Shown in pieces: positions 1 through 64,000 of a DNA stretch of 64,000 nucleotides. Every line of letters starts with the position of its first letter. Positions within the stretch are counted from its first letter, which is position 1. A program made the translations under genes and the position numbers. The DNA comes from Stenotrophomonas sp. SAU14A_NAIMI4_5 (GTDB lineage Bacteria > Pseudomonadota > Gammaproteobacteria > Xanthomonadales > Xanthomonadaceae), in assembly GCF_003086795.1 (NCBI RefSeq), contig NZ_CP026003.1, positions 2,840,579-2,904,578 of the forward strand, written 5' to 3'. A model generated the notes under the pieces. That model did not search any database, was not told where the DNA came from, and was given only the letters and a program-made list of their open reading frames with translations.

Positions 1-2076
1 CGGGCCCATCGCACCGAAGTCGTAGGCCACCGACGCATTGACCAGCCAGTAGCTGGGGACCGAGAGATCATTGGTGTAGGTCACGTAACGCTTGCCGACG
101 TGGTTGGCCGACAGGCGCATGTCCCACGGGCCCGGGGTCCAGGCGAGCGTGCTGGAGAACATCCATTCCGGCGTGTCGACGGTCTTCCTGCCGCGGGTCG
201 GCACCACCTCGTTGTTCACGTAATCGTTGTCGTAGGTGCTGTCATTCCACGACAGCGCATTGGACCAGGCCAGGTCCTGCATCGGCTTCAACTGCAGCGT
301 GGCTTCGGCGCCGCGGCTGGTGACCGAGCCGACGTTGGAAAACAGTGCCGGGCAGCCAAGGATGCCCACGCACTGGGCGATCGCCAGCAGGCGGTTGTCG
401 AACTTCACGTCATATACCGCGACCGACGCTTCATAGCCGCGGCCGTAGCCGCGCCAGCCCAGCTCGATCGTGCGCGACTGTTCCGGCTTCAGGTTGCCTG
501 CGCTGGCATCGAAGTCGGCCTGCGGCACGTTGAACGGGCTGCCGACGCCCAGGGCATAGGCAGCGACATTCTTTGCGAACGAGCCGAAGACCTCGTTGCC
601 TTCGTTGAGCTTGAAGTTGAAGCCGGCCTGCGGCAGGAGGCCCTTCTTCGCGGTCAGGCTGCTGTTGTTCGCGTAGTTGCCCAGCGGCGTACGCACGCTG
701 GTGCGGGTGTGCGGCGACTTGGCGCCGATGTCGATGGTCAGGCGATCATCGAACAGGCGGAAGCGGTCCTGCACGTAGAACTGGCGGGTGATGGTGGTGT
801 ACTGCTGGTTCCACACGCGCTGGTCCGGATTGCGCAGGAAGAAGTCATCGGTGATGGGGCCATCGATGTAGTAGAAGTTGCGCTGCACGCTGTGGCCGTT
901 GTCCTCGTACCAGAGGCCGGCTTCCAGTTCGTGGCCACCGACGTTCCAGGTGAACGCAGAGGTCACGCCGGTACGGTCGATCGCGTACTCGGTGGTGCGG
1001 ATCGAAATCGGAATCTCCCGGCTGGTGCCCGGGTTGGAGGGATTGGACGGGCTGAACCAATGGCCCTGGCCGCGATTGCTGTGGTTGTAGACGTTGACCT
1101 TCAGCCGCATCGATTCGTTGAGGCCGAAATCACCAGCGATGCTGGACAGGTCGTCATTGCGCAGGCCATGGCCGGAGTAGTACGCGTCCCATGGGCTGTT
1201 GACGCCGCCACTGTACTGGCCGTTCGCCGCCGCGACCGCGCGATCCCAGTCCGGCGCGTAGTTGTCCCAGTTCCAGCCGAGGCGATCGATCATCTCCAGC
1301 GACAGATCCTGGTAATCGGCCTCGACCCGGCGCGATCCGTTGAACAGCGCGGTGATCCGGCTGTCCTCGCCGAAGTGGTAGGTGGCCTTGCCATTGAACT
1401 GCTTCGACTCCTGCGATCCCTTGCCCTTCCACTTGTCGCCCTCGGAGTACGCGCCGGACAGGTAGGCGGCGAGCCCCTGGTGCTCGCCCGTCTCCAGTCG
1501 CGCATAGCTGCGGCGCGCACCGTCACTGCCGAAGCCCTGCGCCAGCACCACGCCGTACTCGGTGGACGGATCGATCGAATAGAACTGGAACACGCCACCC
1601 AGGTTGCTGGTGGACGGCGTACCCAGCGCACCGATGCCGGTGGCCACTTCCGCACCGCCCAGGTTCTCGCTGATCACAGCGCGGCTGATGTGCAGGCCAT
1701 TGCTGTTGCCGTAGGACATGTTGCCCAGCGGGATGCCATCGAGGGTGTAGCCGAGACGGTTCTGGTTGAAGCCGCGCAGGCTGATGCTGGTGGACCACTC
1801 ATAGGCGCCGGTGGCATCGGCCGATTCGAAATGCACGCCCGGCTTGCTGGCCAGCAGCTTCAGCGGGTTGGCGCCCGGCGGCAGCACCTTCATGTCCTCC
1901 GCGGTGACACGCTGCACCTGGCGGGCCTCGCCACGGCCGATCACCGAGACCGAATCGAGGGTCGTGGCCGACGGTGCTTCGGTGTCAGGCGCAGTTTCAG
2001 CCGAAGCAAGCGACGGCAGCGATGCACAGACCAGCAGGGCAAGCAGGTTGCGGCGGAGCGGAGCATGGGACGACAT
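1..2076 (-). CDS. TonB-dependent receptor, C-terminus cut by window edge
   Basis: Outer-membrane TonB-dependent receptor that would import a siderophore or other ligand using TonB energy. The frame reads without a stop from the ATG at 2076 to base 1, giving 692 codons, and the last barrel strands lie outside the window. A signal peptide is visible (LLALLVCASLPSLASA, about residues 10-25). A plug domain follows, with the usual sequence around LKLLASKPGVHFES, SLRGFNQNRLGYTLDGIPLG and the GGAEVATGIGALG segment. Long barrel segments rich in Tyr, Asn and Asp come after it. There is no clear Shine-Dalgarno sequence, and the 201 bp up to dnaB hold one GTAG palindrome and an AT-richer patch near 2158-2180 that could be the promoter. 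The substrate cannot be told from the sequence. Because the gene crosses the window edge, its complete minus-strand frame is easy to miss. Confidence 0.9.
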   Translation of the reverse strand, partial: MSSHAPLRRNLLALLVCASLPSLASAETAPDTEAPSATTLDSVSVIGRGEARQVQRVTAEDMKVLPPGANPLKLLASKPGVHFESADATGAYEWSTSISLRGFNQNRLGYTLDGIPLGNMSYGNSNGLHISRAVISENLGGAEVATGIGALGTPSTSNLGGVFQFYSIDPSTEYGVVLAQGFGSDGARRSYARLETGEHQGLAAYLSGAYSEGDKWKGKGSQESKQFNGKATYHFGEDSRITALFNGSRRVEADYQDLSLEMIDRLGWNWDNYAPDWDRAVAAANGQYSGGVNSPWDAYYSGHGLRNDDLSSIAGDFGLNESMRLKVNVYNHSNRGQGHWFSPSNPSNPGTSREIPISIRTTEYAIDRTGVTSAFTWNVGGHELEAGLWYEDNGHSVQRNFYYIDGPITDDFFLRNPDQRVWNQQYTTITRQFYVQDRFRLFDDRLTIDIGAKSPHTRTSVRTPLGNYANNSSLTAKKGLLPQAGFNFKLNEGNEVFGSFAKNVAAYALGVGSPFNVPQADFDASAGNLKPEQSRTIELGWRGYGRGYEASVAVYDVKFDNRLLAIAQCVGILGCPALFSNVGSVTSRGAEATLQLKPMQDLAWSNALSWNDSTYDNDYVNNEVVPTRGRKTVDTPEWMFSSTLAWTPGPWDMRLSANHVGKRYVTYTNDLSVPSYWLVNASVAYDFGAMGP

Positions 2077-2237
2077 GGAGGCGGATTCCGTGGGCACGCT
2101 GGACACCGAAAGGCGGCGTCGAAGAGCAGCAGCGGCGGAATCGTAGAAGCGGCGCGTTACATGTCATTTACACGCAGCATGCGCGGGGTGTTGCGAGCGA
2201 CGAAGGCAGCGGCGTCTGCCACCTGTTGACTACCGTG

Positions 2238-2262
2238 CCGCCGGGCATGGCCCGGCGCTACC
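2238..2262 (-). repeat. GTAG-type (SMAG-like) palindrome
   Basis: On the minus strand this reads GTAGCGCCGGGCCATGCC followed by the complementary arm. It is a short hairpin headed by GTAG, and near-identical copies occur at 12322, 24919, 33987, 34020 and 35852. It lies between dnaB and the TonB-dependent receptor gene. SMAG/GTAG elements are known interspersed repeats of S. maltophilia; the family assignment is from memory of that pattern. Confidence 0.75.
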
Positions 2263-2277
2263 GTAACGCCGCGGGCG

Positions 2278-3708
2278 TTACTCGAACGAACCGACCGAGT
2301 CGTGCGACAGGTTGTCGAAGCGCGTGTACTCACCGAAGAATTTCAGCTTGCACGAACCGGTGGGGCCACCACGGTGCTTGCCGATGATGATCTCGGCCAG
2401 GCCCTTGTCCGGCGAATTTTCCTTGTTGTAGTAATCGTCGCGGTAGATGAAGACGATCATGTCCGCGTCCTGCTCGATTGCGCCCGATTCGCGAAGGTCG
2501 GCCATCACCGGGCGCTTGTCGGTACGCGTTTCCAGCGATCGGTTGAGCTGCGAAAGCGCGATCACCGGCACGTTCAGTTCCTTGGCAAGACCCTTCAGCG
2601 ATCGCGAGATCTCCGAGATTTCGGTCGCGCGGTTTTCGCTGTTGCCCGGCACGCTCATCAGCTGCAGGTAGTCGATCACGATCAGGCCCAGGTCGTGCTC
2701 GCGCTTCAGGCGGCGGCACTTGGAACGCAGGATCTCCGGCGACACGCCCGGCGTATCGTCGATGAAGATCTTGGTTTCCTTCAGCATCTTGATCGCGCTG
2801 GTGACGCGGCTCCAGTCCTCGTCTTCCAGCTGGCCGGTACGCAGGCGCGACGCGTTGATGCGGCCGTTGGAGGAAATGAGGCGCATCGCCAGCTGCGATG
2901 CGGACATTTCCATCGAGAACACGGCCACGCCCTTCTTCGACTTGATCGCCGCGTACTCGGCGATGTTCAGCGCGAAGGTGGTCTTGCCCATTGCCGGACG
3001 CGCGGCAAGGATGATCAGGTCGGTCGGCTGCAGGCCGGCGGTCATCGCGTCGAAGTCGGTGTAACCGGTGGGCAGGCCGGTGATGTTGCCGCCGTTCTCG
3101 AAGCGGTTGCGCAGTTCCTCGAACGCATCCTTCAGCGCGCCGGGCATGGCCACGAAGTCGGTGCGGCCACGCGCGCCCTGCTCGGCGATGGCGAACACGC
3201 TCTTTTCGGCCGAGGCCAGCAGTTCGCTGCTGTCACGGCCTTCGGGCTGGAAGCCGTCGTTGACGATGTCGGTGCCGACCTGGATCAGTTGCCGCAGCAC
3301 CGCCTTGTCACGCACGATCTCGGCGTAGGCCACGATGTTGGCCGCCGACGGCGTGGTGCTGGCCAGCTCGATCAGGTAGGCGCCATCGCCGACCAGCTCC
3401 ATCTTGCCCTGCGATTCGAACCACTCGCCCAGGGTCACCGCATCGAACGGACGCTCGCGCTCGGACAGCTCGCGGATCGCCCGGTAGATCATCTGGTGGT
3501 CGCGGCGATAGAAATCGGTCTCGGTCAGCTGGTCGTTGACCCGGTCGTAGGCTTCCGGGGCCAGCATCAGGCCACCCAGCACCGCCTGTTCGGCTTCCAC
3601 CGAGTGCGGCGGCACGCGCAGCTGGTCGATGCGCGATTCGTCGCGATCGCGGTCGAAGCCATCGCCGCGCTCTTTGCGGTTGGAACGGAAGCCGGAACGG
3701 GCGGACAT
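2278..3708 (-). CDS. dnaB: replicative DNA helicase DnaB
   Basis: Hexameric 5'-3' helicase that unwinds the replication fork and recruits primase; 476 aa, a normal length. The N-terminal DnaB domain (about 30-135, PPHSVEAEQAVLGG) is followed by the RecA-like domain. This carries Walker A ARPAMGKT at 236-243, Walker B LIVIDYLQLM at 342-351, SMEMSA near 265 and the LRESGAIEQDAD arginine-finger region. There is no intein between the Walker motifs. The start follows an AGGAAA Shine-Dalgarno-like sequence, and a TACACT -10-like box lies at 3747-3742. In many proteobacteria dnaB follows rplI, but here an FMN reductase and a repeat lie upstream. Confidence 0.98.
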   Translation of the reverse strand: MSARSGFRSNRKERGDGFDRDRDESRIDQLRVPPHSVEAEQAVLGGLMLAPEAYDRVNDQLTETDFYRRDHQMIYRAIRELSERERPFDAVTLGEWFESQGKMELVGDGAYLIELASTTPSAANIVAYAEIVRDKAVLRQLIQVGTDIVNDGFQPEGRDSSELLASAEKSVFAIAEQGARGRTDFVAMPGALKDAFEELRNRFENGGNITGLPTGYTDFDAMTAGLQPTDLIILAARPAMGKTTFALNIAEYAAIKSKKGVAVFSMEMSASQLAMRLISSNGRINASRLRTGQLEDEDWSRVTSAIKMLKETKIFIDDTPGVSPEILRSKCRRLKREHDLGLIVIDYLQLMSVPGNSENRATEISEISRSLKGLAKELNVPVIALSQLNRSLETRTDKRPVMADLRESGAIEQDADMIVFIYRDDYYNKENSPDKGLAEIIIGKHRGGPTGSCKLKFFGEYTRFDNLSHDSVGSFE

Positions 3709-3860
3709 GCTGCGGTGTTTCCTGCGAAAGTGGGCCAGGCGAGTGTAGGCATGCGCCGACCCCGGCGGCCATGGACAAGCCTGTGGATAAGCCGTGGACG
3801 AGCGGGGGATATCCGCCGCTGTGCGACGTGCCTGCCCGGCCTATGGAGACCCATTATCGC

Positions 3861-3949
3861 ATGGGGTCAGAGCCCGCCGCTGCGCGACGGGATCCGACCC
3901 CGGCAGAGAGGGGTCGGATCCCTCTGCGCAGCAGAGGGCTCTGACCCCG
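3861..3949. repeat. pair of inverted GGGGTC-class palindromic repeats
   Basis: Two units in opposite orientation. Each begins or ends with GGGGTCAGAGCCC and the paired arm GGGATCCGACCCC. The same arms recur at 19758-19790, 27922-27973 and, shortened, 30725-30750, so this is a dispersed repeat family distinct from the GTAG elements. It sits between the FMN reductase stop and the dnaB promoter region. It could act as an RNA hairpin in either direction. Confidence 0.75.
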
Positions 3950-3958
3950 AATGCAGCG

Positions 3959-4519
3959 TCAGTCCCCTTTGGCGTGCACCGCGATCAGCTTCAGGAAGCG
4001 GTCCACATAGCCCTGCAGGAACTTGTGCGTGCCCTCGTTGTGGATCGTGCCGTCGGCGCCGATCAGCTCATCCTTGAAGTGGATGAACGCCTCCGGCTGG
4101 CCGAGCACGTGCATGTCCAGGAACGCCAGGCTGTTGCGCAGGTGCTGCTGGGCCACCGCCGTGCCGATCTGGCCGATGGACGCGCCGATCACCGCCGCCG
4201 GCTTGCCAGCGAAGGCGCTGTCACCATACGGCCGCGAGCCGATGTCGATGGCGTTCTTCAGCACGCCGGGCACCGAGCGGTTGTATTCCGGGGTGACGAA
4301 CAGCACCGCGTCGGCACCGCGTACCTCGTCCTTCAGGCGGGTGCCCTGGGCCGGGTAGCTGCCGTCGAAATCCTGGTTGTACAGCGGCAGATCGTCGATG
4401 CGCACGTACGTGAAACGCGCGCGATCGCCGGCCAGCTTTTCCAGGGCCAGCGCGAGCCTGCGGTTGCAGGATTCCTTGCGCAGGCTGCCAACGAAGACCG
4501 CGATGGTGGGAACAGGCAT
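3959..4519 (-). CDS. NAD(P)H-dependent FMN reductase (ChrR/YieF-like)
   Basis: Soluble flavodoxin-fold oxidoreductase of 186 aa, the normal size for the NADPH-dependent FMN reductase/quinone-chromate reductase family. The N-terminal VGSLRKESCNRRLA (10-23) is the FMN phosphate loop. PEYNRSVPGVLKNAID (about 77-92) and the SIGQIGTA region are typical flavin and dimer contacts. The likely role is two-electron reduction of quinones, azo compounds or metals such as chromate; the true substrate is not visible. It reads as a single-gene unit, since a repeat separates it from dnaB and 65 bp separate it from asnB downstream of the opposite side. Confidence 0.9.
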   Translation of the reverse strand: MPVPTIAVFVGSLRKESCNRRLALALEKLAGDRARFTYVRIDDLPLYNQDFDGSYPAQGTRLKDEVRGADAVLFVTPEYNRSVPGVLKNAIDIGSRPYGDSAFAGKPAAVIGASIGQIGTAVAQQHLRNSLAFLDMHVLGQPEAFIHFKDELIGADGTIHNEGTHKFLQGYVDRFLKLIAVHAKGD

Positions 4520-4584
4520 GGCGACACACTCCTGACGGGGGAAAGCGCCAGCCTAGCGGCCGGCCCGATGCGCCCCGGTGAAGA

Positions 4585-6528
4585 TCAGCCGCGTGCCACG
4601 CCCGCCCGCACCTGCCGCCAGTGGTCCTGCCAGGCCTGGAACATCAGCACGTTCCACAGGTGGGTATGCCACTTGCGCTGGCCGCCCAGGAACTGCTGCC
4701 ACAGCGGCTGCACGGCGGCCGCCGACAGCACGCCTTCGCGTTCCAGCCGCGCCGGCTGCAGCAGGTCATCGGCCCACGGCCGCAGGTCGCCCTTCAGCCA
4801 TTCACTCACCGGCGCACCGAAACCGCGCTTGGGGCGGTGCACCATCGACTGCGGCACGTAGCGGCCGAGCACGCGCTTGAGCAGCACCTTGCTGGTGTCC
4901 TCACTGCGCTTGAAGTCCAGCGGCAGCGACCAGGCAAATTCAGCCACGCGCCAGTCCAGCAGCGGCGCCCGTGCCTCCAGGCTGACCGCCATCGAAGTGC
5001 GGTCGACCTTGCACAGCAGGTCGTCCGGCAGGTAGCTGACGAAGTCGGCCAGCATCATCGCGTCGGCCGGGGTGCCGGCACCGTGCAGCGGGTCGGCCAG
5101 GTCGTAGAAGCTGCCGGCCTCGCGCGCACCGATCACCGCCGCCGCCGGGTCGCGCCAGCGCGAGATGCGGTTGCGGTAGACATCACCGATGCCGCGCGCA
5201 CCGGTCTCGGCCAGCAGTGCGGCCAGGCCGCCGGTGCGCGACGCCTCGCCCTGCTGGTGCGCACGCGCGCCCATCCAGCGCCGCAGCGGCGCCGGCACGC
5301 GGCCCAGCATCTCCCAGTTGCGCAGCGCGCGCACATAGCGGGTGTAGCCGAAGAACAGTTCGTCGCCACCATCACCGGACAGGGCCACGGTCACGCCCTG
5401 CCGCGCCAGCCGCGCGACCAGGGCGGTCGGCACCTGCGAGGCATCGGCGAAGGGCTCGTCGAACATCGCCGGCAGCTGCGGCACCACCGCCAGCGCATCG
5501 GCGCCACTCACGTACAGCTCGGTGTGGTCGCAGCCCAGGTGCCCGGCCAGCTCCTTGGCCAGCGGCGCCTCGTCATGGTGCGAGCCGCTGAAGCCGATGC
5601 TGAAACTGTGCACCGGCTGCGTGCTCTGCGCCTGCATCAGCGCGGCCACCAGCGACGAATCGGTGCCACCGGACAGGAACACGCCCACCGACACGTCGGC
5701 CACCATGCGCAGCGCCACGGCATCGCGCAGCAGGTCGTCCAGCTGTTCCTCGGCCTCCTCGATGCGGCCCTGGAACGGTGCGGCCAGCGCCGCCTGCATG
5801 CGCGCACGCGCATCCCAGTACGGGCGCTGTGCCTGCTCGGGGCGGTGCGCGGCGGCACCGGCGGCCACCGTTGCCGCATCCAGGCGCAGCACGCGGCCCG
5901 GCATCAGCTTGTAGCAGCGTTGGTGGATGCTGTGCGGGGCCGGGATGTAATCCAGGCGCAGCAGCAGGGTCAGCGCATCGCGGTCGATGTCGTTGTCGAA
6001 GTCCGGGTGCTGCCACAGCGCCTTCAGCTCCGAACCGAACACCAGGGTGTCGCCGGCCCAGCCGTAGTACAGCGGCTTCTTGCCCACCCGGTCGCGGGCC
6101 AGGTACAGGCACTGCTCGTGGCGGTCCCAGAGGGCGATGGCGAACATGCCATTGGCGCGCTGCAGGGTGTCCTCGACGCCCCACTGCAGGATCGCGGCCA
6201 GCAGCACCTCGGTATCGGAATGGCCGCGGAAGGCATGGCCCAGCGGCTCCAGCTCGGCGCGCAGCGCGGCGAAGTTGTAAACCTCGCCGTTGTAGGCCAT
6301 CACGTAACGGCCGTCGGCCGAGGCCATCGGCTGGTGGCCCAGCGGTGACAGGTCGAGAATGCTCAGGCGGCGGTGCGCCAGGGCGATGCCGGCGCTGGCG
6401 TCGACCCAGGTGCCGCCGTCATCCGGCCCGCGGTGGTGCAGCGCCTGCCCCATGGCCAGCGCCTGCGCCTGCAGCACCTCGTCCGGCGACTGCGGCGCCG
6501 GCAACAACATTCCCGCCAATCCACACAT
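4585..6528 (-). CDS. asnB: asparagine synthetase-type amidotransferase (AsnB family)
   Basis: Class II glutamine amidotransferase fused to an adenylating synthetase; 647 aa. Cys2 (MCGLAG) is the glutaminase nucleophile. HHRGPDD, AYNGEVYN and RDRVGKKPLYY belong to the glutaminase half. SGGTDSSLVAALM is the ATP pyrophosphatase loop of the synthetase half, followed by SGDGGDELFFGYTRY and KVDRTSMAVSLEARAPLLD. The start is three bases after the stop of the fused E1 dehydrogenase gene, so the two are probably one transcript. The family also contains enzymes that amidate sugars or peptides. Given the partner gene, a biosynthetic substrate other than free aspartate is possible; the symbol is by family. 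Confidence 0.93.
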   Translation of the reverse strand: MCGLAGMLLPAPQSPDEVLQAQALAMGQALHHRGPDDGGTWVDASAGIALAHRRLSILDLSPLGHQPMASADGRYVMAYNGEVYNFAALRAELEPLGHAFRGHSDTEVLLAAILQWGVEDTLQRANGMFAIALWDRHEQCLYLARDRVGKKPLYYGWAGDTLVFGSELKALWQHPDFDNDIDRDALTLLLRLDYIPAPHSIHQRCYKLMPGRVLRLDAATVAAGAAAHRPEQAQRPYWDARARMQAALAAPFQGRIEEAEEQLDDLLRDAVALRMVADVSVGVFLSGGTDSSLVAALMQAQSTQPVHSFSIGFSGSHHDEAPLAKELAGHLGCDHTELYVSGADALAVVPQLPAMFDEPFADASQVPTALVARLARQGVTVALSGDGGDELFFGYTRYVRALRNWEMLGRVPAPLRRWMGARAHQQGEASRTGGLAALLAETGARGIGDVYRNRISRWRDPAAAVIGAREAGSFYDLADPLHGAGTPADAMMLADFVSYLPDDLLCKVDRTSMAVSLEARAPLLDWRVAEFAWSLPLDFKRSEDTSKVLLKRVLGRYVPQSMVHRPKRGFGAPVSEWLKGDLRPWADDLLQPARLEREGVLSAAAVQPLWQQFLGGQRKWHTHLWNVLMFQAWQDHWRQVRAGVARG

Positions 6529-6531
6529 GCA

Positions 6532-8811
<2,280 letters not shown>

Positions 8812-8865
8812 CGAACACCCTCCGTGTCGTTGTTGCGTTCCGCCGGGCGTCGCGGCCCTGCTTTC

Positions 8866-8921
8866 GTAGAGTCGAGCTTGCTCGACTGCCCTGGAAGCCA
8901 GTCGAGCAAGCTCGACTCTAC
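8866..8921. repeat. inverted pair of GTAG-type palindromes
   Basis: Two 22-bp GTAGAGTCGAGC-class hairpins face each other, separated by 12 bp. The right-hand copy, read on the minus strand, starts inside the last codons of the GST gene: its TAG (8920-8918) is the GST stop codon. The left copy lies in the upstream region of the fused E1 gene. Confidence 0.85.
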
Positions 8922-9577
8922 CCGCGCGAATCCAACCGCGCGCGTACCTCGGGCGTAACCGCCGGCATCGCCACGAACAGTGGCTGCTCGCGCACCCGCT
9001 GCAGCCACGCACGCACTTCCACGAACGGCTGCAGATCGATGCCACCATCGGCGGCAACATCGGTGTAGGCAAACAGCGCGATGTCGGCGATGCCGTACCC
9101 GCTGCCGGTGAACCACTGCGCCTGCCGCAGGTGCTGCTCCATCACCTCCAGCGCGGTGGCGGCGCGCTCATGCAGGCGCGGCAGTTCGGCCCGGCGCGGC
9201 GAATCGGCATCGGTCCAGCCACGGATGAAGCGCGCCACGGCCACGCAGGGTTCGTGGCTGTACTGCTCGAAGAACATCCAGCTCAGTGCCTGCGCGCGTT
9301 CCCAGCCATCGGTGGGCAGGTACGGCGTGCCTTCGGCCAGCCAGAACAGGATCGCGTTGGATTCGGTCAGCACGCGGCCATCGTCGCGCACGATCAGCGG
9401 CACCTTCGCATTCGGGTTGAGGGCCAGGAACTCAGGCGAATGAGTCTGCCCATGCGCACTGTCCACTTCCACCCAGCGGTAGCGGCTGCCGAGCTGCTCC
9501 AGCAGCATCCGCACCTTGTGGCAGTTGCCCGACACCGACATGCCATGCACCGTCAACGGAACGCGCTCTTCCACCAT
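8918..9577 (-). CDS. glutathione S-transferase family protein
   Basis: Cytosolic GST-fold protein of 219 aa. The N-terminal thioredoxin-like domain opens with VHGMSVSGNCHKVRMLL and has the cis-proline region NPNAKVPLIV and the glutathione-binding acid-serine pair in TESNAIL. The C-terminal helical domain carries YGIADIALFAYT near 165-176. The start at 9577 (MVEERVPLTVHG) has GGAG six bases upstream; the frame continues upstream without a better start. The stop codon is supplied by a GTAG palindrome (8866-8921), so the C-terminal residues may differ from those of relatives. Function is probably detoxification; the substrate is unknown. Confidence 0.9.
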   Translation of the reverse strand: MVEERVPLTVHGMSVSGNCHKVRMLLEQLGSRYRWVEVDSAHGQTHSPEFLALNPNAKVPLIVRDDGRVLTESNAILFWLAEGTPYLPTDGWERAQALSWMFFEQYSHEPCVAVARFIRGWTDADSPRRAELPRLHERAATALEVMEQHLRQAQWFTGSGYGIADIALFAYTDVAADGGIDLQPFVEVRAWLQRVREQPLFVAMPAVTPEVRARLDSRG

Positions 9578-9661
9578 TGCCTGCTCCAGGACATCCCGGC
9601 CGACGGCCGGCTGCACGCAGTCTGGCAAGCACATCGGCCGATGCCAAGCGCGGGTGCAGCA

Positions 9662-10204
9662 TCACCGCCGGCGTTGCTGCCATTGCGCGCGCGACTGCCC
9701 CCAGATCTGCAGCGGCGGCCCCTCGTAGGGGGGCGGCAACTGGCCCATCCGCAGCAGGCTGCTGCCCAGCTTGCGCGCCACCGCCCTGGACTTCTCGTTG
9801 TCATCGGCAATGGTGTGGATCACCTCGTCCCAGCCCAGCGTGTCGAACGCCCAGTCGATGGCGGCCACCGCCGCTTCGGGGGCGTAGCCACGGCCCCAGC
9901 GCGCGCGGCAGATGCTCCAGCCGACCTCGGGGCCGGGCCAGCCGAGCGGCTGCCACGGGCCCATGCGGCCGACCCATTCGCCGGTGGCTTTCTCGATGAC
10001 GCTGAACATCGAATAGCCGAACAGCTGCCAGGCACCGGCCAGGCTGCAGAAGCTGCGCCAGGCCGCCGAAGGCAGCTGCACGCCGCCCAGGCTGCGCATC
10101 ACTTCTTCATCGGCGCAGAACGCCAGGTAGGGCTCCAGGTCCTGCGCCTGCGGTGGGCGCAGGATCAGGCGCTCGGTTTCGATGCGCAGGTCGAAGATGC
10201 TCAT
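9662..10204 (-). CDS. GNAT-family N-acetyltransferase (RimJ/RimL-like)
   Basis: Acetyl-CoA-dependent N-acetyltransferase of 180 aa. The opening LRIETERLILRPPQAQDLEPYLAF is characteristic of the Acetyltransf_3 group. GRGYAPEAAVAAIDWAFDTLGWDEV is the acetyl-CoA pyrophosphate loop, and NEKSRAVARKLG follows. The start at 10204 (MSIFDLRIETER) has GGGAG five bases upstream and replaces a longer open frame. The acceptor could be a protein N-terminus, an antibiotic or a metabolite; nothing in the neighbourhood decides it. Confidence 0.88.
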   Translation of the reverse strand: MSIFDLRIETERLILRPPQAQDLEPYLAFCADEEVMRSLGGVQLPSAAWRSFCSLAGAWQLFGYSMFSVIEKATGEWVGRMGPWQPLGWPGPEVGWSICRARWGRGYAPEAAVAAIDWAFDTLGWDEVIHTIADDNEKSRAVARKLGSSLLRMGQLPPPYEGPPLQIWGQSRAQWQQRRR

Positions 10205-10323
10205 GCAGGCTCCCGCCGGGTACCGTGGCCGCTCATCATCGCCGATCCCGCCATCGGATCCAGCACGCAAACGAAACGGGCCGGCAAAGGCCGGCCCGTC
10301 CGATACAGCATTCCGTTGCCGCG

Positions 10324-11163
10324 TTACTGGCGGTTGGCCGCTGCGTCGCCGGCCGCGGCGGTCTGGGTCACCAGCTGGCCATCCACCACCGGCAGGCGGT
10401 CGCTGGCCGGCTTGTTGTCCATGCGCACGGTCTTCTCGGCGCCGTCATAGCGGTAGGTCACGTTGTAGCCCTTGACCACATCGTTGGTGCCCATGGCGAT
10501 GCGCGTGCCCGGCTTGCTGGCCATGCGCATGGTGCCGGTGGTGCCGTCCTCGTTGCGGTAGGTCACGTTGTAACCGGTCACGCGGCTCGACTCGGAGGTC
10601 GCCGTTTCAGTGTGGCACTGGCGCTCGGTGCGGTTGACCACGCGGCCACCGACGTGGCGCTTGTCCACCTGGTTGCCGATGAAGCCACCGGCCACGGCGC
10701 CGGCTGCAGTGGCAGCCTTCTTGCCGTTGCCGCCGCCCACCTGGTTGCCCAGCAGGCCACCGACCACGGCGCCGACCACGGTGCCGCCGACGTTGCCATC
10801 ACGCTCGGGCAGGCGCTCCTGCACCACGACGTCCTCGCAGACTTCATGCGGGGTCTGGGTGGTGGAGGTCTCGCGCACCGGCTCGGTGCCGATGACGGTC
10901 GCATAGGCCTTCTGCTTCTCGGTCAGCGGGTCGACCTTCAGCACATCGGCGTATTCCAGGCCGCGCGGTGCCGAGGCATCGACCGCGTCGCCGCGCGCGC
11001 CGTCATCGGCAGCGCTGCCATCGACCAGGCGCGACTCGGAAGGATTCGCGGCGCCCAGTGCATCCGGGGCCTTGTCACCACTCTTCATGAAGGCGGCGGT
11101 TGCGATACCACCCACCAGCAGCGCGCCTGCTGCGACCAGGACAGTTGTAGTTGTGCTTTTCAT
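10324..11163 (-). CDS. glycine-zipper 2TM-domain envelope protein
   Basis: Predicted inner-membrane-anchored or exported protein of 279 aa. An N-terminal hydrophobic segment (TTTTVLVAAGALLVGGIATAAF, with MK in front) is followed by an acidic linker. A glycine zipper follows, in two runs: GGTVVGAVVGGLLGNQVGG and ATAAGAVAGGFIGNQV. The C-terminal half carries two related GYNVTYR segments (near 209 and 246) that look like an internal duplication. Such proteins (UmoD and 17-kDa antigen type) are linked to envelope stress, but the role here is unknown. The start at 11163 follows GGGAGCAGGTC. Confidence 0.8.
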   Translation of the reverse strand: MKSTTTTVLVAAGALLVGGIATAAFMKSGDKAPDALGAANPSESRLVDGSAADDGARGDAVDASAPRGLEYADVLKVDPLTEKQKAYATVIGTEPVRETSTTQTPHEVCEDVVVQERLPERDGNVGGTVVGAVVGGLLGNQVGGGNGKKAATAAGAVAGGFIGNQVDKRHVGGRVVNRTERQCHTETATSESSRVTGYNVTYRNEDGTTGTMRMASKPGTRIAMGTNDVVKGYNVTYRYDGAEKTVRMDNKPASDRLPVVDGQLVTQTAAAGDAAANRQ

Positions 11164-11326
11164 GACCTGCTCCCTGCGGACCGTCCGCAACGTTCTCGAT
11201 GCAGATTGCAGCATGCGCTGCCTGAACGGAATCTCCACATTTCGTACTCATGGCCGTAACCCATTCAGCATCGGGAAATGCAGGGCCCGTGGTAGCGTTT
11301 GCAGCACGCCCACGAGGAGCCCCGCC

Positions 11327-11542
11327 ATGGCCAACCCGATGCTGCTGCCGGTCCTGCAATGGGCACGCCGGCTGCGCTACCCCACCCTGTTCAAGCTGAC
11401 CGCCGGCCTGTTCGCGCTGACGCTGTTCATCCCCGACCCGATCCCGTTCGTGGACGAACTGATGCTGGGCCTGGGCACCCTGCTGCTGGCCAACTGGAAG
11501 AACCGCAGCGCGGCGACGCCGCCCCCCCTGGAACAGCGCTGA
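11327..11542 (+). CDS. small membrane protein, DUF6116-like
   Basis: A 71-aa protein with one amphipathic N-terminus and a hydrophobic stretch (TLFKLTAGLFALTLFIPDPIPFVDELMLGLGTLLLANW). It resembles the small xanthomonad DUF6116 family of unknown function; that name is from memory. GAGGAG lies 8 bases upstream of the ATG. Its stop is two bases before the tatD start, so the two are cotranscribed and probably translationally coupled. Confidence 0.75.
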   Translation: MANPMLLPVLQWARRLRYPTLFKLTAGLFALTLFIPDPIPFVDELMLGLGTLLLANWKNRSAATPPPLEQR

Positions 11543-11544
11543 AC

Positions 11545-12312
11545 ATGCTGATCGACAGCCATTGCCACCTGGATGCCAGCGAGTTCGACCCCGACCGCAC
11601 GGCGGTGATCGAGCGCGCCCGTGCGGCCGGCGTGCAGGCCCAGGTGGTACCGGCGGTGACCGCAGCCAGCTGGCCGAAGCTGCGCGAGGTCTGCCAGCAG
11701 GCACCGGGGCTGTACCCGGCCTATGGCCTGCACCCGATGTTCCTGGCCGACCATCGTCCCGAACACCTGGGCCAGCTGCGCGAGTGGGTCGAGCGCGAGC
11801 GTCCCTGCGCGATCGGCGAGTGCGGCCTGGATTTCTTCGTCGAAGGACTGGATGCCGAGGCGCAGCAGGACTATTTCATTGGCCAGCTGAAGCTTGCACG
11901 CGACTTCGACCTGCCGGTGATCGTGCATGCGCGCCGCGCGGTGGACGCGGTGATCGCCGCGATCCGCCGCATCGGCGGCCTGCGCGGCGTGGTCCATAGC
12001 TTTCCCGGCAGCCCGGAACAGGCCGCGCAGCTGCACAAGCTGGGCTTCCTGCTCGGCCTGGGTGGACCGCTGACCTACCAACGAGCGCAGCGCCTGCAGC
12101 GCCTGGTGCGCGAGATGCCGCTGGAGCAGCTGCTGCTGGAAACCGACGCGCCGGACCAGCCCGACGCGGGCATCCGCGGCCAGCGCAATGAACCGGCACG
12201 ACTGTCGGTGATCGCCCGCCACGTGGCCGCGCTGCGCGGTACCGACGTGGAGACCGTGGCAGCGGCCACCAGCGAAAACGCCCGGCGGCTGTTCGCGCTG
12301 CCGGCCGCCTGA
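11545..12312 (+). CDS. TatD-family metal-dependent hydrolase
   Basis: Cytosolic TIM-barrel metallohydrolase of 255 aa, close to the usual 255-265 aa of TatD/YjjV-type deoxyribonucleases. Metal ligands are visible: HCH at 6-8, Glu in AIGECGLDF, His in VIVHARRA, His in VVHSFPG and Asp in LLLETDAPDQPD. TatD proteins act as 3'-5' exonucleases on single-stranded DNA or RNA; whether this one does is inference. It follows the DUF6116-like gene and converges on tcdA with a GTAG palindrome between them. Confidence 0.9.
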   Translation: MLIDSHCHLDASEFDPDRTAVIERARAAGVQAQVVPAVTAASWPKLREVCQQAPGLYPAYGLHPMFLADHRPEHLGQLREWVERERPCAIGECGLDFFVEGLDAEAQQDYFIGQLKLARDFDLPVIVHARRAVDAVIAAIRRIGGLRGVVHSFPGSPEQAAQLHKLGFLLGLGGPLTYQRAQRLQRLVREMPLEQLLLETDAPDQPDAGIRGQRNEPARLSVIARHVAALRGTDVETVAAATSENARRLFALPAA

Positions 12313-12321
12313 TCGCCGCTT

Positions 12322-12345
12322 CGCCGGGCATGGCCCGGCGCTACC
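12322..12345 (-). repeat. GTAG-type palindrome between convergent genes
   Basis: Same GTAGCGCCGGGCC class as 2238-2262, placed in the 35-bp gap between the tatD and tcdA stop codons. It is a strong hairpin without a T-tract, so it may help to stop or stabilise transcripts from both sides. Confidence 0.75.
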
Positions 12346-12347
12346 GG

Positions 12348-13163
12348 TCAAACCTCGGCGGCTTCGGCCTTGACCTTCTTCGGCTCCAGCAGCATTTCCA
12401 GCGCCTTGCCGACCGCGGCGAATGCAAACGCACCGGTGATGTGGGTGGCCGCGCCCAGCCCGGCGCCGCAGTCCAGCTTCAACGCGGCATCGGCGCCCAG
12501 GTTCGGGCGCAGGCCGCAGACGCTGCCATCGGCCTGCGGGTACTTCACGTTTTCCAGCGAATACACCGCCGGTACGCCGAAATAGCGCTTGGCGTTCTTC
12601 GGGAAGTTGAACTCGCTGCGCAGCTTCTTGCGGATCAGCGCCAGCATCGCGTCGTGCTCGGTACGCGAGACGTCGCGGATGCGCACCAGGGTCGGGTCGG
12701 TACGGCCGCCGGCAGCGCCCACGGTCAGCAGCGGCAGCTTGCGGCGGCGGCACCAGGCGATGGTCTCCACCTTCACCCGGAAGCTGTCGCAGGCATCGAT
12801 GACCAGGTCGAAGCCACGGTCCAGCAGTTCGGCCATGTTGGCGGTGGTCAGGAACGCCTGCACGGCATCGACGTCGATCTGCGGGTTGATCGCGCGGCAG
12901 CGCTCGGCCATCGCCTCGGACTTGTTGCGGCCGTAGTTGCCCTCCATCGCCGGCAGCTGCCGGTTGGTGTTGGACACGCAGATGTCATCGGCATCGATCA
13001 GGGTCAGGTGGCCGACCGCCGAACGGGCCAGCGCCTCCACCACCCACGAGCCGACGCCGCCCATGCCCACCACCGCCACGCGGCTGCCCTGCAGGCGCTC
13101 GAGCGCACCTACGCCATACAGCCGTTCGATGCCGGCGAAGCGTTGTTTGACCTGTTCGTTCAT
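12348..13163 (-). CDS. tcdA: tRNA threonylcarbamoyladenosine dehydratase TcdA
   Basis: E1-like ATP-dependent enzyme that converts t6A37 to cyclic t6A in tRNAs decoding ANN codons; 271 aa, the normal length for TcdA (CsdL/YgdL). The Rossmann motif VAVVGMGGVGSWVVEAL (29-45), the LIDADDICVSNTNRQL segment, DLVIDACDS and the YSLEN motif near 220 are typical. The C-terminus is a membrane-associating helix (ITGAFAFAAVGKALEMLL). A TAAAAT box lies exactly six bases before the ATG, so transcription would start at the A of the ATG, giving a leaderless mRNA. Confidence 0.95.
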   Translation of the reverse strand: MNEQVKQRFAGIERLYGVGALERLQGSRVAVVGMGGVGSWVVEALARSAVGHLTLIDADDICVSNTNRQLPAMEGNYGRNKSEAMAERCRAINPQIDVDAVQAFLTTANMAELLDRGFDLVIDACDSFRVKVETIAWCRRRKLPLLTVGAAGGRTDPTLVRIRDVSRTEHDAMLALIRKKLRSEFNFPKNAKRYFGVPAVYSLENVKYPQADGSVCGLRPNLGADAALKLDCGAGLGAATHITGAFAFAAVGKALEMLLEPKKVKAEAAEV

Positions 13164-13169
13164 GCGGCT

Positions 13170-13175
13170 ATTTTA
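13170..13175 (-). promoter_or_regulatory. -10 element (TAAAAT) of leaderless tcdA
   Basis: On the minus strand TAAAAT is followed by six bases and the tcdA ATG at 13163, placing +1 on the start codon. No convincing -35 hexamer is seen at 16-18 nt spacing. There is no Shine-Dalgarno sequence. Confidence 0.55.
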
Positions 13176-13256
13176 ACGTGCAGGCAGCGGCGGCCATAGC
13201 GGGCCGCCATCGAACCCACCGTTGCACGCCCGCGCATCACCCATGGAGGAGCCCGC

Positions 13257-13691
13257 ATGAACGCCAGCCCGTCCCGTCGTCCTTCCAGCGCCCAGCGCTA
13301 TCTGTTCGTGCTCGTGCTCGGCCTGCTGATCGGCCTGGTCGCCACGGTCATGGTCGGCCGCGCCCTGCAGGCCGGTCGCGACCCCTTCCCGCACAGCCTG
13401 ATGCACGTGATGCAGCGGCAGGCGGAGCTGCTGCAGCAGGCCCAGCAGCAGAACCGCTGCAGCCTGGCCGACAGCCAGCCGCGCCTGCAGTCGCTGCGGC
13501 TGCTGTCCAACGACCTGGACCTGGCGTTTCCCAAGCTGAAGGACGATGCGCGCTTCCAGCAGCATGCCAGCCAGTACCGGGCGGCCCTCAATGCGGCACT
13601 GGCCGCCCCGCCCAGTGACTGTGCCGCGCTGGCCAAGGTGGTGCAGACCGTGCAGGACGACTGCCGGGCCTGCCACCAGGACTTCCGCTGA
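13257..13691 (+). CDS. membrane-anchored cytochrome c'-like protein
   Basis: A 144-aa protein with an N-terminal membrane anchor (YLFVLVLGLLIGLVATVMVG, 15-34) and a helical periplasmic domain. It ends in CRACHQDFR (136-144). A CxxCH heme motif a few residues before the C-terminus, after four predicted helices, is the signature of cytochrome c'. The helix segments HSLMHVMQRQAELLQQAQQQ and SDCAALAKVVQTVQDDC fit that fold. It may bind heme c and act as an electron carrier or NO-binding protein. The anchor is unusual, since classical cytochrome c' is soluble. It is transcribed divergently from tcdA, and GGAGGAG precedes the ATG. Confidence 0.75.
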   Translation: MNASPSRRPSSAQRYLFVLVLGLLIGLVATVMVGRALQAGRDPFPHSLMHVMQRQAELLQQAQQQNRCSLADSQPRLQSLRLLSNDLDLAFPKLKDDARFQQHASQYRAALNAALAAPPSDCAALAKVVQTVQDDCRACHQDFR

Positions 13692-13820
13692 TTCATCTTC
13701 CAGCCGGGGAAGGCTGGCGTGATTGGCACCTTGTTCACGTTGAAAAGTGGACGATTCGATCACCCTGCTGCATGACGCAGTACCACCCTTCCACCCGCCT
13801 TCACGGCCAGGAGACGCCCC

Positions 13821-14318
13821 ATGAAGATCCAGCTCATCGCCGCCAGTGTCATTGCTACGCTCGCCCTGGCCGGCTGCGCCACCTCGCCCGGTTACGGCGG
13901 CGGTGGTTACAACAACGGTGGCTACAACAATGGTGGCTACGGCAACAACAACGGCTACAACCAGAACCGTTGCGCCGACTGCGGCATCGTGACCGGCATC
14001 AACACCGTGGCTTCTGGCCGAACCGCGCCCAGCGCGACCGGCGCCATCCTTGGCGGCATCGTCGGTGCCGTGGCCGGCCATGAGATCTCCGACCACACCG
14101 GCGGCAGCCGCGGCAACAAGAACGTCGCCGCCGCTGCAGGCGCGGTCGGTGGTGCCCTCGCCGGCAACCAGATCCAGAAGAACGTGACCAGCGATACCTA
14201 CGACATCACCGTGCGCATGGACGATGGCCGCACCATCGTGGTCAACCAGCGCGATCTGGCCGGTATCCGCGAAAACACCTACGTCCGCGTCGTCAACGGC
14301 CGCGTCGTCCTGCGCTGA
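13821..14318 (+). CDS. glycine-zipper outer-membrane lipoprotein (SlyB/PcP-like)
   Basis: A 165-aa lipoprotein. The signal peptide ends in the lipobox LALAGC with Cys19 as lipidation site. A Gly/Tyr/Asn-rich stretch (GGYNNGG repeats, 25-48) and a CADCG pair follow. Then comes the glycine zipper (ATGAILGGIVGAVAGHEIS and AAAGAVGGALAGNQI) and a C-terminal domain with DITVRMDDGRTIVV. This matches SlyB/17-kDa surface antigen lipoproteins, which support outer-membrane integrity. A rho-independent terminator follows directly. Confidence 0.88.
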   Translation: MKIQLIAASVIATLALAGCATSPGYGGGGYNNGGYNNGGYGNNNGYNQNRCADCGIVTGINTVASGRTAPSATGAILGGIVGAVAGHEISDHTGGSRGNKNVAAAAGAVGGALAGNQIQKNVTSDTYDITVRMDDGRTIVVNQRDLAGIRENTYVRVVNGRVVLR

Positions 14319-14341
14319 TCCAGCGGGCGACGGTGGCAACG

Positions 14342-14369
14342 AAAAAGGCCCGCTTGCGCGGGCCTTTTT
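14342..14369 (+). terminator. rho-independent terminator, usable in both directions
   Basis: A-run, stem GGCCCGC, loop TTGC, stem GCGGGCC, then TTTTT. It closes the lipoprotein gene on the plus strand. Because of the flanking A-run it can also terminate cspA, which ends at 14395 on the minus strand. Confidence 0.9.
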
Positions 14370-14394
14370 CGTGCGATGCATTGCAGGCGGGTCG

Positions 14395-14604
14395 TCAGAC
14401 CGGCTCTACGGCATCAGCCTGCAGGCCCTTCTGGCCCTGCACGACGGTGAAGGTGACCTTCTGGCCTTCCTTCAGGCTCTTGAAGCCCTGGGTCTGGATG
14501 GCACGGAAATGCACGAACACGTCTTCGCCGTTTTCACGGCTGATGAAGCCGAAGCCCTTTGCATCGTTGAACCACTTTACGGTACCGGTCTCGCGATCAG
14601 CCAT
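14395..14604 (-). CDS. cspA: CspA-family cold shock protein
   Basis: Single cold-shock domain of 69 aa, an RNA/ssDNA-binding OB fold. RNP1 KGFGFISRE and RNP2 DVFVHFRAI are intact, after GTVKWFNDA. The ATG at 14604 is preferred over an upstream GTG (14613), because GGGAG lies eight bases before the ATG and directly abuts the GTG. A TTGACA hexamer on the minus strand at 14810-14805 would leave a leader of roughly 170 nt. Long leaders are usual for cold-inducible csp genes, but the matching -10 is weak. Whether it is cold-induced or constitutive cannot be told. Confidence 0.95.
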
Positions 14605-14838
14605 CTCACTCACTCCCTGGTGACTCTCTTGTTGTTGGAAACGCCTGTTGGGCGGCTGACAAGCAAGGGGGAAGCGAGGTGCAACGATGCAGCGGATCGG
14701 TTAGATCTTGCTTCATCAGGCCACGATCCACGGTGACCTTGCCAAGCTCAGCGACTGCAACTTAACCCGAGCAAAACGAAAAAGCAACTGCCAAAATTTC
14801 AAAGTGTCAACCCCAAAAAGACAACCATACGGGACAGC

Positions 14839-15324
14839 ATGGACCTCTCATTCATCTTGTATCTGCTAGCGGTCATTTTCGTCCTGGTCGGCATCGCCGG
14901 GGTGATCCTGCCGGCCCTGCCTGGGGTGCCGCTGGTCTTCGTCGGCCTGCTGCTCGCGGCATGGGCTGACGGCTTTGCCCATGTCGGATGGCCCACGCTG
15001 GTGGCTCTCGGGGTCCTCACCGCGCTGTCCCTGGTGGCCGACGTGCTGTCCACGGTGGTGGGGGCGCAGCGGGTCGGGGCCAGTCGCAAGGCACTCTGGG
15101 GCACCTTCATCGGCAGCATCGTCGGCCTGTTCTTCATGCCCATCGGGCTGTTCGCCGGCCCGCTGCTGGGTGCCCTGCTGGGCGAGTACTGGCACACCCG
15201 CGAGCTGGGCCGCTCGACCAAGGTCGGCCTCGCCACGTGGCTGGGCATCCTGCTCGGGCTTGCGCTGAAGCTGGCCGTGGTGATCGCCATGCTGGGCCTG
15301 TTCGCCTTCGCCTGGTTCCTGTGA
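14839..15324 (+). CDS. DUF456-family membrane protein
   Basis: A 161-aa integral membrane protein with about four or five helices. The repeated pattern VGIAGVILPALPGVPLVFVGLLLAAW and GLFFMPIGLFAGPLLGALLGEYW, with glycine and proline at regular spacing, is typical of the DUF456 family. Function is unknown. It is divergent from cspA across a 234-bp AT-richer region that must hold promoters for both. Confidence 0.85.
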   Translation: MDLSFILYLLAVIFVLVGIAGVILPALPGVPLVFVGLLLAAWADGFAHVGWPTLVALGVLTALSLVADVLSTVVGAQRVGASRKALWGTFIGSIVGLFFMPIGLFAGPLLGALLGEYWHTRELGRSTKVGLATWLGILLGLALKLAVVIAMLGLFAFAWFL

Positions 15325-15446
15325 GGCCGCCGCCTTCACGCCATGCGCACGCCCGCGCCGGGCATAAACCAAGGGGCTGGCCGTTGCCGCGGGCAGCCGC
15401 CACACTGTGTGTCTTCCCGTATTCATCCTCTGAAGGGCCTGCTGCA

Positions 15447-16607
15447 ATGACCCTCCCCACGCTGCTCCCCCGCTTCGCGCCGCTGGCGCTGGCCCTGGCC
15501 CTGGCCAGTGCGCCGCTGGCCGCGCAGGAAATCGCGCCCACTCCCACCGCTACGCCGGCTGGCTGCGCCGCCGTCGACAGCGACGCCGCGCGCCTGGCCT
15601 GCTATGACCGCCTGTTCGGCCGCAACGCCCCGGCCACCGCCGAGGCAGACGCCGCCGCCCAGCAGGCCGCCCAGAGCCTGCGCGACCAGCGGCGCGCCAC
15701 TCGCCTAAGCCAGGGCGAAGAGAACCTGCGCGCACGCGTAGGCGACATCTTCCGCCCGGCACCGGACGACAGTGCCCTGGCCAATGCCGGCCGCGGCTCG
15801 CTGCTGGACAGCCGCTGGGAGCTGGCCGAGGACTCCAAGCTGGGCCCGTTCCAGCTGCGCGCCTACAAGCCTGTCTACCTGTTGCCTGCCTTCTGGACCA
15901 GTGACAAGAACCAGATGCCGCAGTCGCCGAACCCGGCCAACAGCGTGACCACGCCGCAGGTGCTGGACAGCACCGAGCTGAAGTTCCAGATCAGCTTCAA
16001 GACCAAGATCGCCGAGAACCTGTTCGGCGACAACGGTGACATCTGGGCCGGCTACACCCAGAGCTCGCGCTGGCAGGCCTACAACGCCGAGAACTCGCGT
16101 CCGTTCCGCGAAACCAATTACGAGCCGGAAGTGATGATGGTGTTCCGCAACGGCTACTCGATCGGTGGCTGGCGTGGGCGCATGACCGGGATCAGCCTCA
16201 ACCACCAGTCCAACGGCCGCCCTGACCCGCTGTCGCGCAGCTGGAACCGGGTGATGCTCAACATCGGCCTGGACCGCGAGAACTGGGCGCTGGTGCTGCG
16301 CCCCTGGTACCGCATCCCGGAAAGTCGCAGCGATGACAACAATCCTGACATCGAGGACTACATGGGCCGCGGCGACGCGACCCTGATCTGGAACCGCAAC
16401 GGCCATGAGATCGCGCTGATGGCGCGCCATTCGCTGCGCACCGGCGACCGCTCGCACGGCGCGCTGCAGCTCGATTACGGCTTCCCGATCAGCAACCTGC
16501 TGCGCGGCCACATCCAGGTGTTCGACGGCTACGGCGAGAGCATGATCGACTACAACCACAAGGCCACCTACGTGGGCGTGGGCGTATCGCTGCTGGAGTG
16601 GTTCTGA
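15447..16607 (+). CDS. pldA: outer-membrane phospholipase A (OMPLA)
   Basis: Outer-membrane beta-barrel enzyme that hydrolyses phospholipids misplaced in the outer leaflet; 386 aa. After a signal peptide (ALALALALASAPLAAQ) there is an unusual 120-residue Ala/Arg-rich periplasmic stretch before the barrel. That explains the length compared with about 290 aa in Escherichia coli. The catalytic triad is visible in SLNHQSNGRPD: His253, Ser255 and Asn267 (SRSWNR). The protein ends in LLEWF with a terminal aromatic residue, as expected for a barrel. Its stop overlaps the start of arsC by one base. Confidence 0.92.
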   Translation: MTLPTLLPRFAPLALALALASAPLAAQEIAPTPTATPAGCAAVDSDAARLACYDRLFGRNAPATAEADAAAQQAAQSLRDQRRATRLSQGEENLRARVGDIFRPAPDDSALANAGRGSLLDSRWELAEDSKLGPFQLRAYKPVYLLPAFWTSDKNQMPQSPNPANSVTTPQVLDSTELKFQISFKTKIAENLFGDNGDIWAGYTQSSRWQAYNAENSRPFRETNYEPEVMMVFRNGYSIGGWRGRMTGISLNHQSNGRPDPLSRSWNRVMLNIGLDRENWALVLRPWYRIPESRSDDNNPDIEDYMGRGDATLIWNRNGHEIALMARHSLRTGDRSHGALQLDYGFPISNLLRGHIQVFDGYGESMIDYNHKATYVGVGVSLLEWF

Positions 16608-16948
16608 TGACGGTGACGATCTGGCACAACCCGGCCTGCAGCAATTCGCGCGGCGCGCTGGCGCAGATCCGCGAAGCCGGGATCGAGCCGGTGGTGGTCG
16701 ACTACCTGGGCAGCCCCCCTGACGTGGCCACCCTGCGCCAGGTGCTGGCCGAATCCGGCCTTGCCGCCACCGACCTGGTGCGCAGCAAGGAGCCGCAGTT
16801 CGCCGAGCTGGGCCTGGCCGGTGCCGATGAAGCCACCCTGCTGGTTGCGATGGCCGAACACCCGCGGCTGATCAACCGCCCCATCGTGCGCACCCCCAAG
16901 GGCACGCGCCTGTGCCGCCCGCCGGAGCGCGTCCTCGACCTGCTGTAG
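16607..16948 (+). CDS. arsC: arsenate reductase (glutaredoxin-dependent), ArsC family
   Basis: Cytosolic thioredoxin-fold reductase of 113 aa. HNPACSNSRGAL (7-18) carries catalytic Cys11 and a following Arg; RPIVRTPKGTRLCRPPERVLDLL is the C-terminal family signature. The role would be arsenate-to-arsenite reduction with glutathione and glutaredoxin, though YffB/ArsC-like proteins of other function share the fold. The start overlaps the pldA stop in TGATG. There are no other ars genes in view. A GTAG palindrome pair begins immediately after its TAG. Confidence 0.85.
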   Translation: MTVTIWHNPACSNSRGALAQIREAGIEPVVVDYLGSPPDVATLRQVLAESGLAATDLVRSKEPQFAELGLAGADEATLLVAMAEHPRLINRPIVRTPKGTRLCRPPERVLDLL

Positions 16949-17010
16949 GTAGAGTCGACCGTTGGTCGAATATCGCACGCAGGGCGGAGTCGACCAACGG
17001 TCGACTCTAC
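16949..17010. repeat. inverted pair of GTAG-type palindromes
   Basis: Two GTAGAGTCGACC-class hairpins face each other between the convergent arsC and GST genes, separated by about 17 bp. The loop-proximal core is GACCGTTGGTC. It sits directly on the arsC stop and 20 bp from the GST stop. Confidence 0.85.
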
Positions 17011-17029
17011 CCCGCCATGACGCGGGCAA

Positions 17030-17665
17030 TTACAGCCAGTCGGTGATGCCTTCGCGGCGGTAGGTCTCGGCGAACGACGGGCGTGCCTTCATCCGCTGCG
17101 CGTAGATCTTCAGCACCGGCAGGGTGTCGGTGGGCGTGGGCATGTTGCGCGACCAGCGCATCAGCATCACCAGCATGAAATCGACCACGCTGGGCGCCTC
17201 GCCCAGCACATACGGCCCCTGCGTCTGCAGGTGTGCGGCCATCTGCTGCCAGGCGGCCTCCAGGCGTTGCCGGGCCATCGCCTGGGTGGCGGCGACATTC
17301 GCTTCGCCGGCGGCTTCATGCGGATAGAACCACGCGCGGTAGGCGGGCTGCAGGGTGTTGGCGCACCAGAACATCCAGCGATACGCCTCGCCGCGTGCGG
17401 GCGTACCCGGTGCCGGCAGCAGGCCGGCCTCGGGGTGGCGATCGGCCAGATACAGTGCGATGGCGGCCGCTTCGGTCAGCACCTGGCCATCGATCATCAG
17501 CGTCGGCACCACGCCCGCCGGGTTCAGCGCCAGATACTGCGCCGACTTGTGCTCGCGCCGGTCGAAATCCAGCAGCACCAGTTCGTGCTCGATGCCCAGT
17601 TCGATCAGCAGCCAGTGCACCACCAGCGAGGCGGTGCTGACAGACCCATACAGCGTAGTGCGCAT
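17030..17665 (-). CDS. glutathione S-transferase family protein
   Basis: A 211-aa GST. The N-terminal domain opens with TLYGSVSTASLVVHWLLIELG and has NPAGVVPTLMIDGQVLTEAAAIALYLADRHP, so the usual ES pair that binds the glutathione gamma-glutamyl group is EA here. The C-terminal helical domain contains VLGEAPSVVDFMLVML. Probably detoxification or stress-related; the substrate is unknown. It shares little with the GST at 8918-9577 and is not a recent duplicate. Confidence 0.9.
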   Translation of the reverse strand: MRTTLYGSVSTASLVVHWLLIELGIEHELVLLDFDRREHKSAQYLALNPAGVVPTLMIDGQVLTEAAAIALYLADRHPEAGLLPAPGTPARGEAYRWMFWCANTLQPAYRAWFYPHEAAGEANVAATQAMARQRLEAAWQQMAAHLQTQGPYVLGEAPSVVDFMLVMLMRWSRNMPTPTDTLPVLKIYAQRMKARPSFAETYRREGITDWL

Positions 17666-17710
17666 GCGACGACTCCGGTTGCGGGAAGCGCCGATTATGC
17701 GCCCAACGGC

Positions 17711-18043
17711 TCAGCCACCGCCGCAGGAGGCCATGCAGCTGTCGGCGTCCTGGCTGCAGCTGATCAACGGCGACTGGTCCATGCAGGCCTGCGCCTGCGA
17801 CATGCAGGAGCGGCGCATCTCGTCATCCTTGATCCGGTCGCACTTGCTCGCCGCCTGCGCATCGCAGGTCGAGCGACGGTCCGAATCGGAACGGGCCAGG
17901 CAGGCATTGCGGTACTGCTGGCACGCCATCACACATTGCGCGCTGGCGTTGTTGCCGGGTGCGCCGTCGTACAGATCGCCGCTGCTGCTGCAGGCGGCAA
18001 GGGAAACGACACACAACAGCGCAAGGCATCGAAACAATGACAT
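17711..18043 (-). CDS. cysteine-rich small lipoprotein of unknown function
   Basis: A 110-aa protein beginning at an ATG with GGGAG six bases upstream. The signal peptide ends in the lipobox SLAAC (Cys18). The mature part has ten further cysteines spaced C-x3-C-x6-C-x11-C-x7-C-x11-C-x6-C-x8-C-x6-C-x3-C, with many Gln, Arg and Asp between them. An even number of closely spaced cysteines in a periplasmic protein suggests disulfide pairing. I do not recognise the family. It lies downstream of class I fumarase, separated by a terminator, and is probably transcribed on its own. Confidence 0.75.
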   Translation of the reverse strand: MSLFRCLALLCVVSLAACSSSGDLYDGAPGNNASAQCVMACQQYRNACLARSDSDRRSTCDAQAASKCDRIKDDEMRRSCMSQAQACMDQSPLISCSQDADSCMASCGGG

Positions 18044-18117
18044 TGGACACTCCCTGTTCAATACATCGGAAAACCCAGCGAAGCCTAGCAGTGCCGACCT
18101 TCGTGCGGTGTCAAACG

Positions 18118-18144
18118 AAAAACGGCGCCCTGCGGCGCCGTTTT
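18118..18144 (-). terminator. rho-independent terminator of class I fumarase
   Basis: Stem ACGGCGCC, loop of four bases, stem GGCGCCGT, flanked by an A-run on one side and TTTT on the other. On the minus strand it follows the fumarase stop by 17 bases. Confidence 0.88.
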
Positions 18145-18161
18145 CCTGCAACCGGTGGGGC

Positions 18162-19679
18162 TTACTCCACCACCACCGGAATCTTGCCGATGCGGGCCTG
18201 CCACTCGCGCGGACCGGTCTTGTGCACCGATTCGCCGGTGGAATCGACCGCCACGGTCACCGGCATGTCCTGCACGGTGAACTCGTAGATCGCTTCCATG
18301 CCCAGGTCGGCGAAGCCGACCACCTTGGCCGCCTTGATCGCCTTGGACACCAGGTAGGCCGAACCACCGACAGCCATCAGGTAGGCCGACTTGTGCTTTT
18401 TGATCGCCTCGATGGCGGCCGGGCCACGCTCGGCCTTGCCGACCATGCCCAGCAGGCCGGTCTGTGCCAGCACCTGCTCGGTGAACTTGTCCATGCGGGT
18501 GGCGGTGGTCGGGCCGGCCGGGCCCACCACTTCATCGCGCACCGGATCGACCGGGCCGACGTAGTAGATGAAACGACCCTTCAGGTCGACCGGCAGTTCC
18601 TCGCCCCTGTTGAGCATGTCGACCATGCGCTTGTGCGCGGCGTCGCGGCCGGTCAGCAGCTTGCCGTTGAGCAGCAGGGTCTGGCCCGGCTTCCAGTTGG
18701 CCACGTCTTCCGGCGTGATCGTGTCCAGGTCCACGCGGGTGCCCTTGGACGAGTCGTAGGTCAGCTTCGGCCAGTCTTCCAGCGACGGCGGGTCCAGCAT
18801 CACCGGGCCGCTGCCATCCAGGGTGAAGTGCGCATGGCGGGTGGCCGCGCAGTTCGGGATCATCGCCACCGGCAGGTTGGCCGCGTGGGTCGGGTAATCG
18901 TTGATCTTGATGTCGAGCACGGTGGTCAGGCCACCCAGGCCCTGCGCGCCGATGCCCAGCGCGTTGACCTTCTCGTACAGCTCCAGGCGCAGCTCTTCGA
19001 TGCGGTTGGATGCACCACGGGCCTGCAGATCGGTGATGTCGATCGGCTCCATCAGCGCTTCCTTGGCCAGCAGCATCGCCTTTTCAGCGGTACCACCGAT
19101 GCCGATGCCGAGCATGCCCGGCGGGCACCAGCCGGCGCCCATGGTCGGCACGGTCTTCAGCACCCAGTCGACGATCGAGTCGGACGGGTTGAGCATGGCG
19201 AACTTGGTCTTGGCTTCCGAACCACCGCCCTTGGCGGCGACGATGACGTCGACGGTGTTGCCCGGCACCACCTTGACGTTGACCACGCCCGGGGTGTTGT
19301 CCTTGGTGTTGACGCGCTTGCCGGCCGGATCAGCCAGCACCGAGGCGCGCAGCTTGTTGTCCGGGTGCAGGTAGGCGCGGCGCACGCCTTCGTTGGCCAT
19401 GTCTTCCACGCCCATGGTCGCGTCGTCCCAGCGCACGTCCATGCCGATTTCCAGGAACACGGTGACGATGCCGGTGTCCTGGCAGATCGGACGGTGGCCT
19501 TCGGCGCACATCCGCGAATTGATCAGGATCTGGGCCATCGCTTCCTTCGCGGCCGGCGACTCCTCGCGCTCGTAGGCGGCGGCGAGGTTCTTGATGTAGT
19601 CGACCGGGTGGTAGTACGAGATGTACTGCAGCGCGTCGGCGATGGACTGGATGAGGTCTTCCTGCTTGATCGATGTCAC
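18162..19679 (-). CDS. class I (iron-sulfur) fumarate hydratase
   Basis: Interconverts fumarate and malate in the TCA cycle with an oxygen-sensitive 4Fe-4S cluster; 505 aa. The N-terminal part holds NSRMCAEGHRPICQDTG, and GWCPPGMLGIGIGGTAEKA follows, with the conserved cluster-region cysteines. The C-terminal beta domain carries GRDAAHKRM and VGPAGPTTATRMDKF. The frame is open upstream, but that region runs through a palindromic repeat. The GTG at 19679 (TSIKQEDLIQSIADAL follows) is the best start. The superoxide dismutase at 34 kb is consistent with protection of such clusters, but there is no linkage. Confidence 0.95.
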   Translation of the reverse strand: MTSIKQEDLIQSIADALQYISYYHPVDYIKNLAAAYEREESPAAKEAMAQILINSRMCAEGHRPICQDTGIVTVFLEIGMDVRWDDATMGVEDMANEGVRRAYLHPDNKLRASVLADPAGKRVNTKDNTPGVVNVKVVPGNTVDVIVAAKGGGSEAKTKFAMLNPSDSIVDWVLKTVPTMGAGWCPPGMLGIGIGGTAEKAMLLAKEALMEPIDITDLQARGASNRIEELRLELYEKVNALGIGAQGLGGLTTVLDIKINDYPTHAANLPVAMIPNCAATRHAHFTLDGSGPVMLDPPSLEDWPKLTYDSSKGTRVDLDTITPEDVANWKPGQTLLLNGKLLTGRDAAHKRMVDMLNRGEELPVDLKGRFIYYVGPVDPVRDEVVGPAGPTTATRMDKFTEQVLAQTGLLGMVGKAERGPAAIEAIKKHKSAYLMAVGGSAYLVSKAIKAAKVVGFADLGMEAIYEFTVQDMPVTVAVDSTGESVHKTGPREWQARIGKIPVVVE

Positions 19680-19757
19680 GGCTTGCTCGCTTGCTCGAGG
19701 CTGGCGGGGGGTAATCCCCCATTTTACCCCCTCCCCCGCCCGCAGGATCACAATCAT

Positions 19758-19790
19758 GGGGTCGGATCCCCTGCAGGGGGCTCTGACCCC
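19758..19790. repeat. GGGGTC-class palindromic repeat
   Basis: One unit of the family seen at 3861-3949: arms GGGGTCGGATCCC and GGGCTCTGACCCC around a short loop. It lies between divergent fumarase and ECF41 genes, ending eight bases before the ECF41-type promoter. Confidence 0.75.
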
Positions 19791-19797
19791 ACCCACC

Positions 19798-19824
19798 TGT
19801 CACGATTGCTCCCTCCCCGGCGTC
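19798..19824 (+). promoter_or_regulatory. ECF41-type promoter of the sigma-factor gene
   Basis: TGTCACG (19798-19804), 16-nt spacer, CGTC (19821-19824). The published ECF41 recognition motif is a TGTCACA-like -35 and CGTC -10; an identical arrangement lies at 20697-20723. The sigma ATG is only nine bases beyond CGTC and has no Shine-Dalgarno sequence, so the transcript is likely leaderless or nearly so. Confidence 0.75.
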
Positions 19825-19833
19825 CTGGTCGAC

Positions 19834-20730
19834 ATGAACACTGAATCCGCCTTCCAGACCCACCGCCCGCGCCTGATGGCGCTGGCCTACCGCCTGCTGG
19901 GCAGCCGCAGCGATGCCGAGGACGTGGTCCAGGATGCCTGGCTGCGCTGGTCCGGCGCCGATCCGGCCGCCGTGCGCGACCCCGAGGCCTGGCTGGTCAC
20001 CACAACCACCCGGCTGGGCCTGGACCGCCTGCGTACGGCCCGGCGCGAGCGGGTCCACTACGTTGGCCCGTGGCTGGCTGAACCGCTGGAGATCAGCCTG
20101 GCCGCAGAACCGGCCAGCGACCCGGCGGTGGCCCATGCCCGCGCCGACGAGGTCTCGGTGGCCTTCCTGACCCTGCTGGAGCAGCTGGGCCCGGAGGAAC
20201 GCGCCGCCTTCCTGCTGAAGGAGGCCTTCGACCACGACTACCGGCAGATCGCCGCGCTGCTCGGCCTGACCGAGGCCAACTGCCGCCAGCTGGTGCACCG
20301 GGCGAAGCAGCGCCTGCAGGCGGGCCGGCCGCGCTTCAACGCCGATACCGGCCAGCACCGGCAGCTGCTGGCGCGCTTCATGGACGCCACCCAGCGTGGC
20401 GACAGCGAGGCCATCCAGGCGCTGCTGCATGCCAACGCACGGCTGGTGTCCGATGGCGGCGGCGTGGTCACCGCGGCGGTGCGCCCGCTGCTGGGCGCCG
20501 AACGCATCGGCCGCCTGTTCTGGGCCATCGCGCGCCGCGGCCTGGGCCACACCGCCCAGCTGGGCTGGGTCAATGGCGAGCCGGCGATCCTGCGCTTCCT
20601 CGGCGACCAGCTGCACTCGGTGACCACCATCGAGGTGGCCGAGGGCCGCATCGCCAACGTGTACAGCGTGCTCAATCCGGAAAAACTGCGCGGGCGTGTC
20701 ACGAACGCGGACGGCCCGGCGTCCTTGTAG
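19834..20730 (+). CDS. ECF41-family sigma factor with SnoaL-like C-terminal domain
   Basis: RNA polymerase sigma-70-family factor of 298 aa. Region 2 (RLMALAYRLLGSRSDAEDVVQDAWLRW) and region 4 (YRQIAALLGLTEANCRQLVHRAKQRL) are followed by a C-terminal extension of about 120 aa with a SnoaL/NTF2-like fold. The extension carries a DGGG motif (VSDGGGVVTAAV) and an NPEKL motif (SVLNPEKLRG), the two signatures of ECF41 factors. In that group the extension, not a separate anti-sigma factor, controls activity. The gene has its own TGTCACG/CGTC promoter, implying autoregulation. It is followed by the typical ECF41 partner, an AhpD/CMD protein. Confidence 0.92.
   Translation: MNTESAFQTHRPRLMALAYRLLGSRSDAEDVVQDAWLRWSGADPAAVRDPEAWLVTTTTRLGLDRLRTARRERVHYVGPWLAEPLEISLAAEPASDPAVAHARADEVSVAFLTLLEQLGPEERAAFLLKEAFDHDYRQIAALLGLTEANCRQLVHRAKQRLQAGRPRFNADTGQHRQLLARFMDATQRGDSEAIQALLHANARLVSDGGGVVTAAVRPLLGAERIGRLFWAIARRGLGHTAQLGWVNGEPAILRFLGDQLHSVTTIEVAEGRIANVYSVLNPEKLRGRVTNADGPASL
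20697..20723 (+). promoter_or_regulatory. ECF41-type promoter of the AhpD-like gene
   Basis: TGTCACG (20697-20703), 16-nt spacer, CGTC (20720-20723), inside the last codons of the sigma-factor gene. Motif and spacing are the same as at 19798-19824. The leader of about 35 nt contains a perfect 9-bp inverted repeat (GACGGCCAC/GTGGCCGTC) and a GGAG ahead of the ATG. Confidence 0.75.
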
Positions 20731-20766
20731 TGAAAGACGGCCACCGTGGCCGTCGTGGAGCTGAAA

Positions 20767-21216
20767 ATGTCCGACCATGCCTCTCCCCGCGTCCCCTATA
20801 CCCGCCTGGCCGCTGATGCGTTCAAGGGCCTGCTGGCCACCAGCAAGGCAGTGCATGACAGTTCGATCGACCCGACGCTGATGGAATTGCTGTTCCTGCG
20901 CGTGTCCCAGCTCAACGGCTGCGGCTACTGCATGGACATGCACGGCACCGCGCTGCGCAAGGGAGGCATCGAGCCGCGCAAGCTGGACACGCTGCCGGCC
21001 TGGCACGAAAGCCGTTTCTTCGATGCGCGCGAACGTGCGGCGCTGGGCTGGGCCGAGGCGCTGACCCGCTTGACCGACGGCGCGCCGTCGCAGGCGGCGT
21101 TCGATGCGCTGGCACCGCACTTCGATGAGAAGGGCATCAGTGACCTGAGCATGGGCATTGCGGTGATCAATGCCTGGAACCGGCTGGGTGCCGGGCTGCT
21201 GCCGCCGCTGCCGTGA
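20767..21216 (+). CDS. carboxymuconolactone decarboxylase/AhpD-like protein
   Basis: A 149-aa all-helical alkylhydroperoxidase-like protein. The redox motif CGYC (Cys52, Cys55) with His59 in GCGYCMDMHG matches AhpD-type peroxidase active sites. The ATG at 20767 has GGAG eight bases upstream. The gene directly follows the ECF41 sigma factor and has its own matching promoter. CMD proteins are the usual targets of ECF41 factors, so the pair probably responds to peroxide or another oxidant; the inducing signal is not known. Confidence 0.92.
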   Translation: MSDHASPRVPYTRLAADAFKGLLATSKAVHDSSIDPTLMELLFLRVSQLNGCGYCMDMHGTALRKGGIEPRKLDTLPAWHESRFFDARERAALGWAEALTRLTDGAPSQAAFDALAPHFDEKGISDLSMGIAVINAWNRLGAGLLPPLP

Positions 21217-21290
21217 TCCGCTGACACGCGAATTGACAACATCACAGGGGGCCGGCACCTTTGCTGGCCGCCCGCGGATGGAAACCGCCG

Positions 21291-22115
21291 ATGCAGCCTG
21301 GAACCGATGCCCCGATCAGCAAAGCGGCCCTGAGGGCCCTGCAGCAGTATTCAGATCGGGAGGACGCGCCCCCCGACCTGCTGGCCACGCTGGAGGAGCT
21401 GGGACTGTTGTGGCCGGTGGAGACGCCCGATCACGCTACGCTGCAGGCGCGCATGTTCAACGCTTACGCACAGGCCAGCCAGTCGCACGTGGTGGACAAC
21501 TTCATCCTGGGCGTGGAGGAGAATCGTCCCGAGTTGCGCGCTGGCTTGTCCGCATATTCGTTCATGCAGCACTTCCCGCGCCACGAAGAAGCGCCGCATC
21601 CCTCGCATGCGTGCCGGGTGTGCGGGCGCCAGAGCAATGACACCTTCGACCCCACCTGGCTGAGCGCGGTGACATACACAGCCGGGGCGGTGATCGGTGG
21701 CGGCATGGATCTCATCACCTTCGTGCTGGAGCACCAGAACCGCACCGCGCACCGGCGTCCCGCCTCCACCAGCACGCTGGTCGCGCTGCTGCGGCTGCTG
21801 CATCATGACGCGGCACCGGGCGACACCCCCGCGCGCGTGCTGAAGCGGGTGCGCAGCGTTCCAGGTTTGAAGGTGACGGTGGAGCAGGCCGGCCACCTCC
21901 TCGAGGTGCTGGGCCATGCCGGCCTGCTGCGGACGCCCGAGCATCCAGGTTTGGCACAACGCTTTGTCAACGTGGGGCTGGTGCCATCCAGATCGCATTC
22001 CTCCGACTGGAGCTACCCGGTGGATTTCTGGACCGGCAGGCACGGGGTCGATGCGGCAGCCCTGAAACAGTGGTTCGGTGACTACCCCGAGGTGATGGGG
22101 GTGCTGGAGCCTTGA
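21291..22115 (+). CDS. conserved-looking protein of unknown function
   Basis: A 274-aa soluble protein that I do not recognise. It has two visible halves. The N-terminal half is helical and contains a CRVC pair (SHACRVCGRQSND, about 107-119) that could bind zinc. The C-terminal half resembles a winged-helix-like region (ARVLKRVRSVPGLKVTVEQAGHLLEVLGHAGLL). The start at 21291 (MQPGTDAP) is the first ATG with a purine-rich leader; a TTG 30 bases upstream is possible. Codon use matches its neighbours, so recent transfer is not evident. It lies between the ECF41 pair and an ABC exporter. Confidence 0.65.
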   Translation: MQPGTDAPISKAALRALQQYSDREDAPPDLLATLEELGLLWPVETPDHATLQARMFNAYAQASQSHVVDNFILGVEENRPELRAGLSAYSFMQHFPRHEEAPHPSHACRVCGRQSNDTFDPTWLSAVTYTAGAVIGGGMDLITFVLEHQNRTAHRRPASTSTLVALLRLLHHDAAPGDTPARVLKRVRSVPGLKVTVEQAGHLLEVLGHAGLLRTPEHPGLAQRFVNVGLVPSRSHSSDWSYPVDFWTGRHGVDAAALKQWFGDYPEVMGVLEP

Positions 22116-22164
22116 CCCCACCGTTCATCGCTCCACCACGTCGCAGCTGCGCACAATAACGGGT

Positions 22165-24036
22165 ATGCCCGCTCCCTCCACCGTCGGCACTGTCACGGCC
22201 ACCAAACCCAGCCTGCGCCAGCGCTTCAAGGCGATGCGCAACCTGCCGCCCTTCCTGCGCCAGGTGTGGCAGACCAGCCCTGCGCTGACCCTCACCAGCC
22301 TCGGCCTGCGCCTGATCCGTGCGTTGCTGCCGGTGGCGATGCTGTACGTGGGCAAGCTCATCATCGATACCGCGCTGCACCTGAGCCAGCACGGGGCCGG
22401 CTTCCCGCCACTGGGCGAGGCGCTTTCCAGTGGCCTGTTGAATCCGCTGCTGGGCCTGCTGGCGCTGGAATTCGGCCTGGCCATCGCCTCCGACCTGCTC
22501 GGCCGGCTGGTCAGCTATGCCGATGCGCTGCTGTCGGAACTGTTCGCCAACGCCACCAGCGTGCGCCTGATGGAACACGCTGCCACGCTGGACCTGGAGG
22601 ACTTCGAAGACCCCGACCTGCAGGACAAGCTGGACCGTGCGCGGCGCCAGACCATGGGCCGGATGAACCTGATGAGCCAGCTGTTCGGCCAGGTGCAGGA
22701 CGCGATCACGGTGGCCAGCCTGGCGGTCGGCCTGCTGGTCTATGCGCCGTGGCTGATCCTGCTGCTGGCGCTGGCGCTGGTGCCGGCCTTCATCGGCGAA
22801 TCGCATTTCAACGCCGCCGGCTACAGCCTCAACTTCCTGTGGACGCCCGAGCGGCGCCAGCTGGACTACCTGCGCCAGCTTGGCGCCAGCGTGGAAACGG
22901 CCAAGGAAGTAAAGATCTTCAACCTGCACCGCTTCCTGGTGGAGCGCTACCGGCGGCTGTCGGCGGCGCTGTTCCTGGCCAACCGTGCGCTGGCGCGGCG
23001 GCGCGCGTTCTGGGGCACGGTGCTGGCCGCGCTGGGCACGCTGGGTTACTACACCGCCTATGCCTATATCGCCTGGCGCACGGTGCGCGGCGATTTCTCG
23101 ATCGGCGACCTGACTTTCCTCGCCGGCAGTTTCCTGCGCCTGCGCCAGCTGCTGGAGGGCCTGCTGATCGGCTTCTCGCAGGTGGCCAGCCAGGCGCTGT
23201 ACCTGGACGACCTGTATTCGTTCTTCCAGATCGAACCGGAAATCCATTCGCGCGAGGGCGCGGTGGCCGTGCCGCGGCCGATCCAGCAGGGCTTCGTGTT
23301 CAAGAACGTCGGCTTCCGTTACCCCGATGCCGAGCAGTGGGCGGTGCGCCACCTCGATTTCCAGCTGCAGGCCGGTGAGGTGCTGGCGTTGGTGGGCGAG
23401 AACGGCGCCGGCAAGACCACCCTGGTGAAGCTGCTGGCGCGCCTGTACGAACCGGACGAAGGCCGCATCCTGCTCGATGGCCGCGACCTGCGCGACTACG
23501 ACCTGGACGACCTGCGCGCCAACCTGGGCGTGATCTTCCAGGACTTCGTGCGCTACAACCTCACCGCCGGCGAGAACATCGGCGTTGGCCAGGTGGAGGC
23601 CATGGCCGACCAGGCGCGCATCGCCGATGCCGCGCGCCGGGGCATGGCCGAAGAGGTGATCGATGCCCTGCCCGGCGGCTACGAGCAGCTGATCGGCCGC
23701 CGCTTCAAGCAGGGCGTGGACCTGTCCGGCGGGCAGTGGCAGAAGATCGCCATCGCCCGCGCGTGGATGCGCGACGCGCAGGTGATGATCCTCGACGAAC
23801 CGACCGCCGCGCTCGACGCCCGCGCCGAATTCGAGGTGTTCCAGCGCTTCCGCGAACTGGCCGACCGGCGCACCGCCGTGCTGATCTCGCACCGTTTTTC
23901 CTCGGTGCGCATGGCCGACCGCATCCTGGTGCTGGCCGAGGGCCGGCTGGAGGCCAGCGGCACCCACGAGGAGCTGATGGCCCAAGGCGGGCGCTATGCC
24001 GAGCTGTTCGAACTGCAGGCCGCCGGGTATCGCTGA
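22165..24036 (+). CDS. ABC exporter, fused membrane and ATPase domains
   Basis: Inner-membrane ABC half-transporter of 623 aa. A long transmembrane domain with about six helices (residues 40-330) is followed by an ATPase domain. This has Walker A GENGAGKTTLVKLL, a Q-loop region VIFQDFVRYNLT, signature LSGGQWQKIAIARA, Walker B VMILDEPTAALD and the switch His in LISHRFS. Half-transporters act as homodimers exporting lipids, drugs or peptides; the substrate is unknown. No Shine-Dalgarno sequence precedes the ATG, and an AATAAC stretch just upstream could be a -10 for a leaderless mRNA. Confidence 0.92.
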   Translation: MPAPSTVGTVTATKPSLRQRFKAMRNLPPFLRQVWQTSPALTLTSLGLRLIRALLPVAMLYVGKLIIDTALHLSQHGAGFPPLGEALSSGLLNPLLGLLALEFGLAIASDLLGRLVSYADALLSELFANATSVRLMEHAATLDLEDFEDPDLQDKLDRARRQTMGRMNLMSQLFGQVQDAITVASLAVGLLVYAPWLILLLALALVPAFIGESHFNAAGYSLNFLWTPERRQLDYLRQLGASVETAKEVKIFNLHRFLVERYRRLSAALFLANRALARRRAFWGTVLAALGTLGYYTAYAYIAWRTVRGDFSIGDLTFLAGSFLRLRQLLEGLLIGFSQVASQALYLDDLYSFFQIEPEIHSREGAVAVPRPIQQGFVFKNVGFRYPDAEQWAVRHLDFQLQAGEVLALVGENGAGKTTLVKLLARLYEPDEGRILLDGRDLRDYDLDDLRANLGVIFQDFVRYNLTAGENIGVGQVEAMADQARIADAARRGMAEEVIDALPGGYEQLIGRRFKQGVDLSGGQWQKIAIARAWMRDAQVMILDEPTAALDARAEFEVFQRFRELADRRTAVLISHRFSSVRMADRILVLAEGRLEASGTHEELMAQGGRYAELFELQAAGYR

Positions 24037-24043
24037 CCGGCCC

Positions 24044-24096
24044 TGAGAACGCCTCTCGTTCCGGATAATGAGAACCCCTCTCATTTGAGGTAGAAT
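24044..24096 (+). promoter_or_regulatory. fpr promoter with tandem palindromic boxes
   Basis: Two similar inverted repeats 25 bp apart match TGAGAACNCCTCTCNTT. The downstream one is a perfect 7-5-7 palindrome, AATGAGA-ACCCC-TCTCATT (24067-24085). A TAGAAT -10 follows at 24091-24096, so the palindrome covers the -35 position. The size and the AATGAGA arm resemble a Fur-type operator, but the regulator is not certain. Confidence 0.5.
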
Positions 24097-24130
24097 GGCC
24101 GGGACGAATCCATTGCCTGAATGTGCCCCC

Positions 24131-24910
24131 ATGTCTTCCGCTTTCGGCGCCGAAACGGTGCTTGAGGTCCGCCACTGGACCGATGCCTACTTCAGTTTCA
24201 CCCTCACCCGCGACAGCGGCTTCCGTTTCGAGAACGGCCAGTTCGTGATGATCGGCCTGGAGACCGAGGCGCGGCCGCTGCTGCGCGCGTACTCCATCGC
24301 CAGCGCCAACTGGGAAGAACACCTGGAGTTCTTCAGCATCAAGGTGCAGGACGGCCCGCTGACCTCGCGCCTGCAGCACATCAAGCCGGGCGACAAGGTG
24401 CTGGTCGGCAAGAAGCCCACCGGCACCCTGCTGATCAGCGACCTGCACCCGGGCAAGAACCTGTACCTGCTGGGTACCGGCACCGGCATGGCGCCGTGGC
24501 TGTCGGTCATCAAGGACCCGGAAACCTACGAGCGCTTCGAGAAGGTGATCCTCTGCCACGGCGTGCGCTACGAGAAAGACCTGGCCTACCGCGATTACTT
24601 CGAGAAGGAACTGCGTGAGCACGAGTTCCTCGGCGAGATGATCGGCGACAAGCTGCTGTACTACCCGGCCGTCACCCGCGAGCCGTTCGCCAACCAGGGC
24701 CGCCTGACCCAGCTGATGGAAAGCGGCGAGATGCAGCGCACCCTGGGCCTGCCGGAACTGAGCCCGGAGAACGACCGCGCGATGATCTGCGGCAGCCCGC
24801 AGATGCTGGCCGACCTGCGCACCGTGCTCGACGCGCGTGGCTTCCAGGTCTCGCCGCGTATCGGCCAGCCCGGCCACTACGTGTTCGAACGCGCCTTCGT
24901 CGAGAAGTAA
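24131..24910 (+). CDS. fpr: ferredoxin/flavodoxin-NADP+ reductase
   Basis: FAD enzyme of 259 aa that exchanges electrons between NADPH and ferredoxin or flavodoxin. The FAD motif RAYSIASAN (62-70), the NADP-binding GTGTGMAPWLSVIKDPE (about 117-133) and the C-terminal HYVFERAFVEK ending are those of proteobacterial Fpr. Such enzymes support oxidative-stress responses, heme breakdown and Fe-S cluster repair. The ATG at 24131 is preferred over an in-frame start 36 bases upstream. Two palindromic boxes overlap its promoter and suggest iron- or stress-dependent control. Confidence 0.95.
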   Translation: MSSAFGAETVLEVRHWTDAYFSFTLTRDSGFRFENGQFVMIGLETEARPLLRAYSIASANWEEHLEFFSIKVQDGPLTSRLQHIKPGDKVLVGKKPTGTLLISDLHPGKNLYLLGTGTGMAPWLSVIKDPETYERFEKVILCHGVRYEKDLAYRDYFEKELREHEFLGEMIGDKLLYYPAVTREPFANQGRLTQLMESGEMQRTLGLPELSPENDRAMICGSPQMLADLRTVLDARGFQVSPRIGQPGHYVFERAFVEK

Positions 24911-24918
24911 GGCACCTC

Positions 24919-25065
24919 GGTAGCGCCGGGCCATGCCCGGCGGATGAGTCAGTAGAGCCGAGCCTATGCTCGGCTTGCGCGCGAAGCGCGCCTGCATCGT
25001 TCGCCGAACAGCAGCCGAGCATGGGCTCGGCTCTACGGGAATGCCGGCCAGCGGCCGGCACTACC
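24919..25065. repeat. cluster of four GTAG-type palindromes
   Basis: In order: a GTAGCGCCGGGCC-class unit (24919-24945), a GTAGAGCCGAGCC-class unit (24952-24975), its inverted partner (25013-25036) and a minus-strand GTAG unit with core GCCGGCCAGCGGCC (25041-25065). The whole gap between the convergent fpr and glutathione peroxidase genes is made of these repeats. Confidence 0.85.
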
Positions 25066-25070
25066 CTCGT

Positions 25071-25550
25071 TCAGAGCAGCGCTTCGATCGCGCTGCGCAG
25101 CTGTTCCGGTGCGGTGGTCGGCGCATAGCGCGCCACCACCTGGCCCTGGCGGTCGAGCAGGAACTTGCTGAAGTTCCATTTGATGCGGGCGATGCCCAGC
25201 AGGCCGCGCTTCTCGTGCGACAGCCAGTGCCACAGCGGATCGGCGCCCTCGCCTTTGACCTCGATCTTCTGCGAAAGCGGGAAGCTGACCGGGTAATCGA
25301 GCGAACAGAACTGGCGGATCTGCGCCGCGTCGCCAGGCTCCTGCGCACCGAACTGGTTGCAGGGGAAGCCGACCACCACCAGGCCACGGTCGCGGTAGTC
25401 CTGCCACAGCTGTTCCAGGCCGGTGTACTGCGGGGTGAAGCCGCAGCGGCTGGCGACGTTGACCAGCAGCAGCGGCCGGCCCTGGTACTGCGCCAATGCC
25501 TGCGGCTGGCCATCCAGGTCCACGAAACCGAAGTCGAAGGCGTTGGGCAT
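25071..25550 (-). CDS. glutathione peroxidase family thiol peroxidase
   Basis: Thioredoxin-fold peroxidase of 159 aa that reduces hydroperoxides with glutathione or thioredoxin. The catalytic tetrad is visible: Cys36 (ASRCGFTPQY), Gln70 (FPCNQFGAQEPG), Trp125 and Asn126 (KWNFSKFLLD). A cysteine, not selenocysteine, form. The start at 25550 (MPNAFDFGFV) was chosen over an open extension. It is divergent from the M3 peptidase gene with 140 bp between. Confidence 0.94.
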   Translation of the reverse strand: MPNAFDFGFVDLDGQPQALAQYQGRPLLLVNVASRCGFTPQYTGLEQLWQDYRDRGLVVVGFPCNQFGAQEPGDAAQIRQFCSLDYPVSFPLSQKIEVKGEGADPLWHWLSHEKRGLLGIARIKWNFSKFLLDRQGQVVARYAPTTAPEQLRSAIEALL

Positions 25551-25690
25551 GGCGTACCGTCCGGAGGGGGAGCCCCATGGTAATCGCAGGCCGCGCCGGT
25601 TTGCGCCGCCGGGCATGCCTTTTGACACAAGTGGCGCGCTGGCCGGGCGGGTTAACCTCGGGCACTTGTCTGTCTTACCGGAGTACCGCC

Positions 25691-27859
25691 TTGACCACCC
25701 GCCTTGCCCTTGCCGTGGCCATGACCCTCGGCCTTGCCCTGCCCGCCTATTCGGCCAGCGCCGCCGCCCCGGCCGCTGCCGCCAACGCCCAGCAGGCCAA
25801 CCCGTTCTTCGCCGACAGCCCGCTGCCGCTGCACTTCCCGCAGTTCGACAAGATCAAGGACAGCGACTTCGCCCCGGCCTTCGACGCCGGCATGGCGCAG
25901 CAGCTGAAGGAAGTGGAGGCGATCGCCAACACCAAGGCCAAGCCGACCTTCGACAACACCATCATCGCCCTGGAAAAGAGCGGTGACGTGCTGGACCGTG
26001 CGACCACCGTGTTCTTCAGTCTGGTCGGCGCCGATACCAACGATGCGCGCAAGAAGCTGCAGGCCGACTACTCGGCGAAGTTCGCCGCGCACAGCGATGC
26101 GATCGCGCTGAACGGCAAGCTGTTCGCCCGCATCCAGGCGCTGTATGACACCCGCAGCCAGCTGGGCCTGGACGCCGAAGGCGTGCGCCTGGTCGAGAAG
26201 TACTACGACAACTACGTGCGCTCCGGCGCCAAGCTGTCCGAGGCCGACAAGGCCACGCTGAAGACCATGAACGCCGAGCTGGCCAACCTGGGCACCAAGT
26301 TCAGCCAGAACGTGCAGTCCGAAGTGAACGCCTCGGCGATCACCGTCGACGACGTCAAGCAGCTCGACGGCCTGTCCCAGGAACAGATCGCCGCCGCCGC
26401 CGAAGCCGCCAAGGCCCGCGGCCTGGACGGCAAGTACGTGATCACCCTGCTCAACACCACCGGCCAGCCGCCGCTGACCAACCTGGCCAACCGCGCGCTG
26501 CGCCAGAAGATCTACGAAGCCTCGATCACCCGTGGCAGCCGCGGCGGTGAGTTCGACAACACCGCCCTGGTCTCGCGCATCATGCAGCTGCGCGCCGACA
26601 AGGCGAAGCTGATGGGCTTCCCGAACTTCGCCGCGTACAACCTGACCAACCAGACCGCGAAGAACCCCGAAGCCGTCAACGCGATGCTGGGCAAGCTGGC
26701 CCCGGCCGCCGTGGCCAACGCCAAGCGCGAAGCCGCCGACCTGCAGGCGATGATCGACAAGGAACAGAAGGCCGCCGGCAAGAAGACCTTCGCCCTGGAG
26801 CCGTGGGACTGGGCGTTCTACAGCGAGAAGGTGCGCCAGGCCAAGTACAACTTCGACGAATCCCAGCTCAAGCCGTACTTCGAGATGAAGAACGTGCTGG
26901 AGAACGGCGTGTTCTTCGCCGCCAACCAGGAATTCGGCCTGACCTTCAAGCAGCGCACCGACCTGCCGGTGTACCACGACGACGTCACCGTCTATGACGT
27001 GTTCGATGCCGACGGCAGCCAGCTGGCGATCTTCATCTTCGACCCGTACGCGCGTGCCTCCAAGCGCGGTGGCGCCTGGATGAACTCCTACGTCTCGCAG
27101 TCCAAGCTGACCGGCTTCAAGCCGGTGGTCGCCAACCACCTCAACATCCCCAAGCCGCCGGCCGGCCAGCCGACCCTGCTGACCTGGGATGAGGTGAGCA
27201 CCACCTTCCACGAATTCGGCCACGCCCTGCACGGCATGTTCTCCAACGTGAAGTACCCGTACTTCTCGGGCACCGCCGTGCCGCGCGACTTCGTCGAGTT
27301 CCCCTCGCAGGTCAACGAAATGTGGGCCGACAACCCGGCCATCCTGAAGAACTACGCCAAGCACTACCAGAACGGTTCGGCGATGCCGCAGGCGCTGCTG
27401 GACAAGGTGCTGGCCGCGGCCAAGTTCAACCAGGGCTTTGCCACCACCGAGTACCTGGGTGCGGCGATGCTGGACCAGAACTGGCACCAGCTGGCGGCCG
27501 ACAAGGTGCCGGCAGCCAAGGACGTGATGGCCTTCGAGCGCGCCGCGCTGGAGAAGGACGGCATCTACTACGCGCCGGTTCCGCCGCGCTACCGTACCCC
27601 GTACTTCAGCCACATCATGGGCGGCTACTCGGCCGGCTACTACGCCTACATCTGGTCGGAAGTGCTGGACGCCAACACCCAGAAGTGGTTCAAGGACAAC
27701 GGTGGCCTCAGCCGCAAGAACGGCGACCACTTCCGCGCGACCCTGCTGTCCAAGGGCGGCAGCGTGGATGCCATGCAGCTGTTCCGCGATTTCGCCGGCC
27801 ACGAGCCGCAGATCGAACCGCTGCTGGAAAAGCGTGGCCTGACCGGCGCCGGCAACTGA
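25691..27859 (+). CDS. dcp: peptidyl-dipeptidase Dcp (M3 metallopeptidase), periplasmic
   Basis: Zinc oligopeptidase of 722 aa that removes C-terminal dipeptides. The zinc motif HEFGHALHG begins at His507, with the downstream Glu ligand in FPSQVNEMW. TTG at 25691 is taken as start: GGAG lies seven bases upstream and it adds a clean signal peptide (TTRLALAVAMTLGLALPAYSASA) that an ATG at 25721 would destroy. The protein is therefore exported, unlike cytosolic oligopeptidase A. It probably works on short peptides in the periplasm. A strong terminator follows. Confidence 0.93.
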   Translation: MTTRLALAVAMTLGLALPAYSASAAAPAAAANAQQANPFFADSPLPLHFPQFDKIKDSDFAPAFDAGMAQQLKEVEAIANTKAKPTFDNTIIALEKSGDVLDRATTVFFSLVGADTNDARKKLQADYSAKFAAHSDAIALNGKLFARIQALYDTRSQLGLDAEGVRLVEKYYDNYVRSGAKLSEADKATLKTMNAELANLGTKFSQNVQSEVNASAITVDDVKQLDGLSQEQIAAAAEAAKARGLDGKYVITLLNTTGQPPLTNLANRALRQKIYEASITRGSRGGEFDNTALVSRIMQLRADKAKLMGFPNFAAYNLTNQTAKNPEAVNAMLGKLAPAAVANAKREAADLQAMIDKEQKAAGKKTFALEPWDWAFYSEKVRQAKYNFDESQLKPYFEMKNVLENGVFFAANQEFGLTFKQRTDLPVYHDDVTVYDVFDADGSQLAIFIFDPYARASKRGGAWMNSYVSQSKLTGFKPVVANHLNIPKPPAGQPTLLTWDEVSTTFHEFGHALHGMFSNVKYPYFSGTAVPRDFVEFPSQVNEMWADNPAILKNYAKHYQNGSAMPQALLDKVLAAAKFNQGFATTEYLGAAMLDQNWHQLAADKVPAAKDVMAFERAALEKDGIYYAPVPPRYRTPYFSHIMGGYSAGYYAYIWSEVLDANTQKWFKDNGGLSRKNGDHFRATLLSKGGSVDAMQLFRDFAGHEPQIEPLLEKRGLTGAGN

Positions 27860-27883
27860 TCGCCCGCGCGGTAGCGTGAAATG

Positions 27884-27913
27884 AAAACCGCCCGGGAAAC
27901 CGGGCGGTTTTTT
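27884..27913 (+). terminator. rho-independent terminator of the M3 peptidase gene
   Basis: AAAACCGCCCG, six-base loop, CGGGCGG followed by TTTTTT, 25 bases after the stop codon. Confidence 0.92.
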
Positions 27914-27921
27914 GTTGGGAT

Positions 27922-27973
27922 GGGGTCAGAGCCCGGGGTCGGATCCCTTTCCAACGGAAAGGGCTCCGACCCC
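27922..27973. repeat. GGGGTC-class palindromic repeat
   Basis: A partial unit GGGGTCAGAGCCC abuts a complete hairpin, GGGGTCGGATCCC to GGGCTCCGACCCC, around AACG. It lies between the convergent peptidase and cfa genes and may stop cfa transcripts. Confidence 0.75.
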
Positions 27974-27984
27974 GACCATGCCAT

Positions 27985-29100
27985 CTAACGCGGTGCCACA
28001 TATCCGCCGCGCACACCCTCCGGCGACAGCACCAGCTGCCACAGCTGCGCATGCCGGCAGCGGAACGTGGCCATCGATCCGGCCAGGTAGAACCGCCACA
28101 TGCGGCGGAAATGCTCGTCGTAGCGCGCATCCAGCTGCGGCCACGCCGCCTCCACGTTGCGCCGCCACGCCTGCAGCGTCAGGTCGTAGTCGGTGCCGAA
28201 GTTGTGCCAGTCCTCCAGCACGAAGCGCCCTTCGAAGGCACGGGTGATCTGCGCGGCCGAGGGCAGCATCGAATTGGGGAAGATGTAGCGCGCGATCCAT
28301 GGATCGGTGCGGTGCCGCGACACATTGGTGCCGATGCTGTGCAACAGCAGCAGCCCGCGCGGCGACAGGCAGCGCCGCGCCACCTCGAAGAAGCTGTCGT
28401 AGTTCTTGTCACCCACGTGCTCGAACATGCCGATGGAGAACACCGCATCGAACGGCTCGTCCAGATCGCGGTAGTCCTGCAGGCGGATCTCGATCGGCAG
28501 GCCCGCGCACAGCTCGCGGGCGAACGCGGCCTGCTCCTGCGAAATGGTCACGCCCACGCCACTGACGCCGTAACGTACCGCGGCATACTTCAGTGCCTCG
28601 CCCCAGCCACAGCCGATGTCCAGCACGCGCTGGCCCGGGCGCAGGCCCAGCTTGCGGCAAACCAGATCGAGCTTGGCCTCCTGCGCGGCATCCAGATCGA
28701 CGACGTTGCGCCAGTAGCCACAGCTGTAGACCAGGCGCTGGCCGAGCATGGCCTGGTACAGGTCGTTGCCCAGGTCGTAATGGCGGCGGCCGACTTCATA
28801 GCTGCCCTGCCCGGCCTGCAGGTTGAACAGCCGCGCCTTCAGCGCATCGGCCACCTCGCGCCAGCCATGCACGCGTTCGTCCAGGTGCGCCATCATCAGG
28901 TGGACCAGGAATTCATCCAGGACGTTGGCATCCCACCAGCCGTCCATGTAGCTCTCGCCCAGGCCGAGCGAGCCGTGGCCCATGACCCGCGCGAAGAAGC
29001 GCGGGTCATGCACCTGGATGTCCTGCGGCTGGGTGCCGCCGATGCGGACCCCGGCTTCCTGGAGCAGGCCGGCAACCCGCTCCTGCAACCCTGTGTCCAC
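27985..29100 (-). CDS. cfa: cyclopropane-fatty-acyl-phospholipid synthase
   Basis: SAM-dependent enzyme that adds a methylene bridge to unsaturated acyl chains in membrane phospholipids; 371 aa, typical. The SAM site VLDIGCGWGEALKYAA, the VTISQEQAAFARE segment and FSIGMFEHVGDKNYDSFF are family signatures. The N-terminal domain has the DPRFFARVMGHGSLGLGESYMDGWW motif. It is followed at the 5' side by a lipoprotein gene only 17 bp away, so they may be cotranscribed. CFA formation usually rises in stationary phase or acid stress. Confidence 0.96.
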   Translation of the reverse strand: MDTGLQERVAGLLQEAGVRIGGTQPQDIQVHDPRFFARVMGHGSLGLGESYMDGWWDANVLDEFLVHLMMAHLDERVHGWREVADALKARLFNLQAGQGSYEVGRRHYDLGNDLYQAMLGQRLVYSCGYWRNVVDLDAAQEAKLDLVCRKLGLRPGQRVLDIGCGWGEALKYAAVRYGVSGVGVTISQEQAAFARELCAGLPIEIRLQDYRDLDEPFDAVFSIGMFEHVGDKNYDSFFEVARRCLSPRGLLLLHSIGTNVSRHRTDPWIARYIFPNSMLPSAAQITRAFEGRFVLEDWHNFGTDYDLTLQAWRRNVEAAWPQLDARYDEHFRRMWRFYLAGSMATFRCRHAQLWQLVLSPEGVRGGYVAPR

Positions 29101-29117
29101 GCGTCCTCCGTCTGCGG

Positions 29118-29972
29118 TTACCCGCGTGCGAACAGCGCCACGTAATCCTTGGCCACGTGCGGCAGCAGCACCGCGGCCGGTACATCGGCCGTCTGCGTAC
29201 CATCCGAATACGGGCCCACCTGGTAGGGCGGGAACACGAAACGCAGCGCCGTGATCTGGCCCTTGTCGTCGGTCAGCGGCTGGAACTGGCTGAAGTTCTC
29301 GGCCTGCGGGCCGGTGCCCTCGGCAATCATCCGCGAGGCATTGCGCAGCGATTCCTGCAGGTCGGCCGGCTGCATGTCCTCGCTGCTGAGGCGGGTGGCC
29401 ACGCGCTCGCGCAGCTGGTCGGCAACGAAATCACTGATCGCCTTCCAGCCCTTGTCATCGGCCACCAGCGTGCCGGCGCTGAGCATCTGCTGCTGTTGTG
29501 GCAGCCACACGAAACGCGCCACCAGTGGCTCGCCATGGGCGCCACCGGTGTAGCGGCTGCCATCGGCACTGACCACCACCAGCTGCGGGGTCTCCAGCAC
29601 CTTCTCGAAGCTCAGCGACAGCTCGTACGGCATGGTCGGCTTGTCGTTGCCCAGCCCGTCCAGCGCCTGCTGCAGGTCGCCGCGGGCGGAGGTGGCGTAG
29701 TCCTGCAGCGCGCGCGCCAGGCCCGGGTAGCGGTCGATGCCGGCCGGATAGCTGATGCCGACCACTTCGCGCTCGTTGTTCTCCACCACGTCGCGCAGGT
29801 CCAGCGGCGCTTCGGTGGCAGGCGTCGGCTCGGTCACGGCAGCTTCTGCCGCCGGTGCCGCATCGGGGGCCGGAGCCGCCTCTTCACCACGCTGGCAACC
29901 GGCCAGCAGCAGCACGCCCATTGCGCCGGCCAGCGCGCTCACGCGCAGCAGCCGGTTGTTTCCAGTCTTCAT
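29118..29972 (-). CDS. DUF3298/RsiV-like lipoprotein
   Basis: A 284-aa lipoprotein. The signal peptide ends in LLLAGC (lipid Cys near residue 25). A Pro/Ala/Glu-rich linker follows, then a DUF4163/DUF3298-type region with LDLRDVVENNEREVVGISYP and RFVFPPYQVGPYSDGTQTADVP. Proteins with this domain pair include RsiV-like anti-sigma ectodomains and PdaC; lysozyme binding is known for RsiV, but not shown here. The start at 29972 follows AGGGGATCCCG. Likely cotranscribed with cfa. Confidence 0.82.
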   Translation of the reverse strand: MKTGNNRLLRVSALAGAMGVLLLAGCQRGEEAAPAPDAAPAAEAAVTEPTPATEAPLDLRDVVENNEREVVGISYPAGIDRYPGLARALQDYATSARGDLQQALDGLGNDKPTMPYELSLSFEKVLETPQLVVVSADGSRYTGGAHGEPLVARFVWLPQQQQMLSAGTLVADDKGWKAISDFVADQLRERVATRLSSEDMQPADLQESLRNASRMIAEGTGPQAENFSQFQPLTDDKGQITALRFVFPPYQVGPYSDGTQTADVPAAVLLPHVAKDYVALFARG

Positions 29973-30035
29973 CGGGATCCCCTGTTCATGTTCGTACATC
30001 ATCGCCTGCGATGGCTGAAGCGTGGCCCGCTGCTT

Positions 30036-30338
30036 TCAGCCTACCAGCAGGTCGTGAAACTCCTCGTGCCGCTGCAGGAACGCCTCGGCGTAGGCGCAGG
30101 CCGGCACCACCTTGTACTTGTGCTCGCGGGCAAAGCGCAGCGCGACCCGGGTCAGCTCACCGGCGATGCCGCGGCCGGCGATCGGCTCGGGCACCTCGGT
30201 ATGGGTGATGACCATGCGCCGCCGCTTGATCTGGTAGTCCAGCAGCGCCCGCTGTCCACGCACATGGGCGATGAAACGGTGGTTGGCCTGGTCGTGCTCG
30301 ACCTCATAGGCCAGACCGGGGGGCGTGACCGAAGCCAT
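30036..30338 (-). CDS. small GNAT acetyltransferase (YjdJ/NATD1-like)
   Basis: A 100-aa minimal GNAT domain. VRGQRALLDYQIKRRRMVITHTEVP and IAGRGIAGELTRVALRFAREHKYKVVPACAYAEAFLQRH match the short Gcn5-like family (human NATD1, bacterial YjdJ). The ATG at 30338 has GGAG eight bases upstream and is preferred over an upstream open frame. The acceptor is unknown. Confidence 0.9.
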   Translation of the reverse strand: MASVTPPGLAYEVEHDQANHRFIAHVRGQRALLDYQIKRRRMVITHTEVPEPIAGRGIAGELTRVALRFAREHKYKVVPACAYAEAFLQRHEEFHDLLVG

Positions 30339-30496
30339 GGGACTGTCTCCTGCGACGACTGCGCGCATGGTGCGCAGCCGGGCGACATGACCGTGTGAAG
30401 CCTGAACAGGGGCAGGTCTGGACGGTCTGCGTCAGATCCGGACCCTCAAGCTGCAGCGATGGCGGCCGCTATCCCCTCTGGAGGGATACGGCCCGA

Positions 30497-30512
30497 TTGG
30501 CACGCCCCTTGC
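30497..30512 (+). promoter_or_regulatory. sigma-54 (RpoN) type promoter
   Basis: TTGGCACGCCCCTTGC, a near-perfect -24/-12 element, with GG and GC separated by ten bases. Transcription would start near 30524, about 26 bases before the ATG of the 54-aa gene. An imperfect palindrome TATCCC-N7-GGGATA (30470-30488) lies just upstream. Confidence 0.75.
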
Positions 30513-30549
30513 GATTGTTGCCCCTGTGTCATGCCTTTGGAGGCCCGCC

Positions 30550-30714
30550 ATGCACCCCAGCGATTCCCGTACCGATACCGACCACGCCCTGCTGGAGGGC
30601 CTGCTGCAGCTGGCAGTGGAAGGTCAGACCGACGACCAGGACTTCCAGCGGATCGGCGAGGAGGTGTACTCGCGCCTGCTCGATACCTACGGCCAGAACA
30701 TCCGGGCAGCCTGA
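30550..30714 (+). CDS. 54-aa protein of unknown function behind an RpoN promoter
   Basis: A small acidic, probably helical protein (HALLEGLLQLAVEGQTDDQ in the middle, VYSRLLDTYGQNIRAA at the end). No signal peptide or membrane segment. GGAGG lies six bases before the ATG, a strong ribosome-binding site, which with the sigma-54-type promoter argues that the gene is real. I do not recognise a family. A perfect hairpin (30725-30750) follows and could end the transcript. Confidence 0.7.
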   Translation: MHPSDSRTDTDHALLEGLLQLAVEGQTDDQDFQRIGEEVYSRLLDTYGQNIRAA

Positions 30715-30724
30715 GCCGCTACGC

Positions 30725-30750
30725 GGGTCGGATCCCGGGGGATCCGACCC
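30725..30750 (+). repeat. short GGGTC-class palindrome after the 54-aa gene
   Basis: Perfect 11-bp stem GGGTCGGATCC/GGATCCGACCC around CGGG, a compact member of the family at 3861-3949. It lacks a T-tract; it sits between the small gene stop and the convergent rhomboid stop. Confidence 0.75.
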
Positions 30751-30757
30751 TCGCCCC

Positions 30758-31381
30758 TCAGCGGCCGAACCCGAACGTCGGGTTCGACAGCTGCGCCAGG
30801 AAGTGGCCAAAGATGGCCGGCTGCATGGCCAGCATGAAGATCACGCCGAACGCGGCACCGGCCAGGTGCGCGCTGTGGTTGATGCGGTCGCCGCCGCGCT
30901 TGTCCATCCAGATGCTGTAGCCGACGTAGAACACGGCATAGATGATCGCCGGCGCCGGAATGAAGAACACCAGGATGATCGTCCACGGGCTGAGCAGGAT
31001 GAAGGCGAACAGCACCGCCGACACCGCGCCCGACGCACCCAGGCTCAGGTAGTTCGGGTTCTTCTGGTTCTTCAGGTAGCTCGGCAGGATCGAAACCAGC
31101 AGCGCGCCCAGGTAGAACGCCGGGTAGGTCAGCCAGCTGCCGGTCAACGACAGCATCACCTTCTCGATCTGCCCGCCGAAGAAGAACAGCGTGATCATGT
31201 TGAAGATCAGGTGCGACCAGTCGGCATGCACGAAGCCGTAGGTGATCAGGCGGTCGTACTGGCGGTGGCGGTCCACCGCCGGCGGCCACAGGATCAGGCG
31301 GTCAGCCAGCTTGCGGTTGTTGAACGCCATCCACGACAGGAGGGCGGTGATGGCGATCAACAGCAGATTGACGGGGGTCAT
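30758..31381 (-). CDS. rhomboid-family intramembrane serine protease
   Basis: Six-helix membrane protease of 207 aa. HLIFNM (57-62), the nucleophile Ser117 in GASGAV and His172 in HSAHLAGAAFG form the rhomboid signature and catalytic dyad. It cleaves single-pass membrane proteins within the bilayer; substrates are unknown. Downstream of the POT transporter with a 12-bp gap, so the two are probably cotranscribed. Confidence 0.93.
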   Translation of the reverse strand: MTPVNLLLIAITALLSWMAFNNRKLADRLILWPPAVDRHRQYDRLITYGFVHADWSHLIFNMITLFFFGGQIEKVMLSLTGSWLTYPAFYLGALLVSILPSYLKNQKNPNYLSLGASGAVSAVLFAFILLSPWTIILVFFIPAPAIIYAVFYVGYSIWMDKRGGDRINHSAHLAGAAFGVIFMLAMQPAIFGHFLAQLSNPTFGFGR

Positions 31382-31393
31382 GTCGGCTCAGGC

Positions 31394-32959
31394 TCAGGCA
31401 GTGCGGTAGTTGTCGACCATACGATAGCGTTTCGCATACCAACCGAAGGCCAACGCCGCAACGAACGCGAAACCGGCGAAGAAGAACATCAGGAACGCCG
31501 CCTCGCTGAGGCCGGTCCCGGCGATCTTCTCGGTCACCGTGTGGTTGCGCACGGCTGCATTCGACAGCAGCACCCACAGGTTGCCGATGGTGGTGGTCAG
31601 GTTCCAGAAGCTCATCACCACGCCCTTCATGGCCTGCGGCGCCTGGCTGTAGGCGAACTCCAGGCCGGTGGCCGAGACCAGCACCTCACCGAAGGTCAGC
31701 AGCGCGTACGGCAGTATCTGCCAGAAGATGGACATGGCATTGCCGCCGTCCATCACCACCTGGATGCCACCGACCACGATCCAGGCCAGGCCGCTGAAGG
31801 CGATGCCGGCGGTCATCCGGCGCAGCGCGGTCGGCTCGAAGCCGAAGCGGCGCAGGGCCGGGTACAGCACCAGGTTGTTGAACGGAATCAGGATCATCAC
31901 CAGCAGCGGGTTCAGTGCCTGCATCTGCGAGGCGGTGAACCAGCTCGGCATCTGCATCTGCTGGCCCTGCAGGACCCAGGTCGAGGCCTTCTGGTCGAAC
32001 AGCGAGAAGAACGGGGTGGTCAGGGCGAAGATGACCAGCACGCGCAGCACCGAGCGCACGCCTTCGACGGCTTCGGCCGGGTGCTGGGCACGGGCGCGGT
32101 CCAGCTGCATCCAGGTGCCGCCGCCGATGCCGGCCAGGACCAGCACCAGTGCGATGCACAGGCAGATGACGATGCCCAGGCTGCCGACCAGGCCCAGCGA
32201 GGCCACCGCCAGCACCACGCCGGCCACGGCCATGGCCAGGCCCAGACGGCCCTGCCCGGCCACGCGCGTGGTCAGCGCGGTGCGCACCACGTTGGCGAAC
32301 GAATGCGGATCCTTCGGCGGCAGCGGCACCAGCACGTAGCGCCTGCGGCCCAGCCAGAACACGAAGGTGGCGATGAACATCAGGATGCCGGGGATGCCGA
32401 ACGCCCACTGCGGGCCCCAGTTCTTCAGCACCAGCGGGATCAGCAGCGAGGCGAACAGCGAGCCGAAGTTGATGATCCAGTAGAAGGCATCGAAGACGAA
32501 CTTGGCCAGGTGCTTGTTGCTCTGGTCGAACTGGTCACCCATGAACGAGGCCACCAGCGGCTTGATGCCACCGGCACCCAGCGCGATCAGGCCCAGGCCG
32601 AGGAAGAAGCCTTCGCGGCTGTTCTCGAACAGCGCCAGGCAGAGATGGCCGGCACAGTAGACCAGGCTGAACCAGAGAATGGTGTGGTACTTGCCGAAGA
32701 ACTTGTCGGCCAGCCAGCCACCGAGCAGCGGGAAGAAGTACACGCCGATCATGAAGCTGTGCATGATGTCCTTGGCTTCACCGGCTCGGCCTTCTGCAGT
32801 GATTTCCTGCAGCAGCAGCGAGGTGATCAGGAACTGCACCAGGATGTTGCGCATCCCGTAGAAGCTGAACCGTTCGCAGGCCTCATTGCCGATGATGTAG
32901 GGGATCTGGCGCGGCATCTTTCCCTGGCCGGCGATGGGGGCGACTGCGTCGTGGCTCAT
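31394..32959 (-). CDS. POT-family proton-dependent oligopeptide transporter
   Basis: Inner-membrane symporter of about 521 aa with 12 to 14 helices. NEACERFSFYGMRNILVQFL is the PTR2 signature with the ExxER proton site. GGWLADKFFGKYHTI and FDAFYWIINFGSLFASLL are the second signature region. It imports di- or tripeptides. The start is uncertain: ATG 32959 (MSHDAV) or ATG 32971 (MPYRM), neither with an ideal ribosome-binding site. Together with the periplasmic dipeptidase at 25.7 kb it could support peptide use, though they are not linked. Confidence 0.93.
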   Translation of the reverse strand: MSHDAVAPIAGQGKMPRQIPYIIGNEACERFSFYGMRNILVQFLITSLLLQEITAEGRAGEAKDIMHSFMIGVYFFPLLGGWLADKFFGKYHTILWFSLVYCAGHLCLALFENSREGFFLGLGLIALGAGGIKPLVASFMGDQFDQSNKHLAKFVFDAFYWIINFGSLFASLLIPLVLKNWGPQWAFGIPGILMFIATFVFWLGRRRYVLVPLPPKDPHSFANVVRTALTTRVAGQGRLGLAMAVAGVVLAVASLGLVGSLGIVICLCIALVLVLAGIGGGTWMQLDRARAQHPAEAVEGVRSVLRVLVIFALTTPFFSLFDQKASTWVLQGQQMQMPSWFTASQMQALNPLLVMILIPFNNLVLYPALRRFGFEPTALRRMTAGIAFSGLAWIVVGGIQVVMDGGNAMSIFWQILPYALLTFGEVLVSATGLEFAYSQAPQAMKGVVMSFWNLTTTIGNLWVLLSNAAVRNHTVTEKIAGTGLSEAAFLMFFFAGFAFVAALAFGWYAKRYRMVDNYRTA

Positions 32960-33119
32960 CCTGTAAGGCATTCCTGCAAAGCGAAAGGCGCAGTTTACGG
33001 AAGCAGTGGCTGCTAAGCACGCTGCACGGCTGCATGACAGGGCCGCCGATCCATGGCAGGCAATCGCAACCCTGCCGGAAGTCACGGCACCTCCACGGCA
33101 AAAGCGTAAACTTATCGTT

Positions 33120-33971
33120 ATGCGCCACCGCCCCCCTGCCCGCCTCCTGCTTGGTTGCCTCGTGCTGCTGCTGGCTGCGCCCGCGTGGGCGCGACCGCAG
33201 GCCGCGCCGCTGGCGGGTGCCGTCGCTGACGAGGGCCGGCAGCTGACCGTGGCCGCGCTGGAACTGCCCAGCCGCGATGACGCGCAGTGGAAGCAGCGCC
33301 GCGAACAGGTGCTGCAGCTGCTGACCGAACTGCAGCCGGATGTGATCTCGGTGCAGCAGGTGCAGCAGCAGCAGGGCCGCAACCCCGCCTGCTGGCTGGC
33401 CAGCCGGTTGCGCTACAGCTGCGATTTCGTCACCGCCGACCCGCCCAGCCAGCCGCTGCGGCACGGCAACGCGATGCTGACCCGGCTGCCGGTGAGCGAG
33501 GACGGGGTGACCCTGCTGCATCCGCCCGGCACCTTCAGCGCGGCCGGCATGATGCGCCTGCGGATGGGCGAGGCCCTGCTCAACGTCTATGTGGCCCGCC
33601 TGCGCCCCGACCCGGACGAAGCCACGGCACGCCAGCACCAGACCAGCGACCTGATGACCTGGATCGGCGCCACGTCCGATGGCATGCCCAGCCTGATCGC
33701 CGGCGACTTTGCCGCAGCGACCCCCGAACTGGTACGCAGCACGCCCGGCTTCCAGCCAGCGCGGCGCAACCCCGGCGGCAGGCCCGACGCCCCGGCCGCC
33801 AGCGGTGGCGGCGCCAGCGGCCATGGCCTGGACGTGCTGTTCCAGGTCAAGTATTTCGGCGGCATCCGCCAGCAGGCGATCCAGCTGCCCGCCGACGGCG
33901 ACCTGCCCGGCCTGCGCCTGGGCGTGATGGCCACGTTGCGGCTGCAGGGTGTGCCGGCTGCAACCGAATGA
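33120..33971 (+). CDS. degenerate EEP-fold (endonuclease/exonuclease/phosphatase) secreted protein
   Basis: A 283-aa exported protein with a signal peptide (LLLGCLVLLLAAPAWA). It aligns along most of its length with the EEP protein at 45129-46013: LQPDVISVQQV against LQPDAIALQEV, CWLASRLRY against QWLASQLGY, GNAMLTRLP against GNALLTRRP. The catalytic positions are changed: Glu to Gln80, His to Arg160, Asn to Ala198, and the C-terminal SDH is lost. It is probably not an active nuclease or phosphatase; a binding role is possible. No Shine-Dalgarno sequence is present, and a TAAACT -10 sits seven bases before the ATG. Divergent from the POT transporter. Confidence 0.8.
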   Translation: MRHRPPARLLLGCLVLLLAAPAWARPQAAPLAGAVADEGRQLTVAALELPSRDDAQWKQRREQVLQLLTELQPDVISVQQVQQQQGRNPACWLASRLRYSCDFVTADPPSQPLRHGNAMLTRLPVSEDGVTLLHPPGTFSAAGMMRLRMGEALLNVYVARLRPDPDEATARQHQTSDLMTWIGATSDGMPSLIAGDFAAATPELVRSTPGFQPARRNPGGRPDAPAASGGGASGHGLDVLFQVKYFGGIRQQAIQLPADGDLPGLRLGVMATLRLQGVPAATE

Positions 33972-33986
33972 TCGCGCCGCTGCGCT

Positions 33987-34045
33987 CGCCGGGCATGGCC
34001 CGGCGCTACCCCCGTTTCCGGTAGCGCCGGGCCATGCCCGGCGGA
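33987..34045. repeat. inverted pair of GTAG-type palindromes
   Basis: Two GTAGCGCCGGGCC-class units in opposite orientation with a 9-bp spacer, 15 bp after the stop of the EEP-like gene. Confidence 0.85.
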
Positions 34046-34062
34046 TGCGGTCGCACGACAAC

Positions 34063-34087
34063 AAAAAGGCCGGGGTTTCCCCCGGCC
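34063..34087 (-). terminator. rho-independent terminator of the superoxide dismutase gene
   Basis: On the minus strand: GGCCGGGG, loop GAAA, CCCCGGCC, then TTTTT. It begins 25 bases after the sod stop codon. Confidence 0.9.
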
Positions 34088-34112
34088 TCTTCGTTTCAGC
34101 CTGTCACCGCAC

Positions 34113-34724
34113 TCAGGCGATGGCTTCCTGGTAACGACGCTCGACTTCGTTCCAGTCGATGACGTTGAAGAACGCGCCGATGTATTCCGGGCGACGGTTC
34201 TGGTACTTCAGGTAGTAGGCGTGTTCCCACACGTCCAGGCCGAGGATCGGCGTGTTGCCTTCCATCAGCGGGCTGTCCTGGTTGCCGGTGCTCTCGACCA
34301 CGACCTTCTTGTCCGGGGTCACGCTCAGCCAGGCCCAGCCGCTGCCGAAGCGGGTCAGCGCAGCCTTGGTGAAGGCGTCCTTGAACTTGTCGAAACCGCC
34401 CAGGTCCTTGTCGATGGCCTTGGCCACGTCACCGACCGGGTTGCCGCCGGCGTTGGGGGCCATCACGGTCCAGAACAGCGAGTGGTTGGCGTGGCCACCA
34501 CCGTTGTTGCGCACCGGACCCTGCAGGTTCTCCGGCAGCGACTTCAGCTTCTTCACCAGCTCTTCGACCGGCAGGTCAGCGTACTCGGTGCCTTCCAGCG
34601 CCGCGTTGACGTTGTTGATGTAGGTCTGGTGATGCTTGGTGTGATGGATTTCCATCGTTGCCGCATCGATGTTCGGTTCCAGAGCGTCGTAGGCGTAGGA
34701 CAGCTTGGGCAGGGTGTAGGCCAT
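34113..34724 (-). CDS. superoxide dismutase, Mn/Fe family
   Basis: Cytosolic dismutase of 203 aa. Metal ligands are visible: His in [13 protein letters not shown], His in [13 protein letters not shown], and Asp and His in [22 protein letters not shown]. The GGHANH context and GSGWAWL favour the manganese type, though cambialistic use is common. The leader contains a hairpin near 34749-34772 and GGAG before the ATG. A TAATCT -10-like box on the minus strand lies at 34805-34800. Confidence 0.96.
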
Positions 34725-34948
34725 GATGCATCTCCTGATAGCGAGGGCACCCGACGGCGTCGTCGGGCGGTGCGCGTTGAATGATGGGGACAGACCGCCA
34801 GATTACCAAGGGGGATGTAAAGGAAATTGCGTCCTGCGGGTGATTGCATTGGCAATTGTTACGCAGCAGTGACGCGGCCACCGCTCCTCATGCACGATGC
34901 AGCGCGCAGGCGCTACAGTGCACGCACTTCCCTCGCCCGCCACGGCCC

Positions 34949-35410
34949 ATGCGCAATCCCCGGCTGTTGATCACCGCCATCGCCCTGCTGCTGCTTGGGC
35001 TGGTCGCCAACCATTTCCTGCAGCGGCCGCCGGCACCGCAGTTCGCGCCGGACCTGCAGGGTGCCAGCAACCGCAGCGCGCCGGCCGCGCGCGGCGCTGG
35101 CAGCGACCGCAGCGATGGCCTGCCCGGTTTCCTGCCTGCCGAGGCGCGGCAGACCATCGCCCTCATCCAGCGCGGCGGCCCCTTCCCGCACCGCCAGGAC
35201 GGCACCACCTTCGGCAACCGCGAGCAGCGCCTGCCGCAGCGGCCGCGTGGTTACTACCGTGAGTACACGGTCGATACGCCCGGTGCCTCCAACCGCGGCG
35301 CGCGCCGCATCATCACCGGCGGCGACCCGCCGCAGGCGTGGTACTACACCGACGATCACTACGATTCGTTCCGCAGCTTCACCGTACCGGCCCCGGGAGA
35401 ACGCCCATGA
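34949..35410 (+). CDS. secreted barnase-like ribonuclease
   Basis: Guanyl-type microbial RNase of 153 aa with an N-terminal signal or anchor (LLITAIALLLLGLVANHFL). The barnase triad is visible in the C-terminal half: Glu105 (YYREYTVDT), Arg119 (RGARRIITGG) and His137 (YYTDDHYDSF). The Glu-Arg spacing of 14 matches barnase. The stop overlaps the start of the barstar gene (ATGA), so the cell makes the inhibitor with the enzyme. It may feed on RNA outside the cell or act against competitors; that is inference. Confidence 0.9.
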   Translation: MRNPRLLITAIALLLLGLVANHFLQRPPAPQFAPDLQGASNRSAPAARGAGSDRSDGLPGFLPAEARQTIALIQRGGPFPHRQDGTTFGNREQRLPQRPRGYYREYTVDTPGASNRGARRIITGGDPPQAWYYTDDHYDSFRSFTVPAPGERP

Positions 35411-35820
35411 GCCACGACGATTTCGGCCTCGGCCTGCATGACATCAACAACGCTGGCGTCTATGCCATTGATACCGGCGACATCAGCGACCTGGCGGCGG
35501 CCATGCGCGATGCCTCGCTGAAGGTGATCCGCATCGACCTGCACGGCGTGACCGACAAGCGCACCCTGCTGGCGCGGCTGGCCGCGCAGCTGGATTTCCC
35601 GGCCGGCTTCGGCGGCAACTGGGATGCACTGGCCGACAACCTGCGCGACCTGCAGTGGCTGCCGGCACCGGGCTACGCCCTGTTCCTGGCCGATGTGGAT
35701 GCGCTGCGCGCGGGCGCGGCGAAGGACTTCGACACGCTGCTGGACGTGATGGACGAAGCCAGCCGCGACTGGGTTGGGCGCGACGTGCCGTTCTGGGTGT
35801 TCCTCTCGCAGAGCGAGTGA
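35407..35820 (+). CDS. barstar-family RNase inhibitor
   Basis: Cytosolic 137-aa protein. The barstar core is visible: VIRIDLHGVTDKRTLLARLA, then FPAGFGGNWDALADNLRDL, which matches the barstar GNWDAL helix that plugs the RNase active site. It is longer at the N-terminus than Bacillus barstar. The ATG overlaps the RNase stop by four bases. It would protect the cytoplasm from enzyme that has not been exported. Confidence 0.92.
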   Translation: MSHDDFGLGLHDINNAGVYAIDTGDISDLAAAMRDASLKVIRIDLHGVTDKRTLLARLAAQLDFPAGFGGNWDALADNLRDLQWLPAPGYALFLADVDALRAGAAKDFDTLLDVMDEASRDWVGRDVPFWVFLSQSE

Positions 35821-35826
35821 GGACCT

Positions 35827-35877
35827 GATCCGCGCATGGCGTGGATCTACTGGTAGCGCCGGGCCATGCCCGGCGAG
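35827..35877. repeat. inverted pair of GTAG-type palindromes of two classes
   Basis: A minus-strand GTAGATCCACGCC-class unit (35827-35850) faces a plus-strand GTAGCGCCGGGCC unit (35852-35877). It lies between the convergent barstar and repetitive membrane protein genes. Confidence 0.8.
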
Positions 35878-35910
35878 CGCGCAGCGCGGCATGCGGCGGA
35901 CAGTCCGCCG

Positions 35911-37731
35911 TTACCGGCTGCCGTTATCTTCCTGCAGCTCTTTCTTGAACGGGATGTCCGGTGGCGGCCTTGCCACCGCCGGCTGGTCCTGCATGTTCGG
36001 GTCGCTCAGGCCACAGCCACCACCGGCCTGCAGGATCGAGATCACGCAGGAGATCTTCGTGCTGGTACCCGGCAACGGAATCTCCATCGCCTTGACGCCC
36101 TTGCGCACCCATTCGGCCAGCAGCGACTCCTGCGGCACCCAGTACTTGTCGAACGAGGTCGGCGTGTAGTCGTACGGCGGCCGCTTCAGCCAGCGGCCCG
36201 ATTCGGCGATGCGTTCCTTGGTCCAGCCATCGTTGGCCCCACCCGGCGCGCCGCGCTCGGCAGCACCCTTGCCTTCCTGGCCGGGCACCCTAACGCTGCC
36301 GTCGGCATTGAACAGCCCCTGCCCCGCACCCTGCGAGCTGGCCTGCGCCGCACCGCTGCGCGCACCGTCGCGGTTGCGGTCCGAGGCACCCCAGTCGTCG
36401 CCCTTGGCCGGTGTGGCCCAGTTGCCCGGCGTCGGCGCGGGACGCGCACCAGCCTGTGCCGGCGTCGCCGCGCTGGCGGCCGGGCGTGATGCACTCGCGG
36501 TGGACGGACTGGCCGCACTGCCGGCCGGTGCCGGCGCAGGTGTACTGCTGGCACCACTGGCGGGAGACGGCGCCGTAACCGGCGCGTTGGCCACGCTGCG
36601 TTCGCGCACCTGCACGTCACGGCCTGTCGGCGCGCGCACGCTGGGTTCGCGCCCAGGCACGGCCGCCATCCGCACCTGCGGGTCGACCACCGCCTGCACT
36701 TCGCGCTCGCGCACCTGCACCTCGCGCCGCTGCGGCAGGCGTACCTGCACCTCGGCGCTGCGCAGCGGTTGCGGCGCCACGGGTGCTTCCACCGTGGCGA
36801 CCTCGCGCTCCTGTACCTGTACCTCGCGCACCGCAGGGGCAGGCACGGCCAGCTGCGGCGTGCGCACCTCCATCGTCACGGCAGGCGCCTGCACCGTCTG
36901 CACGCTGAGCTCGCGCACGGCGGGCGTGCTGTCACGCGGCACGATGTTCACTTCGGTGCGCGGCACGCTGACCGGCGGCACCACGAAATCGGTGGTCGCC
37001 TCGGCCACTGCGGTGGCCTGCACCGGTGTCGGCGGAGGCGCAGCCTGCGGTGCGGGCTCGCTCTGCGCCGGCGGTGGCGGCGTCACTGCGGCACTGCTCG
37101 CCGGGGCAGGAGCAGCTGCAGCAGGTGCGGCCGGTTGCGGACGCGGCGCGCTGGCCTCGCCCGCCGGCTGGCCACTGGCCACCGCACCGGCGTCGGCAGC
37201 AGCGGCCGCCTCGGCGCCGGGCTGGTCGCCGCCGCCTTCCTGCGCGCCGCGGCCGACAAATTCAATCTGCACGCGCTCGCCTTCGGCACCGGCGTCGTCC
37301 GGCGCGGTGGTGCGGATCACCGCCACCCACAGCAGCAACAGGAAGAACAGCAGGTGCAGCAGCGCGCTGACCACCGCCGAGGTCCAGCGCATCCAGCGCT
37401 GGTCACGCGGGGCCGGTTCCCATCCCTGCCACAGCAGGCGCCGCGCCGCGCCCCACGGGCCCAAGGCCGGCAGCGGCCCGGGCCGTCCGGGCAATGGCCG
37501 AGGCAGCAGCACCGCGATCACGTCGCTGGCATGGAACGGCCGCGCGATCGGCTTCAGCGAGCGCAGCCAGATCGCCCAGCCATACGGCAGGCGCGTGCGC
37601 TTTTCGAGGATGAGGGGGTGCTGCTGGCGCGCCAGCAGCAGATCGATCAGTTGCTCGGCTCTGGGCAGAGGCACGCGTTGGCGATCAGGCGGCGTTGCCG
37701 CGGGGGATGTACGGCGCGTGTCCGCTGTCAT
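35911..37731 (-). CDS. transmembrane repetitive protein, Pro/Ala-rich, unknown function
   Basis: A 606-aa inner-membrane protein. About 115 cytoplasmic residues are followed by one helix ([23 protein letters not shown], 117-139). Next is a 350-residue Pro/Ala/Gln-rich periplasmic region and a C-terminal globular part (about 515-606) with three to four cysteines. Within the rich region a motif of the form EVQVREREV recurs four or five times near 315-400. The layout, membrane helix plus proline-rich span, recalls TonB or TolA, but no TonB C-terminal motif is seen. Its ATG overlaps the end of nfuA by 47 bases; a GTG 57 bases downstream is an alternative start. Confidence 0.75.
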
Positions 37732-38284
37732 GGTCGGTCGCGTCGCGCACGGCGGTCACGCCGGGCACGCGGCCCATCAGCGTCTTTTCGATGCCCTGCT
37801 TGAGCGTGACGTCAGCCATGCCACAGCCCTGGCAGCCGCCACCGAAGCGCAGCAGCACCACGCCATCGGCCGAAACTTCCTGCACGGCGACCTTGCCGCC
37901 ATGCGAAGCCAGCTGCGGATTGACTTCGTTTTCCACGACCCAATGCACGCGCTCGACCAGCGAGGCGGCCTCGCCGGGCGCTTCGCCCTTGATGCGCGGG
38001 GCCTTGATGGTCAGCTGCTGGGTGCCGGCGGTGCCGGGAACGATGTCGATCTCGGCACCGTCGAGCCAGCCCACGCTGAGCGCGTCGACATAGAGGGTGA
38101 AGCCATCGCAGTCCACGGCCCACTCGTCACCGAGCAGGTCCCTGGGTTCGGCGAACTCCAGGCGGGCGTCTGCGCGCGGCGTGCCGGGATCGACGGCGCT
38201 CAGGCGCACGCCCATGCCGGGCACGCCCTCGCGTTCGATCAGCTTGCGGAAGTGGGTCTGGGCAGTGTCGGAGATCTGGATCAT
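37685..38284 (-). CDS. nfuA: Fe-S biogenesis protein NfuA
   Basis: Fe-S cluster carrier that matures 4Fe-4S proteins; 199 aa. A degenerate A-type N-terminal domain (1-95, lacking its cysteines) is followed by a NifU C-terminal domain with the cluster motif CQGCG (Cys151, Cys154). It may serve class I fumarase or other clusters under stress. A TAGAAT box lies exactly six bases before the ATG, which implies a leaderless mRNA. Its 3' end overlaps the repetitive membrane protein gene, so both are likely on one transcript. Confidence 0.95.
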
Positions 38285-38290
38285 CAGGCT

Positions 38291-38296
38291 ATTCTA
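38291..38296 (-). promoter_or_regulatory. -10 element (TAGAAT) of leaderless nfuA
   Basis: On the minus strand TAGAAT is followed by six bases and the ATG at 38284, so +1 falls on the start codon. The -35 region is weak. Confidence 0.55.
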
Positions 38297-38374
38297 GCCA
38301 AGTCAGCGCCGGTCGCTCATTCGGTTTATACACCGGCCGGCGCATTGTTCAGTCAATTCGAGGTGGAGGAACCC

Positions 38375-38725
38375 ATGTCCGACCTGATTCCGCTGGCACA
38401 GGCGCGTTGCGTGCCGCGCAAGGGCAGCGACCACAAGCTGGGCGAAGCGCGCCTGGCCGAACTGCTGCCGCAGGTGCCGGGCTGGGAACTGGCCGAGGCC
38501 GGCCAGGCGCTGGTGCGCACGTTCCGCTTCAAGGATTACTACGCCACCATGGCCTTCGTGAACGCGCTGGCCTGGATCGCCCACCACGAGGACCACCACC
38601 CGGACCTGGGCGTGCACTACGACCGCGCCGTCGTGCGCTACTCCACCCACGACGTGGGCGGGCTGAGCGAGAACGACTTCATCTGCGCGGCCAAGACCTC
38701 GGCCCTGACGGAGCACGTGAAATGA
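38375..38725 (+). CDS. phhB: pterin-4a-carbinolamine dehydratase
   Basis: Recycles the pterin cofactor of aromatic amino-acid hydroxylases; 116 aa. [28 protein letters not shown] is the family core with the active-site histidines, followed by [22 protein letters not shown] precedes the ATG. No phenylalanine hydroxylase gene is in the window. The stop overlaps the next gene's start (ATGA), an odd pairing with an envelope lipoprotein. Confidence 0.94.
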
Positions 38726-39138
38726 ATGTTCGACTGCTGAGCCTGTCCCTGCTCGCCGCCACCGGCCTGGCCGGCTGCGGTTCGTCCGAGCCGCCGGCAC
38801 CGCCGGCCGCGCCGCCCACCGAGGTGGCCGCGGTGAAGACCCCGCCGCCGCAGTACCCGATGGAGCTGGCCTGCACCGGCGTGGGCGGCACCAGCACCTT
38901 CAAGGTCACCATCGGCACCGATGGCCGCCCCAGCGAGGTTCTGCTGCTGACCGGCGCCGGCAACCCGCAGCTGGATGACCTGGCCAGGACCGCCGTCCAG
39001 GCATGGGAATTCAAGGCCGCCACCCGCAATGGCCAGGCCGTGCCCGCCACCATCCAGGTGCCGGTCAGCTTCAACCCGCCGCAGCCGAAGCCGGACCAGT
39101 GCTTCGCCGTTGAAGAGCGGATGCGCCGCGGCGGCTGA
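38722..39138 (+). CDS. lipoprotein with TonB C-terminal-like domain
   Basis: A 138-aa lipoprotein. The signal peptide ends in LAGC (lipid Cys19). A Pro-rich linker is followed by a TonB/TolA C-terminal-like domain: [20 protein letters not shown], then [29 protein letters not shown]. Two cysteines in the mature domain could pair. The domain without a TonB membrane anchor suggests a structural or partner-binding role. Translation is coupled to the pterin dehydratase by a four-base overlap. Confidence 0.82.
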
Positions 39139-39236
39139 AGGCCGACGTAGCGACCAGGCCAGCCGATGCCCGCCTTGCCCCCGCCGCCCCGGCCTGACCC
39201 GGGGCGGCTGCTGAACGATCAGGAACGCGTCGGTAA

Positions 39237-40046
39237 ATGCTGCAGATCTCCCCGGAAAACTTCTGGATCGCGCTCGCGGTCACCCTCGCCGCTGGCCTGG
39301 CGACGGCCATCGGCAGCCTGCTGGTCCTGTTCTCGCGCCGCCCGAGCCCGCGCCTGCTGGCGTTCGGCCTGGCGTTTGCCGGCGGCGCGATGGTGTATGT
39401 CTCGCTGTCGGAAATCCTGAACAAGTCGATCGAATCGTTCGCCCTGGCCTACGGCGCGCGCGGCGGCTTCACCTGGGGAACCATCGCCTTCCTGCTGGGC
39501 GTGCTGGCGATCGTGGCCATCGACCATCTGATCCCGAACCCGCACGAGACGCTGGATTCGAAGGAACCGGCGTTCCGCGACAACAGCAAGGCCTACATCA
39601 AGCGCGTCGGCCTGCTGACGGCGGTGGCGATCACCGCGCACAACTTCCCGGAAGGCCTGGCCACCTTCTTCGCGACGGTGGAAAGCCCGTCGGTGGGCAT
39701 GCCACTGGCCTTCGCCATCGCCATCCACAACATCCCCGAGGGCATCGCCATCGCGGTGCCGGTGTACTTCGCCACCCAGAGCAAGCTGCACGCCTTCATG
39801 GCCAGCCTGCTGTCGGGCCTGGCCGAGCCGGTGGGCGCGGTGCTCGGCTATTTCCTGCTGAAGGGCTCGCTGTCGCACGCCACGTTCGGCTGGGTGTTCG
39901 GGCTGATTGCCGGGGTGATGGTGTTCCTGGCGCTGGATGAGCTGCTGCCGGCGGCCAAGCGCTATGCCAAGGGCCACGAGACCGTGTACGGGCTGGTGGC
40001 GGGCATGGGCACGCTGGCGATCAGCCTGGTGCTGTTCAAGTGGTGA
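39237..40046 (+). CDS. zupT: ZIP-family zinc transporter ZupT
   Basis: Inner-membrane divalent-metal importer of 269 aa with eight helices. The metal-binding motifs HNFPEGLATF (helix 4) and HNIPEGIAIAVPVYF (helix 5) are intact. A short His-poor cytoplasmic loop lies between helices 3 and 4. It imports zinc and perhaps iron, manganese or cobalt. No Zur box was recognised upstream; the ATG lies 98 bp after the lipoprotein stop. Confidence 0.95.
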   Translation: MLQISPENFWIALAVTLAAGLATAIGSLLVLFSRRPSPRLLAFGLAFAGGAMVYVSLSEILNKSIESFALAYGARGGFTWGTIAFLLGVLAIVAIDHLIPNPHETLDSKEPAFRDNSKAYIKRVGLLTAVAITAHNFPEGLATFFATVESPSVGMPLAFAIAIHNIPEGIAIAVPVYFATQSKLHAFMASLLSGLAEPVGAVLGYFLLKGSLSHATFGWVFGLIAGVMVFLALDELLPAAKRYAKGHETVYGLVAGMGTLAISLVLFKW

Positions 40047-40109
40047 GGGGTTCCCGGCCAACGGGCTGAGCCCCCTCGCGGCTGGCCATTGAGGGCATCG
40101 CTCGCGGTC

Positions 40110-40210
40110 ACGGGCGGGGCCGGCTTGCAGGGGACGCCGTGAACCCATCCTTTGGGGGCTTGTCCGCGGCATCCATGCCGCAGACACCCCTGCAAGCCGA
40201 CCCCGCCCGT
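40110..40210. repeat. long cloverleaf-like inverted repeat
   Basis: Two 24-bp arms (40110-40133 and 40187-40210) are complementary with one mismatch; the arm core is GGCGGGGCCGGCTTGCAGGG, with C in place of T at the mismatch. The loop contains a second hairpin, GCGGCAT-CC-ATGCCGC. It lies after zupT and before rluC in a convergent gap. Size and structure differ from the GTAG elements. Confidence 0.75.
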
Positions 40211-40280
40211 GCCCCGCCATTTTTCCGTGCACGCCGGCCGCGCGATAAAAATTGAAAAGCGAAGCGCGCGCTGCGCGCGT

Positions 40281-40304
40281 GAGTCGAGCGTGGCTCGACT
40301 CTAC
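40281..40304 (-). repeat. GTAG-type palindrome after rluC
   Basis: On the minus strand GTAGAGTCGAGCC followed by the complementary arm, nine bases past the rluC stop. Confidence 0.8.
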
Positions 40305-40313
40305 ATGGGTCGC

Positions 40314-41288
40314 TTACTTCAGACGGTCCAGCGCTTCCACCAGCTCGTCGGCAAGCGGTGCGTTCAGCACGTACGGGGTCTTGCCGGCGTCCAGCGCGAA
40401 CTCGAGCGAGGCCGCGTGCAGGAACAGGCGCTTCAGCCCGATCTGCTCACGAAGCCGCTTGTTGACTGCCGGATCGCCGTATTTATCGTCACCGGCCACC
40501 GGATGGCCCAGATGCTGGGCATGCACGCGGATCTGGTGGGTACGGCCGGTCTCGATGCGCACTTCGCAGTACGAATGGCCGCCCTTGCGCTCCAGCACCC
40601 GGAAGTGGCTGATCGATTCCTTGCCGATCGCGTTGACCTGCACGTGGCGCTCGCCGCCCTGGCGCAGGCCGACGTGCAGCGGCGCGTCGACCGTCATCAC
40701 GCCGTCGGGCATGCGCCCGGCCAGCAGGGTCAGGTAGCGCTTGCGGATGCCGGCGCCGTGGTCTTCACGCAGCAGCGCCTGCAGCTCGCTCAGCGCCGAA
40801 CGCTTCTTGGCCACGATCAGCAGGCCCGAGGTGTCGCGATCCAACCGGTGGACCAGCTCCAGGGTCTGCCCCGGGCGCAGGGCACGCAGGGTCTCGATGG
40901 CGCCGAAGCTGATGCCGCTGCCGCCGTGGCTGGCCACGCCGGTCGGCTTGTTCAGGGCCAGCAGGCGCGCATCTTCGAAGACGATGGCCTGCTCCAGCCG
41001 GCGCATGAAGGACTCGGGCGGACCCGCTTTGTCTCCTTCCTCGGTGAGACGAACCGGCGGCACACGCACCTCGTCGCCCGCCTCCAGCTTGCGTTCGGCC
41101 TTGGCGCGGCCGCCATTCACGCGGACCTGGCCGCTGCGCACCAGCTTGTAGACCAGGCTGCGCGGGGCGCCCTTGAGCTGGCCCAGCAGGAAATTGTCCA
41201 GGCGCTGGCCTGCACGGTCCTCGGGAACGGTGATCATGCGCACGGAAGGCTTGTCGCCAGCGGGCTTGGTGGGGTCTGAGGCAGTCAT
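40314..41288 (-). CDS. rluC: 23S rRNA pseudouridine synthase RluC
   Basis: Isomerises uridines in 23S rRNA (positions 955, 2504 and 2580 in Escherichia coli); 324 aa. An S4 RNA-binding domain (QRLDNFLLGQLKGAPRSLVYKLVRSGQVRVNG) precedes the catalytic domain with HRLDRDTSGLLIVAK, whose Asp is the nucleophile. KRYLTLLAG and TGRTHQIRVHAQHLGHPVAGD complete the RluA/C signature. It is divergent from rne, an arrangement common in gammaproteobacteria and one that supports RluC rather than RluD. The ATG at 41288 is preferred over a long upstream open frame. Confidence 0.94.
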   Translation of the reverse strand: MTASDPTKPAGDKPSVRMITVPEDRAGQRLDNFLLGQLKGAPRSLVYKLVRSGQVRVNGGRAKAERKLEAGDEVRVPPVRLTEEGDKAGPPESFMRRLEQAIVFEDARLLALNKPTGVASHGGSGISFGAIETLRALRPGQTLELVHRLDRDTSGLLIVAKKRSALSELQALLREDHGAGIRKRYLTLLAGRMPDGVMTVDAPLHVGLRQGGERHVQVNAIGKESISHFRVLERKGGHSYCEVRIETGRTHQIRVHAQHLGHPVAGDDKYGDPAVNKRLREQIGLKRLFLHAASLEFALDAGKTPYVLNAPLADELVEALDRLK

Positions 41289-41695
41289 CTGGCTGTTTAT
41301 TCTGTTACACTCGGGGGGCGAGATAAGGGATTGATTTTGTTGGAAGTTACTCAGGGCCAGAAGCCCAGCTTCCGACGAATCCGGCACAGTGCGCGACCAC
41401 CGCCCGCGGGGCGGCCATGTTAGCGGCTCACCGGCCTTCCCGGCCATCGCCGGATGCCTGACACGCAACCGTGCTGAACATGTCCCGTGTGGCGCTCCAG
41501 CCTGGCTGACAGCTGCCTCCGGCCCTGCAACACCCCAAAACCAGAAAAGTGAAGCGCTCCCGCGGCCTGCCGTGGTGTCGTAGCGCTGGAAACCCAAGCC
41601 GCCCTCCCCGCGCATGCGCGAATGGGCGGTGAACCGTGTCCAGAGGCGAAACCCCATGGCGTTCCGCGCGGTAGCCGCTTGCGAGGAACGCAACA
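41289..41695. other. 407-bp divergent rluC-rne intergenic region
   Basis: No credible gene. It must hold the promoters of both genes and most of it would be the rne leader. AT-rich patches near 41295-41345 (TTTATTCTGTTACACT, TTGATTTTGTTGG) are the likely promoter area. The remaining 300 bases are GC-rich with several potential hairpins, such as GCGCATGCGC at 41611-41620. In other bacteria the rne leader senses RNase E activity; this is only an analogy here. Confidence 0.5.
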
Positions 41696-44600
41696 ATGAA
41701 GCGAATGCTGATCAACGCCACGCAGGCCGAAGAGCTGCGTGTTGCCATCGTCGATGGCCAGTCGTTGTATGACATCGATATCGAGCAGCCGGCGAAGGAA
41801 CAGAAGAAGTCCAACATCTACAAGGGCCGGATCTTCCGCATCGAGCCCTCGCTGGAAGCGGCCTTTGTCGAATACGGTGGTGGCCGCCATGGCTTCCTGC
41901 CGCTGAAGGAAATTTCCCGCGACTACTTCCAGGCCGGCGTCGACCACAACAAGGCCGGCATCCGCGAGCTGCTGAAGGAAGGCCAGGAAATCGTCGTCCA
42001 GGTGGACAAGGAAGAGCGTGGCAACAAGGGCGCCGCCCTGACCACGTTCATCTCCCTCGCCGGCCGTTACATGGTGCTGATGCCGAACTCGCCGAGCGCG
42101 GGCGGTGTCTCCCGTCGCATCGAAGGCGAAGACCGGGCCGCCCTGAAGGACGCCCTGGACAAGCTGAACATCCCCGACGACATGGGCGTGATCATCCGCA
42201 CCGCCGGCGTCGGCCGCGATGCCGAAGAACTGCAGTGGGATCTGGATTACCTGCTGAACGTCTGGCGCGCCATCGCCGAAGCTGCCCTGAGCAAGCCGGC
42301 CCCGTTCCTGATCTACCAGGAATCGCGCCTGATCGTGCGCGCCCTGCGTGACTACCTGCGCGCCGACATCGGCGAGATCCTGGTGGACACCGAGGAGATG
42401 TACGAGCACGCCCGCGAGTTCATGCAGCAGGTGATGCCGCAGACCCTGCGCAAGCTCAAGCATTACAAGGACGACATCCCGCTGTTCAACCGCTTCCAGA
42501 TCGAATCGCAGATCGAAGGCGCCTACGAGCGCAACGTGCGCCTGCCGTCGGGCGGCTCGATCGTGGTCGACCAGACCGAGGCGTTGACCGCCGTCGACGT
42601 CAACTCCTCGCGCGCCACCAAGGGCAGCGACATCGAGGACACCGCCTTCCAGACCAACCTGGAAGCGGCCGAGGAAGTGGCCCGCCAGCTGCGCCTGCGC
42701 GACCTGGGCGGCCTGGTGGTCATCGACTTCATCGACATGGCCTCCAACAAGCACCAGCGTGAAGTCGAGAACCGCCTGGCCAACGCGCTGAAGTACGACC
42801 GCGCGCGCGTCCAGGTCGGCCGCATCTCGCGCTTCGGCCTGCTCGAAATGAGCCGCCAGCGCCTGCGCCCGAGCCTGGGTGAATCCAGCCAGATCGTCTG
42901 CCCGCGTTGTGACGGCCACGGCCGCATGCGCAGCGTCGAGTCGCTGTCGCTGTCGATCATCCGCGTCGCCGAAGAGCATGCGATGAAGGAGAACACCGGG
43001 CAGGTGCTGGTCCAGGCCCCGGTGGAGATCGCCAATTACCTGCTGAACGAGAAGCGCAGCGCCCTGCGCGAGATCGAGCAGCGCCACGAAGCGCCGATCG
43101 TGATCGTCGCCGACGAGCAGCTGCACACCCCGCACTACAACGTGACCCGCCTGCGCGAGAACGAGCTGGGTGAAGACAGCAACAAGCCGAGCTACCAGCG
43201 TGGCACCCCGCGCAAGCTGCCGGTGCACGCCCTGACCAAGGGCCAGCTGAACATCCCGCCGCCGGCCGTGACCCAGGTCAAGCACACCGCACCGGCCCCG
43301 GTGCGTGCCGAAGCCGAACCGGTGGCCGCTCCGGCCCCGGCACCGGTCGCCGCTGCCCCGGCACCGGCCGCCAGTGGCGGCGTGGTTGGCTGGCTGAAGC
43401 GCATCTTCGGTGGCGAGTCCGCTCCGGCCCCCGCTCCGGCCCCGGCTGCCCGCCAGCCGCAGCAGGATGGCGGCCGCAAGGACCGCAACAGGGATCGCAA
43501 CAAGGACCGCAAGGACCGTCGCGACGACAGCCGTGGCAACGGCGGCAACGGCAATGCGCAGCAGCAGAAGGACGGCGGCAACCGCAAGGACCGCGGCGAG
43601 CAGCGCAAGGACGGCCGCCAGGGCGGCAACAACAACGGCAATGCCCAGCAGCAGCCGCAGCAGGGCAAGCAGAAGGACGCCCAGCAGAAGGACGGCCAGC
43701 AGCAGCCGCAGCAGCAGAAGCAGCCGCGCAACGAGCAGCAGGGCCAGAACCCGCAGCAGCAGCCGAAGCTGAAGCAGCCGAAGCAGCCGCGTCCGCAGCA
43801 GGACGGCGAGAAGCCGGCCGAGAAGCCGCAGCGCGCCGCCGCCGAAGCACCGGTCGACACCGCAACCGCGGCTGCCGCCGTGGCCGCGACCGTCGTCGCT
43901 GCCAACGCGGTGACCGCGCAGGAAGGCACCGCACCGGCCGCTCCGGTGGCACCGGCTGCACCGGTCGCCGATGTGGTGGTGGCTGATGCCGCACCGGTGG
44001 CCGACGCCACGGTTGCAGCAGGTGCTGACGCCGATGCGGTTGCCGTGTCCGGCGAAGATGCCGCGACCGACGCCGCGGGCGAACAGGCCGGCGAAGGCGC
44101 GACCCGCCGCCGTCGTGGCCGTCGCGGTGGCCGTCGTCGCCGCCGTGGTGGCGCCGAGAATGCCGCCGGTACCGATGCCCTGGGCGATGACCAGGACGAC
44201 GGTGACGAAGCCGATGACAACGACAGCGCTGACCAGGCTGCCGACACTGCCGCCGAGGCCGCGCCGGTCGCCGCCGCGCAGCCGTCGCGCTCGCAGCCGG
44301 AATTCGATTTCGATGACGAAGTCGAGCCGGTGGCCGTGGAAGCTGAGAAGCCCGCCCGTGCACCGGTCGCCGTTGCCGCTGCCGCCCCGGTGGTTGCCGT
44401 GAGCAGCGCCGTGGTCGAAGCAGTCGCTCCTTCGCAGGAAGCCGCAGCTCCGGCACCGGTCATCAAGGCCGAGCCGGCCCCGCAGCCGGTGCAGACCAGC
44501 ATGCTGGACCAGATCGACGCTGCAACCCCGGCCCAGCCGGCAGCACCGGTCGCTCCGGTGGCTGACGCCAAGCCGGTGGTCGAAGCGGCCGCCGTGGTGG

Positions 44601-44962
44601 CCGCGCCGGCCCCGGTGGTCGTCGAAGCCGCTCCGGTGGTGGACGTGGCTCCGGTCGTCGAAGCCAAGCCGGTGAATGCTGAAGCCGCCCCGGTGGTTGA
44701 AGCCGCTCCGGTCGTGGCCGAGGTCGCTCCGGTGGTGGAAGCGAAGCCGGTCGTCGAGGCCGCCCCGGTGGTCGAAACCGCACCGGTCGTCGAGCAGCCG
44801 GCCGCGCCGGTCGAAGTTGCCGCACCGGTGGCCGAAGCCGTGGTGACGCCGTCGATCGAGCCGGTGGCCGATGGCCATGCCGATTCGGCCAGCCAGGCCG
44901 CGGATGCCCAGGCATCGGACGAAGACGAAGAAGCCGCCAAGCGCACGCCGCCGGCGAACTGA
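41696..44962 (+). CDS. rne: ribonuclease E
   Basis: Essential endoribonuclease for mRNA decay and rRNA/tRNA processing; 1088 aa. The catalytic half has the S1 domain (about 37-120, [20 protein letters not shown]) and the DNase I-like site with Asp301 (TAVDVNSS) and Asp344 (LVVIDFIDM). The Zn-link follows, Cys402/Cys405 (CPRCDGHG). After residue 530 a low-complexity scaffold begins. [11 protein letters not shown] (about 562-572) resembles the membrane-binding amphipathic helix. Basic Arg/Gln/Lys stretches ([12 protein letters not shown]) could bind RNA. A VVEAAPV-type repeat occupies about residues 950-1040. A terminator follows. Confidence 0.97.
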
Positions 44963-44985
44963 TCGTTCTTTGATCGCGTAAAACG

Positions 44986-45018
44986 AAACGGCGGGGATCG
45001 ATGATCCCCGCCGTTTTT
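44986..45018 (+). terminator. rho-independent terminator of rne
   Basis: Perfect 14-bp stem AAACGGCGGGGATC/GATCCCCGCCGTTT with a three-base loop and a T-run, 23 bases after the rne stop. Confidence 0.93.
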
Positions 45019-45030
45019 GTTTGTGCCCCG

Positions 45031-45106
45031 GTAGATGCCAACCTTGGTTGGCGCCGTTGATTCAACGCACGCGGACACTCCCGTGCCAACCAAGGTTGGC
45101 ACCTGC
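45031..45106. repeat. inverted pair of GTAG-type palindromes, ATGCCAACC class
   Basis: GTAGATGCCAACCTTGGTTG begins the left unit (45031-45055); the right unit (45083-45106) is its inverted, partly diverged copy with core GCCAACCAAGGTTGGC. It fills the gap between rne and the end of the glycan operon. Confidence 0.8.
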
Positions 45107-45128
45107 CAGAACGAGAAACCCTGCGGGG

Positions 45129-46013
45129 TCAGCGTGCCGGGGCGAACTGCAGGCGGGTCCAGACCCCGTAATGGTCCGACGCCCAGCGACCGCTGTCGTC
45201 GGGCTGGTCGAACAGAATCTTCGCTTCGCGCGCGACCATCCGGTCCTGCTGGAAGAAGATGTGGTCGATGCGCGACGGCGCCTGGTAGTAGTGCCGGTTC
45301 AAGGTGCTCACACCGGCCAGGTCGGTGTTCACGTGCACGCTGCCGTAGCTGTCGCCGTAATGGCTGCGCAGTTCGCTCAGGTCGCCTGCATCCACCAGTG
45401 CGTTGAAGTCACCGGCGATCACCACTGGCGCACCGGCCGAGGTTTCGGTGATGTAGCGCAGCAGGTCTTCCACTTGGCTGCGGCGGATGCCCTGGCCACG
45501 CTCGTCGCTGCGCTCGTTCAGATGCGTGGCATAGACGTTCACCGGCTGCCCGTCCACGTCGATGCGCAGGTGTGCCACGGTGCGGTAGTCATCCAGCGGC
45601 TGCAGCAGGTGCTCGCCGTGGGCCAGGATCGGGCGCCGGGTCAGCAGCGCGTTGCCGTAGCGCTTGGGCGCACCCACCGGATCGGTGGAAACGAAGACGT
45701 ACCTGTAGCCGAGCTGGCTGGCCAGCCACTGTGCCTGGTTGCGCACGTTGCGGCGCTGGATCACTTCCTGCAGGGCGATGGCATCGGGCTGCAGGCGCTT
45801 GAGCTCAGCGACGATCGTGCGCCGCCGGGTCGGCCAGTCCTCGCGGTCATGGTGCAGGTTGAAGGTCACCATGCCCATGCCGGGCGCGGCCGATACCTCC
45901 GCAACGGCAGATTCACTCGACTGCTGCGCCATAACCAACCCCGGCAACGCCAATGCGATTGCCAGCCCCAGGGCGCGCAGTGCCACGCGCGCCCTCCCCT
46001 GCTTCAACGCCAT
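45129..46013 (-). CDS. secreted EEP-family nuclease/phosphatase, last gene of glycan operon
   Basis: Endonuclease/exonuclease/phosphatase fold, 294 aa, with a signal peptide (LALPGLVMAQQ). All active-site residues are present: Asn52, Glu83 (LQEV), His164 (YATHLNERSDERG), Asp202/Asn204 (GDFN), Asp250-His251 and Asp280-His281 (SDHYGV). It would act in the periplasm as a phosphodiesterase or phosphatase. The ATG is two bases after the stop of the discoidin-domain protein, so it is coupled to the operon. It might strip phosphodiester substituents such as phosphoglycerol from the glycan; that is speculation. A degenerate paralogue lies at 33120-33971. Confidence 0.88.
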   Translation of the reverse strand: MALKQGRARVALRALGLAIALALPGLVMAQQSSESAVAEVSAAPGMGMVTFNLHHDREDWPTRRRTIVAELKRLQPDAIALQEVIQRRNVRNQAQWLASQLGYRYVFVSTDPVGAPKRYGNALLTRRPILAHGEHLLQPLDDYRTVAHLRIDVDGQPVNVYATHLNERSDERGQGIRRSQVEDLLRYITETSAGAPVVIAGDFNALVDAGDLSELRSHYGDSYGSVHVNTDLAGVSTLNRHYYQAPSRIDHIFFQQDRMVAREAKILFDQPDDSGRWASDHYGVWTRLQFAPAR

Positions 46014-46015
46014 GC

Positions 46016-49000
46016 TTACTGCCCCTTGCGTTCTGCGCGGCGCACCGCGCTTGGCACGTCGATCTCGATCCGCGCCGGCAGCTGGTGCACGCACAGTTCG
46101 CGGTTGCTCCATTCGGCCGGCTCGCCATTGATGGTGGCCGCACCCGGTTCGCCGCTGTACGGCCACGGCAGCACGACGCCACCTGGCGGCGGCACCAGGC
46201 CCGGCTGCAGGTCCAGCACCAGCTGCTTGTCACTGCGCTGCAGGCGGTAGTTCAGCTGGCCCTGCGGCGTGCGCAGGCCCTGTACCGCGATGCCATCTCC
46301 CTGGAACCAGGCGGTGGGAATGCCGGCGGCCAGCACCAGCGCCTCATCGGCGTCGCGGTTGTAGGCGAACATGTCCAGCGCCGAGCGGACGAAGTCGGAC
46401 GCCACCCAGGCATGCGGCAGGTCACCGACGAAGAACGGCTTGCGCGGCGTGCGCGAGACCACTTCGGCCCACTGGTTCCAGGCCTGCGGCGCGCGGTCCT
46501 TGAAGAAGAACTGGGTGGCCTGCCAGGCACGGTCGCGCCAGCCCAGGCGCACGAAGGCCGCCACGTTGCGCCACTCGTAAGGCGTGTAATCCTTCCATTC
46601 GCGCTTGCCATCGCGGCGCGCGATGAACTCGGTCCAGTAACGCTCGAAGGTCGCCTCAAGCGCCTCCTGCGGCAACCGACCCTGCTCGCCACCCGGCGCC
46701 AGTGCGATGGTGGTGGAGGTGGCATCGAAATCACCCAGCTCGGCCGAGCCCGGCAGGTAGTCGATCCTGTGCTGCTGCATGGCGGACAGCAGCGAGGCCT
46801 GCAGGTCGTCGCGGAACTGGTCGCGCGACTCGCTGATCTGCATGGCTTCGAGCTTGCCCAGCTGGGCGGCCACCTGCGCGGCATCCTTGTAGCCGCGCAG
46901 CGCCCAGAAGTTGTCCCAGTACGAGTGCATGGGCTTGGCCGAATAGCCTTCGTGGCTGATCGAGGCCGGCATCATCCCGTAGAAGGCCGGATTGCGCGCG
47001 CGGTTCTCTTCGGTGCGCTCGCTCGCGCGCAGCTGCTCCATGTAGCTGTAGGCGCCCTGCACATGCGGCCACATCAGCTCCAGGAAGGTGCCGTCGCCGG
47101 TGTACCGCCAGTACTCGGCGATGTTGTAGATCAGCTCGCCGTGGCTGTCGTTCTCCGGCACCGGGTCGCTGCCACGCGAGTCGACGCAGCACGGCACCTT
47201 GCCGTTCTCGAACTGGAACGGCGCATACCATGTCACGTAATCGCGCACGGCATCGCTGCGGCCCATGCGCAGCAGGCCTTCGGAAATCATCGCGCCATCG
47301 CGGATCCAGCTGCGCGCATACGAACGGGTGCCCGGCTGCAGGCGCGGGCCGACACGCGAGATCAGCATGTGCGCCACCGCGGTCCGCAGGGTCTCCACCA
47401 GCGGCTGGCCCGCTGCCGGCACCTGCAGGCTGACCACGCCCAGCTTGTCGCGCCACATCGCCGCGACCTGCTGCTGCGCCTTGGCCACGTCCAGCGCCTG
47501 CGGCTTCCAGCCGCCGGTCTGCGGCAGCACCACGGCCACCTCGCGGCTCTGCCCCGGTTCGAGCTTGATCGTGTACAGCAGGGCGCCGGACGCCAGGCCC
47601 GTGGAATCCTTCACCGCCGTGGTCGCCGGGAACTTGCCCGAGGCCAGGTGCATCGCATCGAGCTTGCCATCGAACGTGGTGGCGAAGCGTGCGTCCGGAG
47701 CCTGCAGCGGGTAGATGCGCGGCTCGCCGTTCACCCGTACCAGCTGGTCGCCGACGTCCAGCGCTTCGATGCGGCTGAAGCCGCCGGTGGTGTTGAGGAA
47801 CTGGGTCGGCGGGTTGACCTGCCAGGGGCGGATCGCCAGCGCCAGGGTGTATTCGTGGGCGACCTTGTCCGGGTTGCTCAGGCGGTAGCGGCCGATCAGC
47901 TGGGCGCGATCGGGCGTGCCCTGCACGAAGCTGGTCACCGACAGGCCGGCCTTCTCATGCACCCAGTCGACCGTGGCGATGGGCAGGTAACGGTCCTGCA
48001 GCGACTGCGTGGCGGCCACGCTGGACCAGTCCAGCAGCTTGCCGTCCAGGCGGATGAACGGTTCGATGCTGAAGCTGCCCTTGGCCGGCTCCAGCGCACC
48101 ATCCTCGCTGATGAGGGCCTGCTCCTGGCCGCCATCGAGACCGAGCAGGGTCCAGTACGGCTGCTCGCCGACGTAGGCGCGCGGCAGCGCACCGCGCGGC
48201 AGGTCGGCGGCGACCGAGGACAGGAAGGCATTGGGCGTGGCCGCGAACGCCAGCGGCTTCAGCGCGATATCGCGGATGCCGTAGCGCCAGTTCGGTCCGT
48301 CTTCCAGGTCGAAGCGCACGTAACGCGCATCGGTATCGGGCAGCGCCAGCCAGTCACGACCGCCACCGCCACCGGTGACCTCGCGCACGGTGCGCCAGTC
48401 ACGGCCGTCCTCGGAGGTGCGCACGACGTAACGGGTCGCCTCCAGGTTGGGCAGCCAGTCGATCACCGCGCCGCCGATCTCGCGGCTCTTGTGCAGGTCC
48501 AGGCTGATGGTCTGCTGCTTGACCCCGCCGCTGACCCAGAACGTATCGCTCTTGCCGTCGATCATGCGGTCCTGCAGCGCGGTGGCCGTATCGGCGATCA
48601 CCGACGGCATCAGCGCCGAGTCGTCCTGCGGCGGCAGGCCCTGCAGGGTCAGCTTGTCGAAGCACACCGTGCCGCGGCCACCGACCTTGCTGTAGATGGT
48701 GAACTCGACCGCGGCGCTGCGCGCCATCTCCTTTTCGGCCGACGGGCCCCAGGCCTTGTCGATCTGCCGGCGGCGGTATTCCACCGGCGTCCAGGCCTTG
48801 TTGAAGCTGTAGCCGGGGCGGTTGACCCACCAGACGTTGTCGCCGCTGGCATCGATCAGCTTGAACTGCAGGTCGTTGCGCGGGGAATCACCGCGCAGCT
48901 GGAACCCGAACCGGTAATTGGCCGGGTACTCGATGTTCAGCGCACGGCGGATGCCCACATAGCCGGAGACTTTGTGGAAGTCGTAATCCAGGCACAGCGC

Positions 49001-49183
49001 GCGGCCGCCGCCGGCGCCGCTGACCGGCCGCAGCGAACCGCTGACCTGGTCGGACAGCACCAGCTTCCACGCGCTGATGTCGTCGAAGTCATCCAGCACC
49101 TTGGGCGCCGGCAGCGCCGGTGGTGCGGCGATCGCCAGGGAGGTCCACAACAGGCCCAATCCAACGGCGATCGCTCGCTTCAT
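46016..49183 (-). CDS. discoidin (F5/8 type C)-domain six-hairpin glycosidase-like protein
   Basis: Exported protein of 1055 aa with a signal peptide (AVGLGLLWTSLAIAAP). Residues 25-180 form a carbohydrate-binding-like beta domain (KVLDDFDDISAWKLVL). Residues 190-320 resemble an F5/8C discoidin domain (MIDGKSDTFWVSGG, ATRYVVRTSEDGRDWRTV). The C-terminal 500 residues look like an alpha/alpha toroid glycosidase: YARSWIRDGAMISEGLLRMG, NDSHGELIYNIAEYW, PHAWVASDFVRSALDMF. The GH family is not clear. The ATG overlaps the upstream permease stop by four bases. The role is probably trimming imported oligosaccharides in the periplasm. Confidence 0.8.
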   Translation of the reverse strand: MKRAIAVGLGLLWTSLAIAAPPALPAPKVLDDFDDISAWKLVLSDQVSGSLRPVSGAGGGRALCLDYDFHKVSGYVGIRRALNIEYPANYRFGFQLRGDSPRNDLQFKLIDASGDNVWWVNRPGYSFNKAWTPVEYRRRQIDKAWGPSAEKEMARSAAVEFTIYSKVGGRGTVCFDKLTLQGLPPQDDSALMPSVIADTATALQDRMIDGKSDTFWVSGGVKQQTISLDLHKSREIGGAVIDWLPNLEATRYVVRTSEDGRDWRTVREVTGGGGGRDWLALPDTDARYVRFDLEDGPNWRYGIRDIALKPLAFAATPNAFLSSVAADLPRGALPRAYVGEQPYWTLLGLDGGQEQALISEDGALEPAKGSFSIEPFIRLDGKLLDWSSVAATQSLQDRYLPIATVDWVHEKAGLSVTSFVQGTPDRAQLIGRYRLSNPDKVAHEYTLALAIRPWQVNPPTQFLNTTGGFSRIEALDVGDQLVRVNGEPRIYPLQAPDARFATTFDGKLDAMHLASGKFPATTAVKDSTGLASGALLYTIKLEPGQSREVAVVLPQTGGWKPQALDVAKAQQQVAAMWRDKLGVVSLQVPAAGQPLVETLRTAVAHMLISRVGPRLQPGTRSYARSWIRDGAMISEGLLRMGRSDAVRDYVTWYAPFQFENGKVPCCVDSRGSDPVPENDSHGELIYNIAEYWRYTGDGTFLELMWPHVQGAYSYMEQLRASERTEENRARNPAFYGMMPASISHEGYSAKPMHSYWDNFWALRGYKDAAQVAAQLGKLEAMQISESRDQFRDDLQASLLSAMQQHRIDYLPGSAELGDFDATSTTIALAPGGEQGRLPQEALEATFERYWTEFIARRDGKREWKDYTPYEWRNVAAFVRLGWRDRAWQATQFFFKDRAPQAWNQWAEVVSRTPRKPFFVGDLPHAWVASDFVRSALDMFAYNRDADEALVLAAGIPTAWFQGDGIAVQGLRTPQGQLNYRLQRSDKQLVLDLQPGLVPPPGGVVLPWPYSGEPGAATINGEPAEWSNRELCVHQLPARIEIDVPSAVRRAERKGQ

Positions 49184-50016
49184 CCCTTGACGCTCCCCAG
49201 CAACAGACCTTGGATGTAGTACCGCTGCAGGACCAGGAACAGGGCCAGCACCGGGACCACGGTGACCACCGCGCCGGCCATCATCATTTCCACGTCCATG
49301 ATGTGCTCGCGCGAGAGGGTGGCCAACGCCACCGGCAAAGTGTAGTGCTCCTGGTCGGTCAAGACGATAAGCGGCCACATGAAATCGTTCCACGCGCCCA
49401 TGAACGTAAAGATCGCCAGGGTCACCAGCACCGGCTTGAGCATCGGCAGCACGATCTGGAAGAAGATGCGCAGCTCCCCTGCCCCGTCGATGCGGGCCGC
49501 TTCCAGCAGTTCGTCCGGGATGGAACGGGCGTACTGGCGCACCAGGAAGATGCCGAACACGCTGGCCAGCGCCGGCACGATCACGCCGCCGAAACTGTTG
49601 ACCAGGCCCAGCTGCTTCATCAGCAGGAACAGCGGCAGCATCGCCACCTGCGCCGGGATCACCAGCGCAGCCATCAGCACCTGGAACAGGCGTTCACGGC
49701 CGACGAAGTTCAGCTTGGCGAAGGCATAGCCGGCCATGGTGTTGAGCAGCAGCGAACCGAAGGTGATCGCCACCGACACCAGCAGGCTGTTGGCGAAGTT
49801 GCCGCCCATGCCGGTGCGTGCGAACAGCTCGGTGTAGTTGTGGGTGGTGACGTGCGAGGGCAGCAGCGGAGGCGGGAAATGGGTCGCCTCACCCTGCGGC
49901 ATGAACGACACCGAGAGCATCCACAACAGCGGTGCCAGGCTGACCAGGGCCAGCACCAGCAACGCGCCGTTGATCATCCACGGGTGCCAGCGCGACTGGC
50001 CGATCTCACGACTCAT
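49180..50016 (-). CDS. carbohydrate ABC transporter permease (MalG-like)
   Basis: Inner-membrane permease of 278 aa with six helices. The EAA loop LLEAARIDGAGELRIFFQIVLPMLKP (about 183-208) contacts the ATPase. The ending YYIQGLLLGSVKG is typical of MalG-type CUT1 permeases. The ATG overlaps the stop of the partner permease by four bases (ATGA), and its own stop overlaps the next gene. Confidence 0.95.
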   Translation of the reverse strand: MSREIGQSRWHPWMINGALLVLALVSLAPLLWMLSVSFMPQGEATHFPPPLLPSHVTTHNYTELFARTGMGGNFANSLLVSVAITFGSLLLNTMAGYAFAKLNFVGRERLFQVLMAALVIPAQVAMLPLFLLMKQLGLVNSFGGVIVPALASVFGIFLVRQYARSIPDELLEAARIDGAGELRIFFQIVLPMLKPVLVTLAIFTFMGAWNDFMWPLIVLTDQEHYTLPVALATLSREHIMDVEMMMAGAVVTVVPVLALFLVLQRYYIQGLLLGSVKG

Positions 50017-50894
50017 ACCAACTGCCTCTTGCGGCCGAAACGCAGCATCACGGTGGTCACCGCCAGGATGATCAGGAACAGCAGGAACGCCACGGCAGAG
50101 GCGCGTCCCAGGTTCCACCACTTGAAGCCTTCCTCGAACATGAAATACAGCACGCTGACGGTGCTCTGCAGTGGGTCGCCGCGGGTCATGACGTACGGTT
50201 CGGCGAACAGCTGGAAGTAGCCGGACACGGTTATGACGCCGACCACCAGCAGCACCGGGCCGAGCATCGGCAGGGTGATGTGCAGGAACTGCTTCCAGCG
50301 CGAGGCGCCGTCGATGCGCGCGGCCTCGTACAGGTCATGCGGGATGGCCTGCAGGCCAGCCAGGAAGATCACCATGTTGTAGCCGAAGTTCTTCCACACG
50401 GCGAACAGCATGATGGTGGGCATCGCCCAGTTGGGGTCGCCCAGCCAGTCGATCGGGCTGATGCCGATGTGGCCCAGGCCGTAGTTCACCAGGCCATAGC
50501 TGGTATGGAACAGGTAGCGCCAGATCACCGCCACCGCCACCAGGGTGGTCACCACCGGGGCGAACAGCGCGGTGCGGAACAGCGCCTTGAAGCGGGCGGC
50601 GGGCGCATTGAGCAGCATCGCCGCGCCCAGCGACACGCTGATCGACAGCGGGACGCCGATCACCACGAAATACGTGGTGTTCCACAGCGACTTCCAGAAC
50701 ATCGGCGTCTGCAGCAGGTCGATGTAGTTGCCCAGCCCGACGAAGCGCAGGTTGGCACCGTCAGCCAGCGCGTACAGGTCGAAGTCGGTCACGCTCAGGG
50801 CGAGCGCCGAGGCGACCGGCAGGCCGAAGAACACGCCCAGCACGAGCAGCGAGGGGCCGGCGAAGATCCAGCCGGCGAGGGACGAACGTTTCAT
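50013..50894 (-). CDS. carbohydrate ABC transporter permease (MalF-like)
   Basis: Inner-membrane permease of 293 aa. N-terminal SSLAGWIFAGPSLLVLGVFFGLP is typical of CUT1 sugar permeases, and the EAA loop is LYEAARIDGASRWKQFLHITLPMLGP. It forms the channel with the MalG-like protein. It overlaps the binding-protein gene upstream and the second permease downstream by four bases each. The matching ATP-binding subunit is absent from the locus. Confidence 0.95.
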   Translation of the reverse strand: MKRSSLAGWIFAGPSLLVLGVFFGLPVASALALSVTDFDLYALADGANLRFVGLGNYIDLLQTPMFWKSLWNTTYFVVIGVPLSISVSLGAAMLLNAPAARFKALFRTALFAPVVTTLVAVAVIWRYLFHTSYGLVNYGLGHIGISPIDWLGDPNWAMPTIMLFAVWKNFGYNMVIFLAGLQAIPHDLYEAARIDGASRWKQFLHITLPMLGPVLLVVGVITVSGYFQLFAEPYVMTRGDPLQSTVSVLYFMFEEGFKWWNLGRASAVAFLLFLIILAVTTVMLRFGRKRQLV

Positions 50895-52231
50895 TGCGGG
50901 CTCCCGGCCGCGACTGCACTGGTCGAGCCCGAAGGGGCCTCGCTGCGCTGCAGGCGTTGTTGTTCATGCATCCAGCGGCGCTTGGCCAGCACCTTGTCCA
51001 CGCGCTGGTCCAGCTCTTCCACGGCCTTGTCCTGCGGCATGCCGCCACGCACCACTTTTTCGGTGACGATGCGCATTTCCTGCACGATGCGCTCCCATTC
51101 GAGCACCTTTGGCGTCGGCTTGACCCGCTCCAGCTGGTCACGGAACGCGGCGGCCAGCGGATCGTCGGCCAGCGACGGCGCGTTCCAGGTGCTGCGGCGC
51201 GGCGGCAGGTCACCGATGATGGAATGGAAACGGGCCTGGATTTCCGGGCGCGACAGGAACTCGATCAGCTTCCACGACGCTTCCTTCTGCTGCGACTTGC
51301 GGAAGATCACCAGGCTGGTGCCGCCAGCGATGCCGGCGCCCGGACCGTCCGGGCCCGGCAGGGCGGCGGTGCCCCACTTCCCTTCCAGTTCCTTGGGCTG
51401 CAGCTTCTTGAACTCGCGGATGTTCCAGGGGCCGGAGATGTAGAACACGTTGAAGCCGCGGAAGAATTCATCCCAGACGTTGGAGATCTGCGTCTCGGAC
51501 ATCTTCGGCGCCCAGCCCTGCTCGAACATGTTGCCGTAGAAGGCCAGGGTGCGACGGAAGCCGGGGCTGGAGAAGTTGCCGCGGGTGTCGTCGTCGCGCA
51601 GCAGCGGATCGGGCTGCTGCAGGGCCAGCGACAGCTGCTGCTCGAACTCGTTGATCGGCATCAGCACCGCATAGCGGTTCGGGCCCTGCATCTTCTTGAT
51701 CGCGGCCATCTGCTCGTCCCATTCCGCCCAGGTACGCGGCGGGTGGTCGAAGCCGGCCTGCGCCAGCAGGTCCTTGCGGTAGTAGATCAGGCGGGTATCG
51801 ACGTACCACGGCACGCCCACCAGCTCGCCATGGATCACGTTGGTATCCCAGATGCCCTGGAAGTAATCCTGCGGATCGACGACGGACGAATGCTGCACGA
51901 ACGGCTGCAGCGGGGTCAGCGCGTTGAGCTCGGCGAACTCGGGCACCCAGGTGTTGCCGAGCTGGCAGACATCGGGCAGGCCGTCGGCGGCGAACGCGGT
52001 CAGCAGTTTCTCGTGTGCGGCCGTCCAGGGAATGTTCTGCACATCCACCTTGATGCCGGGGTTCTCGGCCTCGAATTCGTGGATGAGTTCGCTGACCACT
52101 TCGGCCTCGCGGCCCATGGCCCAGAAGCGGACCGTGGTGGTGCCCTGCTCGGTGCGCGCGCAGCCGGCCATGGCCAGTGCGGCCATCGCAGGCAGGGCCC
52201 AGCGTCGCAGGCGGTCAATCCAATCGTGCAC
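50891..52231 (-). CDS. extracellular sugar-binding lipoprotein
   Basis: CUT1-type solute-binding protein of 446 aa. GTG at 52231 is the start, four bases after the stop of the GH144-like gene. It gives a short signal peptide ending in the lipobox AMAGC. The mature protein starts ARTEQGTTTVRFWAMGREAEV and carries PDVCQLGNTWVPEFA and FFRGFNVFYISGPWNI, typical of sugar-binding proteins. A longer open frame upstream is not needed. It would deliver an oligosaccharide to the two permeases. Confidence 0.93.
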   Translation of the reverse strand: MHDWIDRLRRWALPAMAALAMAGCARTEQGTTTVRFWAMGREAEVVSELIHEFEAENPGIKVDVQNIPWTAAHEKLLTAFAADGLPDVCQLGNTWVPEFAELNALTPLQPFVQHSSVVDPQDYFQGIWDTNVIHGELVGVPWYVDTRLIYYRKDLLAQAGFDHPPRTWAEWDEQMAAIKKMQGPNRYAVLMPINEFEQQLSLALQQPDPLLRDDDTRGNFSSPGFRRTLAFYGNMFEQGWAPKMSETQISNVWDEFFRGFNVFYISGPWNIREFKKLQPKELEGKWGTAALPGPDGPGAGIAGGTSLVIFRKSQQKEASWKLIEFLSRPEIQARFHSIIGDLPPRRSTWNAPSLADDPLAAAFRDQLERVKPTPKVLEWERIVQEMRIVTEKVVRGGMPQDKAVEELDQRVDKVLAKRRWMHEQQRLQRSEAPSGSTSAVAAGSPQ

Positions 52232-52235
52232 CTTG

Positions 52236-53840
52236 TTACTTCCCCTGGCCCGTGTTGCGGTTGGCATTGTTCTTCTGTTCCTGCGCGGCAGCCGCGCGTG
52301 ATTCTGCGATACCGACCGCGCGTGCGGCCGCGGCCTTCTCATCCTTCTCCAGCACCAGCGGCTGGAACGACCCTTCCGGGGCCAGCCAGCCACCGCTGAA
52401 ACCGGCCCGTTCCAGGCCCTTGCGGATGTACGGATTCTTCTTCATCACTTCCCAGACGAAGTCGTTGCGGTAGTTGGCGATCATCGTCAGGATCGGGCCC
52501 TGGTCGATGGCGATGTAATCGCTGGCCACCCAGCCGCGGTCCGGCACCATGCGGCCGGTCTTGATCGGGATGTCGTAGTTGAAGCTCGGGTTGAACGAAT
52601 CCAGGAAGCCGTAGCTGGAATAGATGTAGTCGCCGTAGCGCTTGTGCATCTCCAGCGTGGCCGGGATCACTTCCTCGGGCGCGAACACGATCGAGGAGAT
52701 CGCCGCGGTCGGGGCGATGGTGCCGTCATCGAAGTTCTCGCGCAGGCCGGCGCCGCGCGAGGAGTAGTGGCGGAACTGGCGCTGCTCGCCGCGGTACTCC
52801 TGGGTGGTGTTCTGCGGGCCATCGCTGGCGGTCAGGCCCCACACGTTCTCGCCGTAATCCTTCCACTGCATCGGGTTGGCGATGGCGTACTCGCGGTGCG
52901 CCAGAGCGGCCGAGCGGCTGTTGAGGAAGTAGGTGCTGCCACGCTCGCGCATGTACGCATCCTGGATGTCGCGGAAATCGATCCAGACGTGGCTGTACTG
53001 GTGGCCGAACAGCGGGCCGAAGGACAGGTATTCCTGGCCCTGGTAGACACCCCAGTCGTTGTCATAGGTGCGCGTCCACACCGTCCACGCATCCGGGCTG
53101 ACCGGGTGGCTGGGCGAGCCCAGGGCGAGGATGTAGACCATCATCGCCTCGTTGTAGCCCATCCAGTCGTGGTCGATGAAGCCGCTCTCGGGGAACCAGC
53201 CCATCGAGATCAGCGGCGCACGCTGCTGCAGCCACGGCCAGTCGACCTGCTTGTACAGCTGGTCGGCGATCTGCCGGATCTCCTTCTCGCGCGGGTCCTC
53301 GCCGTCGTAGTACGACTGGGCGAACAGCACGCCCATCATCAGCAGCGCGGTATCCACCGAGGAAAGCTCGACCCAGCTGTCGTAGCGGCGGCCTTCCTGC
53401 ATGTCCAGGAAGTGGTAATAGAAGCCCTTGTAGCCAGCCTTGCCGGTGCGCTGCGGGCCCATCGGCACGTCGCGGAAGAACTTCAGCGTGGTCAGGGTGC
53501 GGTCGATTGCCTGGTTGCGGCTGACCCAGCCGTTCTCGATGCCGATCGGGTACGCGGTCAGGGCGAAGCCGACCGAGGCAATGCTGGCGAACGGACGCGA
53601 CGGGTAGCGGTCCGGGGTGAGGCCGTTGAGTTCGTTGGTGGTGTCCCAGAAGAACTGGAACGTGCGGCGCTCGATGTCATCGAACAGCGGCGGCAGTTCC
53701 GGCTTCATCGGCCGCGGCGGTGCGTCGGCCTCCAGCAGGATCACCGGCGGCTTGGGCTTGGCAGGCTCCTGCTGGGCCGGTTTGCAGGCGGCGATGGCCA
53801 GGGTCATCGCAGCGGCGGTCAACAGGTGGCGTGCCTGCAT
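52236..53840 (-). CDS. GH144-like (glycoamylase-domain) periplasmic lipoprotein
   Basis: First gene of the glycan operon; 534 aa. The lipobox LAIAAC gives a lipidated Cys19 and a Pro/Lys-rich spacer. The catalytic region matches the glycoamylase/GH144 group: DDIERRTFQFFWDTTNE, SIASVGFALTAYPIGIENGW, KGFYYHFLDMQEGRR, SSVDTALLMMGVLFAQSYYDG and PLFGHQYSHVWIDFRDIQD. Known GH144 members are endo-beta-1,2-glucanases, so that is the suggested substrate. The start at 53840 has GGAGGA nine bases upstream. A LacI-type operator lies 54 bp upstream. Confidence 0.82.
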   Translation of the reverse strand: MQARHLLTAAAMTLAIAACKPAQQEPAKPKPPVILLEADAPPRPMKPELPPLFDDIERRTFQFFWDTTNELNGLTPDRYPSRPFASIASVGFALTAYPIGIENGWVSRNQAIDRTLTTLKFFRDVPMGPQRTGKAGYKGFYYHFLDMQEGRRYDSWVELSSVDTALLMMGVLFAQSYYDGEDPREKEIRQIADQLYKQVDWPWLQQRAPLISMGWFPESGFIDHDWMGYNEAMMVYILALGSPSHPVSPDAWTVWTRTYDNDWGVYQGQEYLSFGPLFGHQYSHVWIDFRDIQDAYMRERGSTYFLNSRSAALAHREYAIANPMQWKDYGENVWGLTASDGPQNTTQEYRGEQRQFRHYSSRGAGLRENFDDGTIAPTAAISSIVFAPEEVIPATLEMHKRYGDYIYSSYGFLDSFNPSFNYDIPIKTGRMVPDRGWVASDYIAIDQGPILTMIANYRNDFVWEVMKKNPYIRKGLERAGFSGGWLAPEGSFQPLVLEKDEKAAAARAVGIAESRAAAAQEQKNNANRNTGQGK

Positions 53841-53893
53841 GGCGCGGTTCCTCCGGAGAGCTGATCGATGGGAAAGCATAACGTCCAATGGCC

Positions 53894-53907
53894 TGAAATC
53901 GTTTACA
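53894..53907 (-). promoter_or_regulatory. LacI-family operator before the glycan operon
   Basis: TGAAATCGTTTACA, a 14-bp palindrome of the form TGWAANCGNTTWCA, centred on CG as expected for LacI-type regulators. It lies 54 bp before the GH144-like start. A related site lies in front of the lacI gene at 58289-58302. Confidence 0.65.
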
Positions 53908-53952
53908 AACCGAACTCTTAAAAAACCACGAAACGTGGTCGGAGAACTGCTG

Positions 53953-54068
53953 CCATTGTCCAGTCCCCTGCCCCGTCATCGCAACGGTGCAGGGGGCTGG
54001 ACAATGGACCGGCCCGGGGGCCGGCCATTGCCAGGTCCCGATGCCAGCGGCAGGCCACTGGCATCGGG
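53953..54068. other. hairpin-rich gap after the TonB-dependent receptor gene
   Basis: Three stem-loops in series: 19-bp arms with one mismatch (53953-53971 and 53989-54007, arm CCATTGTCCAGTCCCCTGC); CCGGCCC-GG-GGGCCGG (near 54009-54024); and 11-bp arms CCCGATGCCAG (54037-54047 and 54058-54068). The last follows the receptor stop by 20 bases on the minus strand and probably ends that transcript, although a T-tract is lacking. Confidence 0.6.
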
Positions 54069-54088
54069 GTGTTGCCGTACATCACTGC

Positions 54089-57000
54089 TTAGAAGCGGAA
54101 GCCCACTTCGGCCTTGACCTGGCGCGGAGTACCGATGATGTCGCCGGTCTCGTTGTAGCTGGCCTGCAGCTTGCCGTTGGTCTTGATGTAGTTGTAGGTG
54201 GAGAAGTTGTCGAAGTTGAACACGTTGATGATGTCGATACGCGCGTACATCTCGGTGTCGCCCGGCATCTTGAACGTCTTCGTCGCCTGCAGGTCGACCG
54301 AACGGTAGCCGAAGATCTTGCCGCCCAGCAGGAACTTGCCGTTGGCGTTGGGCACGGCAGCCTGCGGGGTCGGCAGGTTGTAGCCACTGGCCTGCGGGAT
54401 CGGGTACCAGTCGTTGACGGCGGTCGGGGTGGCCAGGGTGATCTTGCCACCGAAGGTGATGCCCCAGAAGCCAGCGTACGAACCGGTCACCACCAGGCGG
54501 TGGCGCGGTGCACCGTTGGAACGGATGGTCGGGTAATCCTCGATCAGGCCGCGGTCGAAGGCGTACTTCTCATTGATGTCGCGGTTGTGGCGCGCGGTCG
54601 TCCAGGTGTAGGCGATCGAGGTGCCCCAGCCGCTTTCCTTGGTGAACGGCTTCTGCGCCGACAGCAGGACCTGGGTTGCACGGGTCTTGATGCCCTGCTG
54701 GCCGATGATCAGGCTGCCGAAGCCCGGCACGTTGCAGCTCCAGGCCTGGCTCAGGCCCGGCTCGGTGCCACCGCACAGGCGCGGGTCATCGAAGAACTGG
54801 CCGGTCGGGTAACGGTTGCCCAGGGTGAAGGCGAAGCCGTCGTAGCTCAGGGTGCGGGCGATGGTGGCGTCGGTCAGCCAGTCACCGATCTGGTTGCTCA
54901 TGCCCAGGCTGAACTGATCCGAGTACGGGGCCTTCAGGTTGTTGTTGAGCAGGTCGACTTCCAGGCCGGCATTGCTGGTCGAACCGACCAGGGCCTGCAG
55001 GTTGCCGATGCCGTTGAGCAGGTTCGGGTTCCAGTCATAGCAGGCGGCCTGGCCGTTGATGCAGGTGCCGGTAGCCGGGTTGCGGAAGTAGATGGTCGGC
55101 TGCGGCAGGGCCAGCTTGGTGGTTTCCAGCTGCAGGTTGTCGAACAGGTCGCGGTCGTACGAACGGCCGGCACCACCGTGGATCACGTGCTGCTCGTCGG
55201 CGTTGATGTCATACGAGAAGCCCAGGCGCGGCTGCCAGGCATCCTTGAACGCCTTGCGGTTGTGACCGTTGCTGATGTAGTTGCTGATGTCCAGGCCGCC
55301 CAGCGCCAGCGAATCGGCGTAGGTCTGGCCGGCGGGGGCGCGCGGATCCTGCGAGTAGATCGCATCGACCACGGCCTGCGGGGTCACGAAGTCCAGGTAC
55401 GCCGGGGTCTTTTCATAATCCCAGCGCAGGCCGAGGTTGACCTGCAGGTGGTCGTTGACCTGCCAGTCGTCCTGGATGAACACGCCGTACTGCTTGGACT
55501 TCGAGCGCACTTCACCCGACACGCCGTCCACGCCGGTCACCGGCTTGACGAACTGCGCCTTGTACGGAATGGAGTCCGGGAAGTCCGGATCGCCCAGGCT
55601 GTAGGTAAAGGTCGGGTTGATCTGCGCCGCATCGGAGGCGTACAGGTCGATGGCCTTGTACTTCACGCCCATCTTGATGGTGTGGTCGCCGGCCCACTGG
55701 ATGCCGTCCAGGGTCAGGTTGTCTTCGATCGACCAGCCCTTCTGGCCCTTCACCTGCGAATCCAGTGCCGAGGCGCCACCGATCTTCACCACGGTGCGGT
55801 CTTCAGTGCCGTCCGGTGCGGTGTAGGTGATGCCGTTGGCCAGGGTCAGCGGGGTCGGGTTGTTGAACGAATCTTCGTGGGTGACCATCATTTCGTTGTA
55901 GAAACGCTCGCCGCTGTGGTTCCAGCGCAGTGCGTAACGACGGTCGGTGTTGACCACTTCACGGCCGGCTTCCGGCGAGGTCTGGCCACTGAACTGCGAC
56001 TGGGTTTCGTCGCGGTCCTGGAAGGTCAGCTCGATGCGGTCGTTGTCGGTCGGCTCGAAGTCGACCTTACCGAAGATCAGGTCCTGCTGGAACGGCTGGC
56101 TGGCCGGGCCGAGGCCTGCGGCGCCTTCGGCCGGCAGCAGGCTGGCGGCACCGGTGACGGCGCCGTCCGGCGCGATGGTGACCGGCAGGTCGAAGCGCTT
56201 GGCTTCGTAGGTCACGAAGAAGTGCGCCTTGTCCTGGATGATCGGGCCGCCCAGGGCGAAGCCGTATTCCTTCTCGGCCGAGACCATCTTGTCCTTGCCA
56301 CCCTGGCGCTCGGCCGGGGTCTTGGCGCGCATGTCTTCGTCGGTGTAGCGGTAGAACGCCTCACCCTTGAATTCATTGGTACCGGACTTGGTCGCAGCGG
56401 TCACTGCGGCGCTCGACACCTGGCCGTACTCGGCCTTGTAGTTGCCGCTGATGACCTTGTATTCGCCGATCGCCAGCTGCGGGAACGGGTTGCCGGCGCT
56501 GCCGGACTGGCCGGCCACGCCGCCGCCCTTGACGTAGCTCTTCTGGCCCACGCCGTCGATGTAGACGTTGGTGCCGTCGGCATTGGTGGCACCGCCGCGC
56601 AGCGAGGTGTTGCCCTTGGCATCACGGGTGAAGATCAGGCCCGGCACCGCGTCGGCGAACTCCAGGAAGTTGCGCGACACCTGCGGGGTGGTCTGGATCT
56701 GCTGCAGGCTGACGGTCTTGCCGACTTCGGAGGTGCGCACTTCCTGCAGCAGGGTCGGCGCAACGACGTTGACGGTGTCCAGGTTGGTCGCGGCGCTGCC
56801 ACCCGACGTACCGCCGGCGGCGGCCTCGCTGAAGTTCAGCGTGGAGGTCGAGGCGACGGTGACGGTGACCTTCTGGGTCTGGCCGTTGGCGGCCACGTCA
56901 TAGGTGCCCGGATCCAGGCCCATCAGCGAATAGGTGCCATCGGCGCGCACGGTGCCGCGACGGACGGTGCCGGTGGCAACGTTGGTCGCGGTGACTTCCG

Positions 57001-57148
57001 AACCGGCCTGGGCGCCGGCCACCTGGCCGCGCAGGCTGGCGTTGGCCGACTGCGCCATGACGTTCGGGGCGGCAGCCAGCATCAGGCAGCTGACCAGTGC
57101 GGTGCTCAGCAGCCGGCGGGCCGGCATGCGGATCGTGGAATGCATCAT
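54089..57148 (-). CDS. TonB-dependent receptor with N-terminal regulatory-like domain (Oar-type)
   Basis: Outer-membrane receptor of 1019 aa. The signal peptide (LVSCLMLAAAPNVMAQS) is followed by a carboxypeptidase-regulatory-like domain (SLRGQVAGAQAGSEVTA, about 35-110). Next come the plug (about 125-260: VGKTVSLQQIQTTPQVSRNF, SLRGGATNADGTNVYIDG) and a large barrel that ends in KAEVGFRF with a terminal Phe. This type is common in carbohydrate-utilisation loci of Xanthomonadaceae. Two ATGs in a row; the first has GGAG nine bases upstream. It lies 74 bp downstream of lacI and may be cotranscribed with it. Predicted to import the oligosaccharide used by the adjacent operon. Confidence 0.93.
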   Translation of the reverse strand: MMHSTIRMPARRLLSTALVSCLMLAAAPNVMAQSANASLRGQVAGAQAGSEVTATNVATGTVRRGTVRADGTYSLMGLDPGTYDVAANGQTQKVTVTVASTSTLNFSEAAAGGTSGGSAATNLDTVNVVAPTLLQEVRTSEVGKTVSLQQIQTTPQVSRNFLEFADAVPGLIFTRDAKGNTSLRGGATNADGTNVYIDGVGQKSYVKGGGVAGQSGSAGNPFPQLAIGEYKVISGNYKAEYGQVSSAAVTAATKSGTNEFKGEAFYRYTDEDMRAKTPAERQGGKDKMVSAEKEYGFALGGPIIQDKAHFFVTYEAKRFDLPVTIAPDGAVTGAASLLPAEGAAGLGPASQPFQQDLIFGKVDFEPTDNDRIELTFQDRDETQSQFSGQTSPEAGREVVNTDRRYALRWNHSGERFYNEMMVTHEDSFNNPTPLTLANGITYTAPDGTEDRTVVKIGGASALDSQVKGQKGWSIEDNLTLDGIQWAGDHTIKMGVKYKAIDLYASDAAQINPTFTYSLGDPDFPDSIPYKAQFVKPVTGVDGVSGEVRSKSKQYGVFIQDDWQVNDHLQVNLGLRWDYEKTPAYLDFVTPQAVVDAIYSQDPRAPAGQTYADSLALGGLDISNYISNGHNRKAFKDAWQPRLGFSYDINADEQHVIHGGAGRSYDRDLFDNLQLETTKLALPQPTIYFRNPATGTCINGQAACYDWNPNLLNGIGNLQALVGSTSNAGLEVDLLNNNLKAPYSDQFSLGMSNQIGDWLTDATIARTLSYDGFAFTLGNRYPTGQFFDDPRLCGGTEPGLSQAWSCNVPGFGSLIIGQQGIKTRATQVLLSAQKPFTKESGWGTSIAYTWTTARHNRDINEKYAFDRGLIEDYPTIRSNGAPRHRLVVTGSYAGFWGITFGGKITLATPTAVNDWYPIPQASGYNLPTPQAAVPNANGKFLLGGKIFGYRSVDLQATKTFKMPGDTEMYARIDIINVFNFDNFSTYNYIKTNGKLQASYNETGDIIGTPRQVKAEVGFRF

Positions 57149-57222
57149 CAACTCAATCTCCGGGTGGCGGTATCCGCGGATGCGGTACCTGCGATCAATC
57201 AAAAGAAGGAACGCCTCTGGCT

Positions 57223-58245
57223 TCAATGGCCCGATGGCGGAGTGGTGGAATCGCGAACGATGAGGCGGGGAACAAGCGTCTGCTTGTCACCTGCCCCTTC
57301 GGGGGTGTTGCCGTCCATCAACTGCATCAGACGCGTCATCGCCCTATCGCCCAACTCGGCGATACTGACCTGCATGGTGGTCAACGATGGGTGTACAAAC
57401 CGCGCCAGTGGAATGTCATCGAAACCCGCCAGGGCGACATCGGTGGGCACGTGGATGCCTGCCTGCGCGAAGGCATACAGGCAACCCAGGGCCATCATGT
57501 CGTTGGCGGCGAACACGGCATCGGGCAGCGCGCCGGCTGCCAGCATCTCCTGACCGGCGCGATGGCCGGAAGCTTCGTCGAAATCACCGGGCAACTCGAT
57601 GCCTTCGGCGCCGTTGCCAAAAGCCGCCAGCGCGTCGCGGAAGCCACGCAGGCGCTCGCGCGCGTCGAAGTTGAGGTCCGGGCCAGAAATGAACGCGATG
57701 CGGCGGTGGCCGGCATCGAGCAGGTGGCGGGTCATGGCCATCGCACCGGCGTGATCGTCGATGCTCAGGACCGGGTGATCCTGCCCCGGCAGATAGGTGT
57801 TGATCAGGACCGTGGGCAGCGACTGCGGCAGGTTGTCGGTGAGGAAGCCGGGGCTCTCGGCATAGGGCGAGAGCACCAGCAGGCCATCGACGCGGCCGCG
57901 CATGGCACGCAGGGCGGCGCCCTGCTGTACCTGGTCGCCGTGGTAGCTGGACACCAGCAGGTGCTGGCGACGGTTGCGGGCAACGTTGTCGATGCCGCGC
58001 ATCAGCTCGGAGAAGAATTCGCCGTACAGGTCAGGCAGCACCACGCCCACCGTATTGGTACGGCGGCTGCTCAGGCTGCGTGCGGCGGCGTGCGGGGTGT
58101 AACGCAGCCTCGCGGCGACCTCCAGCACAAGCTGGCGGACCGGTTCGGCGACATTCTCATGCCCGTTCAGCGCGCGGGAAACCGTGGCCACGGAGACCCG
58201 GGCTTCTCGTGCGACGTCTTTGATTGTTATGGCTGCCTTGTTCAC
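57223..58245 (-). CDS. LacI-family transcriptional regulator of the glycan locus
   Basis: Repressor-type protein of 340 aa. The helix-turn-helix TIKDVAREARVSVATVSRALNG and hinge helix (PHAAARSLSSRRTNTVGVVLP) precede a periplasmic-binding-protein-like sugar domain, with PDAVFAANDMMALG and VALAGFDDIPLARFVHPSLTT. The GTG at 58245 is chosen: GGAGGG lies seven bases upstream, better than the GTG at 58260. It probably represses itself, the receptor and the operon until an oligosaccharide binds. TGTAAGCGTTTCCA at 58289 lies in its own leader. Confidence 0.95.
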   Translation of the reverse strand: MNKAAITIKDVAREARVSVATVSRALNGHENVAEPVRQLVLEVAARLRYTPHAAARSLSSRRTNTVGVVLPDLYGEFFSELMRGIDNVARNRRQHLLVSSYHGDQVQQGAALRAMRGRVDGLLVLSPYAESPGFLTDNLPQSLPTVLINTYLPGQDHPVLSIDDHAGAMAMTRHLLDAGHRRIAFISGPDLNFDARERLRGFRDALAAFGNGAEGIELPGDFDEASGHRAGQEMLAAGALPDAVFAANDMMALGCLYAFAQAGIHVPTDVALAGFDDIPLARFVHPSLTTMQVSIAELGDRAMTRLMQLMDGNTPEGAGDKQTLVPRLIVRDSTTPPSGH

Positions 58246-58288
58246 GAAGCCGCCCTCCACGGCTTGGACCTACCAGCTTGGCGCGGAA

Positions 58289-58302
58289 TGTAAGCGTTTC
58301 CA
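58289..58302 (-). promoter_or_regulatory. LacI-family operator before the regulator gene
   Basis: TGTAAGCGTTTCCA matches TGWAANCGNTTNCA and lies 44 bp before the lacI start. A half-site TTGTAAACA follows at about 58310-58318. This fits autoregulation by the same factor that would bind 53894-53907. Confidence 0.6.
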
Positions 58303-58408
58303 TCTGCGCTTGTAAACACTCCGTTAGACGAATGTCCCCAGATGGACACAGAAATCTGACGTGGACAGGTCTCTTCCTGGACCTGGCAGGACTTTGCGGG
58401 ACAGGCCA

Positions 58409-58684
58409 TCAGCCCTGCTCGGACAGGGTGTATGCGCGGATGGACAGCGCATGGATATCGGTCTCCATCAGCCCACCCAGCGCGGCATACACGGCGCGAT
58501 GGCGCGCCAACGGGGCCATGCCGGCGAACTGTTCACTGACCACCAGCACGTTGAAATGACCGCGTCCGTCGCGTGCGCCGGCATGGCCGGCATGGCGATG
58601 ACTGTCGTCTTCGATCTCCAGCGTGCTCGGCGCCAGTGCCTGCTGCAATGCAACACGCATTAGATCGATGCGCTGCGCGCTCAT
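58409..58684 (-). CDS. BolA-family protein
   Basis: A 91-aa BolA-like protein with the HAGH segment, [32 protein letters not shown] and the closing [13 protein letters not shown]. BolA proteins partner with monothiol glutaredoxins in Fe-S handling and can regulate shape and stress genes. The ATG overlaps the YciI stop by four bases (ATGA), so the two are coupled. Confidence 0.92.
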
Positions 58685-58986
58685 GGCAGCACCTTGCGGA
58701 AGGGCCGGACCTCGACGCGGGTGTAGACGCCCGCGGCCACATACGGGTCGGCATCGGCCCACTCGCGGGCCTGCGCGAGAGACTCGAACGCGGCAATCAC
58801 CACCGAGCCACTGAAGCCGGCCGGACCCGGATCCTCGCTGTCGATCGCCGGGCACGGCCCGGCCAGCAGCAGGCGTCCCTCGTCGCGCAGCGCGTGCAGC
58901 CGAGCCAGGTGCTCGGGCCGGGCCTGCAGCCGCTGCGCCAGCACATCCTGGCCGTCGTAACCTTCAATCACATAGAACACGGGCAT
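58681..58986 (-). CDS. yciI: YciI-family protein
   Basis: A 101-aa ferredoxin-like-fold protein (dimeric alpha-beta barrel). It has [27 protein letters not shown], the LLAGPCPA segment and the family Asp-Pro in [14 protein letters not shown]. The His-Asp pair could be catalytic, but the reaction is unknown. The ATG at 58986 is the start; a TAGAAT -10-like box on the minus strand lies at 59017-59012, giving a 19-nt leader. Coupled with bolA, an arrangement common in proteobacteria, although the usual septation gene is not upstream here. Confidence 0.9.
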
Positions 58987-59352
58987 TCCTCGTTCATGTT
59001 GCGGTGCGTCGATTCTAGCCAATGGGCCGCCGATACCGGCCCGGCTGGACACTGGCCAGGCAAAGCCGTACCCTAGACACCATTGCACGTGGCGTGATGC
59101 AGCAGCCCGTCGGTTTTTGCGGCCAACGCAGCCCCCGACGACCGTACCGCTGCTTCGAACCGGGCCAACCGGCCGGGCCACGTAGACGACCTCCCCGTAG
59201 TTCCGTCGCCGCCGTTTTCCTGCGGCGCGTCCTGCTGTTTGATATGTGTGGAATCGCGCCGATCCCGGCGTGTCTGGTGCCTGCGGCGCCGTGGCGAAGG
59301 CCCGGCAGAACCGGCACCGCGACTGGTCCGTTGCAATCCTATTGTCCATTAG
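58987..59352. other. 366-bp divergent yciI-scpA intergenic region
   Basis: No credible gene. It holds a TAGAAT box for yciI (59017-59012) and, at the other end, TATTGT (59340-59345) seven bases before the scpA ATG. The middle is GC-rich with one AT-richer patch (TGCTGTTTGATATGTGTGG, about 59231-59249) that might be an additional promoter. Confidence 0.45.
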
Positions 59353-60258
59353 ATGACTTCCGAACTCGCGCTCGACGCGAACCCGCCAACCCGGCCGCCC
59401 GCCCCCCAGCAGCAGGAAATGCCGCTGGCCGTGGTGCATGGGCAACCGGTCCTGCAGATCCCGCAGGACCTGTACATCCCGCCGGATGCGCTGGAAGTCA
59501 TCCTGGATGCCTTTGAAGGTCCGCTGGACCTGCTGCTGTACCTGATCCGCCGGCAGAACCTGGACGTGCTGGACATTCCCGTGGCCGAAATCACCCGGCA
59601 GTACGTGGAATACATCACCGTGATGCGCGAGCTGCGTTTCGAGCTGGCCGCCGAGTACCTGGTGATGGCCGCCATCCTGGCCGAGGTGAAGTCGCGCATG
59701 CTGCTGCCGCGCCCGGTCAGTGAAGATGGCGACGAGGCCGACCCGCGCGCCGAGCTGGTGCGCCGGCTGCAGGAGTACGAACGTTTCAAGCAGGCTGCCG
59801 AGGATATCGACGCCCTGCCCCGCCAGGACCGCGACACCACGGTGGCGCACGCCTTCATGCCCGAGCGGGCGACGGTGAAGCTGCCGCCGCCGGTGGACCT
59901 GAAGGAAATGCTGCTGGCCCTGCACGACGTGCTCAAGCGCGCCGAGCTGTTCAGCGGCCACGCGATCAAGCGCGAGGCCCTGAGCGTGCGCCAGCGCATG
60001 GGTGAAGTGCTGGGTCGTCTGGAAGACGGCAGGTTCTACCGCTTTGAAGGGCTGTTCACCGCCGAAGAAGGCAAGCTGGGCGTGCTGGTCACGTTCCTGG
60101 CAGTGCTGGAACTGGCCAAGGAACAGCTGCTGGACCTGGTCCAGGAAGAGCCGCTGGCGCCGATCTACGTGAAGTCCCTGGCCGCCGGCAACACCAACGC
60201 CCCGCTGCAGTTCAGCAGCGAGTTCGACGACAACGACGCCGCCAATGAGAACGAGTGA
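59353..60258 (+). CDS. scpA: segregation and condensation protein ScpA (kleisin)
   Basis: Kleisin that links the SMC dimer with ScpB for chromosome condensation; 301 aa. The N-terminal kleisin domain holds [34 protein letters not shown] and [19 protein letters not shown]. The C-terminal winged helix has [17 protein letters not shown]. The N-terminus carries about 45 additional Pro/Gln-rich residues compared with short homologues. No Shine-Dalgarno sequence precedes the ATG. It heads scpA-scpB-rluB. Confidence 0.95.
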
Positions 60259-60271
60259 GCGCTGACTGCCG

Positions 60272-61135
60272 ATGGACCAGACGCTGATCAACCGCATTGT
60301 CGAAGGTGCCCTGCTGGCCTCCAGCCAGCCGCTCACCCTGGCCCAGCTGAAAGACCTGTTCCCGGAAGAGGAACCGGCACCGCCGGGCAGCATCGAACGT
60401 GCGCTGGAGCGCCTGCGCGAAGGCTGCGAAGGGCGTGGCGTGGAACTGGTCGAGGTCGCCTCTGGCTTCCGCTACCAGGTGACCGGCGAAGTGCACGGCT
60501 GGATCAGCCGGCTGTGGACCGAGCGCAAGACCCGTTACACCCGCGCCACCCTGGAAACCCTGGCGCTGATTGCCTACCGGCAGCCGATCACCCGCGGCGA
60601 GATCGAGCAGGTGCGCGGCGTGGCGGTCAGCAGCAACATCATCCAGGCGCTGGAAGAGCGCGAATGGATCCGCGTGGTCGGCCACCGCGACGTGCCCGGC
60701 AAGCCGGCGCTGTTCGGTACCACCAAGGGCTTCCTGGACTATTTCGGCCTGAAGCGCCTGGACGAACTGCCGCCGTTGTCGGAACTGAAAGACCTGGGCG
60801 AGCTGGAACCGCAGCTGGCGCTGGACCGTGATGGTCCCGCCGTTGCCGGTGCCGCCGGCCCGGACATCAGCGCCAACGATGACGCCAGCCTGCAGGGCGG
60901 CGATGGCAACACCGAGAATTCCGTCGACGCGGCAGCTGCCGCGCCGGCCACCGATGAGCAAGCACCTTCGCCCCTCGATGATGGGCACCCCGATTCCGCG
61001 CCGGGCGAGCGCGCGGTGCCCCTGAACGAACGCGAAGACAACGCCGTCGCGACGACGACCGTGGCTGTTGACCAAGCCGATTCCGAACCAGAGGCCGACC
61101 TCGAAACCGTCGGCCGGAGCAAAACTGATGAGTGA
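60272..61135 (+). CDS. scpB: segregation and condensation protein ScpB
   Basis: Partner of ScpA and SMC; 287 aa. Two winged-helix domains are visible: [21 protein letters not shown], then [45 protein letters not shown], and [21 protein letters not shown]. The last 90 residues are Ala/Asp/Pro-rich and low complexity, beyond the usual ScpB end. Thirteen bases after scpA and overlapping rluB by eight. Confidence 0.95.
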
Positions 61136-62777
61136 CACCCCCCGTAACAAGCTCTCGCTGAAGCGCGAAGCCACCTCCGAACAGTTCAAGCTGGAAGAGC
61201 GCCTGCACAAGGTGCTGGCCCAGGCCGGCCTCGGCTCGCGCCGTGCGCTGGAACAGCGCATCGCCGAAGGCCTGGTCAAGGTCAACGGCGAAGTCGCGCA
61301 GACCGGCATGTCGGTCAAGAGCGGCGACAAGATCGAGCTGGATGGCCGTGGCTTCGTCGCCACCGCCCTGGCCGAGCCGTCGCGCGTGCTGGTCTACAAC
61401 AAGCCGGAAGGCGAAGTGACCACCCGCGAAGATCCCGAAGGCCGCCCGACCGTGTTCGAATCCCTGCCGCCGCTGAAGGGCGCGCGCTGGATCGCCATCG
61501 GCCGCCTGGACATCAACACCACCGGCCTGCTGCTGGCCACCACCGACGGTGAACTGGCCAACGCCATGATGCACCCGTCGTTCGAGGTCGAGCGCGAGTA
61601 CGTGGTGCGCGTGCGCGCCCCGGAAGGCGAAGAGAAGGTCTCCGACGCCATCGTCGACCGCCTCGCCCGTGGCGTGGCCCTGGAAGACGGCCCGGCCAAG
61701 TTCGACGAGATCGAACGCATCGGCGGCACCGATTCGCACGACTGGTTCCGCGTCGTGGTGAAGGAAGGCCGCAACCGCGAAGTGCGCCGCCTGTGGGAAT
61801 CGCAGGGCTGCCAGGTCAGCCGCCTGAAGCGCACCCGCTACGGCAAGGTCAGCCTGCCGCGCGAACTGGTGCGTGGCCATTCGGTCGAACTGCCCACCGC
61901 CCAGGTCGAAGCCCTGCGCGCGCAGCTGAAGCTGGAAGAAGGCGCACCGTCGGCACTGACCCTGCAGCCGGTGATCGGCCAGCGTCGCGCCGCCAAGACC
62001 ACCGTGCGCGTGCGCGAAGGCGGTCGTGGCAATGCCTACGTCAACGGCCACAGCACCGCCGATGAAGGTCGCGAACTGCGTCGCTTCGACAACGTGCGCG
62101 AAGACCGCGGCCGTGGTCGCGGCGGCAAGGGTGGCGGCTTCAAGGGCGGCCTGACCGTCAGCGGTGAGGCTGCAGCCAAGCAGTCGCAGAAGCCGTTCAA
62201 GCAGCGCGCGCCGAAGAATGACCGTTCGCTGCCTGAAGGCAACCCGGCCGCATTCCGTACCTGGTACGTGCCGGATGGCGTCAGCACCGGCCCGAGCGGC
62301 CACCGCAACGCCGGTCCGGGCGCACGTGGCCCGGGTGCCCGTGGTCCGGGCGCAGGCGCGGGCGGCCAGGGCCGTCCGTACGGCAAGCCGAAGGGTCCGG
62401 GCGCCGGTGCAGGTGGCGGCCAGGGTCGCGGCGGCTTCGGCGGCGAAGGCCGTGGTGGCGCCGGTGGCGGCCAGGGTCGTCCGGCCGGTGCGGGCAACCG
62501 CTCGCAGGGCCAGGGCAACAAGCACCCGTACGGCCATCCGGGCAACGCCCCGAGCTTCCCGTCCGACCACGCCAATCCGGGCTTCAACCCGTACGGCAGC
62601 GCGCGTCCGGCCGGCAACGGTCGTCCGGGCGGCAACGCCAATGCACGTCCGGGCGGCAATCGCGGTCCGGGCGGCAACCGTGGCCCGGGTGGTCCCGGTG
62701 GCAACCGTGGTCCCGGCGGCCCGGGTGGCAACCGCGGCCCGGGTGGCCCGCGTCGCAGCGGCCCGCGCGGCGGCTGA
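61128..62777 (+). CDS. rluB: 23S rRNA pseudouridine synthase RluB with long Gly/Arg tail
   Basis: Modifies U2605 of 23S rRNA (Escherichia coli numbering); 549 aa, almost twice the core. An S4 domain (ERLHKVLAQAGLGSRRALEQRIAEGLVKVNG) precedes the catalytic domain with GRLDINTTGLLLATTDG (Asp nucleophile) and GRNREVRRLWESQGC. From about residue 290 the protein is a Gly/Arg/Pro-rich tail with GPGGNRGPGG-type repeats, which could bind RNA or promote condensates. The ATG at 61128 has GGAG eight bases upstream and overlaps the scpB end; a longer upstream frame is a shadow. Confidence 0.93.
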   Translation: MSDTPRNKLSLKREATSEQFKLEERLHKVLAQAGLGSRRALEQRIAEGLVKVNGEVAQTGMSVKSGDKIELDGRGFVATALAEPSRVLVYNKPEGEVTTREDPEGRPTVFESLPPLKGARWIAIGRLDINTTGLLLATTDGELANAMMHPSFEVEREYVVRVRAPEGEEKVSDAIVDRLARGVALEDGPAKFDEIERIGGTDSHDWFRVVVKEGRNREVRRLWESQGCQVSRLKRTRYGKVSLPRELVRGHSVELPTAQVEALRAQLKLEEGAPSALTLQPVIGQRRAAKTTVRVREGGRGNAYVNGHSTADEGRELRRFDNVREDRGRGRGGKGGGFKGGLTVSGEAAAKQSQKPFKQRAPKNDRSLPEGNPAAFRTWYVPDGVSTGPSGHRNAGPGARGPGARGPGAGAGGQGRPYGKPKGPGAGAGGGQGRGGFGGEGRGGAGGGQGRPAGAGNRSQGQGNKHPYGHPGNAPSFPSDHANPGFNPYGSARPAGNGRPGGNANARPGGNRGPGGNRGPGGPGGNRGPGGPGGNRGPGGPRRSGPRGG

Positions 62778-62794
62778 TCGCCGATACGTCTGAA

Positions 62795-62825
62795 ATGAAA
62801 AACCCCGGCTCCGGCCGGGGTTTTT
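62795..62825 (+). terminator. rho-independent terminator of scpA-scpB-rluB
   Basis: Stem ACCCCGGC, loop TCCG, stem GCCGGGGT, followed by a run of eight T, 18 bases after the rluB stop. Confidence 0.93.
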
Positions 62826-62847
62826 CTTTATCGGGTGGAACGAATCC

Positions 62848-62880
62848 CCGGTCCATCCACGCCATGCGTGGATGGACCGG
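62848..62880 (-). repeat. perfect 15-bp inverted repeat, GTAG-element-like core
   Basis: Arms CCGGTCCATCCACGC and their exact complement around CAT. The core ATCCACGCCATGCGTGGAT is the same as that of the GTAGATCCACGCC unit at 35827, but the GTAG head is missing. It lies two bases past the stop of the secreted 144-aa protein and may serve as its transcript end. Confidence 0.75.
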
Positions 62881-62882
62881 GA

Positions 62883-63317
62883 TCAGCGGCGGCTGATGGT
62901 GAAGGCGGTGCCGTCCACGCCCAGGTCCCAGCCCTTGCCGGTGCCGGACAGGGCCAGCGAGACATCGCCCTTGGTCATCACCTGCGCGTTGCTGGATTTC
63001 ACCGCGCCGGCGTGCGCGCCCACCGAGGCATAGGTGCCCAGCAGTTCGTTGATGCCCACCGCGCCGGTGAAGCTGCCGCGGCCGTTGGTGATCTTCGACT
63101 TGCCCACGGTCAGGCCGCCGCCCTTGAGCTGGATGCGCACCGGCATGGTCGCGCCGTTGCTGCACTGGAGGGTGCCGTTGCCCGAGGCGGTCTTGTAGAT
63201 CAGCGACCAGCCGGACAGGTTGTAGCGCAGCTGGCAGTCGAGGTTGCCACCGGCATGCGCGGCCGGGGCCAGGGAGGCTGCGGCCAGCGCCAGCAGCAGG
63301 ACAAAGGGCTTGTTCAT
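62883..63317 (-). CDS. small periplasmic protein of unknown function
   Basis: A 144-aa protein with a clear signal peptide (LLLALAAASLAPAAHA). The mature part is Gly/Ser/Thr-rich and probably all-beta: NLDCQLRYNLSGWSLIYKT, LQCSNGATMPVRIQLKGGGL, and LALSGTGKGWDLGVDGTAF. Two cysteines (LDC, LQC) could form a disulfide. I do not recognise the family. It is transcribed separately from its neighbours. Confidence 0.75.
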   Translation of the reverse strand: MNKPFVLLLALAAASLAPAAHAGGNLDCQLRYNLSGWSLIYKTASGNGTLQCSNGATMPVRIQLKGGGLTVGKSKITNGRGSFTGAVGINELLGTYASVGAHAGAVKSSNAQVMTKGDVSLALSGTGKGWDLGVDGTAFTISRR

Positions 63318-63435
63318 CGGCAGGACTTCCACTTCAGGTCGGACTGGCCGCGAATCTAGCAGCGCGCGCGTGCACGGTGGATGCAGGCGCGCGAGCCGGT
63401 GTGGCAAGCGTTCAGCCGCCACACCCGGGCCAGTC

Positions 63436-64000
63436 TCAGGCCCGTTCGTCCAGGTGGAACGCATCGGCATCGAGCATCGCCGGGAAGCGCGCGCGGTGCG
63501 CGGCCAGGGCCTCGGCCGAGATGGTGGTGGTGACCACCTGCTCGCGTTCGCGGATCTCCACCTGCGGCTGGCCGAGGAAGTCGATCACCGCGCTGTCGCC
63601 GGCGTAGTGCAGCTGGTTGCCGTCCACGCCGATGCGGTTGACCGCCGCAACGAAACACAGGTTCTCGATTGCCCGTGCGCGCAGCAGGGTCTTCCACGCG
63701 TAGGCACGCGCCGACGGCCAGTTGGCCACGAAGATCTGCAGGTCGAAATCCATCTGCCCTGCCCGCTCCACGTTGTAGCGGTTGCGGCAGAACACCGGGA
63801 AACGCAGGTCGTAGCAGACCTGCGGATTGATCCGCCAGCCCTTCCATTCCACGCTCAGGCGATCGCGGCCAGCGGCGTAACGCTCGTGCTCGCCGCCGTA
63901 ACGGAACAGGTGGCGCTTGTCGTAGTACTGCAGCGCGCCGTCCGGGGTGGCGAACAGCAGGCGGTTGTAGACGCCTTCGCCATCGCGCAGCTGCACGCTG
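63436..64000 (-). CDS. nitrilase-superfamily amidohydrolase, N-terminus cut by window edge
   Basis: Carbon-nitrogen hydrolase, 188 codons visible; the start lies beyond base 64000. Lys of the triad is in YDKRHLFRYGGE and the nucleophile Cys is in INPQVCYDLRFPVFCRN; the triad Glu would be in the missing part. The sequence FDLQIFVANWPSARAYAWKTLLRARAIEN is typical of omega-amidase/YafV-like enzymes, which hydrolyse 2-oxoglutaramate or 2-oxosuccinamate. That assignment is by resemblance. Confidence 0.88.
   Translation of the reverse strand, partial: SVQLRDGEGVYNRLLFATPDGALQYYDKRHLFRYGGEHERYAAGRDRLSVEWKGWRINPQVCYDLRFPVFCRNRYNVERAGQMDFDLQIFVANWPSARAYAWKTLLRARAIENLCFVAAVNRIGVDGNQLHYAGDSAVIDFLGQPQVEIREREQVVTTTISAEALAAHRARFPAMLDADAFHLDERA

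Follow-up and report, generated by a model that had tools for sequence, protein, structure and literature searches.

The two genes described here, for an ECF sigma factor and for a carboxymuconolactone decarboxylase/AhpD-like protein (CMD), very probably form a small self-amplifying ECF41 switch with two promoters of identical geometry. In the mechanism that we propose, the sigma factor would be restrained by its own C-terminal SnoaL-like domain and freed by a signal, a release step modelled on published ECF41 work, whereupon it would recognise two predicted promoters, P1 and P2. P1 would drive the sigma gene from a start on, or a few bases from, the ATG, giving a leaderless or nearly leaderless mRNA, and P2 would drive CMD from a start of its own within the final codons of the sigma gene, in addition to whatever read-through comes from P1. 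The P2 transcript would carry a Shine-Dalgarno sequence and a hairpin of putative function.

Organization of the locus

The window, that is, the whole 64-kb stretch of DNA that was analysed, contains, in this order, a fumarase gene on the minus strand, the ECF sigma factor gene, and CMD, the latter two on the plus strand; the neighbours of the sigma locus comprise the fumarase, CMD, and one protein without a Pfam or NCBIfam match. The sigma gene (19834-20730, plus strand; stop codon at 20728-20730) encodes 298 amino acids, begins with an ATG located 9 nt after the CGTC of P1, and lacks a Shine-Dalgarno sequence. CMD (20767-21216, plus strand) encodes 149 amino acids from the ATG at 20767, the probable start, with a longer version from the GTG at 20746 being less likely; its product matches PF02627 (60.6 bits) and contains the CxxC motif in the form CGYC.

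The sigma factor protein matches region 2 (PF04542, 57.8 bits) and region 4 (PF08281, 55.2 bits), with no further sigma domain above the Pfam cut-off, and scores above the cut-offs of both the full-length SigX4 and SigJ models of NCBIfam (TIGR02957, 326.2 bits against a cut-off of 323.25; SigJ NF007214, 312.4 bits against 271). Its best solved relative is Mycobacterium tuberculosis SigJ (5xe7, E 3e-51, residues 5-288). Region 4 is followed by a C-terminal extension of ~135 residues, including a tail (residues 286-298) encoded by the frame that reads through P2, and the sole Pfam match in this extension is a sub-threshold one to DUF4440. The C-terminal extension of ECF41 factors has ~100 residues and contains conserved motifs named DGGG and NPDKL. 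In an alignment of 7 sequences, the DGGG motif of this protein (D207-G210) is invariant, NPEKL occupies residues 281-285, and the linker motif is WLAEP, one substitution away from the WLPEP of the 6 other aligned family members. We place the sigma gene in group ECF41 (ECF41/SigJ-type), the altered linker motif being a point against the reading as an ECF41 switch; it is the single ECF41 match in its own genome at E <= 1e-30.

Two conserved sites of identical spacing

The preliminary description of this DNA reported a pair of TGTCACG-N16-CGTC motifs, and both are present. P1, the predicted ECF41-type promoter of the sigma gene, spans 19798-19824 on the plus strand (TGTCACGATTGCTCCCTCCCCGGCGTC), with the -35 element TGTCAC at 19798-19803, the -10 element CGTC at 19821-19824, and 17 nt between them. 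P2, the predicted ECF41-type promoter of CMD, spans 20697-20723 on the same strand (TGTCACGAACGCGGACGGCCCGGCGTC), and lies within the last sigma codons, its end being 43 nt upstream of the CMD ATG. These are the sole exact matches in the window, where 0.08 are expected, and none of 100 shuffled sequences reached two, in agreement with the original assertion that such a pair is unlikely by chance. When one mismatch was allowed, 3 matches were found against 5.6 expected, so that the exact sites alone are informative. The preliminary description took the motif for that of ECF41 factors, and it fits the one given in the 2012 ECF41 study of Wecke et al., TGTCACA, 16 +/- 1 nt, CGTC, which was built on 285 sequences (PMC3426412). 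The seventh base is G here; 48 of 67 P1 sites of the genus share this G, and the other 19 have A.

Conservation was assessed in a genus set of 91 genomes. At an ECF41 match threshold of E <= 1e-30, 81 of these genomes have a match and 10 have none; an orthologue of the window's sigma gene (67-100% identity) is present in 71, and a second paralogue alone in 10. P1 is exact in 67 of the 70 scorable genomes and has one mismatch in the remaining 3; one genome (G060), with a partial match whose start is misplaced, was left out of the counts of P1 and of the sigma Shine-Dalgarno sequence, hence 70 rather than 71. For P2, a search within 90 nt of CMD gave an exact site in 69 of 71 genomes and a site with one mismatch in the other 2 (the count is 66 of 71 when only sites near the sigma stop codon are considered). 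All five inexact sites, 3 at P1 and 2 at P2, have CGTCAC in place of TGTCAC. The spacing after TGTCAC is N17 throughout, and no site with N15, N16, N18, or N19 was found at P1 or P2 in the genus. Control windows within the sigma genes yielded no exact match in 1846, and one with a single mismatch. The C that follows CGTC is kept (67/67 at P1 and 64/66 at P2), as is the T that follows CGTCC (64/67 and 63/66); the spacers themselves vary freely among the genomes.

An origin of the pair by chance or base composition is vanishingly improbable: the pattern does occur a few times per genome anyway, but retention of a fixed spacing in nearly all of these genomes while the spacers diverged already refutes that explanation, and the sites are also kept in the best-scoring 18 loci, from 74 genomes, that were fetched from other genera. 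The sequence comparisons thus identify P1 and P2 as a strongly conserved pair of predicted ECF41-type promoters.

P2 accompanies CMD

If P1 alone worked, the sigma gene and CMD would form one operon and P2 would be protein-coding sequence or a chance resemblance. This arrangement fits the position of P2 within coding sequence and the placement of the two genes on the same strand, with 36 nt between the sigma stop codon and the CMD ATG (15 nt if the alternative GTG is taken), but four lines of evidence, presented in the following paragraphs, stand against it and make it very unlikely.

The first is the composition of the codons that P2 overlaps. The first base of P2 is the third position of the codon that precedes a GTC codon, and it is T in 66/66 genomes, across 9 codons for 9 amino acids, whereas the frequency of T at third positions in these sigma genes is 6.7%; the 66 genomes are those with P2 near the sigma stop codon and were chosen for having the motif. 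Fixation of T despite this background indicates that selection on P2 most likely acts on the DNA.

The second is that P2 stays with CMD despite inserted DNA. In three genomes of the genus (G041, G024, and G090), ~600 extra bases and a new sigma tail are found between the sigma gene and CMD, and P2 starts 608-628 nt past the sigma stop codon, its position relative to CMD being unchanged. An Imm26-like protein (PF15428) is encoded by the insert in G041 and G090, the two that were tested. The coordinates of the Imm26-like inserts are 2431-2907 in locus L057 and 2422-2901 in L079, and a similar insert is present in L075.

Other genera provide the third. Matches were obtained in 74 genomes of other genera, and promoters were examined in the best-scoring 18 loci: P1 is exact in 18/18, and P2 is exact in all 17 loci with a same-strand CMD. 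In these 17 loci, the end of P2 varies between 10 nt upstream and 284 nt downstream of the sigma stop codon, yet P2 is always 33-48 nt upstream of the position that aligns with the CMD start. In most loci of this sample, again the best 18 of 74, P2 is outside the sigma frame, which speaks against a protein-coding role.

The fourth is the persistence of the site where this sigma gene is absent, which is the case in 20 of the 91 genus genomes, 6 of them retaining CMD (E <= 1e-40). Five of these 6 possess a second ECF41 paralogue, and the exact motif precedes CMD in 5/5, with spacers of their own. In the sixth, G077, which is devoid of an ECF41 match, a search of 160 nt with up to two mismatches gave no site. 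This co-loss goes in the direction predicted for use of the site by ECF41 factors, with a single genome (G077) on the side of loss.

The sequence evidence is that P2 travels with CMD and not with the end of the sigma gene. Given that its position follows CMD in the inserts and in other genera, the Stenotrophomonas sigma tail after NPEKL is best read as the frame continuing through the promoter of the next gene.

The persistence of the CMD site in those five genomes that hold a paralogue but lack the adjacent sigma gene also bears on the identity of the factor involved. The promoters could be real and yet be used mainly by another factor, for example the second ECF41 paralogue, which is present in 29 of the 91 genomes (43-47% identity, with one at 37%). 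Against this stand the single ECF41 match in the window's own genome and the lack of a second ECF41 gene, at E <= 1e-30, in 52 of the 71 genomes where the sigma orthologue is present, so that we give this possibility little credence. In one such paralogue (G025:C1:2255886-2256722), a TGTCACA site ends 24 nt before the matched start. Autoregulation together with a separate promoter for CMD, as the preliminary description had it, appears to be the best reading, given the ECF41 identity of the sigma factor and the preservation of both sites while their surroundings diverge.

Start of the sigma mRNA

In the 67 genus genomes with an exact P1, the sigma start codon is always ATG, 9 nt after CGTC in 41 and 8 nt in 26. 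Among the best-scoring 18 loci of the 74 genomes from other genera, this distance is 8-9 nt in 16 and 32-33 nt in two. A Shine-Dalgarno-like tetramer was found before the sigma start in 0/70 scorable genus genomes and in 1 of those 18 loci, compared with 86 of 97 loci before the CMD start (some genomes counted twice). Transcription starting ~7-9 nt after the CGTC of P1 would begin on or just before the sigma ATG. The proximity of the -10 element to the ATG, combined with the missing Shine-Dalgarno sequence, suggests that the sigma mRNA is leaderless or nearly so, a reading that we consider probable. In the text of the 2012 study, the mapped starts give 22/23-nt leaders, and the lengths in its Table 5 for these genes are 31 and 32 nt (PMC3426412); our guess is that the Table 5 lengths were counted from the -10 box, in which case the start would lie ~9 nt past it, a position that corresponds here to the sigma ATG.

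Alternatively, the main sigma transcript could start further upstream, or another start codon could be used, which we regard as a minority possibility, if a real one. The first sigma molecules cannot come from P1 by itself, the sigma frame is open upstream to 19621, and the longer distance in the two loci from other genera would be compatible with a leader. Homology, however, begins at the ATG at 19834, and the short distance to an invariant ATG and the lack of a ribosome-binding tetramer throughout the scorable genus genomes all favour a leaderless transcript, as does the failure of a simple scan of 19600-21350 to find a sigma-70-type promoter, although such scans miss many.

The short distance was also considered as a general ECF41 trait, for which no support was found. 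In a survey of 80 named loci (spacer N16-N18, 250 nt upstream of the sigma gene), the motif was found in 15, at 8 to 53 nt from an in-frame ATG, and was absent within the 250 nt in the other 65; the four Stenotrophomonas and Pseudoxanthomonas loci of the survey all have it. By these comparisons, the 8-9-nt geometry is typical of the genus Stenotrophomonas and its family. No treatment of leaderless ECF41 genes was found in the open-access papers searched, where a Sinorhizobium start-site map was the one match.

An imperfect inverted repeat, GGTCGGATCC...GGGCTCTGACC, is located at 19760-19788, just 5' of P1. It has one copy in the window and presumably resembles the dispersed palindromes of Stenotrophomonas.

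The CMD leader

The CMD leader contains an inverted repeat (GACGGCCA-CCG-TGGCCGTC, 20736-20754, plus strand) downstream of the expected P2 start and upstream of the ribosome site, a Shine-Dalgarno-like GGAG at 20757-20760 on the plus strand, 6 nt before the ATG. The two arms of the repeat covary among 83 distinct leaders: pairing is retained in 91.3% of cells, compared with 26-59% when the arms are slid, both sides have changed in 37 cells against 15.5 in shuffles, and 5 pairs show such changes on both sides against 2.5. One base pair supplies 28 of the 37 double-change cells, and pair types are no more numerous than in shuffles (11 against 9.8, with 108 of 500 shuffles as high). The predicted fold of the leader is only 1.6 sd below that of shuffled sequences, 13 of 200 being equally stable, and Rfam gave no hit at the hairpin and two elsewhere in the window, both below the gathering score. 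A 5' stabilising hairpin is our first guess; a palindromic DNA site for a regulator protein fits the covariation equally well.

Genome-wide search for further targets

The preliminary description also suggested that the motifs could be used to find the whole regulon. When the window's own genome was scanned (4,570,883 bases, a single contig), P1 and P2 were recovered, and almost nothing emerged beyond the locus: TGTCAC-N17-CGTC occurs at 4 sites, namely, P1, P2, a site before a smeRv-like gene, and L004. The last crosses a 774-codon frame on the opposite strand, with a short frame starting 77 nt downstream, and was judged to be a chance occurrence. Spacers one base shorter or longer add 18 sites, for 22 in all with N16-N18 after TGTCAC. 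All 18 are within stop-to-stop frames of >= 450 nt, which is weak evidence in GC-rich DNA, and two are at possible gene starts. One of these (L012) is located within an IMP dehydrogenase gene, in antisense orientation, and its surroundings are conserved in 41/41 genomes, as would be expected for this particular gene; the other (L008) borders on the ATG of a nicotinate phosphoribosyltransferase-like gene, and just 8 of 15 relatives have the complete site. Both were rejected, and we judge all 18 to be due to chance.

A larger regulon was not visible over the 91 genomes either, with 429 motif sites against 592 for the reversed control. The reversed control is thus commoner than the motif, perhaps owing only to base composition, as this control is not composition-neutral. 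The few exact sites argue for a tiny predicted regulon, with one candidate outside the locus.

A candidate site before smeRv

This third exact site (TGTCACGATTGTCCCATCCCCGCCGTC; L001 1501-1527, corresponding to 1848845-1848871 of the own genome, minus strand) is located 13 nt before the ATG of a smeRv-like LysR gene, whose divergent neighbours are genes for a short-chain dehydrogenase, an HlyD-type protein, an RND protein, a second short-chain dehydrogenase, and an OEP protein. The order is the same as that published for smeRv and smeU1VWU2X of Stenotrophomonas maltophilia (PMC12189255), a paper whose main text contains no occurrence of the word "sigma". Among 85 leaders from the genus, the exact site is present in 45, all from one clade; this sigma gene is present in 43 of the 45 genomes with the site and also in 27 of the 40 without it. 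Over 46 clade genomes, the 10 motif columns changed once and the 17 spacer columns 16 times, and a ten-column comb is equally conserved at 34 of 443 placements, the smeRv site itself included.

Individual genomes point both ways. G011 keeps the site with no ECF41 match, its fumarase neighbourhood being devoid of the sigma gene and CMD, and G089, which has lost this sigma gene and has the paralogue, has a broken site; G037, 85% complete and with no fumarase found, is uninformative. In the own genome, the base after CGTCC is A at the smeRv site, as opposed to the T kept at P1 and P2, and a start 7-9 nt after its CGTC would exclude from the transcript the AGGA before the smeRv ATG. The smeRv spacer is unusually similar to the P1 spacer of this genome, and the P1 spacer differs in most genomes.

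On this evidence, we reject smeRv as a proven third target, and we treat the site as a lead only, a candidate ECF41 link. That in an S. maltophilia-like clade the ECF41 switch gained smeRv, the gene for the LysR regulator of a multidrug efflux operon, as a third target, which would tie the CMD redox enzyme to efflux control, is doubtful on present evidence. If true, it would exceed the picture of control confined to the own locus that comes from Bacillus licheniformis, Rhodobacter sphaeroides, and Sinorhizobium meliloti.

Discussion

Group ECF41 comprises about 400 proteins from 10 phyla, and the text of the 2012 study, in which no reproducible phenotype was found, already reported pairs with the motif before both the sigma and COE genes (PMC3426412). 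The B. licheniformis and R. sphaeroides loci described there resemble the present one in having a sigma factor with a C-terminal extension, an adjacent gene for a CxxC carboxymuconolactone decarboxylase, and the promoter TGTCACA-n16-CGTC. They have no obvious anti-sigma gene; here, the neighbour without a Pfam or NCBIfam match may or may not be one. In these species, the tested promoter precedes the COE gene and is followed by a 22/23-nt leader with a ribosome site, whereas at the Stenotrophomonas locus the sigma gene has a predicted promoter of its own, 8-9 nt from the ATG, and the predicted promoter of the COE gene lies within sigma coding sequence. Neither Stenotrophomonas nor Xanthomonas is named in the main text of that study.

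S. meliloti RpoE9, an ECF41 factor, likewise has a CxxC carboxymuconolactone decarboxylase as its target, the only one given in the text of the respective paper, with the ECF41 -35/-10 motif upstream of the mapped start (PMC6180224). It differs in that the COE gene is upstream of the sigma gene and probably cotranscribed with it, from one start for both. Azospirillum brasilense RpoE10 is listed among the ECF41 factors and has a C-terminal domain of the SnoaL-like type, as is found also in M. tuberculosis SigJ (5xe7), which belongs to the same family by sequence, but, according to the title cited for it, RpoE10 controls motility and lateral flagella (PMC8999054). It may already be an exception to control of the own locus only.

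Accordingly, the motif, the CMD neighbour, the small regulon, and the paired motifs have been published for ECF41, as the text of the 2012 study documents (PMC3426412). The conservation throughout the genus and in other genera, the independence of P2, the leaderless geometry, and the leader hairpin were not found in the open-access papers searched and appear to be new; the same searches gave no paper on ECF41 in Stenotrophomonas and none on an S. maltophilia carboxymuconolactone decarboxylase together with a sigma factor. The locus is an unusually clean two-promoter case, conserved in the genus and beyond, for which predictions can be made to within a few nucleotides. The pairing of a sigma mRNA that would lack a leader with a CMD mRNA that would carry a hairpin and a ribosome site amounts to a testable claim on the ratio of regulator to enzyme.
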